A stretch of DNA of 41,631 bases from a virus, in IMG/VR virus record IMGVR_UViG_3300014819_000793, positions 5,656 to 47,286 of that record; one strand, 5' to 3'. The stretch's first letter is position 1; each line of letters opens with the position of its first letter. Below are positions 1 to 41,631 of this stretch, piece by piece. The notes beneath the pieces are model-generated. The model made no database searches, had not been told where the DNA came from, and worked only from the letters and a program-made list of their open reading frames with translations. The position numbers and the translations under genes were made by a program.

Positions 1-263
1 TGTTGATTGGAACTATATCCTATGCTTTTAGTCAAGACATAGCACTATGTAAAGATTTTTATTTGAAAGAAATTCAAAAAGTCAAATTTCATTTGAGAGA
101 AAATGGCAAAATATGGATTACAGCAAGAAAATATGGAAAAGAACGTGGAGCTAACAATAAAAAATTAATGATTACTTACACAGAAGAAGAATTACAAAAC
201 GTTTTTAAACCAAACAGCTTAATTGACTTGTTTGAACATGAATGGTTGTTGACAATATGTTAA
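1..263 (+). CDS. C-terminal fragment of a possible SAM-dependent methyltransferase (5' end outside window)
   Basis: The reading frame is open from the left edge and stops at TAA 261-263, so the true start lies upstream. The first in-frame codon usable as a start is only a TTG at position 3. The visible 86 residues include a stretch like the strand after the class I methyltransferase core (KFHLRENGKIWITAR), followed by an acidic YTEEEL segment that in many such enzymes precedes the last strand pair. The SAM-binding glycine motif would lie outside the window, so the assignment is only suggestive. The next gene overlaps its end, which fits one operon with the sugar-nucleotide genes. It could equally be an unrelated protein. 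Confidence 0.4.
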   Translation, partial: LIGTISYAFSQDIALCKDFYLKEIQKVKFHLRENGKIWITARKYGKERGANNKKLMITYTEEELQNVFKPNSLIDLFEHEWLLTIC

Positions 264-1198
264 ACACAATACTAATAACAGGTGGCACGGGAATGGTTGG
301 TAAGAACCTAATAAATCATTCTCAGGCTGAGAATTGTAGCAATTTAATAGCTCCGACTAGAAACCAAGTAAATTTACTTGATTATAATTCCATAAAGGAA
401 TTTATGCAATCAACAAAACCAGATTTGGTAATTCATGCTGCTGGTAAAGTTGGTGGTATCAGTGCAAACATGGCAGACCCATATGGGTTCCTTTATGAGA
501 ATCTAACAATGGGTATGAATGTAGTTCATGCTGCTAAGGAATCAGGAGTTAAAAAGCTTATCAATCTTGGTAGCTCTTGTATGTATCCAAGAAACGCATT
601 AAATCCTTTAAGAGAACAAGATCTTCTTACTGGCGAATTGGAACCAACAAATGAAGGTTACGCCATAGCAAAAAATGCTGTAGCAAAACTTTGCTTGGCT
701 GCTTGTAGTATTGGCTATAGTTACAAGTCATTTATACCATGTAATTTGTACGGTTACTGGGATAATTTTCATCCCGTGAACTCACATATGATTCCGGCAA
801 TTGTTAGAAAAGTTTATGAATCAAAGAAAAACAATGATACTCCTATAGAGATATGGGGATCAGGAACAGTTAAAAGAGAATCATTATTTGCTGAAGACTT
901 AGCAGATTTCATATATTTTGCTGCTGATAATTTTGACAGGGTACCTAACATTCTGAATGTTGGAAGTGGAGTACAATATTCTATTTTGGAATATTATGAA
1001 ACAGCTAAAAAAGCTCTTGATGCAAAAGGTGAGTTTGTTTTCGACTTATCAAAACCAGAAGGAATGAAACAAAAAGTTGTTGATGTTGCCGAACAAACCA
1101 AGCTTGGGTGGCATCCAAAAACTGATTTATACACTGGTTTTGAAAAAACTTACAAATACTACCGAGATTTAATTGAATGTCAAAAACAGCATTTATAA
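257..1198 (+). CDS. fcl: GDP-L-fucose synthase (epimerase/reductase)
   Basis: This short-chain dehydrogenase/reductase converts GDP-4-keto-6-deoxy-mannose to GDP-L-fucose with NADPH. Visible marks are the N-terminal ITGGTGMVG dinucleotide loop, the NLGSSCMYP segment carrying the family's catalytic Ser and Cys, the EGYAIAK motif (Tyr-x3-Lys), and NSHMIPA, which carries the His expected of this family. The length of about 313 residues is normal. I chose the ATG at 257, inside the end of the previous gene, because it places the dinucleotide loop right at the N terminus. An ATG at 242 would add five residues. The gene overlaps the next by 22 bases, and the two encode consecutive pathway steps in reverse order. 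Phage copies of this pair are known in marine T4-like phages. Confidence 0.93.
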   Translation: MLNTILITGGTGMVGKNLINHSQAENCSNLIAPTRNQVNLLDYNSIKEFMQSTKPDLVIHAAGKVGGISANMADPYGFLYENLTMGMNVVHAAKESGVKKLINLGSSCMYPRNALNPLREQDLLTGELEPTNEGYAIAKNAVAKLCLAACSIGYSYKSFIPCNLYGYWDNFHPVNSHMIPAIVRKVYESKKNNDTPIEIWGSGTVKRESLFAEDLADFIYFAADNFDRVPNILNVGSGVQYSILEYYETAKKALDAKGEFVFDLSKPEGMKQKVVDVAEQTKLGWHPKTDLYTGFEKTYKYYRDLIECQKQHL

Positions 1199-2151
1199 CG
1201 GGTGTTACAGGTCAGGATGGCTCATATCTATCAAAGTTATTAATTAATAAAGGTTACAAAGTGATTGGTGTTAAGAGAAGAACATCTCTTATCAACACAG
1301 ATCGCTTAGATGAACTTGAATTATTTAATCATCCAAATTTCAAACTTGAATATGGAAACTTAACAGATTCAAGTTGTTTTTATCGTTTGTTGTCAACTTA
1401 TAAACCAGATGAAATTTATAATTTAGCTGCTCAAAGCCATGTACGTGTTTCTTTTGAAGTACCAGAAGAAACACTAGATACTGTGGCTGGTGGTACATTA
1501 AAACTTTTAGAGGCTTATAAATTGATTTGCCCACAAGCTAGATTTTATCAAGCTTCTTCATCTGAGATGTACGGAGACAATATCAACGTTCCTCAAAATG
1601 AAGAAACAGCAATGACGCCAGCATCTCCATATGCTGCTGCAAAGCTTTACGCACACAATCTTTGTAGAACATATCGTCATGGTTATGGTCTTCATATATC
1701 TTCTGGGATATTGTTTAATCATGAAAGTCCAGTTAGAGGGGAAACGTTTGTAACTCGCAAGATCACAATGGCTGCTGCCAGAATTAAACTTGGTATGCAA
1801 GATTATCTTTATCTTGGAAATTTAGAAGCAAAACGTGATTGGGGGTTTGCGGGTGATTATGTTGAAGCCATGTGGCTTATGTTGCAGCAAGAAAAACCAG
1901 ATGATTATGTTATCGCAACAGGTGAAACTCATACAGTTAAAGAATTCTTAAATGTTGTTTTTGAACATGCTGGATTGTCGATAGACAAGCATCTCAAAAT
2001 CGATAAACGTCTTTTTAGGCCACATGAGGTTCCTTTGCTACTAGGAGATGCTAGCAAGGCAAAACGTGTTTTAAATTGGCAACCAAAAACTAGTTTTAAA
2101 GACTTAGCAATAATGATGTATGAAGCTGACTTGTTAAAGTCAGTTGGCTAA
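1177..2151 (+). CDS. gmd: GDP-mannose 4,6-dehydratase
   Basis: This extended SDR enzyme makes GDP-4-keto-6-deoxy-mannose from GDP-mannose, the substrate of the preceding GDP-fucose synthase. The N terminus carries ITGVTGQDGSYL, the family's dinucleotide loop. Further diagnostic stretches are YNLAAQSHVRVSFE, the catalytic QASSSEMYG, SPYAAAK (Tyr and Lys of the triad), and LFNHESPVRGETFVTRKI, which is essentially a signature of the family. At 324 residues it is somewhat shorter than the roughly 370-residue bacterial enzyme but keeps all core motifs. It overlaps the synthase gene by 22 bases, so the two are probably co-translated. GDP-mannose would have to come from the host or from another phage gene. 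Confidence 0.95.
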   Translation: MSKTAFITGVTGQDGSYLSKLLINKGYKVIGVKRRTSLINTDRLDELELFNHPNFKLEYGNLTDSSCFYRLLSTYKPDEIYNLAAQSHVRVSFEVPEETLDTVAGGTLKLLEAYKLICPQARFYQASSSEMYGDNINVPQNEETAMTPASPYAAAKLYAHNLCRTYRHGYGLHISSGILFNHESPVRGETFVTRKITMAAARIKLGMQDYLYLGNLEAKRDWGFAGDYVEAMWLMLQQEKPDDYVIATGETHTVKEFLNVVFEHAGLSIDKHLKIDKRLFRPHEVPLLLGDASKAKRVLNWQPKTSFKDLAIMMYEADLLKSVG

Positions 2152-2194
2152 ACATTTGGTACACACACAAATAAGATACTTTAATTCGATTCTC

Positions 2195-2200
2195 AAGGAG
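2195..2200 (+). promoter_or_regulatory. Strong Shine-Dalgarno for the first glycosyltransferase
   Basis: AAGGAG lies 10 bases before the ATG at 2211, in one of the few gaps of this cassette (2152-2210). Most other genes here have weak or no such site because they start inside the previous gene, so independent initiation is likely here. The same gap contains AAATAAGATACTTTA, which could be a promoter, but I see no clear consensus. Confidence 0.6.
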
Positions 2201-2210
2201 AGAACACTAC

Positions 2211-3503
2211 ATGAGTGATGAAACAGTTGTTGTCCCACAACGTAAACACAAGATTTTGATGTTGAGCGATCATCCACTATGCACAAGTGGAGTAGGTGTT
2301 CAAGCAAGGTTCCTTATTCAAGGATTGTTAAATACAGGCAAATATAGTTTTAGATGTCTTGGTGGTGCTATAAAGCATGAAAAGTATGAAACTATTATGT
2401 TAAATCCAGATTTTATTATTAAACCTGTTGATGGGTTTGGTAATCATGAAATCATTCGCAATATTTTAATTAACGAACGTCCTGATGCTTTACTTCTTTT
2501 TACAGACCCAAGACAGTTTATGTGGCTTTGGGAGATTGAAGATGAAATTCATCAAATCTGTCCAATAACCTATTGGCATGTGTGGGACAATGATCCATAT
2601 CCAGCCTATAACAATGTTTGGTATAAGTCTACAGATCTTATTAATTGTCTTTCATATAAAACATATGAATTAGTAAAACCAAATTTTCCAGAACGTACAA
2701 ATTATATTCCTCATGCATTTCCAAAAGAAATATATCGACCGTTGCCAAAGCAAGTTGTTACAGAACTTCGTAAAAAGAATTTTGGTGACAAGTCTGATTG
2801 GTTCATGGGCACATGGGTAAATCGAAACGCTACCCGTAAAATGCCAAATGATGTGCTTAACGCTTGGAAAGTATTTTTAGATCGTTTAGAAAAAGAAGAA
2901 GGTCATCGTAAAGCTGCACTAATCATGCACACAGATCCAAACGATCCCGAGGGGCCAAACCTTATAGCTGTAACAGAAATGCTTGGAATTAATGAAAATG
3001 TTATGTTTTCAACTCAAAAAGTTGATTTTAATGACATGAACGCTCTTTACAACATAACAGATTTTACTGTTAATGTTGCAAAGGCCGAAGGATTTGGTTT
3101 AGCCACACTATCAGCTATGATGGTTGGCAAGCCCATTATTGCCCTTAAAACAGGTGGATTAACTCGTCAAGTTGTAGATCACCGTGACGGCTCAGAGCAT
3201 GGAGTAGCTATTGAACCATCAGCAAGAACAATGGTTGGCTCACAATTGGTACCTTACATTTATGACGATCACGTAAACTATCTTGATGTAGCCGAAGCTT
3301 ACTGGAAGCTTTACAAAATGACTCCAGAAGAAAAAGATAAGCTTGCTGAAAAGAACATTGCTTACTGTGATTTTGAATTCTCATATGAAAACATGATTAA
3401 GCAATGGGATGAAAAATTAGATCAAACAATTAGCAACTGGAAGAGTAACAATGTTAAGCGTTGGACTTGTGAAGAATTGCGTCCATTTGGTAAGAAAGAA
3501 TAG
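2211..3503 (+). CDS. GT-B glycosyltransferase (GT4-like)
   Basis: This 430-residue protein has the two-domain layout of retaining GT-B enzymes. After a short tail, KILMLSDHPLCTSGVGVQAR forms the first strand and the Gly-rich acceptor-side loop. The C-terminal half carries KAEGFGLATLSAMMVGKPI, which is the E-x7-E type nucleotide-sugar site, followed by ALKTGG. The acceptor and sugar donor cannot be read from the sequence. GDP-fucose synthesis genes lie directly upstream, so a deoxysugar or a mannose-type donor is plausible. Possible targets are virion proteins, host surface polysaccharide or phage DNA. It begins with its own strong ribosome site, and the next gene, also a glycosyltransferase, follows after 13 bases. 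Confidence 0.82.
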   Translation: MSDETVVVPQRKHKILMLSDHPLCTSGVGVQARFLIQGLLNTGKYSFRCLGGAIKHEKYETIMLNPDFIIKPVDGFGNHEIIRNILINERPDALLLFTDPRQFMWLWEIEDEIHQICPITYWHVWDNDPYPAYNNVWYKSTDLINCLSYKTYELVKPNFPERTNYIPHAFPKEIYRPLPKQVVTELRKKNFGDKSDWFMGTWVNRNATRKMPNDVLNAWKVFLDRLEKEEGHRKAALIMHTDPNDPEGPNLIAVTEMLGINENVMFSTQKVDFNDMNALYNITDFTVNVAKAEGFGLATLSAMMVGKPIIALKTGGLTRQVVDHRDGSEHGVAIEPSARTMVGSQLVPYIYDDHVNYLDVAEAYWKLYKMTPEEKDKLAEKNIAYCDFEFSYENMIKQWDEKLDQTISNWKSNNVKRWTCEELRPFGKKE

Positions 3504-3516
3504 AAAGGTTTAACAT

Positions 3517-4698
3517 ATGAAATCTGTATTGCTTCGTGCTCCACTTTTGACCCACTCCGGTTATGGAGTTCATGCTCGTCAAGTTGCTAGATGGTTGTTC
3601 AGAGTTGCTAGTGAATCACACCAACTTGATATTACAACCGAAACACTTGGTTGGGGTAAAACTCATATGATTGTTGACACTGAAGCGGAAGATGGTCTTA
3701 TCGGTCAAATTCTTCAAGCATCAGCAAACAAAAAGAATTTTTATGATGTAACAATTCAACTTCAACTACCAAATGAATGGAATCCCTTTCTTGGAAATTT
3801 CAATGTAGGTATTACCGCAGGAGTAGAAACAGACAAATGCAATCCAGCTTGGATCGATTGTATTAATCGTATGGATATGATTATTGTTCCAAGTGAATTT
3901 ACAAAACAAACATTTCTAAACACGGGCGAGGTAAATGTACCTATTGTTGTTGTACCAGAAAGCTTCCCCGATGCATATCTAGATTGTCAAACAAAAATCG
4001 ATCTAAACCTTGAAACAAAATTTAATTTTCTTTTGGTTGGACAACTAACTGGTAATAATATTGATAATGACCGAAAAAATCTTCCATACACAATGAAATG
4101 GATTTCAGAAGTTTTCGAAGATCATAATGATGTTGGAGTTATTATTAAAACAAATGCAGGAGCACAAACATATCTAGACAAGCGTAACGTTCAAACTGTG
4201 TTTGGACAAATTCTTGGAGAAATACGTAAACCTAATGCAAAGGGACCAAAATTTTATCTTTTGCATGGTCATATGAAAGATGAAGAAATGTATGGTTTAT
4301 ATACAGAACCTACTGTTAAAGCTCTTGTAAGTCTTACTCATGGTGAAGGATACGGATTACCAACACTTGAAGCTGCTGCTTGTGGGTTACCTGTTATTGC
4401 AACAAATTGGAGTGGTCACCTAGAGTTCCTTAAACATGGAAAGTTTATTTCTGTGGAGCAAAAACCACAAGAAATTCATCAAACCCGTGTTGACAATCAA
4501 ATTTTTATGCCGGGAACCAAGTGGGCAATTCCTTTAGAAGCTGATGCAAAATATCGATTAAAGAAATTTTATAATGGCAGTTCTATTCCAAAAGAATGGG
4601 CAAAAGCTTTGCAAACAAAAATTAAGGAAAATTTTTCATTTGAAGCTGTTGCAAAAACTTATTCAGAAGTTTTAAATGACTGCTTAAAGGCAGAATGA
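3517..4698 (+). CDS. Second GT-B glycosyltransferase
   Basis: This 393-residue protein has a Gly-rich N-terminal loop (RAPLLTHSGYGVHARQVAR) that parallels SGVGVQAR in the preceding enzyme. Its donor-site motif THGEGYGLPTLEAAACGLPV is classic for GT4-type glycosyltransferases, followed by ATNWSG. The pair therefore looks like two divergent paralogues acting one after the other, although substrates cannot be assigned. A weak AAAGGT ribosome site lies just before the start. The stop overlaps the start of the next, membrane-protein gene (ATGA). Together with the two upstream genes it completes a four-gene sugar cassette at the left of the window. Confidence 0.85.
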   Translation: MKSVLLRAPLLTHSGYGVHARQVARWLFRVASESHQLDITTETLGWGKTHMIVDTEAEDGLIGQILQASANKKNFYDVTIQLQLPNEWNPFLGNFNVGITAGVETDKCNPAWIDCINRMDMIIVPSEFTKQTFLNTGEVNVPIVVVPESFPDAYLDCQTKIDLNLETKFNFLLVGQLTGNNIDNDRKNLPYTMKWISEVFEDHNDVGVIIKTNAGAQTYLDKRNVQTVFGQILGEIRKPNAKGPKFYLLHGHMKDEEMYGLYTEPTVKALVSLTHGEGYGLPTLEAAACGLPVIATNWSGHLEFLKHGKFISVEQKPQEIHQTRVDNQIFMPGTKWAIPLEADAKYRLKKFYNGSSIPKEWAKALQTKIKENFSFEAVAKTYSEVLNDCLKAE

Positions 4699-5021
4699 TG
4701 CTTTATGTATTTTTAATACTTTTGCTAGTTATATTAAGCATAACAATATATTATGCTTTAAGATGGGCGCAAATTATTTTCATTTTGGAAGATGATTTGT
4801 CTGATGCAATTGAAATACATGAAAGAACAATACAAACTTTGGAATCTTTGAGAAAAACACCATTGTTTTCAGATAGCCCAGAAGCTATGGCGGCAGTAAA
4901 AGAAGCAATGGAAAATGTAAAAATTTGTCAAACGGCAACACAAAAATTGGTAAATAATTTTACACAACGAAGTAAACAAAGATATGTGAGATTAATTGAA
5001 GATGAAGGCGAGGACGACTGA
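4695..5021 (+). CDS. Small single-pass membrane protein with helical cytoplasmic tail
   Basis: This is a 108-residue protein. Residues 1 to about 25 are strongly hydrophobic (MLYVFLILLLVILSITIYYA), followed by RW, which is typical of an N-terminal membrane anchor. The rest is charged and predicted helical, ending in the acidic RLIEDEGEDD. I do not recognise a family with known function. A second ATG at 4698 could be the true start and would change only the first residue. It overlaps the glycosyltransferase upstream by four bases and the sigma-factor gene downstream by one base, so it is translated as part of the same run. Its job is unknown. Confidence 0.7.
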   Translation: MMLYVFLILLLVILSITIYYALRWAQIIFILEDDLSDAIEIHERTIQTLESLRKTPLFSDSPEAMAAVKEAMENVKICQTATQKLVNNFTQRSKQRYVRLIEDEGEDD

Positions 5022-5755
5022 TGCCCGTAGGTAAGAAACTAATAAAAAGAAAACCTAAAGGTGGAGCCTCACCGCAAGAGTTTTATTTTAATGTTGGCAC
5101 ACAACAAGCAATTGTTGATTATAAAATAGAAAACCAAGCTGATAAAAGAAACGAAATATACATTCGTGATATATTACCTGCTTTTAACAAGTTGGTTGAA
5201 AACCTTATTAACGTATATGGATTTCAAATCCAATATGAAAGTAAATCTGATTTACAAAACGAATGTGTGGAGTTTTTGTATGGAGTTATTACAAAATTTG
5301 ATCCAAGTAAAGGTACAAAAGCATTTTCATACTTTAACGTTGTTGCCAAAAACTGGTTAATTATTAAAAGCAAACAAAGCGTCAGAAGTATGCATGTATT
5401 TACAAGTTTAGATGATAAAGAAACATTAACACCACAAGATTTAGAAACAATTGAAAACTTTATTATTTCACCTTCCCCAGAAGATACAATGATTCATGAC
5501 GTAGAAAGAAACAAACTTGATTTTATCTTAAAATCAATTGAATCTCAAACTGTAACAGAAAATGAAATTGAATGTTTGAAAGGTATCAATATGTTGTTTT
5601 CAAACATTAACGAATTAGATTTTCTTAACAAGCGTGCTGTGATGCTATATCTGAGAGAAATATGTGGATTATCCCCAAAGCAACTAAGTGTTGTTTTATC
5701 ATTGATGAAAAAATATTACAAAGTTGCCAAAGAAGAATATGAAGTAAGCCAATAA
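5021..5755 (+). CDS. Late-transcription sigma factor, T4 gp55-like
   Basis: This 244-residue protein would recruit host RNA polymerase to phage late promoters. The key stretch is FDPSKGTKAFSYF (residues 93-105), followed by a helix with basic residues. It corresponds in place and pattern to the sigma region 2-like segment of T4 gp55 (FDETKYKNPHAYI) and to region 2 of ordinary sigma factors. The N terminus is basic (KKLIKRKPK). It is about 60 residues longer than T4 gp55, the extra being a C-terminal helical part ending in LSPKQLSVVLSLMKKYY, which resembles a helix-turn-helix like region 4. The neighbouring structural genes are natural targets. A distant group of phage sigma factors other than gp55 is the alternative. 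Confidence 0.75.
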   Translation: MPVGKKLIKRKPKGGASPQEFYFNVGTQQAIVDYKIENQADKRNEIYIRDILPAFNKLVENLINVYGFQIQYESKSDLQNECVEFLYGVITKFDPSKGTKAFSYFNVVAKNWLIIKSKQSVRSMHVFTSLDDKETLTPQDLETIENFIISPSPEDTMIHDVERNKLDFILKSIESQTVTENEIECLKGINMLFSNINELDFLNKRAVMLYLREICGLSPKQLSVVLSLMKKYYKVAKEEYEVSQ

Positions 5756-5764
5756 AGGTATGTT

Positions 5765-6184
5765 ATGAACAATGATTCCTTTGAAGGATCGTTACTTGAA
5801 AAAGATAATGCTCCAACAAACAAAGAACTAATTGAAAAATCACAAAAAGATTTACAAACTTTTAGCGACCTTTTGGATTCAATTACAACGGTAGATGAAA
5901 AACTTAAGTTGCTTTGGAAGCAAATCTATGAAAACGCTTTGATTGATCGTAGAAACGCTTATATCATTTGGACCGATTTATACTTACAAGTATATGGTAA
6001 TGCTGAACAACATGTTATTCACGGCGACCATTTGGCAAAATATATGGAACGAATGGAAAAAGCGAACACACAACTTTTAAAGCTTGCTGAATTGGTCTAT
6101 AAAGCCAAAGACAAACAAGAAGCTCAAGAATTACCAAGTAGTAATGAATTGTTTGATAGACTTAAAAGAAACATGAGAGGATAA
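5765..6184 (+). CDS. Small helical phage protein, possibly terminase small subunit-like
   Basis: This 139-residue, probably all-helical protein has a central block LWKQIYENALIDRRNAYIIW and a second block LAKYMERMEKANTQLLKLAE, then a charged tail. The second block resembles the helical oligomerisation core of T4 gp16-type small terminases (helix with TTNREILKLHKDM in T4), but the similarity is weak and read by eye. A late-transcription accessory role is also possible given the adjacent sigma-factor gene, nine bases upstream. It is followed after five bases by the hub-like gene. I do not assign a function with confidence. Confidence 0.65.
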   Translation: MNNDSFEGSLLEKDNAPTNKELIEKSQKDLQTFSDLLDSITTVDEKLKLLWKQIYENALIDRRNAYIIWTDLYLQVYGNAEQHVIHGDHLAKYMERMEKANTQLLKLAELVYKAKDKQEAQELPSSNELFDRLKRNMRG

Positions 6185-6189
6185 TAACA

Positions 6190-7980
6190 ATGGCTGGTTC
6201 TGATAATTTTAACGCTAGTCGATTGTTGGCTGGTGCTTCCTCACCAAACTTAGAACTTTCAAAACTTGTTATCAACAATCAATTAACTGGTATTCCTCCA
6301 GCTTTTCAACGAGGAGTTGTAAGAGAAGTAATTTATAATCCAAAAGCCTTGTCCACAAATGATCGCAATCGTTTACGAGATTCAGTTATTAACCCAGAAC
6401 AAGTAGACCAAGTTGCAGCAAATAGCGTTGTGGCGATTCTTATTTCAGATAGCATTTCAAATGCTACGCCAGCAGCAGCGTTGTTATCACCATTTTTTCA
6501 AAGCCACATTATGTTGCCGGTGCAGGTTGGTGAACAAATAACAGTTATTTTTGAAGACATTCAAAAATACGGATTACGTTATGGCAAATGGATGACACGA
6601 ACAAGTGAGGGTCTACAAGTTGAAGATCCAAACTTTACTCATGGTGATCGAAGATTTTTACCAAATTATTTTGGTGGTGAAAGAACAAGTCAATCATTAA
6701 ATCGGACAAATTACACTCCGGGGTTTCCAAATGGTGGGGGACAAACAAATACGTTTTCTATTCCACAAAATGATAGCACAAACCCTTACGATGTTTTATA
6801 CCAAGCTTCACGCTCAGGAAGCTTACAACATCAATATGAAATAGTTCCAAGATGGACAAAACGACCCTCAGAGTTTGTTATTCAAGGTATGAACAATGCT
6901 TTGATTATGCTTGGACAAGATAGAATTGGCAATGTGATTCCTACAGAAGTTCAAAATGTTGAACAAAAGTCTTATGCTGGTACCATTGATATGGTTACTG
7001 GTAGAAGTAGATATAAACTATTAGTAACCGACAACACTATTCCTAATTTACAACAATCAAGGAAAGCTACTTCTCCTCTTATTATTGCAAACTCTAGAAG
7101 TTTAAATGAAGTTGATAAGTTTCCAAAACTTAATAACAGATTAGAACAATTAAAAGAAGGTGATCCTGATTTTATCCATGATGCTGCACGCATATACATT
7201 TCAATGAAAACTTTGGGTGATACAAATTTTCGCACCCAAAAAACAACTCAAGGTGCAGTAAACAATTGTATGCAACCAACAGGAATAAACTATTCAACAA
7301 AAAGCTTGTTTCCAGTTCAATTTCCTTCTTCAAGTGCAGATGTTGGTAATTCTTATATTGTTAATAAAGCTGATCATATTCGTTTAATTGCAAGGCGTAA
7401 TATACCTTCAGAAGATAGGTTATTACAAAATGAAACAATCATTAGTGGATCAATATTAATCCTTAAAGAAGGTAAAAACAGAACTCCAGAAGATATTGAT
7501 GCACAAGCTGCTAACAACGATCACATGGCATATGTGTATATGTCACCAGAAGGTAGAGTGCAAATTGATGGAATGCAAATCTTTCTTGGTGGAGCAGCAT
7601 TAAGAGAAGAAAATCAAAATCCAACTCCTGATATTCCAAGAAGAGATACAGGATTCAATACAGAGCTTTCTGTTGGCTCAGAAAATCAATATGCTGGATT
7701 AGAACCTTATATTAAATGGAGTGAGTTTAAAAACGTTGTAGAAGGTTTGCAACGCCAAATAAATGCGTTGCAAAATGCTTATAGTGGATTGGTTGATGCA
7801 CTCAATCGCACCACAGCAACAAGTGCTTGTATTCCCGGTGGACCAGACACTGCATGGCAACCTTTAAGTGCTACTGCAACAACCCTCAATACAAATTTGA
7901 GTACAGAAATTAGAACCAACCGTCAAACAACAAACAAAGCTGTTTATAAAAGTCGTTCAGCAAAAATATTTGGTCAGTAA
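6190..7980 (+). CDS. Baseplate hub/spike protein with OB-fold, T4 gp5-like
   Basis: This 596-residue protein has an N-terminal beta domain at about residues 42-140 of the gp5/VgrG OB-fold type: RGVVREVIYNP, then SVVAILISD, then LLSPFFQSHIMLPVQVGEQI with VIFED, ending GKWMTR. A later part contains HMAYVYMSPEGRVQIDGMQI, typical of the end of such inserts. The C-terminal region has a helix (residues about 515-545) and a Thr/Asn-rich tail. No lysozyme domain is visible, unlike T4 gp5. It lies two genes upstream of gp25 and gp6 homologues, as expected for a baseplate cluster. Residues between the OB part and the C terminus are unassigned. Confidence 0.6.
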   Translation: MAGSDNFNASRLLAGASSPNLELSKLVINNQLTGIPPAFQRGVVREVIYNPKALSTNDRNRLRDSVINPEQVDQVAANSVVAILISDSISNATPAAALLSPFFQSHIMLPVQVGEQITVIFEDIQKYGLRYGKWMTRTSEGLQVEDPNFTHGDRRFLPNYFGGERTSQSLNRTNYTPGFPNGGGQTNTFSIPQNDSTNPYDVLYQASRSGSLQHQYEIVPRWTKRPSEFVIQGMNNALIMLGQDRIGNVIPTEVQNVEQKSYAGTIDMVTGRSRYKLLVTDNTIPNLQQSRKATSPLIIANSRSLNEVDKFPKLNNRLEQLKEGDPDFIHDAARIYISMKTLGDTNFRTQKTTQGAVNNCMQPTGINYSTKSLFPVQFPSSSADVGNSYIVNKADHIRLIARRNIPSEDRLLQNETIISGSILILKEGKNRTPEDIDAQAANNDHMAYVYMSPEGRVQIDGMQIFLGGAALREENQNPTPDIPRRDTGFNTELSVGSENQYAGLEPYIKWSEFKNVVEGLQRQINALQNAYSGLVDALNRTTATSACIPGGPDTAWQPLSATATTLNTNLSTEIRTNRQTTNKAVYKSRSAKIFGQ

Positions 7981-8002
7981 CTAATAAACACTAATTAATA
8001 CC

Positions 8003-8740
8003 ATGCCAGAACCACTACCGAATTCGCAAGATATTCAAGCAAGAATTGCGGCAACAACAACAGCATTAGAAAATAAAGTAAGAGAAAATACTGGTAATTT
8101 AACGGAGAATCTGGCAAAGAATCAAGCAATTGATTCTGTAATATCATCATTACCTGCCCCCTTAAATGCAGCAGCTAGGTTGCTAGGCGAAGGAATATTT
8201 GCAGCTTTTAAAGTTCCTATTATACCAGTTGATCCAACAACAATTGGTTTCAATCAAGATCCAATCAAAGCTTTAGCTTTTAGTATTGCTTTTGCAATCA
8301 TTCAAGTAATTTGGTGTTTTATAAAAAGTTTATTAAATCCTTTACCGGGTATTGGTTTGTTTTTTCCACTTTGCAGTAATCAACCAAATGCCACATCAGA
8401 ACAACTAGCTCAATCTGTGGCAGATCCATTAAATCAATCGTTAGTACAAGCGAACAGAAGATTTACAGATTTTGCAAACACAAACTATAACACAACATCT
8501 GAACCTTCAACAGTAATCATTATCACTCCAGAAGAAACACCTGATATTCAAGGAATATCATTCCAAGAATATTTATCAAACAATGGAATTGTTGAAGGAA
8601 ACTCTGATGAAGAAATTCCTAAAGATTATGGTATTTCAAAAACAATTAACCGTCCACCACCGCCACCTACCGAACAACAACCAGAATGGCAGCCGGGAGA
8701 ACAAACTTTTGATAGCATTCGGCGTCGATTTGGATTATAG
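8003..8740 (+). CDS. Baseplate-cluster protein with hydrophobic segment and Pro-rich tail
   Basis: This 245-residue protein of unrecognised family lies between the hub-like gene and gp25. The N-terminal 60 residues look helical (ALENKVRENTGNLTENLAKN). A strongly hydrophobic segment follows around residues 90-115 (LAFSIAFAIIQVIWCFIKSL), then PGIGLFFPLC. The C-terminal third is polar and ends in a proline-rich linker (NRPPPPPTEQQPEWQPGEQ) and FDSIRRRFGL. A hydrophobic helix in a tail protein could point to membrane contact during DNA entry, but this is inference. It starts 22 bases after the hub gene with no clear ribosome site and ends eight bases before gp25. Confidence 0.6.
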   Translation: MPEPLPNSQDIQARIAATTTALENKVRENTGNLTENLAKNQAIDSVISSLPAPLNAAARLLGEGIFAAFKVPIIPVDPTTIGFNQDPIKALAFSIAFAIIQVIWCFIKSLLNPLPGIGLFFPLCSNQPNATSEQLAQSVADPLNQSLVQANRRFTDFANTNYNTTSEPSTVIIITPEETPDIQGISFQEYLSNNGIVEGNSDEEIPKDYGISKTINRPPPPPTEQQPEWQPGEQTFDSIRRRFGL

Positions 8741-8748
8741 TTATTGCT

Positions 8749-9225
8749 ATGATAACTTTTAAAAGTGTTGGTTTAACAGGCCAAGAAATTAGAAATCAAC
8801 AAACAGCATTAGCAACGAAACCATTACCAATTGGAATTATTACTCCTTTACGTCTTGGACAAGACAATGATGGTTTATTTGGTATGCATTATAGCGTTGC
8901 TGAAACTATGAAAAATAACTTGCGTGATTTGATTATGACCAACTGGGGAGAAAGATTAGCTTTATATGATTACGGAGCAAATCTTCAGCCTTTAGTAACT
9001 GAATATGAATTAGGAAAAAATGCATTTGATGAAGCAGCAATGCAAAGAATATCTAATGCTGTGGCAAAATGGATGCCATATGTTCAATTAGAAGGTTTTG
9101 ATAGTACAAATCAACGTTTAACAACTCAATTTGGATTAGGAGTTATATTGATTACAATTGATTACAGTATTCCAAGAGCACAAGTGCCAACTTCAAGACT
9201 TGAAATAACATTTGCTGTTAGCTAA
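8749..9225 (+). CDS. Baseplate wedge subunit, T4 gp25-like
   Basis: This 158-residue protein matches the gp25 family (lysozyme-like by old naming, in fact a sheath-initiator wedge protein). The diagnostic part is NLRDLIMTNWGERLALYDYG, the helix and GER turn conserved from T4 gp25 to contractile injection systems, followed by a helical ISNAVAKWMPYVQLE and a final beta pair ending EITFAVS. It sits directly upstream of the gp6 homologue, the standard order in contractile tails. Its length is close to that of T4 gp25 (132) with a short N-terminal extension. In the virion it should sit at the inner baseplate, where the sheath starts. Confidence 0.9.
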   Translation: MITFKSVGLTGQEIRNQQTALATKPLPIGIITPLRLGQDNDGLFGMHYSVAETMKNNLRDLIMTNWGERLALYDYGANLQPLVTEYELGKNAFDEAAMQRISNAVAKWMPYVQLEGFDSTNQRLTTQFGLGVILITIDYSIPRAQVPTSRLEITFAVS

Positions 9226-9268
9226 TTTTTGATAAAGTTATATCTAAGACTATAAGGATAAACAAATC

Positions 9269-11146
9269 ATGCCTGTTGATTCCAGACGCAATATTCAACA
9301 ACTAATCAAATCTAGAAAATATCTTAACAAAGACTTTGATAGTTTTCGTGCTGACTTAGAAGAATATGCACGCACTTATTTTCCTGATCGTATTCAAGAT
9401 TTTTCTGCAAACGGATTTGGTGGTTTGTTACTTGAATTAGCATCTTATGTTGGTGACGTTCAAAGTTTTTATCTGGATCATCAATTTGGTGAGCTGAATG
9501 CAGAAACAGCAGTTGAGCCAAAGAATCTTGAAAAGCTTTTAAGAGAAGCAGGGGTTGATATTGTTGGAGCAGCACCAGCAGTTTGCCCTGTTACCTTTTA
9601 TGTGCGTATTCCTGCTGCAACAAACAACCCAAATGGCAACCAACCATATGATACAACAGCTTTGCCTATTATTAAAGAAGGTACATTGTTGAATTCAAAT
9701 CGTGGTGTTCAATTTCAGCTTATTGAAGATATTGATATGACTCTTACAAAAAGCGATGGAACACCTGCTAATGGTATAACATATGTAAATGGTGAATTAA
9801 GTCCAAACGGAACTCCTTTAAATTATATATTTGAAGCAACTGGACAAGCATTGTCTAGCGTAACATATACAGAGTCTTTTGACGTAACAGGGTTTCAACC
9901 TTTTAAAAGACACACATTACAAAATAGAGATGTTTCAGATATAATATCAGTGACAGATTCTAATGGAAATACCTATTATGAAGTTGGATTTCTAACACAA
10001 GACACGATATATAAAGAAGTAAGAAATAGAAATCCAACAACAACAACTCCATCAAGCGAAGTTTATGTTGATTCAAACATTGAATTAGTTCCTGCTCCAT
10101 ACAGATTTTACAAAAACACATCTTTGAACAGTAGACTAACAACGTTGGTTTTTGGTGGTGGGTCTGCTGATGCACTTGGAGAAGATCTTGTGCCCGATCC
10201 AAGTGAGGCAGCATTACCTTTGTATGGACGTAAAAACTTTTCACGCTTTACAATAGATCCAAACAATTTGTTAAGAACAGCTACGTTAGGTGCTATAGCA
10301 GCAGATGTAACAATTACAGTAACTTATCGTGCTGGTGGTGGTTTAAATCACAATATTCCTCCACAAAGTATCACAGAAATAGCAACCTTATATACCGAGT
10401 TTCCAAACAATCCAACTGCTACAATAGCTGCAAATGTCAGAGCTTCTGCCGATGCAAATAACAATAGCAATGCCAGAGGTGGAGCCAATCCACCCACGCT
10501 TGATGAATTACGTTTACAAGTTCCAAGCGCAAGAAATGCACAATCAAGAATTGTAAGCAAACAAGACTTGATAGCAAGAATATATTCACTTCCAGCAAAC
10601 TTTGGTCGTGTATATCGTTGTTCTATAAGAAATAACCCAAACAATCCTAATAGTGCAATGCTTTATATTCTTTGTAGAAATGATTTAAACGAACTTGTGC
10701 TGGCACCAGATATGCTCAAAAACAACCTCAAGGTATATCTGAATCAATATCGGATGATATCTGATGCAATCGATATCCTTGATGGTCAAATCATTAATTT
10801 ACAAATCAACTATGACATAACAGTTGATCCAACATTTAATCGACAATTGGTTTTGCAAAATGTTCAAGCAAAACTAATACAATACTTCGATGTTGGAAAT
10901 TTCCAAATGGATCAACCATTGATTCTAGATGATGTAAGAAACATAATCTATAATAATGTTGGTGTTTTAGCTGTTAGAGATATAGCAGTTACAAATATAA
11001 CAGGTACTGTAGGTGATAGAATTTATAGCAATGTATCCTACAATGTAAATTCTAACTTGATTAACAACACAATATTAATACCGCCTGCTGGTGGGATGTT
11101 TGAAATAAAATACTTTGCTTCGGACTTAGTTGGTAGAGCTATTTAG
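9269..11146 (+). CDS. Baseplate wedge subunit, T4 gp6-like (baseplate J family)
   Basis: This 625-residue protein belongs to the gp6/baseplate J family, which forms the iris-like ring that joins wedges around the hub. The N terminus carries YLNKDFDSFRADLEEYARTY and FGGLLLELASYVGDVQSFYL, very characteristic of gp6 in marine T4-like phages. The C-terminal part has the family's strand-helix pattern (VYLNQYRMISDAIDILDGQI followed by NYDITVDP) and a final domain with LILDDVRNIIYNNVGVLAVR. It is preceded by ATAAGGATAA, a reasonable ribosome site. It directly follows the gp25 homologue after 43 bases and precedes a probable fibre or wedge accessory gene. Confidence 0.92.
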   Translation: MPVDSRRNIQQLIKSRKYLNKDFDSFRADLEEYARTYFPDRIQDFSANGFGGLLLELASYVGDVQSFYLDHQFGELNAETAVEPKNLEKLLREAGVDIVGAAPAVCPVTFYVRIPAATNNPNGNQPYDTTALPIIKEGTLLNSNRGVQFQLIEDIDMTLTKSDGTPANGITYVNGELSPNGTPLNYIFEATGQALSSVTYTESFDVTGFQPFKRHTLQNRDVSDIISVTDSNGNTYYEVGFLTQDTIYKEVRNRNPTTTTPSSEVYVDSNIELVPAPYRFYKNTSLNSRLTTLVFGGGSADALGEDLVPDPSEAALPLYGRKNFSRFTIDPNNLLRTATLGAIAADVTITVTYRAGGGLNHNIPPQSITEIATLYTEFPNNPTATIAANVRASADANNNSNARGGANPPTLDELRLQVPSARNAQSRIVSKQDLIARIYSLPANFGRVYRCSIRNNPNNPNSAMLYILCRNDLNELVLAPDMLKNNLKVYLNQYRMISDAIDILDGQIINLQINYDITVDPTFNRQLVLQNVQAKLIQYFDVGNFQMDQPLILDDVRNIIYNNVGVLAVRDIAVTNITGTVGDRIYSNVSYNVNSNLINNTILIPPAGGMFEIKYFASDLVGRAI

Positions 11147-11204
11147 TTTGTAAAGCGTTGCTTTAGATTTAATTAACGAAGCTATTTACTTCTAGAGATA
11201 AGCA

Positions 11205-12797
11205 ATGTATCGCATATTAAAAGCTGACAAAGACAGTTATATAACCAACAAAATAATTTTTAGCACTCGTCCAACTACTTCTGCTTCAACAGATGCAAAT
11301 GTCGGACAAGCTGGAACCATTGATATATTCAAGCTATATAATGCAACTTCTGTACCCAGTGGTACTTCTGGTGTTGAATTGTCTCGTGGACTTATTCACT
11401 TTGATTTAAATGGACTAAGAGAAATAACTGGATCATTATTGAATATCAATGATCCAAGTTTTAAATGTTATGTATCAATGAAGAATGTTTATGGCGGTCA
11501 AACAGTTCCATCAAACTATACACTTATTCTTTTTCCATTAGCAAAATATTGGGATGAAGGTCGTGGTAACGATGTAATAGGTTACCGTGATTTGGATGCT
11601 GTAAATTGGTTTACAGCTTCAATTAATCCAACTGTTATTACTTGGACAAGTGGTGGGATAGGTTATGGAGGAGATATAACAGATATTAATGCAGATTATT
11701 ATCTTTCTTCTTCTCTTATTGGTAATGTTCCACTAAGCTTCTCTCAAAGCTTTGCCAGAGGCGATGAAGACTTATTAATTGATGTAACCACAGCAGTTTC
11801 TGCTACACTTAATGGTGACATACCCGATTATGGATTTAGATTAAGTTTTTCTGGATCACAGGAAACAGATACAGTTACTAGATTTGTTAAACGTTTTTCA
11901 TCAAGACAATCCAGAAACACAAACTTGCATCCACAATTAATCGTAAAATATAACGATAGTTTTATTGACAACCAAGTACAAACTTATTTTGATTATACCA
12001 ATAAAATAGGAATTTATTTTTACCCATTTAATGAACCAACAAACTTTTTGTCTGCCAGCACATACATTTCTGGTTCTGGTTCATTGATGCTTGAACTTGT
12101 TGCAAGTCAAAGCATATATGTAACAACTTCTTCTTATAGCATTAGCCATAGTGCATCAATAATTTATACTTCTGCGAGTTGGGCTTATTTCTCACAAAGC
12201 TTTACAGGTTCTCAAATACAAATTGGTGGATTAAACCAAACCGGAAGTTATTATGCAGACGTTTATCTTGCAACGAATACAGCAGGGTTATCTGGAGTGT
12301 TAAAAAAAGATGGCACAGTTGACTTTACACCTTTTTGGAAGTCGCTAGATAATACCGTTATATTCGCTACAGGGTCTATTTTAACCTTTAGACCCTTGCA
12401 AGGTAGTTCGTTTGTTGTTGGTAATCGAAACTACAATGTAAATATCTTAGATCTTAAAGAACAATATATTGATACAGATGAAGTTATACTTCATGTTTTC
12501 ACTTATGATTTTGATCCAACAGTAAGAAGTTTTTATTTGCCTTATCTAACAAAACCAGTTGTTGTAAAACAAATGTATTGGAGATTAATAGATCCATTTT
12601 CAAAAGAAATAATCATACCTTTTGATGATGTTGGCACGCTTATGTCTGTTGACGGTGAAGGCAATTATTTCAGAATGTATATGCAAGACTTACCAATTAA
12701 TCGTGTGTTGGAAATTGAGTTGCTAATAAAAGAAGCAAATGGTCAAACATACTTGATTCAGAATCAAGGATTTAAATTTAAGGTTGTAACTGCATGA
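11205..12797 (+). CDS. Virion protein with DNRLRE-like beta domain
   Basis: This is a 530-residue protein. Its first 140 residues resemble the DNRLRE / CBM96-like beta-sandwich: LSRGLIHFDL (59-68), LILFPLAKYWDEGRG (107-121) and NW (134-135) are the usual landmarks. Such domains are found in secreted carbohydrate-related proteins and in phage fibres. The rest is rich in Ser, Thr, Gly and Tyr (for example SASTYISGSGSLMLE), typical of beta-structured tail proteins. It lies between the gp6 homologue and the large wedge-like protein, so a baseplate-attached or receptor-facing role is likely. The start is an ATG after a 58-base gap, and the end overlaps the next gene by four bases. Confidence 0.65.
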   Translation: MYRILKADKDSYITNKIIFSTRPTTSASTDANVGQAGTIDIFKLYNATSVPSGTSGVELSRGLIHFDLNGLREITGSLLNINDPSFKCYVSMKNVYGGQTVPSNYTLILFPLAKYWDEGRGNDVIGYRDLDAVNWFTASINPTVITWTSGGIGYGGDITDINADYYLSSSLIGNVPLSFSQSFARGDEDLLIDVTTAVSATLNGDIPDYGFRLSFSGSQETDTVTRFVKRFSSRQSRNTNLHPQLIVKYNDSFIDNQVQTYFDYTNKIGIYFYPFNEPTNFLSASTYISGSGSLMLELVASQSIYVTTSSYSISHSASIIYTSASWAYFSQSFTGSQIQIGGLNQTGSYYADVYLATNTAGLSGVLKKDGTVDFTPFWKSLDNTVIFATGSILTFRPLQGSSFVVGNRNYNVNILDLKEQYIDTDEVILHVFTYDFDPTVRSFYLPYLTKPVVVKQMYWRLIDPFSKEIIIPFDDVGTLMSVDGEGNYFRMYMQDLPINRVLEIELLIKEANGQTYLIQNQGFKFKVVTA

Positions 12798-15700
12798 GTT
12801 CTCTTATTTCTCCTACACAAAGATTACTACGATTAACTCCAAGTGTTTTCACACCAACAATTATTCGTGGTTTAACGTCACCTGACGGTGAACTAACAAC
12901 ATTTCAATCATTTGATGGTAAATTTGTAGAAGACACAGCAATTGGAGAAACAGGATCATTTCGCTATGATGCTATAGGTTCTGGTATTAAATCAACTCAA
13001 CAACTAAATGTTGATTGGAGTTTGTTTCAAAACCATGTGTTCTTTAATAGTGCCCAAGTTAAGGTTAATGCAGCTTTTAACAAAATCTTTGATCGTTATC
13101 CTTTTGATGGAACAAGAAAACAAACCGAGTTGTTTTTTGATCAAATGACAGGTTATGAAAATTATGTTTATCAAAACTTACCAAAAAACAAAGGATATTT
13201 GTTTTTCTCTGGAAGTAATATTGGAGATACAACATTAAAAGGTACATGGGTTACAGTAAAAGATGCTGCGGGCGTTGAATTTCCTTTTCTAACAGAAAAT
13301 CCAAATGGCACATCCAGACTTGATCCTTTGTCTAGTTCTGTTACATTTCAATTTCAAATTTACGCACCAACTATTGCAAACCAAAACCAAACTATTTTCC
13401 AAAAAATTAACACTGTATCAGCAGGAAACCAAAATGGCTTTGGTTGTTTTCTTTCGCAGAGTGCTAGCACATCTCAAGCTGAATTAACCTTTTATGTTTG
13501 CTCTGGTTCTGTTAACACAATATCAACATCTATAATGTTGACAAAAGGTGATTGGCAACCAGTTAGTTTTATTTGGGATCGTACAAGTGGAGTTAATCAA
13601 CTGTTTGCTTATGTAAGCGGAACACTTTATAGCACAAGTAGTCAAGTTACAATCAATAATCTTGCGTTTGCCACAGCTTCTTTGTATATTGGCACAGGAA
13701 GCAATGTTGTTTCTCCATTTTTTGAACCAGCAACAACTTTTTCTGGTGCATTAGATGAATTTAGATATTTTAAAAAGATTGTATCTCAATCAGATATCAT
13801 TGAGTTTCAAAGTAAGAGTTTGTATTCTGAACCTGATTTAAGTTTGTATTTTAAATTTAATGAACCAAGTGGTTCAACTTCAAACTTAGTGTTAGACTAT
13901 TCTGGAAAAGGTATGCATGGGACTCTTAACAACTATGCTTTAAACACCCTAAAAGTAAGAAACATAAACACGGCATCTTATTTTGGTGAATCACCAATGA
14001 TTTTTGAAGATGTAAGATATTGCCCAATTCTTTTTCCAGATCAACCAAGCGTTGTAACGTATCGTGAAAATCTTATTGCTGATGGAGCTTCATATGATTC
14101 TTACAACCCAAATATCATAACAAAACTTGTACCGAAACAATATTTTACATATGGTCAAGAACAAGCTGCATTAACAACAGAGGAAGGTGAAATTAATGAG
14201 TTGCAATATGGTTCTGAACCAAATACAGCAGCTCTTGGTAGCACACAAACCTTATTAAGTTTACTTTACATGTGGGCTAGCTTCTTTGATGAAATCAAAT
14301 TATTTTTAGATGCATTTTCAACATTAAGACACGTTGATTATGATAATAATGATACAGTTCCTGATGCGTTTTTAAAACAACTAGGTGATTTTTACGGTTT
14401 AGATCTTCCACCTTTGTTTATTGGTTCTGACATTAACCAATTTATCAACGGCACAGATGTTACACCAACTATTGTCAACAGCGAATATACACTCCAATAT
14501 CTACAAAATCAAATCTGGCGTAGAATATTAATTAATGCAAACGATATTCTAAAAAGTAAAGGTACAATTCATAGTATCAAATCTTTGTTGAGAGCTGTTG
14601 GTATTGAAGGTGATAACATTTTTAGATTCAAAGAATATGGTGGTCCAACACGTAGAACTTTAAACAGTTTGCGTGAATCAAGAAATGAAATCGCATTGAT
14701 GTTGAATTTCAGAAATGGTGGATATTTCAAAACACCATATCTTTCTGGAAGCAGGATTGAACCGGGATACCCAAATCCTGCTGGTACATTTATCATTGAT
14801 CCTGTTACTGGACACAATACAGGCACAACAAATATAAACGACGGGTTATTTACAAGTGGCTCGTGGACATACGAAGGAATATACGCATTTCCCGGTCAAG
14901 CAACAACAAGCTCTATTCAAAGTCTTGTGCGTATAATGTCATCTGGTTCTACAAACGTTGAAAACGTGTTAGCTAACTTGTATTATGTTTCTGGTTCTGG
15001 ATTAACTTTGTACGTTAAGCCAATAGCTTCCACAACTATTCCTGCATTAACAATGAGTTTGGCAGAACCAAAAATTACCAATGGTCAAACATGGAACATA
15101 TCATTTGGTAGAACCAGAGGTGACGCTATAAGTCAAGTTTCTTCTTCTTACTTTTTACGTGTTGCTAGAAATAATCTTGGAAGTATTGTTGAAGAATTCA
15201 CAACTTCTTCTTATTATTTTGATAATGCAGGAACAAATGTCTGGCAAGTTATTAACACAACAAATATCAGTGGTTCATTTATTGCTATTGGTAGCGGAAG
15301 TACAACTATTGTCGCTAACAATCAATTTGTAAATGAGAATCCTGTTCAAACGTTTGATGGTCGAGTTTCACAAGTTCGTTGGTGGAGCAAAGATTTAACT
15401 TTGAATGAATGGCGTGAACACGTTAAAGATTTTAGATCTCATGGTGTTCAAGACCCATTAGTAAATTTTAACTTTGAAAACTTTAGAAGTGGATCATTCC
15501 AAAAGCTTCGGGGTGATTGGTCTATGGATCAAGAAACATCTGAAACAGATGGAAGTGGCAACATAACTTTATTTGATTTCTCACAAAACAATTTGTTTGC
15601 TACAGGAAGTTTATTTTTGGCAACAAGCAGTGTTTTGTTGCCAGAACGGTTTTATTACTCTTTTATTTCACCAAATTTCGATGAAGCTGTAACAAATGAA

Positions 15701-16237
15701 AAAGTACGTGTTCGTAGCTACCAAAATCTTGATAACGTTTTAAATGATGAAGCTCAATACGCACAAGAAGCACCAGTATACGAAATTCAACAAGAACAAA
15801 CTCCAGAAGACAATGGTAAGTTTAGCATTGATTTTTCAATTGTTGATTCTTTAAACCAAGACATGATTGAAATGTTTTCTTCATTGGATATATTCAACAA
15901 TATTCTTGGTGACCCAAATATGATGTTCTCTCAAGATTATCCCGGTTTGGATTCACTTCAAGAAATATATTTCAATCGTTTAACACAAAAAATGAATATC
16001 AAAGGTTTCTTTGATTTTTATACTTGGTTTAACACCAACATGGGAAAGTTTATCGAACAACTTATTCCCAGAAAAACAAGATATAACGGTATCAACTACG
16101 TGATTCAATCACACATGTTGGAAAGACCAAAAGTTGAATACCACTTTGAAGATATATACATTGGCACTAACAACAGAAACCGTCAAAAAGAAGTGATTTT
16201 GCTGCAACTTTTCACTGGGTTGTTAAGGAAATACTAA
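12794..16237 (+). CDS. Large baseplate wedge-like protein with LamG-type inserts
   Basis: This is an 1147-residue protein. Residues about 173-335 form a LamG/concanavalin-like sandwich (TFQFQIYAP near its start, SGALDEFRYFKKIVSQSDI at its end). Residues about 480-640 are a helical core (LLYMWASFFDEIKLFLDAF, then IWRRILINANDILKSKGTIH and an EYGG turn) resembling tail protein I/wedge proteins of contractile phages. Residues about 690-875 look like a second concanavalin-like domain ending DGRVSQVRWWSKDLTLNEW. The C-terminal 200 residues are a further conserved helical part. Its place after gp25 and gp6 matches that of wedge gp7 in T4, but I do not claim homology to gp7. Start and stop are coupled to neighbours by short overlaps. 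Confidence 0.75.
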   Translation: MSSLISPTQRLLRLTPSVFTPTIIRGLTSPDGELTTFQSFDGKFVEDTAIGETGSFRYDAIGSGIKSTQQLNVDWSLFQNHVFFNSAQVKVNAAFNKIFDRYPFDGTRKQTELFFDQMTGYENYVYQNLPKNKGYLFFSGSNIGDTTLKGTWVTVKDAAGVEFPFLTENPNGTSRLDPLSSSVTFQFQIYAPTIANQNQTIFQKINTVSAGNQNGFGCFLSQSASTSQAELTFYVCSGSVNTISTSIMLTKGDWQPVSFIWDRTSGVNQLFAYVSGTLYSTSSQVTINNLAFATASLYIGTGSNVVSPFFEPATTFSGALDEFRYFKKIVSQSDIIEFQSKSLYSEPDLSLYFKFNEPSGSTSNLVLDYSGKGMHGTLNNYALNTLKVRNINTASYFGESPMIFEDVRYCPILFPDQPSVVTYRENLIADGASYDSYNPNIITKLVPKQYFTYGQEQAALTTEEGEINELQYGSEPNTAALGSTQTLLSLLYMWASFFDEIKLFLDAFSTLRHVDYDNNDTVPDAFLKQLGDFYGLDLPPLFIGSDINQFINGTDVTPTIVNSEYTLQYLQNQIWRRILINANDILKSKGTIHSIKSLLRAVGIEGDNIFRFKEYGGPTRRTLNSLRESRNEIALMLNFRNGGYFKTPYLSGSRIEPGYPNPAGTFIIDPVTGHNTGTTNINDGLFTSGSWTYEGIYAFPGQATTSSIQSLVRIMSSGSTNVENVLANLYYVSGSGLTLYVKPIASTTIPALTMSLAEPKITNGQTWNISFGRTRGDAISQVSSSYFLRVARNNLGSIVEEFTTSSYYFDNAGTNVWQVINTTNISGSFIAIGSGSTTIVANNQFVNENPVQTFDGRVSQVRWWSKDLTLNEWREHVKDFRSHGVQDPLVNFNFENFRSGSFQKLRGDWSMDQETSETDGSGNITLFDFSQNNLFATGSLFLATSSVLLPERFYYSFISPNFDEAVTNEKVRVRSYQNLDNVLNDEAQYAQEAPVYEIQQEQTPEDNGKFSIDFSIVDSLNQDMIEMFSSLDIFNNILGDPNMMFSQDYPGLDSLQEIYFNRLTQKMNIKGFFDFYTWFNTNMGKFIEQLIPRKTRYNGINYVIQSHMLERPKVEYHFEDIYIGTNNRNRQKEVILLQLFTGLLRKY

Positions 16238-16238
16238 A

Positions 16239-17255
16239 ATGCCATACTGGGTTAATAACACATTCTTCCAACCTTTCAATGACACAGCAAATTACTATGG
16301 TAGAACCAATCGTAATTTAACTACAAAAGATGGTATTGATACCACACCAATTGATAATTTCCGTGAAGGTGTTGATCTACGAACCATTAGTGACATTTAC
16401 AACACAATGCAACTTAAAATTGTGTTTGAAGATGGTTCACAAGCAATGGAAGTTGAACCAAATGGAGAATTAACCCATCAATCTACTTTTATAACTTATG
16501 GTCAAGCTGGTGACTTTATTCAATATACTTGCAACACAGCTTTTAATGATCAAATAACTGGCATTGAAGGCACTGTACTTGATGGTAACTCACGTTTAAG
16601 TAGAACAGCATTGTATTTGCAACAAACAAGTGGATTAGTTGCGGGAACAACTCAACCAAGTCAAATATTTCCAATTTACTTAAATGGTGGTCCACAATTT
16701 CAAGAAGAATCAATTATTGAACCATTAACTATTCCACAACGTTTACAAACCAACCAACCAACTCAAGAACTTGCCAATGGAGTTTTTGCGTTTCTTGAAT
16801 CTGGAAATATTGTTGATGAAAAAAGATATGGTACAGACATTGTTGAACAACTACAATATCGTAGTCAATTAACCAGTATAAGACCCTATCTAGAACTTGG
16901 TGCAAATTATATTTTAGTTACTGGAAGTAATGGTTTGGTATCAAATAGCGTTGATATAAAACCAAACGCTATTTTTGGTCCAACTGTGTATTCAAAAATA
17001 GAACCTTGGGTTGATGAACCGCTTGGCGCATTCTTTCCAGAATTATTAGATGCAACAAATTTGTTAAAAGTTCCTGTAACAACAAGCGCAGGAATTGTTC
17101 AACCTTTTTATTCAAACAATTATGAAATAACTGATTCAAACTTACAAACCAGAGATCAAAAAAGTGCAACCGCTGGATTTACCTATTATGGTGGAAACAG
17201 TTCATTATATGGTACGGACTCAGTTGCGTTTGGTGGATATTATCGTGGGACATAA
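16239..17255 (+). CDS. Virion structural protein, unrecognised
   Basis: This 338-residue, mainly beta protein has no domain I can name. It starts one base after the stop of the large wedge-like gene and ends five bases before the next, so it is part of the baseplate/tail operon. Aromatic residues mark both ends (MPYWVNNTFFQPFNDTANYY at the start; TAGFTYYGGNSSLYG near the end). A middle part reads LKIVFEDGSQAMEVEPNGEL. The amino acid make-up (Asn, Gln, Thr, Ser and Gly rich, no Cys pair pattern, no membrane segment) matches its structural neighbours. A role as baseplate or fibre connector is inferred from position only. Confidence 0.7.
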   Translation: MPYWVNNTFFQPFNDTANYYGRTNRNLTTKDGIDTTPIDNFREGVDLRTISDIYNTMQLKIVFEDGSQAMEVEPNGELTHQSTFITYGQAGDFIQYTCNTAFNDQITGIEGTVLDGNSRLSRTALYLQQTSGLVAGTTQPSQIFPIYLNGGPQFQEESIIEPLTIPQRLQTNQPTQELANGVFAFLESGNIVDEKRYGTDIVEQLQYRSQLTSIRPYLELGANYILVTGSNGLVSNSVDIKPNAIFGPTVYSKIEPWVDEPLGAFFPELLDATNLLKVPVTTSAGIVQPFYSNNYEITDSNLQTRDQKSATAGFTYYGGNSSLYGTDSVAFGGYYRGT

Positions 17256-17260
17256 ATAAC

Positions 17261-19561
17261 ATGGCAAGAATTCTTAAAGGTACAAGAGCAAGAGGGTTAC
17301 CACCCAAAGTATTATTGTCTCAACGACAAGATACAACAGGTAGCTTTCCAACAATTTGGAGAACATCAAGCGATAATCGTACAGGTCGTTATCCTGTGTT
17401 TTTCAATGATAACAAGGTTGTGCAATTCAATCAACCTGTTTCAAACGTTGGGGTTTCTGTTGACATAAATTCAATATATCCAGAATATGAAGAAAAAGTT
17501 GTTACCATTGGTTCTCCCGGCAATCCATTTAACCAATGGCCTGTTCAATTTGATTATTTGTTTTCTGGGACTCCTTTTGTTGTATTAACAGAATTAACTC
17601 CTAATGCAAACACTCCAACAGTTAATGCGTTTATTGATGTTTTGTCATTTAGTGGAATGCTAATTGAATTTTCTGCTCCATTTGAAGGAACAGTTGTTTA
17701 TCGAGCATTATATCAATCTTCACCGGGAAATCCTGTTAACGTTTTAAGATCACCAAGATATACAAATCAATATTCCTTGGTTGTTGTGAATGGTGCAGTT
17801 TTTGATACCAATAATATTCTTGGCAATCCAAACACTGCTGACATTACTTTTTCTGATTTTGGTTCTATTCCAACAGAAAATTATGTTACATTTTATGATT
17901 TTTATACGAACAATCAAGCAAACATATCTTCTAGTATTTCAGTTATAACAAATACATCTGTTCAAGTAACTGGTAGTGCTCCCGGTGATGTTGTTTTGTT
18001 TTATATGGGAGCAGGAACTTCAACTGCTTCTATTGATGTAAGTGGTATTGTATATCCACTAGTAATGACTCCTCAAGCTATTAATGCTGATCTATCCCAA
18101 GAAGCTAAATCTGATTTATACAAACAACCATTCTTTTCTGGTTCTTCTATTGTTAATCAACCTATTGTTGCTTCTGGCAGCATGAAAAAAGGTGTGTCAG
18201 ATATCTTTGTGACATTTACACCGGGACAAGATGTAGAACCTTTTCAAGACTTTGCAAATCCAGAAGTTGATGCAAAGATATCGAACGTAACAAGTTCAAA
18301 CTATCAGTTTTTTGCAACAGGAAGTTTAGTTGAAACAACAGGTTTAGGGTTCCAACAGCCTCTTTGGAGCAAAAATAAGATAGAGATTGATATAACACCA
18401 GCAACAGAACAAATTTTTACTTTATATAATAGCGCAAGCGTTGGAAGTTATCCAATGGGTTATTGGAACCCTAACACGAAACTTTATGAAGGTATTGGAA
18501 CAGGAAAAGGCATTGACAGTTATAGTGGAGATTTGGACGGTTTAAAAAATGCATTGAATGAACAAACTTTTGGATATACATTTTCAATTGACAATGGAGC
18601 AAGTATTCCAGAATTCGGATACAATTTATATGCAAGACAAACCAGCACATATGGTTTTCCATTTCATACAAAATTTCAACCAACTAGTTCACAACAAATA
18701 TTGGCTTCAAACTTGATTTCTGAGCCTTTTCTATTAGAAAAAATCGTGTTGGAGATAAGTGGTGGTGTAGCTCTTGAGCTTGGAGGAGCAGCTAGCGTAG
18801 CAATCTGGAGTTTTTTTATTCTTAATTCTAGAAATGTAATTTCTGGTTCAAATTCAAGGCAACAAAATGTTAATTATACGGATGTTGGTGGTTCTAGCTA
18901 CAGTAGCTTTACAACTTCCTCATTATTAAACAATACTATTTTAGATGTGGTAGATACAATTCAAATCGCAATAAGTGGGTCGAATGATCCTAAAGGTTAT
19001 TTAGTTAGAGAACAATTGATTGAACCTTGGGTTGATTATGAAATCGCTACAACTGGATCATTTCAATTTTTGGCATCCAGCGTTGTTAAGTCACCTATAT
19101 CATATGATTCTTCAATAAACAGTTCTTTTTCTGGTTCTTTATCCAATTTTAAAACAGTAGAACCAATACTTTCAATTTCTGGAAGAAATCAATATTACGA
19201 TGTAAATGGCAGAGATTGGATTAACACTTTTGAAAAACCAGTTATCGTTGATGTGGGTACAATAAATCTTGGTGCTGGTAACGTGACAGTAAATATCAAT
19301 GACAAATATACAAAACCAAACCCTTATATTCTTCTACCAACAGATAAGTTGACTTTTGGTTTTCAATTACCCTATCCTGATTCGAATTTATCCATATTTG
19401 AATCAAACTCCTTTATTTTTTCCCCACAAGGCATAAATAAAATCATTCTTTACGGTTCAACATTAAGACTTAATCCAGAAACAAATCAACTTGAAGAATA
19501 TCATGACACATTAAATCAATTAGTTTCTTCAACAAGTATTCATGAAGTGATAGGAGAATAG
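17261..19561 (+). CDS. Large beta-rich virion protein (fibre-like)
   Basis: This is a 766-residue protein with a basic N terminus (MARILKGTRARGLPPKVLLS), then long beta-rich Ser/Thr/Gly sequence with repeated short turns such as TGSAPGDVV, SGSSIV and TGSLVET. No enzyme motif, signal peptide or membrane segment is visible. The start codon lies five bases after the preceding stop. The gene is followed by another structural gene after eight bases. Composition and position argue for a tail-fibre or baseplate-decoration protein. I do not recognise a named family, and receptor binding is only a possibility. Confidence 0.7.
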   Translation: MARILKGTRARGLPPKVLLSQRQDTTGSFPTIWRTSSDNRTGRYPVFFNDNKVVQFNQPVSNVGVSVDINSIYPEYEEKVVTIGSPGNPFNQWPVQFDYLFSGTPFVVLTELTPNANTPTVNAFIDVLSFSGMLIEFSAPFEGTVVYRALYQSSPGNPVNVLRSPRYTNQYSLVVVNGAVFDTNNILGNPNTADITFSDFGSIPTENYVTFYDFYTNNQANISSSISVITNTSVQVTGSAPGDVVLFYMGAGTSTASIDVSGIVYPLVMTPQAINADLSQEAKSDLYKQPFFSGSSIVNQPIVASGSMKKGVSDIFVTFTPGQDVEPFQDFANPEVDAKISNVTSSNYQFFATGSLVETTGLGFQQPLWSKNKIEIDITPATEQIFTLYNSASVGSYPMGYWNPNTKLYEGIGTGKGIDSYSGDLDGLKNALNEQTFGYTFSIDNGASIPEFGYNLYARQTSTYGFPFHTKFQPTSSQQILASNLISEPFLLEKIVLEISGGVALELGGAASVAIWSFFILNSRNVISGSNSRQQNVNYTDVGGSSYSSFTTSSLLNNTILDVVDTIQIAISGSNDPKGYLVREQLIEPWVDYEIATTGSFQFLASSVVKSPISYDSSINSSFSGSLSNFKTVEPILSISGRNQYYDVNGRDWINTFEKPVIVDVGTINLGAGNVTVNINDKYTKPNPYILLPTDKLTFGFQLPYPDSNLSIFESNSFIFSPQGINKIILYGSTLRLNPETNQLEEYHDTLNQLVSSTSIHEVIGE

Positions 19562-19569
19562 TTAACGTT

Positions 19570-20778
19570 ATGCCTCAATATGATGTAGAAAACAGATTCT
19601 CTTATTATAAAAGTTATTCAGACAACATTCTTGTTGGTAATCCAAAACCTGCTATTGGAGATACAACATGGGATCGAGTTGTTTCTGGAAGTGTTGTAAG
19701 TGGATCAGAAGAATACAAAGCAGCAACAATATTAAGTGATTATGAATATAAGAAAGCTAATAGATTTTACAAATCTGGAGAAGTTCGATATGTAAGACTA
19801 CAAAGTTCAACTCAGACTATTGAAGATAGCCTTACACCAGATATTTTTTCTCTATATCTAACTGGCAGTGCATCAGGTTCGATTGGTTTTGATTTAAAAT
19901 ATAGAAATCAACTTATAGCTGCTTTGTATTTTGCAACAGATGGATTTGCTATCACTAGTTCTGCTGGTACACTTGGTCAACGTGTAAATAATACAGATTT
20001 TTGTTTTTCAAGCCCATATGAGAAGAAATACAGTTACGTTAAAAGACAAAGGCCAGAAAATTATACCGTAAATAATGTCACTGTGGTATTTAGTGGTTCT
20101 GGTGTGTTGAATACCACCTTTGATTTTAGCAATATAATTGGCAATAACATCCTTAATGCCCCTGACGCATATTCACTATCTGTTATTTGCTTAACTAAAT
20201 CTGGAAGTCTTTATAATTCACAAAACGTTGTACTAGACTATTATGGAGATTTTTCTGGATCGTATAATGGAACCACATTCATAATACCAGCGGGACAAAA
20301 TGGAAATAGTTTTATTGATAAAAGCTTAAGTAAAAAATTGATTTTCGGTATTAAACCTTCTCCTATAAGTGCTTCACTGAGCAGCTCTACAACTCCAAAT
20401 TTACAAAGTTATTTGCCAGTTTATTGTACAGGTTCTATTATAGAAGGTTGGAAATACGGTCTTTATAACGGAGTTCCAACTAATTTTTCTTGTGTGTTTC
20501 GTCAAAACAAATATGGTCAATTCAGAGACATGCTTGAAGGTAGATTTTATACTCAAACATACAATAATCCTGCTGCTGGTGGACCATTGGATAGTGGTAT
20601 AGCATTTATATCTGGCTCTGCGTTAGCTGGAGAAAGTGATGAATGGTTATCTGCTTCAATCTATAACGGAACAAATGTTCAAGCAGCATACGGTGTAAAT
20701 CCATATGGTTCTGGAATATATGACAGTTATTATCGAGCTTCTCAGCCTTGGTTTGATAATGACCCAAGAGCGAAATAA
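19570..20778 (+). CDS. Virion structural protein, unrecognised
   Basis: This 402-residue beta-rich protein is full of Ser-Gly turns (SGSVVSGSEEY, LTGSASGSIGF). The C-terminal third has a distinctive stretch EGWKYGLYNGVPTNFSCVFR followed by NKYGQFRDMLEGR, and the protein ends in PYGSGIYDSYYRASQPWFDN. No catalytic motif is visible. It follows the previous virion gene after eight bases, and a 33-base gap with a good ribosome site follows before the next gene. Its presence within the tail module suggests a component of the fibre or baseplate periphery. Nothing more specific is supported. Confidence 0.68.
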   Translation: MPQYDVENRFSYYKSYSDNILVGNPKPAIGDTTWDRVVSGSVVSGSEEYKAATILSDYEYKKANRFYKSGEVRYVRLQSSTQTIEDSLTPDIFSLYLTGSASGSIGFDLKYRNQLIAALYFATDGFAITSSAGTLGQRVNNTDFCFSSPYEKKYSYVKRQRPENYTVNNVTVVFSGSGVLNTTFDFSNIIGNNILNAPDAYSLSVICLTKSGSLYNSQNVVLDYYGDFSGSYNGTTFIIPAGQNGNSFIDKSLSKKLIFGIKPSPISASLSSSTTPNLQSYLPVYCTGSIIEGWKYGLYNGVPTNFSCVFRQNKYGQFRDMLEGRFYTQTYNNPAAGGPLDSGIAFISGSALAGESDEWLSASIYNGTNVQAAYGVNPYGSGIYDSYYRASQPWFDNDPRAK

Positions 20779-20784
20779 AAGCAA

Positions 20785-20801
20785 CTATATAAGAATAAGG
20801 A
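20785..20801 (+). promoter_or_regulatory. Possible promoter-like TATA box and ribosome site before the LTDxGR gene
   Basis: CTATATAAG is followed by AAGGA (20797-20801), which lies 10 bases before the ATG at 20812. AAGGA is a convincing ribosome site. The TATA-like part could be a late promoter core for the gp55-like sigma factor, but it differs from T4 TATAAATA and is so near the ATG that a transcript from it would barely include the ribosome site. Only the ribosome site is reasonably sure. Confidence 0.4.
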
Positions 20802-20811
20802 TTAAAATCTA

Positions 20812-21882
20812 ATGGGTTTACTTGATCAGAAAAAACGTTTGATGGACTTGATTCTTACGGACGAAGGACGTAGACAACTCGGGACAGGCAAATTTGTACC
20901 TGCTTATTATTCTTTTTCTGACGCAAGTGCTGTATATTCTCCCTTGGATACTTTTGTTTCTGGTACAGCACCAACAGACAACATAGCTACGTTAATAACG
21001 TTTGAAGCTTTTCCATTACCACAAGATCAAGTAGCTTATGAAGCTGATGACACAGGTGCATTAGCTGTTATGGGCAATAACAACTACTTTAGTTCATCCC
21101 AAGGCACAGTGCGTGTTATAAGTGGTCAATTAATAAAGGGTTGGGAAGAAGGCACACCAACAGTGTTGTCTGCATCTAACGCATTCACTTCTTTGGCAAC
21201 AAGCATCATTAATGATAGTGGCAACAACTTTAGAAAGTTAATGATATTAAAAAGTCCAGACTTGTTGTACACGAACCGAGATGAATTCAAGTTAAGTGTT
21301 ACAAGCAGTCAGTTTAAATTAGAACCTAACATGATGCCGGGAGATGTGCAAACAGGTCAATTAGATGCTACAGAAGCATTGTATAACGACAGAAGATTAT
21401 CACACATTGATAACTTTAAGTTTTTATCACCAATTAACAAACGCAAAACAAATACCAACAATATAAGTCCCATAGGGGATTATGCTTCAGCAATCAATGG
21501 GAATAAACAAATCTTAACATACAATCAATTAAGAAATGAATTTTTAAATAATGTTGTTCAAATTGGTACAGTAACTGAAACAACACAACTGCAAAAACAA
21601 ACAGTTTATTTTAATGAAACAAGTATTACCAATAGAATAGTTGGACAAATATTTGAAATTGGCGATGGGTATGTAACAAAATTGGATGTGATAGATTTCG
21701 GAGTGTTTACAATAAACAAAACAGATCCACGATTGTTCCCTGATGAACCACAACCGCAACCATTAAATCCAGATGTTGTAACTCAAACAACACGTATTCA
21801 TATTTATTTTGTCGGTAAAGTAATGAAAGACTCAACCGGAACTGATAAATATCTTAATATTTGCACGTTGGTATTCCAATAA
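20812..21882 (+). CDS. Virion protein with N-terminal LTDxGR module (copy 1)
   Basis: This is a 356-residue protein. The first 45 residues read MGLLDQKKRLMDLILTDEGR then RQLGTGKF and a Tyr/Ser-rich part, a module shared with the protein at 29830 (there LTDLGRQKLAQGSF). The module is common among virion proteins of marine T4-like phages, but its function is not known to me. The middle holds SQFKLEPNMMPGDVQTGQLD and DRRLSHIDNFKFLSPINK, and the C-terminal part is beta-rich (YVTKLDVIDFGVFTINKTDP). It has its own good ribosome site. The next gene begins after a 67-base gap, so this may be the end of a translational unit. Confidence 0.72.
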   Translation: MGLLDQKKRLMDLILTDEGRRQLGTGKFVPAYYSFSDASAVYSPLDTFVSGTAPTDNIATLITFEAFPLPQDQVAYEADDTGALAVMGNNNYFSSSQGTVRVISGQLIKGWEEGTPTVLSASNAFTSLATSIINDSGNNFRKLMILKSPDLLYTNRDEFKLSVTSSQFKLEPNMMPGDVQTGQLDATEALYNDRRLSHIDNFKFLSPINKRKTNTNNISPIGDYASAINGNKQILTYNQLRNEFLNNVVQIGTVTETTQLQKQTVYFNETSITNRIVGQIFEIGDGYVTKLDVIDFGVFTINKTDPRLFPDEPQPQPLNPDVVTQTTRIHIYFVGKVMKDSTGTDKYLNICTLVFQ

Positions 21883-21949
21883 TATACAACTCACTCATAA
21901 TTGTTCTCAAAAGGCATAAGTTAATACTTATAACCAAGTTGAGAAAACA

Positions 21950-24361
21950 GTGCAGATAAAAACTACAACATATACCATTGCTAGTCCTGCAAAAGATTTT
22001 GCTTCACTAGAAGCTATAACTGACGAATTTTATCAATACACAATTGAATTTAATGTCAGTAAGGTAGCAGTTAAAACTACAAAAGCAGTTAGTTTGGTTG
22101 TAAAAACATATAAAAACAACCCATTAAATGCTGTGACTCCAAACATATTCGAAGAAGGTAAAACAAGTACAGTATTAGAACAAAATCCTGCAAATATCAT
22201 TGACAAAATAAGAACACAAACAGTTGTTAACACAAACAAAATTATCAAAGCTAAATCAAGCTATCTAACAGTTAACAATTTTGTTTTGACTGATTTGATA
22301 GATAAAAACAACAATGGAATCGGTTATGCGTTAGTTAACAGTCAAGTTGCTGGTGAATTAAATGTGCTAAAAACAAGCAACAACAACATAAACGAAAAAC
22401 CATTAGCAACAGACAGAACAATACCACAGATTAGCACAAATATTCTCAAGCAAGGAAAAGCAGATCCAGCTCAAAGTATTATAAGAACATATTCAACAAA
22501 TACACCTTATGACACAAGTAACGGTACTCTAGGTATTATTTCATTAGAAGCAAGTTTAAACAACAATAATAATACCATAGCGGGTGCATTACTTTCTGCA
22601 AACAATTCAAAACAAAAACAACAAGCACCTAGCTACAAAACTTATATGATTGCCGAACAAGATCAAATACCTGTTCGTGTTTTGGTACCCTTTGAAAAAG
22701 ATAAAATTGGCAAAGATAATTTTTATGTTTTATGTACGTTTCTTGACGATCAAAACAATATTGTGCAAGAGTTTACTCGGTTAGTAGATAACCTTACAAA
22801 CATAACCTTTTTTACCAAACCAACAATACCACCGGAATTTCAAGTTTATAAACAATCAAATGGTCAATTGGCTTTAACATTTACACAAAAAGATAAAAAT
22901 GCTTTTAGTGTTTTGTTATATCTTACTGTTTATAACCAAACAGATTCAATAGTGGACACAGTTCAAAATTTAGTGGGCACATACAACGTTCCATACGGTC
23001 AAACACAAACATTCTTAATCCAAAATGATAAATGTGGCTTATTGCTTTTTCGTGCATTAAGTTATAATGGAATAGACACAAGCACAGACTTCTCAAGCCA
23101 AACAATCGAAATCAATCCACCAAACGAAGATGTGATAAATAACAACGTTTTTGTGACATTAAATTATGCGTATGCTGAACAAGGATTAAAAGTATCTGTT
23201 ACAAACATTCCAAATGATATCATGTGGATTAAGTTGTATAAAACAAACCTTACCATTGATCCAAACGCAGAAATCTTGATAACCATGTTTAATGTTGGAG
23301 GTATGGGAAGTAATAATGCTTTTGCGTATTTGGATACAGAACTGGATATTGGGAAAAACTATTGCTACCGAGCAACCGTGTTGGACATTTATGGTAATGA
23401 GTTGAATTCAACTGGGCTGCTAGAGATAAACTATAAACCACAAGTCTCTAGCTACGCATCTGTAACAGTATCAAATCCAATTATAAGAGATGTGAGTTTA
23501 ATAGCTCAAAACTCAATTGGTTGGGATGTTTCTTTTAATGTGAATTATGCTATAATTCCCGGTCTTGAACAAAACGTTCGTAACTTGTTAACTAGTCAAA
23601 ATCTAATTCAATATTACGGGAATGACATTACCGTAAATGAGTTGCAGCAACTTTTGGTGACAAAAGTGGAGCTTCGTGATTTAGACACAAATGATAAATA
23701 TTTCATTGCGTTTACTGATGGAACTTTTGTGCAAAGTCAAACAAACTTTGGCTTTATTAAAAAGCCTTCAAAATATGTATACGAGTTAACAACATACACA
23801 AGACATCCAACAACATTGTTACAAGCAAACGTCCAAGTTGGGAAATCACAACCAAGACCTTCTTCGAATAATATAATTCCAAGATTACCAGAAATGCCAG
23901 AGTATCAATATAAACCTTTTAATGTCGCTCATCCACAAGGTTTGTTAACTGGCACCGTACCTAAAACAACTGGCAAAGAATTCGTAACTTACACTGGTTA
24001 TAATCAACTGGAATTTGGTGAAATTGTTGATATCAGATATGTTGATATTGATCTTTTGCCTTCTATACCTTCTATTGTTTCTTTGCAACTTTTAAAATTT
24101 AACAAAAACCATTTACAGCTTAGATGGTCTATTGATGGAGATCAAACAAAAATAAGTCATTTTATTATTCGTAGACAAAATGTTATAACAGGAAAATTGG
24201 ATTTAATTGGTAAATGTCATGGAATAAATGTTCAGAACAATTATTATTTCATTGATTCAATTCGTCCAACAGATAGTGGAGTTTACAAATACACTGTAAC
24301 AATTCAATTTTTCGACATGACATTAAGCACAGATTACAATAGCAATGAAGTGGTGATATAA
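21950..24361 (+). CDS. Large virion protein with FN3-like domains (GTG start)
   Basis: This 803-residue protein starts at GTG 21950, with GAGA a few bases upstream as a weak ribosome site. No ATG lies near the beginning of the open frame. The N-terminal 200 residues are Asn/Thr-rich. From about residue 290 the sequence shows repeated immunoglobulin-like strands. The final 100 residues are a recognisable fibronectin type III-like domain (LQLRWSIDGDQTKISHFIIR, then SGVYKYTVTIQFFD). FN3 domains are common in tail proteins and often aid weak surface binding. The stop overlaps the start of the next gene by one base (TAATG), which points to coupling with the 1184-residue protein that follows. Confidence 0.7.
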   Translation: MQIKTTTYTIASPAKDFASLEAITDEFYQYTIEFNVSKVAVKTTKAVSLVVKTYKNNPLNAVTPNIFEEGKTSTVLEQNPANIIDKIRTQTVVNTNKIIKAKSSYLTVNNFVLTDLIDKNNNGIGYALVNSQVAGELNVLKTSNNNINEKPLATDRTIPQISTNILKQGKADPAQSIIRTYSTNTPYDTSNGTLGIISLEASLNNNNNTIAGALLSANNSKQKQQAPSYKTYMIAEQDQIPVRVLVPFEKDKIGKDNFYVLCTFLDDQNNIVQEFTRLVDNLTNITFFTKPTIPPEFQVYKQSNGQLALTFTQKDKNAFSVLLYLTVYNQTDSIVDTVQNLVGTYNVPYGQTQTFLIQNDKCGLLLFRALSYNGIDTSTDFSSQTIEINPPNEDVINNNVFVTLNYAYAEQGLKVSVTNIPNDIMWIKLYKTNLTIDPNAEILITMFNVGGMGSNNAFAYLDTELDIGKNYCYRATVLDIYGNELNSTGLLEINYKPQVSSYASVTVSNPIIRDVSLIAQNSIGWDVSFNVNYAIIPGLEQNVRNLLTSQNLIQYYGNDITVNELQQLLVTKVELRDLDTNDKYFIAFTDGTFVQSQTNFGFIKKPSKYVYELTTYTRHPTTLLQANVQVGKSQPRPSSNNIIPRLPEMPEYQYKPFNVAHPQGLLTGTVPKTTGKEFVTYTGYNQLEFGEIVDIRYVDIDLLPSIPSIVSLQLLKFNKNHLQLRWSIDGDQTKISHFIIRRQNVITGKLDLIGKCHGINVQNNYYFIDSIRPTDSGVYKYTVTIQFFDMTLSTDYNSNEVVI

Positions 24362-27300
24362 TGCCAGCAACAAGAAACAAAATTAATCTTTCGTTTGGTC
24401 AAGTAGCGATAACACCAGTATCCACAACAACACCAACCGAACAAACTGCAACAACAATACAAGTTAACTTAGGTGAACAATCCACACAGCAGCAAACTGT
24501 TCAACTTGGAGCAACAACTGTTCAAGTCAATGCGACTGAACAAACAGTTTCGCAAAACTCACTTCAATATAGAACGTTTGAACAAACACCTATTCAAGCA
24601 ACACCAAAAATAAATCCAGTTAGAGCGTTGCAAGGAAGAACAAGTTTAACGCAACAAAATCCGGTAAGAATTCCAACAAACAATCTTTTGTTTGAAGATC
24701 AGCCACAGGAAATTCGTGAAGCAACATTACCTGTAGAACGTCATAGAAGAAAAAATGGTATAACAATCAAAACAACAACAAACATAAGACCAGATTTGTT
24801 GGCTATGACTGATTTTAAGTCAATTTATAAAACAAACGAAATTGGATATACAAATTTTGGCGTTTATCTTTCTGAGCTTTATAAAGCAAGTGTATTAAGA
24901 GATACAATTCGTCGCTATTACTTCTTGAACGCAAATCAAGATACGCTTAGTCCTATATTGTCAAATATAAACAACAGCATTCGCTCTTCTATTTCAAACA
25001 CACAAAATGTAATAACAAACTTAGATCAATTAATCAATGAATTCAATGATTTAAAAAGCGTTTTGAACGTAAAGAAAGCATTAGGTAGTGAACAACAAAC
25101 AGAACCAGCAGCTCCACTTCTTAAATTTTCAAGTTTTTACACAGACAGAATGTTGTTTTCTTCTGAAGCTTACAATAGCTTTTCAGACACAAAATTAATT
25201 TATCAACTTATCGCAGATTTAACAAACATTATGTCTTTGTGTTCTTTTAATTTGTTGGATAATTTTCAAGACTTGGAACGAAGGCAAGATCCAGCTAGTG
25301 CTGAACCGGGGAGTGTTGTTGATCCAATCACAATCGATTCAACTTATGGCACATCACTTCGCTATACACCAAGCTCTATCAACGGTGTGTATGTTACTGA
25401 CTATCGTCAATACAACAATATAATAAATGTTTTGCCAACAGAAAATGGTAATCGTATAAAGTTTTTGATTAACTTGCTCTCAAAAGAATTTAGAGTTTCC
25501 TATGGTTTGGGTTCTCCAAATCAACTTTCAACAGAAAAATCATTTTTTGGTTTTGGAAACAGCGGCAATCCATTTATTGCAATAAACGGAATTGTTCCAT
25601 CAGATATATTCCTTGCTCCAAATGGAGCAAATGGTTTGGCATCTTTGTTTTATCAAGCTATTGAAGGTAATGCTGTTGTGTTACCTTTTGAAGCTAGACA
25701 AGTGGCTGGTGATGGTGAAACTGTTTTTGTTCCCGGTATCGAATATTTTGGTGATGGAATTCTAAATAATAATCCTATAAACTATAGATCATATCGAGAT
25801 GATTTTAGCACGGTTTACACAAACGTACAAAACACTTACAACAAGTTGTTGCTTGAACAAGGTCAACAAGTAACAATGTTATTGCAAACGAATTTGTTAA
25901 AAAGTGTTGCTTTGTCTTTTCAAGAATGTCAAAATCAATTTAGAGATAATGGAGTTAACAGCGACTCAACTAGTTTGTTAATATATTCCTTGTTTTTGCT
26001 TGGAATAGGTAATACAAAACTGAAATATGAAACTTACAAGCTGTTGCTTTTGTTGATTCTTTATACAGAAAGAACAGTGGTAAATCCAGTTTCTGTAACA
26101 ACTACTACAGTTAATAGATATCGTCAGTTGATATTGACCGAACTTTCAAGTCTTGGTTCAAATTCAGTTACAGAAGAAAACCTTGATAGTTTATTGGCAA
26201 ACCAAATAAATTTTGTTCGTAAACTTTTTGAGGAAAGCATACTAAAAACTCCAAACCTAAACAACACAAATGCAACTGTAACAAATTATTTACGTTCACA
26301 AATTACAGTTGCATTAGAGCAATTTACAGCTTTAGGTGATGCATTAAAAGATGCACGTTGCGGACCAAACCTTTTTAAAAGCGTTAACAACTTTGCAAAA
26401 AATCTGTTCAATATATGCAGCGTCAACAACCAAGCATTGCATCTTAATGCTAGTTCAACTACAACACGTTTCAATGGATTGTCTATGACAGGAACATTGT
26501 TGTTATCATACGAAATAATTTCTTGTTTTGTTCAACAGTTTAGTACAGACGTTGTATTGAATACACAAGTAGAAAATACACAAATCAGCAATTTAAATAT
26601 TGAATTTAAATTAGACACACAAACAGTTAACGATTTTCTAAATGAAACCGGCACAAACAACAATATATTGGTATCTTATAACAATAAGCTTATAGAAGAA
26701 GATGATATAGTAAGAAACATATTAGAATTCTTCCGTTTGCTGAATGCTGGATTCTCACAGGTTGAAATTCCTGTTGGCACAGATATTAGTGCATTAAAAG
26801 CTTTGGATGTTCAAGACATATCTCTTGGATATATTAGAACAGCTAAAAGCACTTTAAAATCATTTGTAGATAAAATGCAAGCTGTTAATCCAAGCAATAT
26901 AGAAAATTTTGAGTTTTATATTCCGAGCGGAAAATATGTTTCTACTTCAAATTGGTTAGCAACAAAAATTGCACTACAAAATCCAAAACTAAGACTTTCA
27001 AACAAACAAAAAATTGTAAGTGTAGGAATTCCAAGAGGGTTTCTTGATGCTGCTCTTGGTGCTAGATTATCCAGAAACAATGTGGCTGGCAATAGCTTAA
27101 ACCTTGATTTATCAGATTTGATTAATGTAAAAATATACAAACTAGGAAAGAATGATGATGGATTGGTTTATGACCCAATTTCTTACAAGTTTGATATGTC
27201 ATTGTTTTCGTATGGATTTGACAATGCATTCCCAATAATAGAAAACGCACCTTCCAGTGATGACACATATCAAACACTATTAAATAAATTTCAATTTTAT

Positions 27301-27915
27301 GACTTTGATGAATCTGTGAGATATAGTCAAATCTATCCAAAAACATTAAATGGTAATCAAAGTCAACCAAGTTTTTTGGATACAGATCCTTATTATAGAG
27401 AAAGACCAGTTTTAGGAACTGAAGTTGTTAACAACTTGTACACAAGTTTTATATTGGATAATTATTTAAACACATTAACTGGATTAAGTTTTACAGAAGA
27501 TTGCTTTGTAGAATACACACAACAAGAAATTAATTCATTCAAAAAAGCAATGACAGATTATCAATCTGGAAATCGTACAGAATTGGCTAACGTTAAGTTT
27601 ATGGTTGAAGGTTATCAAAGTTTGTTAAATTTCTTTACAAACAACGATGAAAAAAAACTAATGCTTACTCTTTGTAATGACATAGCAAAAACTGTTTTAA
27701 GGCCAAAATTATATGATCGAACTTTTCATATGATTATCGACATAAATGATTTTCCTATCAATATTCAAGAAACAAGAAAAACCGAAATAGGAAACAGTTG
27801 TTTGGAAAACTTAAGAACTACAAACCAAACACAAGAACGCAACGGACTATTGTTTCGTAAAAACGAAACTTTTGAAATATCTCAGTATTTTATTAATGTG
27901 GAGGTTATAGAATGA
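24361..27915 (+). CDS. Very large virion protein with repetitive Gln/Thr N terminus
   Basis: This is an 1184-residue protein. Residues 1 to about 90 are low-complexity, Gln/Thr/Val-rich and contain an imperfect internal repeat (TTIQVNLGEQ and TTVQVNATEQ). Then comes an Arg-rich patch (VERHRRKNG) and a long region of mixed helix and strand with many hydrophobic helices (KLLLLLILYTERTV). No enzyme motif is visible and I do not recognise the family. Its size, its lack of any signal peptide and its setting between two FN3-bearing virion proteins argue for a structural role. A rod-like or scaffold part of the baseplate is possible. It is coupled by a one-base overlap upstream and an ATGA overlap downstream. 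Confidence 0.68.
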   Translation: MPATRNKINLSFGQVAITPVSTTTPTEQTATTIQVNLGEQSTQQQTVQLGATTVQVNATEQTVSQNSLQYRTFEQTPIQATPKINPVRALQGRTSLTQQNPVRIPTNNLLFEDQPQEIREATLPVERHRRKNGITIKTTTNIRPDLLAMTDFKSIYKTNEIGYTNFGVYLSELYKASVLRDTIRRYYFLNANQDTLSPILSNINNSIRSSISNTQNVITNLDQLINEFNDLKSVLNVKKALGSEQQTEPAAPLLKFSSFYTDRMLFSSEAYNSFSDTKLIYQLIADLTNIMSLCSFNLLDNFQDLERRQDPASAEPGSVVDPITIDSTYGTSLRYTPSSINGVYVTDYRQYNNIINVLPTENGNRIKFLINLLSKEFRVSYGLGSPNQLSTEKSFFGFGNSGNPFIAINGIVPSDIFLAPNGANGLASLFYQAIEGNAVVLPFEARQVAGDGETVFVPGIEYFGDGILNNNPINYRSYRDDFSTVYTNVQNTYNKLLLEQGQQVTMLLQTNLLKSVALSFQECQNQFRDNGVNSDSTSLLIYSLFLLGIGNTKLKYETYKLLLLLILYTERTVVNPVSVTTTTVNRYRQLILTELSSLGSNSVTEENLDSLLANQINFVRKLFEESILKTPNLNNTNATVTNYLRSQITVALEQFTALGDALKDARCGPNLFKSVNNFAKNLFNICSVNNQALHLNASSTTTRFNGLSMTGTLLLSYEIISCFVQQFSTDVVLNTQVENTQISNLNIEFKLDTQTVNDFLNETGTNNNILVSYNNKLIEEDDIVRNILEFFRLLNAGFSQVEIPVGTDISALKALDVQDISLGYIRTAKSTLKSFVDKMQAVNPSNIENFEFYIPSGKYVSTSNWLATKIALQNPKLRLSNKQKIVSVGIPRGFLDAALGARLSRNNVAGNSLNLDLSDLINVKIYKLGKNDDGLVYDPISYKFDMSLFSYGFDNAFPIIENAPSSDDTYQTLLNKFQFYDFDESVRYSQIYPKTLNGNQSQPSFLDTDPYYRERPVLGTEVVNNLYTSFILDNYLNTLTGLSFTEDCFVEYTQQEINSFKKAMTDYQSGNRTELANVKFMVEGYQSLLNFFTNNDEKKLMLTLCNDIAKTVLRPKLYDRTFHMIIDINDFPINIQETRKTEIGNSCLENLRTTNQTQERNGLLFRKNETFEISQYFINVEVIE

Positions 27916-29741
27916 CTGTTTCTTTAGCTGCTTCTTTACCATCGCTGCCAGTAACAGATGTTGATATTTCAACAATTCAGAACTTTAAATCTGAATTTGT
28001 CTATAATTTCTTTACATCTGACGAATTGACAAATGCTCCAAACATTGTACAGAATGGAGTTGCAGATCCTAATACTCCTAGTTTTGCAAGAAATGTACCA
28101 CGTTATGTTCGCCTTAGTTGGTCCAAGTTTGTAGCACAATCCAAAGACACAACAAAACAAGAATTTGTTGATATATCAATTGGTAAAAATGCAAGATCAG
28201 TTATTGATGAAAACCAGTTGTCACTAAAATATTTTGGAACTTATGCACAACAAGAAACGTCGTTTACTCAAACAATACAATCATATTTTAGTTCGCTATG
28301 GGTTCGTAGCGGATTCAATCCTGCAAATTTGAGTATGGCTGATGTTATTAGACTACTACACGATATCACACCAACAGATATCGACCAAGAATTTCTAAAT
28401 AGATATCTTGATTATGGTCAAAGTGAAAACATAAAAACAGATTCAGATTCAACAGATGAATTTCTGGAAAAACCAGAAGATGTTGTTACAAACATAAACA
28501 TAGCAAATCGTGCATTTGGTAATTTATTTTATGACAAAGTATTAAATGATTCTCTTATGCCAATTGATCGATCTTCAGTAGATAACGTAACAGAACTTTT
28601 TAATAGACAAAATTCTACAACTCAAATCAATAATAAAATATTTTCTTCACAATATGATATTGGACTTAAAAACCCGTTATCTGTGATACCTGTTGAAAAT
28701 TCTCCATATCAAGGTATTGTGTATCAACATACAGGATATGTGATTGAGCGTAGCGAAATAGTTCAAGGAATGGAAACAAACACTGTATTATATTACATTG
28801 AAGAACCAACTGTTGTGGAATATATTGACACACAAGTTGCATACAATCGCAGTTACACTTACAAGATAAAACCAGTAATCTCAGTACAATCTAGAGGTTA
28901 TGATGTAGAAAGATCAGTAACTGCAATCACCACTTTCTTGATCTCTGGTCCGATAACCGCAACAACAGTAAAAACTGTGGATGAAACTCCTCCAGAGCCT
29001 CCAACAGATTTTTTTGTTCGTTGGGATTATGGTTTAAAAAAGCCGGTGCTTACTTGGAATTTTCCAATTGATTCACGTAGACATATTAAATATTTTCAAG
29101 TATTCCGAAGAAGAAACATAGGCAATACAAGACCTGCCCAACTTCCATTTGAATTAATTCGTATGTATGATTTTAATGATTTACAAAATGCTAACAATGT
29201 GTTTTATCGTAAATCCATACAATCAACTTCCGATCAAGCTTTTTCTTTTTTAAACAAAGGAGAAAATAATATTTCGAATGAAGTTGTGATAAATGCAAAC
29301 AACATTGAGCAACAAACGTTTTTAAGCACAACAAGTTTTGTTGATGAAGAATTCGACAACCAAGGTTATTTCATATATGCAGTAGCTTGTGTTGACGCTC
29401 ATGGAATATCTTCAAACTATAGCAATCAACTCGGTGTACGCTGGAACAAAGAACGTAATACAATCGATTTAATTGACATATCTGTGCCAAACGCTCCCAA
29501 GTGTTATCCAAACCTTTACTTAGAAAAAGATGCCTTTGTTGATACCATTAAAAATGAAGGATATAGTCAAATGACAATTGTATTTAATCCAGAATATATG
29601 GACGTTGTTGACAACAAAGGCTTAGATTTGCAGTTTTTGTCAACCAAGCCAGATAGCAAATATAGAATTCAATTGATTAACACTGACTTGCAAGAAGATC
29701 AGTTTTTTGATTTTACAATTAGAGATGATCGTTTGCGATAA
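27912..29741 (+). CDS. Conserved T4-like virion protein with tandem FN3-like domains
   Basis: This 609-residue protein is of a type I recognise from marine T4-like phages as a conserved structural protein. One FN3-like part runs around residues 265-355 (YQHTGYVIERSEIV, SYTYKIKPVISV). A second follows a Pro-rich hinge (DETPPEPPTDFFVRWDYG), with IKYFQVFRRRNIG, FIYAVACVDAHGISSNYSNQ, then APKCYPNLYLEKDAFVDTIK. The C-terminal domain carries YRIQLINTDLQEDQFFDF. The DAHG and NTDLQ stretches are the most telling. Its exact place in the virion is not known to me. It overlaps the previous gene by four bases and is followed by an 88-base gap. Confidence 0.75.
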   Translation: MTVSLAASLPSLPVTDVDISTIQNFKSEFVYNFFTSDELTNAPNIVQNGVADPNTPSFARNVPRYVRLSWSKFVAQSKDTTKQEFVDISIGKNARSVIDENQLSLKYFGTYAQQETSFTQTIQSYFSSLWVRSGFNPANLSMADVIRLLHDITPTDIDQEFLNRYLDYGQSENIKTDSDSTDEFLEKPEDVVTNINIANRAFGNLFYDKVLNDSLMPIDRSSVDNVTELFNRQNSTTQINNKIFSSQYDIGLKNPLSVIPVENSPYQGIVYQHTGYVIERSEIVQGMETNTVLYYIEEPTVVEYIDTQVAYNRSYTYKIKPVISVQSRGYDVERSVTAITTFLISGPITATTVKTVDETPPEPPTDFFVRWDYGLKKPVLTWNFPIDSRRHIKYFQVFRRRNIGNTRPAQLPFELIRMYDFNDLQNANNVFYRKSIQSTSDQAFSFLNKGENNISNEVVINANNIEQQTFLSTTSFVDEEFDNQGYFIYAVACVDAHGISSNYSNQLGVRWNKERNTIDLIDISVPNAPKCYPNLYLEKDAFVDTIKNEGYSQMTIVFNPEYMDVVDNKGLDLQFLSTKPDSKYRIQLINTDLQEDQFFDFTIRDDRLR

Positions 29742-29829
29742 AAAATTCAATTAACAATACATGATAGATAATGTTTCTTCAAAAGTAATCATTTGCATAG
29801 TTATGGATACTAAACGATAGGTTAACAAA

Positions 29830-30516
29830 ATGGGATTTTTACAACAAGACACCAACAATATTATCATTGATGCTGTTCTTACAGATCTTGGTCGTCAAAA
29901 ACTAGCACAAGGTTCGTTTAACGTTACTAAATTTGCTGCTGGTGATGATGAAGTTGACTACGGCATGATTGTTCGTTATGGACGCACTGTTGGTCAAGAA
30001 AAGATTGAAAAGAACACACCAGTATTTGAAGCTCTAACCAATAATAAAATGGCATTGGTACATCCTATTATATCTATACCAGATCCAAATCGTTACACAC
30101 TTCCTTTAGGTCTTGTTACAGGCTTAGATGCAAGCAGTCAATTGATTATAACTGGAACAAGTAGAACAGTTACTGTAACAGTTTCCCAAACTTTAACAGG
30201 TAATGAAAATGTTCCACCCGAGCTTTTCGACAATCAATTTCTTGTTGTATGCGACGATAGATTTGTTCGTATAGGTAATGCAACACCTATCATTGATCGT
30301 AATCGTATGGCTTCATACATTCTCACATCAACAGGGAGAACAGCTTATCAAGGTGCTACCTTACAACTAAGTGTAAGTTCTAAAGCTATCACAAGCGCAC
30401 AGTTTTTGATTTATGGTCAAAATGCTGCTAAAACAATTATTAGAACACCGATTCGTGTAACAGGCATGAATTCTGGTCAAGTAGTTGAGTTTGTAACTTC
30501 TATTTCACAATCATAA
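29830..30516 (+). CDS. Virion protein with N-terminal LTDxGR module (copy 2)
   Basis: This is a 228-residue protein. The first 45 residues, MGFLQQDTNNIIIDAVLTDL followed by GRQKLAQGSFNVTKFAAGDD, match the N terminus of the protein at 20812 in order and spacing (MG-hydrophobic-L-x-Q, then LTDxGRxxLxxGxF). The rest is a small beta-rich domain (LIITGTSRTVTVTVSQTL, ASYILTSTGRTAYQGATLQL). It is much shorter than copy 1, so the shared module appears to be an attachment or assembly unit joined to different outer parts. It follows an 88-base gap and is followed by the next virion gene after a 14-base gap with TAAGGAT as ribosome site. Confidence 0.75.
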   Translation: MGFLQQDTNNIIIDAVLTDLGRQKLAQGSFNVTKFAAGDDEVDYGMIVRYGRTVGQEKIEKNTPVFEALTNNKMALVHPIISIPDPNRYTLPLGLVTGLDASSQLIITGTSRTVTVTVSQTLTGNENVPPELFDNQFLVVCDDRFVRIGNATPIIDRNRMASYILTSTGRTAYQGATLQLSVSSKAITSAQFLIYGQNAAKTIIRTPIRVTGMNSGQVVEFVTSISQS

Positions 30517-30530
30517 TAAGGATTACCTAA

Positions 30531-31757
30531 ATGGCAACATTTGAATTTTTCGGTCCACAAGATAAACGAACTCAAGGTGATGTTCTTGAACAATTAATTG
30601 ATGTTATCGGTAATGACGTTTCTTCTTCTGTAACAAGAAGAAAATATCAAGTTTGGGTAACTGGTTCTGGAACTGGTCCCGGCGTCACTAGCTCTTTGTT
30701 TCAAACTGTATTCGACCAAGATTACTCTTTGCAAACAGCTAACCAAGTGTTTGATGTTACTATTGGTGTTCACACAAGCTCATTGCTTGTAACTGAAACA
30801 ACATCAGCATATGACGCTGTAAATGATCAATATTATTTTCCAAGTACATCATTGATGATGCGTGAAAAGATTGATCTTTATCGCACCTTTGCTCAACAAC
30901 TTCTTGGAGATGACAAACAAGTATTTACATTTATTTCTGGGTCAGATAACGGAACTCCAATCAGAGAAGCTTTGTTTTTTAGCTATAAACGCTTGTTCTC
31001 CAGAGATCAACTAAAACGTGAAACATATGCAATGCGTGTGTTTTATAGTGGATCATCAGCAACACCATTCGGAACAAATCCACCAAGCGATCTTTCATCT
31101 TCTGGTACAGCAGAAAAGATTTATACAGACATTGGTTCTGCAACAAATATTAACACACAATATCCCGGTGGTTCTGTAGGAACTCTTGTTGATACAGCTA
31201 GCTCAACACAAGTTGGTCTTATTTGGCACGATCAAGGTATAGTTGTTCTATCTGTTAGCCGTTCTTTTAATGGCACCCAAGCAATTACAGGTTCTATTAA
31301 TAGCGTAACAACTTTAACAGAACCATTCTCAGGCTCTCTTATCACTCTTCCAAATGCATTGTTCTACAGTGCAAGCGTAGATGATGTTCTCGACTATTTC
31401 TGCTCTACACGTTTCACTGGCTCTGACGCAACTGTTATGGCTTTCCAAAACCAAACAAACATCAATAGCTCTGTGTACTTCTGTAATTTCCAAGCAGATC
31501 GCTTCAACTATTCAAGCAATCCAACATATACTGATGATGATGGTAGAATTGTTGTAATTGATCCCGGTCAAGAAGACATTCAACGTAGCTTTACCTTTAT
31601 CACAAGCATTGGTTTGTATGATTCAGAAAACAACTTGCTTGCTGTTGCTAAAACTTCAAGACCCATTTTGAAGAATGCACAAAGGTCATATACTGTCAAG
31701 GTACGTTTGGACTACGCTCGTAAACAACGTTTTACCTTAAAAACCAACAAAAAATGA
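30531..31757 (+). CDS. Virion structural protein with shared C-terminal module (copy 1)
   Basis: This is a 408-residue protein. Its C-terminal 90 residues (FNYSSNPTYTDDDGRIVVID, SFTFITSIGLYDSENNLLAV, AKTSRPILKNAQRSYTVKVR) match the C terminus of the 808-residue protein at 35961 (YVYITDLYLHDDNLNVIART, then KLAQPVLKR). A second shared part, VGLIWHDQGIVVLSVSRSF, corresponds to VGNIFYDHGLVLIKNPSLYW there. I know this pattern from virion proteins of marine T4-like phages. The middle includes REALFFSYKRLFSRDQLKRE. It is well started by TAAGGAT at 30517-30523. The accessory block starts 77 bases after it. Confidence 0.75.
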   Translation: MATFEFFGPQDKRTQGDVLEQLIDVIGNDVSSSVTRRKYQVWVTGSGTGPGVTSSLFQTVFDQDYSLQTANQVFDVTIGVHTSSLLVTETTSAYDAVNDQYYFPSTSLMMREKIDLYRTFAQQLLGDDKQVFTFISGSDNGTPIREALFFSYKRLFSRDQLKRETYAMRVFYSGSSATPFGTNPPSDLSSSGTAEKIYTDIGSATNINTQYPGGSVGTLVDTASSTQVGLIWHDQGIVVLSVSRSFNGTQAITGSINSVTTLTEPFSGSLITLPNALFYSASVDDVLDYFCSTRFTGSDATVMAFQNQTNINSSVYFCNFQADRFNYSSNPTYTDDDGRIVVIDPGQEDIQRSFTFITSIGLYDSENNLLAVAKTSRPILKNAQRSYTVKVRLDYARKQRFTLKTNKK

Positions 31758-31834
31758 AATATACATAACAACTTTGACATTTTTAAACAAACTTTCAAAG
31801 TAAATGCATTATATATCTTTAGAGGCAATAGCCA
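31758..31834. other. 77-base gap at the left edge of the accessory block
   Basis: This gap separates the tail module from the homing-type nuclease gene. It contains a 7-bp inverted repeat, ACTTTGA at 31771-31777 and TCAAAGT at 31795-31801, with a 17-base AT-rich loop. No T-run follows the repeat, so it does not look like an intrinsic terminator. A TTATATATC stretch and a possible ribosome site (AGAGG) precede the ATG at 31835. It may hold a promoter for the accessory gene. Confidence 0.3.
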
Positions 31835-32938
31835 ATGAAGATGTATGATTATATTTGTAAAACCTGCAATACTCCTTTCCAACACCGCAAACCAAATAAA
31901 GTTTATTGTTCCAAGAAATGTTATTTTGATGCGATAGCAGAAACATGGAGAGTTGAAAGAAACTGCATAAGTTGTGGAGAAAAATATATTCCTTCACACA
32001 AAAAACAAGAATATTGTGGACATAAATGTCATGGAAAATTTCTTGGACAGTCCAATAAAAACTCAGTAAATGTGAGTTGTGAACGTTGTGGCAAACAGTT
32101 TGAACGCAGAGTCTCTGCTGTGAATAAAAAGAATTATTGTTCTTTAGATTGTGTGAAATTGCCAACAACAAAAAATTGTGAAGCTTGTAAAAAAGAATAT
32201 AAGGTTGGGTCTAGTCATTGGCAAACTTCTAGATTTTGTTCGAAATCATGTGCAAAATCTGGTAAAAATCATCATTTTTATGGTAAGCATTTTGAGATGC
32301 CACAGGGTTATGAACCGTGGATCAAGGGTAAAACCGTAGCAACTGATGAAAAAGTTGCTGAAATGGCAAGAAAAGTGTCGGAGACACATAAAAAACATTT
32401 CGCTCAAGGCTTGAGAAGTAACAAAGGTAAAAATAACCCAAATTATGGTAAAACGCCAGATCAAAGAACTCAAGAACAATTAGATCGATATTCAAAAGCT
32501 TCTGTTGAACGAATGATGAACTTACAAAGTGTAAAACATAAACGATATGTTAGAGGATTTCATGAAAGTAACAAAGCTGGTAAAATGTTATTTAAGTCTT
32601 CATTAGAAAAAAGAATAATGATTTGTTTTGACAATGATCCAGCTATCGTCTCATATCAATATGAGCCTTTTTCGATACTGTACGAACAAAACAAAAGATA
32701 CATTCCAGATTTTTTAATAACTTACATAGATGGTAATAAAAAACTTATTGAAACAAAAGGTGTTCAATTTATCAAAGAAAAATCGACAGAACAAAAAACA
32801 ATAGCGGCTTTAAAATATTGTAAAGAAAACAATTACAACTATTCAATTTTTACTGCAAAAGAAATAAAAGAATATGAAACAAAACTTGGAATATTGTTTT
32901 CTCTTTCAGAATTGAAAAAGGAGTTAGGAAGATCATGA
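31835..32938 (+). CDS. Homing-type endonuclease: four zinc ribbons, NUMOD3 motifs and PD-(D/E)XK nuclease
   Basis: This is a 367-residue protein. Four short zinc-binding units follow one another: Cys 8/11/25/29, 44/47/61/65, 82/85/102/106 and 115/118/135/139 (pattern CxxC, then about 13-16 residues, then CxxxC). Next are NUMOD3-like motifs (GKNHHFYGKHF at 143-153 and GKNNPNYGKT at 198-207), typical DNA-contacting parts of homing endonucleases. Residues 253-340 are a PD-(D/E)XK domain: Glu258, Asp292 in RYIPDFLITY, and Glu306/Lys308 in KKLIETKG. No GIY-YIG or HNH motif is present. It is a free-standing gene at a module boundary, as expected for a mobile endonuclease. Its stop overlaps the next start (ATGA). 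The target site is unknown. Confidence 0.85.
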   Translation: MKMYDYICKTCNTPFQHRKPNKVYCSKKCYFDAIAETWRVERNCISCGEKYIPSHKKQEYCGHKCHGKFLGQSNKNSVNVSCERCGKQFERRVSAVNKKNYCSLDCVKLPTTKNCEACKKEYKVGSSHWQTSRFCSKSCAKSGKNHHFYGKHFEMPQGYEPWIKGKTVATDEKVAEMARKVSETHKKHFAQGLRSNKGKNNPNYGKTPDQRTQEQLDRYSKASVERMMNLQSVKHKRYVRGFHESNKAGKMLFKSSLEKRIMICFDNDPAIVSYQYEPFSILYEQNKRYIPDFLITYIDGNKKLIETKGVQFIKEKSTEQKTIAALKYCKENNYNYSIFTAKEIKEYETKLGILFSLSELKKELGRS

Positions 32939-33273
32939 GCTTAAAAGTTGGAACACGTTGTTATTCGATTCAGAAATGGTCTGAAGAACAAATTGAAGAT
33001 ATGACAGGCCGAGATGCATCTGAAGTTTGTGGTTTTACAGATTATTATCAAAGCAAGATTATTGTGAATGCATCAATGGCAAAAGATGTAAGAGAAGAAA
33101 CATTGATGCATGAAATTCTCCATACAATGCTTGACAATTCTGGGATTGAAGAAGTGTCTAGACAAGTAAAGGAAGGTGCGAATCTATCAGAACTTGTGGC
33201 TACAATACTAGCACCAAGACTTCATGCGCTTATAAAAGAAAACGAATTAAATTTGATACTTGAGAATATTTGA
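32935..33273 (+). CDS. Small HExxH zinc metallopeptidase (ImmA/SprT-like)
   Basis: This is a 112-residue protein. A helix with LMHEILHTML holds the zinc-binding HExxH motif (His59, Glu60, His63). The strand before it (KIIVNASM) fits the edge strand of gluzincin peptidases such as ImmA/IrrE-like proteins. After the helix comes a charged part and then LVATILAPRLHALIKEN, often seen in small phage copies. The third zinc ligand is not obvious. Possible roles include cleaving a host regulator or a virion protein, and the sequence does not tell which. The start overlaps the end of the nuclease gene (ATGA). The stop codon abuts that of the convergent gene on the other strand, both within the palindrome TGATCA. 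Confidence 0.75.
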   Translation: MSLKVGTRCYSIQKWSEEQIEDMTGRDASEVCGFTDYYQSKIIVNASMAKDVREETLMHEILHTMLDNSGIEEVSRQVKEGANLSELVATILAPRLHALIKENELNLILENI

Positions 33274-34041
33274 TCAGTCAAAAAATACCAAGGTACCTGT
33301 GGTGCTTCTCACACCAATGTTACCTGCATGAAAGTCTTTTATGTTAATAGCTGTAAGTGCTTTCATACAAGCTTTTAGTTGTTTGTACCAACCATCACTG
33401 AGTTGAAGATGTTCGCCAAGTTCTTTAACTCGTTTTTTATGATCTGAAGTAACAACTGCTCCACTAAATATGGATGAGATTATTTCATCGATTATAGTAT
33501 TAACAAAAGCTTTATCATCTTCAGATATTGGTTTAAACTTTTCCATTAAAATCCAATTGATATTTTTATCTTTGTATTTCAAGATACCTTGATCGTAGAT
33601 CATTGGCATACAAGCACCAAGTTTTTTATCTTTTGACCACAAGGCTTTAGCTGATTTAAAAGCTCTAACTGCGCTTGAAATCTTTTCTGAGCCGTGTTCG
33701 ATTTCAATTTTAAGAATCATATCACCTAAATCAAATGCATCTCCGATTGCGCCTGATCCAAGATATTTTATGGGCTTGGAACCAATAATACGTTTAAGCA
33801 TTTCTTGGTTTTGTTCTATAAACTCTTCAGCAACTTTAAATGGACCAACATCTTTAACAGACTTTTGAAAAAAGTTACCTGTCCAACTCTCATTATTTAC
33901 TATCATTGGCAACAAAACATCAATTAGTTTTTCTTCTGAGGCAGACTTTTTAACAGGAGTTGGTTTTGGTTTTGCTAAATTAGCTGGACGAGTTGAATCA
34001 TCGCTATCATCACTCTCAAACAATATTTTGTAAAGCTTCAT
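33274..34041 (-). CDS. Kinase-like protein ending at the metal-binding Asp (paralogue A), with capsid-targeting-like N terminus
   Basis: This 255-residue protein is the only gene on the minus strand. After the N-terminal MKLYKILFES and a polar Pro/Lys linker (to about residue 38) comes a protein-kinase-like core: Gly-rich loop LGSGAIGDAF (94-103), LKIE with Lys111, hinge-like ILMEKFKP, then the catalytic loop DFHAGN (Asp236, His238, Asn241) and LVFFD, whose Asp255 is both the expected metal ligand and the last residue. The Asp-to-Asp distance (19) is what aminoglycoside-phosphotransferase and protein kinases show. The substrate-binding half of the C lobe is absent. It is a paralogue of the genes at 38422 and 40065. 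Phosphorylation, nucleotidylation or an inactive binding role are all possible. Confidence 0.75.
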   Translation of the reverse strand: MKLYKILFESDDSDDSTRPANLAKPKPTPVKKSASEEKLIDVLLPMIVNNESWTGNFFQKSVKDVGPFKVAEEFIEQNQEMLKRIIGSKPIKYLGSGAIGDAFDLGDMILKIEIEHGSEKISSAVRAFKSAKALWSKDKKLGACMPMIYDQGILKYKDKNINWILMEKFKPISEDDKAFVNTIIDEIISSIFSGAVVTSDHKKRVKELGEHLQLSDGWYKQLKACMKALTAINIKDFHAGNIGVRSTTGTLVFFD

Positions 34042-34044
34042 AAC

Positions 34045-34063
34045 AATATATAGGCTATATATT
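34045..34063. promoter_or_regulatory. Perfect inverted repeat in the divergent promoter region
   Basis: AATATATAG (34045-34053), one G, then CTATATATT (34055-34063) form a perfect 9-bp palindrome in the 29-base gap between two divergent start codons (34041 on minus, 34071 on plus). On both strands TATA-type sequence faces the gene. On the minus strand ATAAATA overlaps it and is one base shy of the T4 late box TATAAATA. It may act as a two-way promoter or operator. The short distance to both ATGs would leave nearly leaderless messages. Confidence 0.4.
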
Positions 34064-34070
34064 TATCCAC

Positions 34071-35927
34071 ATGAACATAGAAAAACTTTTAGAGTATTAT
34101 CTGCTTGTTGAAGGCCAATTTGATGTTTGGTTATCGAAGAACCCAAACGAAAACAAAGAGCAAGCAAAAAAATATTTTGATGATTTAACAACAAGATATA
34201 ATGCTTCTTTACACCCTTCAGCAAGAGATTTAACAAAATTATCTTTTGAACAACTTGAAACGTTGCATAAAGCAATTGAAAAAGCAAGAGAAAAAAATCT
34301 TAAGCCTTTACTGATTCAATGGCTTACCAAGCAAATCAAGGAACGCAATCTAGATTTCAAGGTAATTGAAGAAGATTATATTCCACCTTTACAACAAGTT
34401 GTAAAACTTAATAATTTAGATTTATTAAACCAAGTTAGTTCTATTGAAGAACTAAACAAAGAACTTAACAAAATTGCTCCTGCTGGAACCGCTTCTGTTG
34501 TTTCCGACACAGAGCTTGGCAAATTGGCAGAAAAAAATGGTTGGGGTCTTTATATGCCTCACAGTACAGAAGCTTCTTGTGAATTAGGTAAAACAGGAGG
34601 TAGAAGAGACACAGTTTGGTGTACTACAAGAACAGAAGGACAAAATTTGTTTTTAGACTATTCTGGAGGAATTGATCAAGATGTTATTTTGTTTTATGTT
34701 ATTAAAAAAGGTGTAAACGCAGAAAATGATCCATTAGCAAAAATGTCTGTTGGATTTATTAATGGTCAACCAAGATTTAATCTAGGAGACAACAGCATAA
34801 CAGTTGACGCAAACAATAAGAATCTAACGGAAAAACAGTTTAAAGAAGTTATGGGAGAACAATTAGCAACAGAGTTTCTTGGTTTAATGAAGCAAAAAGC
34901 AAAAGAAATAGGAGGCAAACATCCAATAAAGCAAGAATTTCAAAGGTTGGTTCAAGACCCAAAAGCTTATTTCGCAAAACTTGATACCTTTGCGAAAACT
35001 GAGCAAGGTGAAGAATTCAAAATAAGCTTCATAAAACAAAGTGTGAAATATCCAAAAGTTTCAGAGGAAATTTTGTTGTCTATTTTAGGAACTACCTATG
35101 AGAATTTTGATGATAATTTCGCAATTCGTGAAGCAATTGCAACAAATCCAGATACTCCAGTAAAAATTTTGTTTATTCTGTCAAAAGATAAATTTAAGGA
35201 AATTCGTGGGTTTGTTGCAGAGAACGAAAAAACTCCAATAGATCTTTTAAAAACCCTTGCTGAAGAAGAAACAGAATGGGTCCGTGCAAGTGTTGCAAAA
35301 AACAAAAAAACTCCAATAGATCTTTTAAAAATCCTTGCTGAAGATGATTCAAGTTTGGTGCGTGCAACTGTTGCAAAAAATGAAAACACCCCATCAGAGG
35401 TTTTAAAAGACCTTGCAGAATCATATCATGAAAAAGTTCGTGCTGCTGTTGCACAAAACAAAAAAACACCAGCAGAAACATTGTTAGCTTTAGCAACAAA
35501 AGGTGATGAATTTGATTACTATGTTCAAGATGCTGCTGTAAAAAATCCAAGTTTGCCTGTGTCTTATATAAATCAGCTTTTATCAAGTAAACGATCTTGG
35601 CTTAAAAGTGGTTTAGCAAGAAATATAAACACTCCACCAGAGGCTTTGGCTGATATGGCAAAAACAGGTACTTCAACAGTTCGTTTAGGTGTTGCAGAAA
35701 ACGAAAGCACTCCACCAGAGGTTCTAAGTTTTCTTGCCAAAGATTATCAGGAAGAACAAGTACGTCAAATGGTTGCATTAAATCCAAATACGAAAACAGA
35801 AGACTTGATTATTCTTTCAAAAGATTTTGATTCAGATGTTCGTGATTCAGCCAAAGCGGAATTAAAAAAACGTAACGTAACAGAAACAATACTACACAAG
35901 GTTTTAACTAAACTATTGTACTTATAA
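34071..35927 (+). CDS. LRV-repeat protein with N-terminal conserved phage domain and capsid-targeting-like start
   Basis: This is a 618-residue protein. The start MNIEKLLEYYLLVEGQ carries an LVE-Gly site like the prohead-protease cut in T4. Residues about 140-290 hold a domain seen in phage proteins (GWGLYMPHSTEASCELGK, then VWCTTRTEG, VILFYVIKKG); I know no function for it. Residues 359 to about 596 form nine repeats of about 26 residues of the leucine-rich-variant type (NxxTPxxxLxxLA...VRxxVAx), which build a curved helical solenoid for protein or nucleic acid binding. The protein ends shortly after the repeats. It is divergent from the minus-strand kinase-like gene, sharing its promoter region. 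It does not resemble its tail-protein neighbours. Confidence 0.75.
   Translation: MNIEKLLEYYLLVEGQFDVWLSKNPNENKEQAKKYFDDLTTRYNASLHPSARDLTKLSFEQLETLHKAIEKAREKNLKPLLIQWLTKQIKERNLDFKVIEEDYIPPLQQVVKLNNLDLLNQVSSIEELNKELNKIAPAGTASVVSDTELGKLAEKNGWGLYMPHSTEASCELGKTGGRRDTVWCTTRTEGQNLFLDYSGGIDQDVILFYVIKKGVNAENDPLAKMSVGFINGQPRFNLGDNSITVDANNKNLTEKQFKEVMGEQLATEFLGLMKQKAKEIGGKHPIKQEFQRLVQDPKAYFAKLDTFAKTEQGEEFKISFIKQSVKYPKVSEEILLSILGTTYENFDDNFAIREAIATNPDTPVKILFILSKDKFKEIRGFVAENEKTPIDLLKTLAEEETEWVRASVAKNKKTPIDLLKILAEDDSSLVRATVAKNENTPSEVLKDLAESYHEKVRAAVAQNKKTPAETLLALATKGDEFDYYVQDAAVKNPSLPVSYINQLLSSKRSWLKSGLARNINTPPEALADMAKTGTSTVRLGVAENESTPPEVLSFLAKDYQEEQVRQMVALNPNTKTEDLIILSKDFDSDVRDSAKAELKKRNVTETILHKVLTKLLYL
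35145..35858 (+). repeat. Nine LRV repeats, about 78 bp each
   Basis: The repeats encode the solenoid of the preceding gene. Units start with Asn-x-x-Thr-Pro, and most are 26 codons long. Units 2 and 3 are close copies at the DNA level: CTCCAATAGATCTTTTAAAA occurs at 35233 and again at 35311, exactly 78 bases apart, and the homology extends to both sides. The array has therefore grown by recent tandem duplication while its outer units have diverged. Unit 5 is three residues longer. Confidence 0.8.
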
Positions 35928-35960
35928 ACTGCGAATCAATAAACTGCATACTTAGCATTA

Positions 35961-38387
35961 ATGTCAATTCAACGTTTTGAACCCGGAGATATTGAGTTTT
36001 TCTCAATTCAAACAACTCCACAAACAAATTTTGTTTCTAGTAGCACAGGTGTCACTGGTGCTGTGTATGTATATGCTCGACGTTCAAATGCAATCAAAGA
36101 TTACTATGTGAATTGGTCAGCAGTTGATGGAACACCAACTGGTTCATTCCAAGAAATCAATGACATTGATGATGTTATTAAATTCGCTAGCATATCAACA
36201 AATTCTACACAGCTAACAAATCGTGTAAAACAATATTTGAATGTGGTTGGCAAACAACCTCAAAGCGCAAGAAATCAACAAAAGCAAGAAGTTGTAAGAT
36301 TCACGCCGGGAGTTAATTTAACTCTAGACATGACTCGTAAGTTTGTAACAACAAACGTATTAATACCAGATTATGCAACTCATGGTTCTTCTTATGACTT
36401 TTCTTTTACAAACTATCATTCATTAAACTTTCTAACAGCCAGTGGATTGCCAACAGGTTCAGCTTTGCTATATCCAGCATCAGGTTCTGCTACAGGTGTT
36501 GGTAATATTGTTTCATCAAGTTATATTCCTTCTGGAGCATTTTCTTTTGATTTTTGGATTAATCCAAGATACACCACAAACACAGAAACTTCTGAATTCA
36601 AAGCAGGAACCTTGCTTCATATGTCTGGAGCATATGCTTTAAGCTTGATATCTGGTTCAAGTAAAGACACAAATGGCTTTGTTGATGGATATAGATTGTT
36701 GTTGCAACTAAGCAGTTCAGCAAAACTATTACCTTCAACAATCAATCCAGCAAGTCCCTCAACTTTTTGTTTTGTGTCTGATGATAATGCATTAACAAGA
36801 AACACTTGGCATCATGTAACAATACGTTGGGGTAGTAACAAATACAATTTTGGTTCTGGTTCTTTTATGATTGATGGAGTTGAATCTGGAACCTTTTACA
36901 TTCCTTCAGCAAGCGTAGCTCCATTACAAGAAGCTGGTGTTGCTTTACCAAGTATTTTAACTGTTGGTAACTTTCTAGAATGTCCAGAAAACGGAACATC
37001 AGCTTATTTCTTTTCTGACAGAGCACAAGTAAGATATGGTGTTCCTGTTAGTGCTTCAGCGTTCATAAACTATTCACCACCCAACTATGATGAACCTTCT
37101 AGCTATGGTTTAAACCATCCTCTTAATGCAGAAGTTCATGAATTAAAAATTTATAGCAAGTACCTACCACAATATGAAATAGCCTCTAGAAGCCTTTCTA
37201 GTGCCCCTCTAAACGATCCAAATTTGTTGTTTTATCTTCCTCCGTTCTTTACAAAAGAATCGCCTAATAGGGCTGTAGACACTGTTCAAGGACTAGGTGG
37301 AGTATTGGTTCATCCTTTCCAATGTGTTAGTGGAACAACAGAACATCCATTTAATGTTGATTTAAGTTTTGATACAGGTGGACATTATATCAATCTTGAA
37401 AACTGGACAAGAGAGTTTGTTAATGGCAACTATCCAAGACTTATCCAATTAACAGGAAGTGCTCTTGTAGGTAACACCGCACAACTTACAGCCAACCAAT
37501 TTCTTTACAGCACTGGATCAGTTAGAAAAGCAAGCTTAACAGTTTTACCTTGTGACAATGGACCATTTACGCCAAGTTATTATGATATGTTGAATAACTT
37601 GAATTCAACATCATATGTAAATGACTATAATATTCCAGCTTTTAACCTTGTAACATTACGCAGTATGTATCCATTGGATAGCATATATGATTTAGTTTCT
37701 CCTACAAGCGGTAGTAAGTTTCTAAACACCAACACACAAGCAAATCAAATCATATCTGCCCTTACAGGTTTTGATTCAACAAGTTCTTTTGGTACTTTAA
37801 ATCCTCAAAAGGCACCAACAATTCTACAACGAACACAAGAAAACAATTCACTTCAAGTTGTTATATTTGATATATCAAACTTGTTTTATGGCAACCGTAT
37901 AACACCGGGAACCTTTACAATTGTTGATGCAAATCTATCCAACAGTTATGGAAAAATAGCCATGACTCTTAAAGATGATGGGTTTGGAAACATATATCGA
38001 GCAGACACCACAGGCTCTAAGGCAACAAACAATTCTGTTGGTAACATCTTTTACGATCATGGATTGGTGTTGATTAAAAATCCAAGCCTTTATTGGTTTG
38101 GAGAAAATGGATTTGGTTGTAGCTTTCAAGGTGAAAGAAACATTCACGTAATGAAAGCAGACTTGTATGCAGATTCACTTCAACTTGTTAGTTCCAGTAA
38201 TCCCGGTTGGTCTAAATCACTTCAAGCAACAAATGACATAGATGATTATGATAAACGTTATGTTTATATTACTGATCTATATTTGCACGATGACAACTTA
38301 AATGTGATTGCAAGAACAAAGTTGGCTCAACCTGTTTTAAAACGTACCGGAGAACGCTTAAAATTCACCACAAAAATAGACTTTTAA
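35961..38387 (+). CDS. Large virion protein with LamG-like domain and shared C-terminal module (copy 2)
   Basis: This is an 808-residue protein. The N terminus (MSIQRFEPGDIEFFSIQTTP) leads to a LamG/concanavalin-like domain at about residues 190-400 (SGAFSFDFWINPRYTT at its start, TWHHVTIRWGSNKYNFGSGS in its middle, LNAEVHELKIYSKYLPQYEI at its end). The last 200 residues contain VGNIFYDHGLVLIKNPSLYW and YVYITDLYLHDDNLNVIART, homologous to the C terminus of the protein at 30531. It is thus a tail or fibre protein that may bind sugars through the LamG-like fold. It lies beyond the accessory block, separated from the main tail module by four non-structural genes, with a 33-base gap before and a 34-base gap after. 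Confidence 0.78.
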   Translation: MSIQRFEPGDIEFFSIQTTPQTNFVSSSTGVTGAVYVYARRSNAIKDYYVNWSAVDGTPTGSFQEINDIDDVIKFASISTNSTQLTNRVKQYLNVVGKQPQSARNQQKQEVVRFTPGVNLTLDMTRKFVTTNVLIPDYATHGSSYDFSFTNYHSLNFLTASGLPTGSALLYPASGSATGVGNIVSSSYIPSGAFSFDFWINPRYTTNTETSEFKAGTLLHMSGAYALSLISGSSKDTNGFVDGYRLLLQLSSSAKLLPSTINPASPSTFCFVSDDNALTRNTWHHVTIRWGSNKYNFGSGSFMIDGVESGTFYIPSASVAPLQEAGVALPSILTVGNFLECPENGTSAYFFSDRAQVRYGVPVSASAFINYSPPNYDEPSSYGLNHPLNAEVHELKIYSKYLPQYEIASRSLSSAPLNDPNLLFYLPPFFTKESPNRAVDTVQGLGGVLVHPFQCVSGTTEHPFNVDLSFDTGGHYINLENWTREFVNGNYPRLIQLTGSALVGNTAQLTANQFLYSTGSVRKASLTVLPCDNGPFTPSYYDMLNNLNSTSYVNDYNIPAFNLVTLRSMYPLDSIYDLVSPTSGSKFLNTNTQANQIISALTGFDSTSSFGTLNPQKAPTILQRTQENNSLQVVIFDISNLFYGNRITPGTFTIVDANLSNSYGKIAMTLKDDGFGNIYRADTTGSKATNNSVGNIFYDHGLVLIKNPSLYWFGENGFGCSFQGERNIHVMKADLYADSLQLVSSSNPGWSKSLQATNDIDDYDKRYVYITDLYLHDDNLNVIARTKLAQPVLKRTGERLKFTTKIDF

Positions 38388-38421
38388 TTTGTCTAAAGAA
38401 TCAATGTAATAATTATTTTGT

Positions 38422-39207
38422 ATGATTAAGTTAAAGCCACTATTGTTTGAAGGTGTTAGCCGAGAAGAATCCGAAAAAAATGACGATGGCGAGCCCGAGC
38501 CCCGTCCCCCCAAGCGAGGTGTTAGCCGAGAAGAATTCGAAAAAACATTTTATGATACAATGAAAGGAAACAATCCTTTGATTGGAGAAATTCCAGATGT
38601 TGAAGAGTTCTATGAATTAAACAAACAAGTTCTTGATGGAATTCTTCAAGGTGCAACAGAATTTCGCTTTCTTGGTGCAGGAGCGAATGGTTCAGCTTAT
38701 TCAATTGGGAACAAACAAGTTTTGAAAATTGAACCGGGAGGATACAGAGCAGAAACAATTGCTTCAAGATTTGATAAGCAAATGAAAACTGGCTTGCACC
38801 ATCCTATGATTTATCATAATGGAAAATTAAAAACCAAAGATGGAGAAGAATTATCATTTGCAATCTTAGAGAAAATGGAAATTCCTAGTAGTGAAGATCT
38901 TTTGGTCATAAAAGAAATCATTGAAATAATTGACGATATTATGAATAGCGTGAAACGTGTTAAACAGCGTGATGGAAAATTTAAACGCACACCATATTCT
39001 CCAAAAGACGTTGTAAAAGAATTAATGCTTAGAGAAGCAGACAAAATCAAGGAAATAGGAGAAAAGCTAAGGCTAAAAGATGATTGGTTGGAAAAACTTA
39101 TTAACCACATGTTTAAAGTTCGAAAAGAAAATCTTTCTGATTTTCATTCTGGAAACATAGGAGTAAGAAGAATTGGTCCAGAAGGTTATTTAGTATTTTT
39201 TGACTGA
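38422..39207 (+). CDS. Kinase-like protein ending at the metal-binding Asp (paralogue B)
   Basis: This is a 261-residue paralogue of the proteins at 33274 and 40065. The N terminus MIKLKPLLFEG has the LxE-Gly form of a prohead-protease site. It is followed by a linker containing a duplicated GVSREE(S/F)EK segment with the GC-rich insert DDGEPEPRPPK between the copies. The core shows FLGAGANGSAYSIG (83-96), VLKIE with Lys102, hinge ILEKMEIP, the loop DFHSGN (Asp240, His242, Asn245) and LVFFD, whose Asp261 is the final residue. The distance of 21 from Asp to Asp suits a kinase active site. It lies 12 bases before the exonuclease gene, so the two are probably co-transcribed. The substrate is unknown. 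Confidence 0.75.
   Translation: MIKLKPLLFEGVSREESEKNDDGEPEPRPPKRGVSREEFEKTFYDTMKGNNPLIGEIPDVEEFYELNKQVLDGILQGATEFRFLGAGANGSAYSIGNKQVLKIEPGGYRAETIASRFDKQMKTGLHHPMIYHNGKLKTKDGEELSFAILEKMEIPSSEDLLVIKEIIEIIDDIMNSVKRVKQRDGKFKRTPYSPKDVVKELMLREADKIKEIGEKLRLKDDWLEKLINHMFKVRKENLSDFHSGNIGVRRIGPEGYLVFFD
38452..38544 (+). repeat. 27-bp direct repeat enclosing a GC-rich insert
   Basis: GGTGTTAGCCGAGAAGAA plus nine more bases occurs at 38452-38478 and at 38518-38544, differing at one base (ATCC versus ATTC), with a period of 66 bp (22 codons, frame kept). Bases 38482-38517 between the copies are about 75% GC (27 of 36), made of GAG, CCC, CGT and GGC codons that are rare elsewhere in the window. The layout suggests a duplication that came with a foreign or slippage-made insert. 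Confidence 0.8.
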
Positions 39208-40349
39208 TACTTAATTGTTATGAACCATCATCTTAAAACAATCATAAAATCTGTTATTACTGAAGGTAAGATCGAAAGAAAAAAGTTTGATTTAAAACAA
39301 CTTGTTGATTTTATCAAAAACAGAGTTATTATTTTCTTTGATACAGAAACAACTGGATTAGATCCAAGAAGAAGCTTTAGGTTGATCACCGAAATTGCTG
39401 CTGTTGCTTATGATACTTCAACAGGACAAAGACTTGGAGAATACAGCAAAAAAGCTCATTTAACAGATCCAGTTAAGCAAAGAATGGAAAAAGAAAAACA
39501 ACGAAAAGAAAAAGGTGAATGGCCCAAAGATAAACCAACCATTGAAGACCTTCTAAAGATGACAGCCTACCATGAAGGTGATGTTCCTTACGAAGAAGAA
39601 AAAGAAATGATGAAAGGCTTCTTGGATTTCGTTAACAGCTTTGCTGATAAAAATCCAATCTTAGTTGCTCACAATGCAAAGTTTGATATGTATCAAGTTG
39701 GTAAAGCTTTGGAAACTCATGGTTTACCAAAGATGCCAAGATATAATGTTGCAGATTCTGTTGTGATTGCAAGAGAATATTTGTTTCCATTACTTGTTGC
39801 TCAAGAAAAAGAAGCAAAAGGAACTTTGAATCCAGAATCTGAACTTGCTCATTTGTTAAAAGCAGTTAGACCACAAAAAAGATTTAGTGCAAAACTAATA
39901 TCTCTTGGTCAAGGATTCAAAGTTGATACAAAGCATTGGCATAGTGCTATTGCTGACACAGAGCAACTAGCTGGAATCCTAGCTAGAATGATTCAATTTT
40001 TTGAATCATCATATTGATTACTCTTCTATCGAATGAGTTTCACTGTTTGTTAGTAATTAGTTTTATGATAAAACTTAGAAAAATACTTTTTGAAAGCGTT
40101 AGTCCCGAAACGTTTATAGATGTGTTGAAACAAACCACTATTGGTAGAGATAATACATCAAATCCATTATCCCAATATATTTGGGATGCTGAAATGTTTT
40201 ATAATTCAAACAAAAAAACCCTTGATGAAATCTTAAAAGATGCTGATGAGTTTAGTTTTCTTGGCGCAGGAGTCAATGGAGCAGCTTATTCAATCGGAGA
40301 TCGAGTTTTGAAAATTGAACCGGGAGGATACAGAGCAGAAACAATTGCT
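38718..40349 (+). repeat. Identical 46-bp segments in kinase-like paralogues B and C
   Basis: Bases 38718-38763 and 40304-40349 are identical (they encode VLKIEPGGYRAETIA and flanks). A further 38 bp are identical at 39149-39186 and 40780-40817 (catalytic loop region). Between these blocks the two genes differ widely. The repeats are direct and flank the exonuclease gene, so recombination between them would delete or duplicate it. This entry spans the first pair; it is not one continuous repeat. Confidence 0.85.
39220..40017 (+). CDS. DEDDh 3'-5' exonuclease (DnaQ/RNase T-like) with capsid-targeting-like start
   Basis: This is a 265-residue protein. Exonuclease motif I is FFDTETTGLD (Asp41, Glu43), motif II is LVAHNAKFDM (Asp), and motif III is HWHSAIADTEQLAG (His and Asp), so all four DEDDh residues and the His are present and the enzyme should be active on DNA or RNA 3' ends. 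A charged insert (KEKQRKEKGEWPKDKP) separates motifs I and II. The N terminus MNHHLKTIIKSVITEG precedes the nuclease fold and carries ITE-Gly, a possible prohead-protease site. The gene lies between two kinase-like paralogues, away from any replication gene in the window, so a proofreading role is not indicated. Degradation of host nucleic acid or a late repair role are options. Confidence 0.88.
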   Translation: MNHHLKTIIKSVITEGKIERKKFDLKQLVDFIKNRVIIFFDTETTGLDPRRSFRLITEIAAVAYDTSTGQRLGEYSKKAHLTDPVKQRMEKEKQRKEKGEWPKDKPTIEDLLKMTAYHEGDVPYEEEKEMMKGFLDFVNSFADKNPILVAHNAKFDMYQVGKALETHGLPKMPRYNVADSVVIAREYLFPLLVAQEKEAKGTLNPESELAHLLKAVRPQKRFSAKLISLGQGFKVDTKHWHSAIADTEQLAGILARMIQFFESSY

Positions 40350-40838
40350 ACTGGTCTTTACGGTAAAAAAGAAACAGGTGTTCATCATCCTATGATTTAT
40401 TACAGTGGAAAACTAAAAATGCCCGACCCTGACGATCCCGAACGATATGATGATACGTTGCATTATTCAATCATGGAAAAGTTTGAAATCCCCAGTGCGG
40501 AACTTCAAATTGATTTAGAGAAACTCATTGGTAAAATCGACCATTTAATGAACACAAAAGAATATGTCAGAGAACCTAATGGAGAAATAGCCAGAGATTC
40601 TGATGGAAAACGCATAGGCAAACTATATTCAAAACAAGAAATCAAAGATGAATTAGAGAATACAAGACAAGATGAAATAAACCGTGTTGGTGAACAACTA
40701 AGATTAAAAGATGGTTGGTTAGATAAATTAATGGATCATATGTACCGTATTTCAGAAGAAGGTCTTCAAGATTTTCATGCTGGAAACATAGGAGTAAGAA
40801 GAATTGGTCCAGAAGGTGACTTAGTATTTTTTGATTGA
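40065..40838 (+). CDS. Kinase-like protein ending at the metal-binding Asp (paralogue C)
   Basis: This 257-residue protein is the closest relative of the product at 38422. I chose the ATG at 40065 because it gives MIKLRKILFES, aligned with the starts of paralogues A and B. The open frame reaches back to 40014, but those extra residues overlap the exonuclease stop and match nothing. Landmarks are FLGAGVNGAAYSIG (65-78), Lys83 in VLKIE, hinge IMEKFEIP, DFHAGN (Asp236, His238, Asn241) and a terminal LVFFD (Asp257). A middle insert (REPNGEIARDSDGKR) is charged and probably a loop. Its stop is followed after 49 bases by the nuclease gene at 40888. Confidence 0.75.
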   Translation: MIKLRKILFESVSPETFIDVLKQTTIGRDNTSNPLSQYIWDAEMFYNSNKKTLDEILKDADEFSFLGAGVNGAAYSIGDRVLKIEPGGYRAETIATGLYGKKETGVHHPMIYYSGKLKMPDPDDPERYDDTLHYSIMEKFEIPSAELQIDLEKLIGKIDHLMNTKEYVREPNGEIARDSDGKRIGKLYSKQEIKDELENTRQDEINRVGEQLRLKDGWLDKLMDHMYRISEEGLQDFHAGNIGVRRIGPEGDLVFFD

Positions 40839-40887
40839 TGTTTTATTCTTTCTCCTCTTCTTATTGGTTATCTTCCACAACTACATT

Positions 40888-41316
40888 ATGCCGCAAATAA
40901 AAAAAGTTACAAAAAGAAAACGTAAGCGTAAAAAGCATTACATAACTGGCATTCATCATTCTCCTAAATGTCCAACACCAATCAATTATCGATCAGGTTG
41001 GGAATACACAGTTGCACTTTACTTAGATCAGAATCCAGAAGTATTATTGTACGAATATGAAAGCATTAACATTCGATATGCTGTAGCTGGAAGGTATCGA
41101 ACCTATACCCCAGATTTTCTAATCGTTTATAAAGACGGTAAAAAGGTTATTGTTGAAGTGAAACGTGCCGACAAGTTAACCGATAGAAAAGTTATTGCCA
41201 AAGCAACAGCAACAAGGAAATGGTTAAAAGAAAACAAGTTAATTGACTATGATTATCAGTTTTGGACCAACGCTGTTATTGAAGGATTTAAAAAGCTTTT
41301 AGAAGCGAAAAAATAA
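40888..41316 (+). CDS. Head-completion nuclease, T4 gp4-like (PD-(D/E)XK fold)
   Basis: This is a 142-residue protein. The N terminus is strongly basic (KKVTKRKRKRKK), then NYRSGWEYTVALYLDQNPEV with Glu39, then TYTPDFLIVYKDGKKVIVEV with Asp76 and Glu90/Lys92, which is a full PD-(D/E)XK site. The YRSxWE...YLDxNPxV pattern and the size are those of the T4 gp4 head-completion family, thought to trim or seal DNA after packaging. I start at ATG 40888; the open frame begins at 40831 but would add a hydrophobic 19-residue stretch that overlaps the preceding gene's end and is absent from the family. The alternative is a TnsA-like or other phage nuclease. Confidence 0.75.
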   Translation: MPQIKKVTKRKRKRKKHYITGIHHSPKCPTPINYRSGWEYTVALYLDQNPEVLLYEYESINIRYAVAGRYRTYTPDFLIVYKDGKKVIVEVKRADKLTDRKVIAKATATRKWLKENKLIDYDYQFWTNAVIEGFKKLLEAKK

Positions 41317-41334
41317 CTTTATATTCATTTTTCC

Positions 41335-41631
41335 ATGTGGTATACTGGATCTATGAACGTTGGTAAGCTTTATCAAGTCAAGAAGCTTTATTGGATGATT
41401 TATCCATCCACCGCCGCCTCCTTCGTTGACACCGCCACCGCCCACGACCCTGTTCGCTGTGGCGAGAAGTCCGCTGCCACCGCCGCCGCTTATTATAGCA
41501 AGTATTTTAACTGCAACGTTTCTTATATTTCTCCAAACAGCATTTTCTGCCTTTTGGAAAAAGATGGAGAATTTATCAGGATTCTTTCAGCCAATGGAGA
41601 AGTTGGTTGGATTAATCTTGCTGATTGGTGC
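41335..41631 (+). CDS. Unrecognised phage protein, 3' end outside window, with GC-rich insert
   Basis: The frame is open from ATG 41335 to the right edge (99 codons) and has no stop inside the window. It begins MWYTGSMNVGKLYQVKKLYW, and a second ATG at 41353 (MNVGKLYQVKKLYWMIYPS) is an equally likely start. An Ala/Thr-rich stretch from the GC-rich insert follows, then AAYYSKYFNCNVSYISPNSI, FCLLEKDGEFIRILSANGEV and GWINLADWC. The last part looks like a small beta-barrel (SH3-like) with a GxxGWI turn. I know no function for it. No ribosome site is visible. It follows the gp4-like gene after 18 bases. Confidence 0.6.
   Translation, partial: MWYTGSMNVGKLYQVKKLYWMIYPSTAASFVDTATAHDPVRCGEKSAATAAAYYSKYFNCNVSYISPNSIFCLLEKDGEFIRILSANGEVGWINLADWC
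41407..41490 (+). repeat. GC-rich low-complexity insert (ACC/GCC-rich)
   Basis: These 84 bases (28 codons) are about 71% GC (60 of 84), against roughly one third for the window. They consist mostly of TCC, ACC and GCC codons with CACCGCC repeated several times, and encode STAASFVDTATAHDPVRCGE then KSAATAAA. The reading frame is kept and the borders are sharp: TGGATGATTTATCCA before and TATTATAGCAAG after. It looks like a slippage-expanded or acquired segment in a tolerant loop. Confidence 0.75.

Follow-up and report, generated by a model that had tools for sequence, protein, structure and literature searches.

Within a 41,631-nucleotide stretch of viral DNA (the window), taken from IMG/VR record IMGVR_UViG_3300014819_000793, several neighbouring genes encode proteins whose N termini end in Glu followed by Gly or Ser, and the question raised by this locus is whether these N termini serve to direct the proteins into the phage head. 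The sequence (I/L)xE is the context in which the prohead protease gp21 cleaves. A previous, sequence-only reading had proposed that five neighbouring proteins carry one common leader of this kind. All five N termini are found in the ORF translations where that reading placed them and lie in the same stretch, although the run is broken by a tail-type protein at 35961-38387, and instead of a single leader there are two types, here designated A (consensus MKLYxILFE), on three of the proteins, and B (consensus LKTIIKxxLLxE↓G/A, the arrow marking the predicted cut), on the other two. The relevant features are as follows.

33274-34041, minus strand: leader-A protein 1, 255 aa, kinase/APH-like (ORF; paralog of 38422 and 40065; APH-like family fold)
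34015-34041, minus strand: leader A, MKLYKILFE↓S (translation)
34046-34053, minus strand: tentative late-promoter-like motif CTATATAT upstream of 34041, near the start
34055-34062, plus strand: tentative late-promoter-like motif CTATATAT upstream of 34071
34071-35927, plus strand: leader-B-like protein, 618 aa, conserved N-terminal region and LRV (HEAT/ARM-like) repeats
34071-34112, plus strand: diverged leader B, MNIEKLLEYYLLVE↓G (ortholog alignment)
38422-39207, plus strand: leader-A protein 2, 261 aa, kinase/APH-like (ORF; AlphaFold model)
38422-38451, plus strand: leader A, MIKLKPLLFE↓G (translation; family alignment)
39220-40017, plus strand: leader-B protein, 265 aa, DEDD-type 3'-5' exonuclease, RNase_T (Pfam; ortholog)
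39220-39264, plus strand: leader B, MNHHLKTIIKSVITE↓G (ortholog comparison; leader-B test)
40065-40838, plus strand: leader-A protein 3, 257 aa, kinase/APH-like (ORF; paralogy)
40065-40094, plus strand: leader A, MIKLRKILFE↓S (translation; family alignment)

Taken alone, the window provides weak evidence for a shared targeting leader. Its leader-A proteins are paralogous to one another (protein 1 shares 55% and 37% identity with the other two) and therefore do not represent independent cases, so that these three cannot be counted separately as had been done before. A generic rule of (I/L/V)xE followed by G, S or A barely exceeds background in the 48.6-kb fragment that forms the window's record: at residues 8-18 it is satisfied by 4 of 40 ORFs, and in the next bin by 3 of 40. 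A baseplate-like ORF (9269; IQQLIKSRKY) fits a loose leader-B pattern by chance. The internal control used in the sequence-only reading does hold, as leader A starts no tail, glycosyltransferase, homing-nuclease, metallopeptidase or gp4-like ORF of the record. The ORF carrying MIKLRKILFE could begin as early as a TTG at 40014, the leader's own ATG lying at 40065. A leader-blind pair test, in which the N-terminal similarity of non-homologous protein pairs is compared with that at control residues, gave 0 versus 0 pairs in the window's record. The case against a chance origin of the leaders comes solely from relatives.

Single-query searches of viral contigs with individual window proteins yielded no close relatives, and the kinase-like proteins had no relatives in a phage collection; a profile of the three window paralogs located seven loci in viral contigs. 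Contigs G001 (locus L003; 66 kb) and G002 (locus L004; 123 kb) contain runs of unrelated genes starting with MKLxxILFE. Contigs G030 (260 kb) and G033 (87 kb), reached by a leader-peptide scan of 2.9 million viral contigs, each possess many leader genes, including approximately 23 leader-A genes in G030, and a second scan using the other Lys codon identified further P-loop and other leader proteins; such scan-derived loci were picked by the leader pattern itself. When the leader-A core is defined without its terminal Glu, it is found at 30 ORF starts in four related records (mean 0.45 and maximum 5 in 2000 shuffles), or at 42 if starts as far as 60 residues inside the longest ORF are also accepted. 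The core is restricted to N termini, with just one of 2175 internal methionines bearing it, midway along a G001 protein of 244 aa. Of the 42 starts, 41 have a Glu no more than three residues further on (immediately in 30), and where displaced it mostly forms an xxE sequence (LNE, LHE, ISE, ITE, TNE or ANE). None of the five reference phages (T4, immuto, S-PM2, HTVC008M and Mel-JY01) has an ORF with the leader-A pattern.

The pair test detected similar N termini at 70 versus 6 (control) in G030, 24 versus 1 in G002, 22 versus 2 in G033 and 5 versus 0 in G001, a separate small-ORF family (GKLY/GKMY) contributing to the figures for G002 and G030. Applied to T4 (8 versus 3) the test recovered MKTYQEFIAE, and in immuto (18 versus 4) it recovered both that phage's own leader, MENFDLKKFLVENKLT, and ordinary signal peptides, while HTVC008M, S-PM2 and Mel-JY01 remained at background level. 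A signal-peptide reading of leaders A and B was rejected, as they are short and have no long hydrophobic core, and the real signal peptides of immuto differ from them in appearance.

A shared start could in principle be a by-product of gene duplication and recombination at 5' ends, marking the boundary of a DNA cassette and having no function in the protein. Leader genes do form paralog arrays, such as the six in G030 between 4325 and 9095, and certain codons recur, for example CTA at the first Leu. However, the Leu, Lys and Glu codons of leader A otherwise differ synonymously, indicating that it is the peptide that is kept, and the residues flanking the leader have diverged completely. The Glu can shift to +3 together with an xxE context of its own, and the leader is retained in orthologs that have lost similarity over the next 50 residues. 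In six members of the kinase-like family, K, L, L, F and E are invariant and the following ∼50 columns are not. A cassette origin is therefore regarded as very improbable.

Leader B is carried in the window by the exonuclease (LKTIIKSVITE↓G) and, in a diverged form (LLEYYLLVE↓G), by the LRV protein. In the lineage, 11 of 682 ORFs have an N terminus that combines leader B with the site LxE↓G/A/S, versus 0-2 in control windows; this pattern was written after examples had been seen, and the data that yielded it also served to test it. Among the reference phages, 1 of 968 ORFs matches. The exonuclease has an ortholog in G030 (144338; 49% identity) with the leader MNSSLKSLKTIIHSVLLE↓G, and orthologs of the LRV protein in G001 (47774) and G030 (145265) begin with MNQRLLKTIIKQVLLTE↓A and MNQRQILKAIIKQILLTE↓A, respectively, such that LLxE is kept in the alignment and the residue following it is small.

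The proteins that bear these leaders are diverse. Leader-A proteins fall into 37 clusters without mutual BLASTP similarity past residue 22, a number that may include a few very distant relatives and some singletons that match by chance. Pfam domains detected include Nudix, Fe/Mn superoxide dismutase (SOD) and GNAT among leader-A proteins and RNase_T and a Zeta-toxin-like P-loop among leader-B proteins. The Nudix and SOD domains are whole, profile position 1 aligning with residue 12 in each, hence the leader is an appended piece. YHGT or YRG-like motifs, resembling those of ADP-ribosyltransferases by eye and without Pfam confirmation, are evident in several of the cargo proteins. PADLOC returned only isolated, scattered matches.

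In the window itself, the exonuclease matches PF00929 (RNase_T) at 40.3 bits (E 6.2e-10; cut-off 24), and the protein at 34071 matches Pfam LRV (E 6.7e-30) and is modelled as a HEAT/ARM-like solenoid in which a low-confidence helix spans the proposed cut site. The kinase-like family retains a Gly-rich loop, LK.E, DFHxGN and FFD, and its model resembles APH(2'') in a Foldseek comparison (E 3e-5, probability 1.0), with a TM score of only 0.3. No Pfam kinase match was obtained for the leader-A proteins of the window, and the family gave chance matches only against PDB sequences. Residues 1-20 of the 38422 protein have pLDDT below 50 in the AlphaFold model and are disordered.

The proposed head destination also called for a gp21-like protease, which was sought and is found in relatives: both G001 and G030 encode a gp21-type S77 prohead protease beside the portal, a gp22-like scaffold and a gp23-like capsid protein. 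It is absent from the window's fragment, G002 and G033, with the head genes likewise missing from the fragment and G002. Direct searches of the window's 48.6-kb record found no portal, capsid protein, scaffold or protease, and neither Peptidase_S77 nor the G030 protease matched it as query; because this fragment, like G002, is devoid of head genes, the lack of a protease in either is uninformative. Among pattern-scan contigs, which are fragmentary and contain many chance pattern matches, the S77 protease occurs in 4 of 15 with the leader and 2 of 24 without it, which is no clear difference. Located between protease and scaffold in the head operon is a gene with a leader-B start, FKTIVKECLKELVAE↓G. 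The scaffold contains internal sites of similar form in G001 and G030 (SLKDLVKSLFE↓GAEGF and SLKDFARSLFE↓GAEGF), each with AAAGGG and an in-frame ATG ahead of it, which suggests that the scaffold may also be made from an internal start and would then carry a similar, predicted leader. The capsid proteins contain QLME↓G and QLAE↓G at their starts, and that of immuto QLFE↓G.

This arrangement bears on whether the leaders dock somewhere other than the head, for instance in the tail tube or hub, in a phage-made compartment, or on a degradation or assembly factor. The window's record encodes a contractile-type tail, and extracellular contractile injection systems are reported to use N-terminal cargo signals (PMC11297309). 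In contractile injection systems, N-terminal signals load the tube lumen. Against such a destination, the constant Glu that closes the leader, present as xxE if displaced, suits a protease site, the head operon holds both a leader-B gene and the SLFE↓G site, and a 618-aa repeat protein is better accommodated as cargo by a head than by a tube. Docking elsewhere consequently appears unlikely.

The T4 late promoter TATAAATA was considered as a late signal and rejected, since it is depleted here and CTAT(A/T)TA is found instead. Motifs of the latter type lie upstream of 16 of 64 structural genes, 9 of 22 leader-B genes, 6 of 42 leader-A genes and 2 of 89 genes of the metabolic/small-ORF region, in a comparison that used one data set both to choose and to test the motif and that defined its region classes by position.

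In this lineage of T4-like myoviruses, leaders A and B are probably removable propeptides for capsid targeting, and their cargo would be packaged in the head and injected with the DNA. The S77 protease of the relatives, the attachment of leaders to complete and unrelated domains, the leader-B gene of the head operon and the SLFE↓GAEGF site of the scaffold all favour the capsid-targeting proposal of the sequence-only reading, and start tags on dozens of unrelated proteins are most likely an address label for head loading. We infer a sequence of core binding, packaging, cleavage and injection, followed by effector roles in the host. The hydrophobic and basic residues of the leader would bind the assembling prohead core, composed of the gp22-like scaffold, the S77 protease would cut after the leader's Glu, and the freed proteins would remain in the head and reach the cell with the DNA. 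For the window, the predicted cargo comprises the three kinase/APH-like proteins, the DEDD exonuclease and the LRV-repeat protein, which probably act as counter-defence or take-over factors.

The least certain steps are the cutting of leader A and what the cargo does. Cleavage of leader A is less certain than targeting because the residue after its Glu is permissive, often being E, Q, K, V or N, compared with the G, A or S of leader B. The proteins might accordingly be targeted without being cut; they would then stay attached to the capsid or core, serving in assembly instead of in the host. Apart from the tolerance of leader A at this position, T4 offers a precedent in that targeting is separable from processing, with Asp at position 10 stopping only the latter (PMC9026906). 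Conversely, the Glu is near-invariant, the LNE, ISE and ITE variants retain the (I/L)xE pattern, and the cargo consists of soluble enzymes with no known assembly role, which leaves tethering a small but appreciable chance relative to removable propeptides. It is a tentative further possibility that the lineage uses A and B side by side as separate codes for head targeting, makes a short scaffold from an internal start that bears a like leader, and injects some 30 or more enzymes per virion, a set that could be read from sequence alone.

If the propeptide interpretation is true, the N terminus alone would name the proteins that a phage injects, and dozens of unknown genes of uncultivated T4-like phages, some with clear enzyme folds, would become candidate early effectors or counter-defence factors. 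The leaders would also provide a second natural means of loading proteins into phage heads, and the internal-protein strategy of T-even phages would extend to tens of enzymes per lineage.

The earlier statement that no such set has been described overlooked the T-even internal proteins (PMC9026906, PMC12373910). A literature search, subscription papers and preprints excepted, yielded no description of a similar leader set in other T4-like phages, nor was a virion proteome of this lineage found. Large cargo sets with propeptides cut by a prohead protease are described for ejection proteins of the SPN3US/phiKZ type (PMC10052503, PMC5694885), which belong to another phage group and employ a different protease subgroup. 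Nudix and ADP-ribosyltransferase effectors have been predicted in myovirus heads from fusions and gene neighbourhood (PMC9503650); these polyvalent effectors share Nudix and possibly ART-like domains with the cargo described here, but were recognized through fusion to head proteins and neighbourhood, whereas the present proteins stand alone and carry a leader predicted to be removable.

The closest parallel is provided by T4 IPI, IPII and IPIII, non-homologous proteins that likewise possess a leader of ∼10 residues ending in Glu in a lineage with an S77 protease (PMC9026906). The ten N-terminal residues of IPIII are enough for foreign proteins to be packaged; positions 4 and 7 direct targeting, and 8 and 10 control processing (PMC9026906). 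T-even internal proteins are related by their common leader only (PMC9026906, PMC12373910) and, once packaged, are injected and inhibit type IV restriction (PMC12373910). The anti-restriction proteins Ip1-Ip3 (PMC12373910) resemble the present set in their variable loci and in a kinship limited to the packaging leader, but the cargo here comprises kinase-like proteins, nucleases, Nudix, SOD and GNAT proteins. The T4 leader MKTYQEFIAE shows no sequence homology to MKLYxILFE or LKTIIKxxLLxE, so that the likeness is functional. T4 has three internal proteins, in contrast to two leaders at once and ∼23 leader-A genes in one genome here, and unlike the T4 proteins the cargo consists of recognisable enzymes. 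The principle is thus already known in T-even phages, and what is new is the leader sequences, their occurrence as two per lineage, the scale, and the enzymatic nature of the cargo.

Outside the window, the proposed capsid-targeting propeptide MKLYxILFE (leader A) occurs on further putative cargo and in variant positions. A phage Fe/Mn superoxide dismutase with an added leader A (MKLKDILFEQ) is encoded at three loci (L061, 3233-3856; L065; L087) and is a candidate for an antioxidant enzyme packaged in the head. Six paralogs, found in succession in the related 260-kb record G030 (C1:4325-9095), begin with MKLYPIIYLNE before A or G, or with a variant whose leader ends in TNE before A, the Glu being shifted by two residues. 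The only internal copy found, MKLYEILFEN, lies at residue 118, mid-protein, in a 244-aa product of the 66-kb record G001 (C1:6251-6985). In both records, the gp22-like scaffold ORF (G030:C1:192962 and G001:C1:63962) contains an in-frame ATG, with AAAGGG upstream and KNSLKD..SLFE, a proposed cut site and GAEGF downstream, and an internally started form of the scaffold is possible.

Within the window, leader-A and leader-B (LKTIIKxxLLxE) genes diverge from a 29-base gap (34042-34070) that carries CTATATAT on both strands, possibly a late promoter common to both genes. An insertion at 31835-32938, which separates the tail genes from the metallopeptidase genes, encodes a zinc-finger/NUMOD3/TnsA-like nuclease, likely a homing endonuclease; the 123-kb record G002 has a similar gene at the equivalent location (47829-48743).

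Small ORFs beginning MNIGKLYQVKK.YWMLYPSKE form a tandem array at 41335-41631 of the window and in L002 (991-2646, the record end). Their middle is variable and Ala-rich and their tail conserved, and similar arrays (MQLGKMYLVKEWFWFLYPTKE) are present in G002 and G030. They are a second family alike at the N terminus, with no relation to leader A.

The Flavobacterium phage immuto, a reference phage lacking leader-A ORFs, has, at L116 (43807), L117 (7632 and 8633) and L118 (1803), its own common N terminus, MENFDLKKFLVENKLTxNS, on several proteins, and MKKQILSEQFKRMQKLAGIITES on two. The second of these sequences is similar to the C terminus (SRWQKLAGIIK) of the immuto scaffold-like protein.
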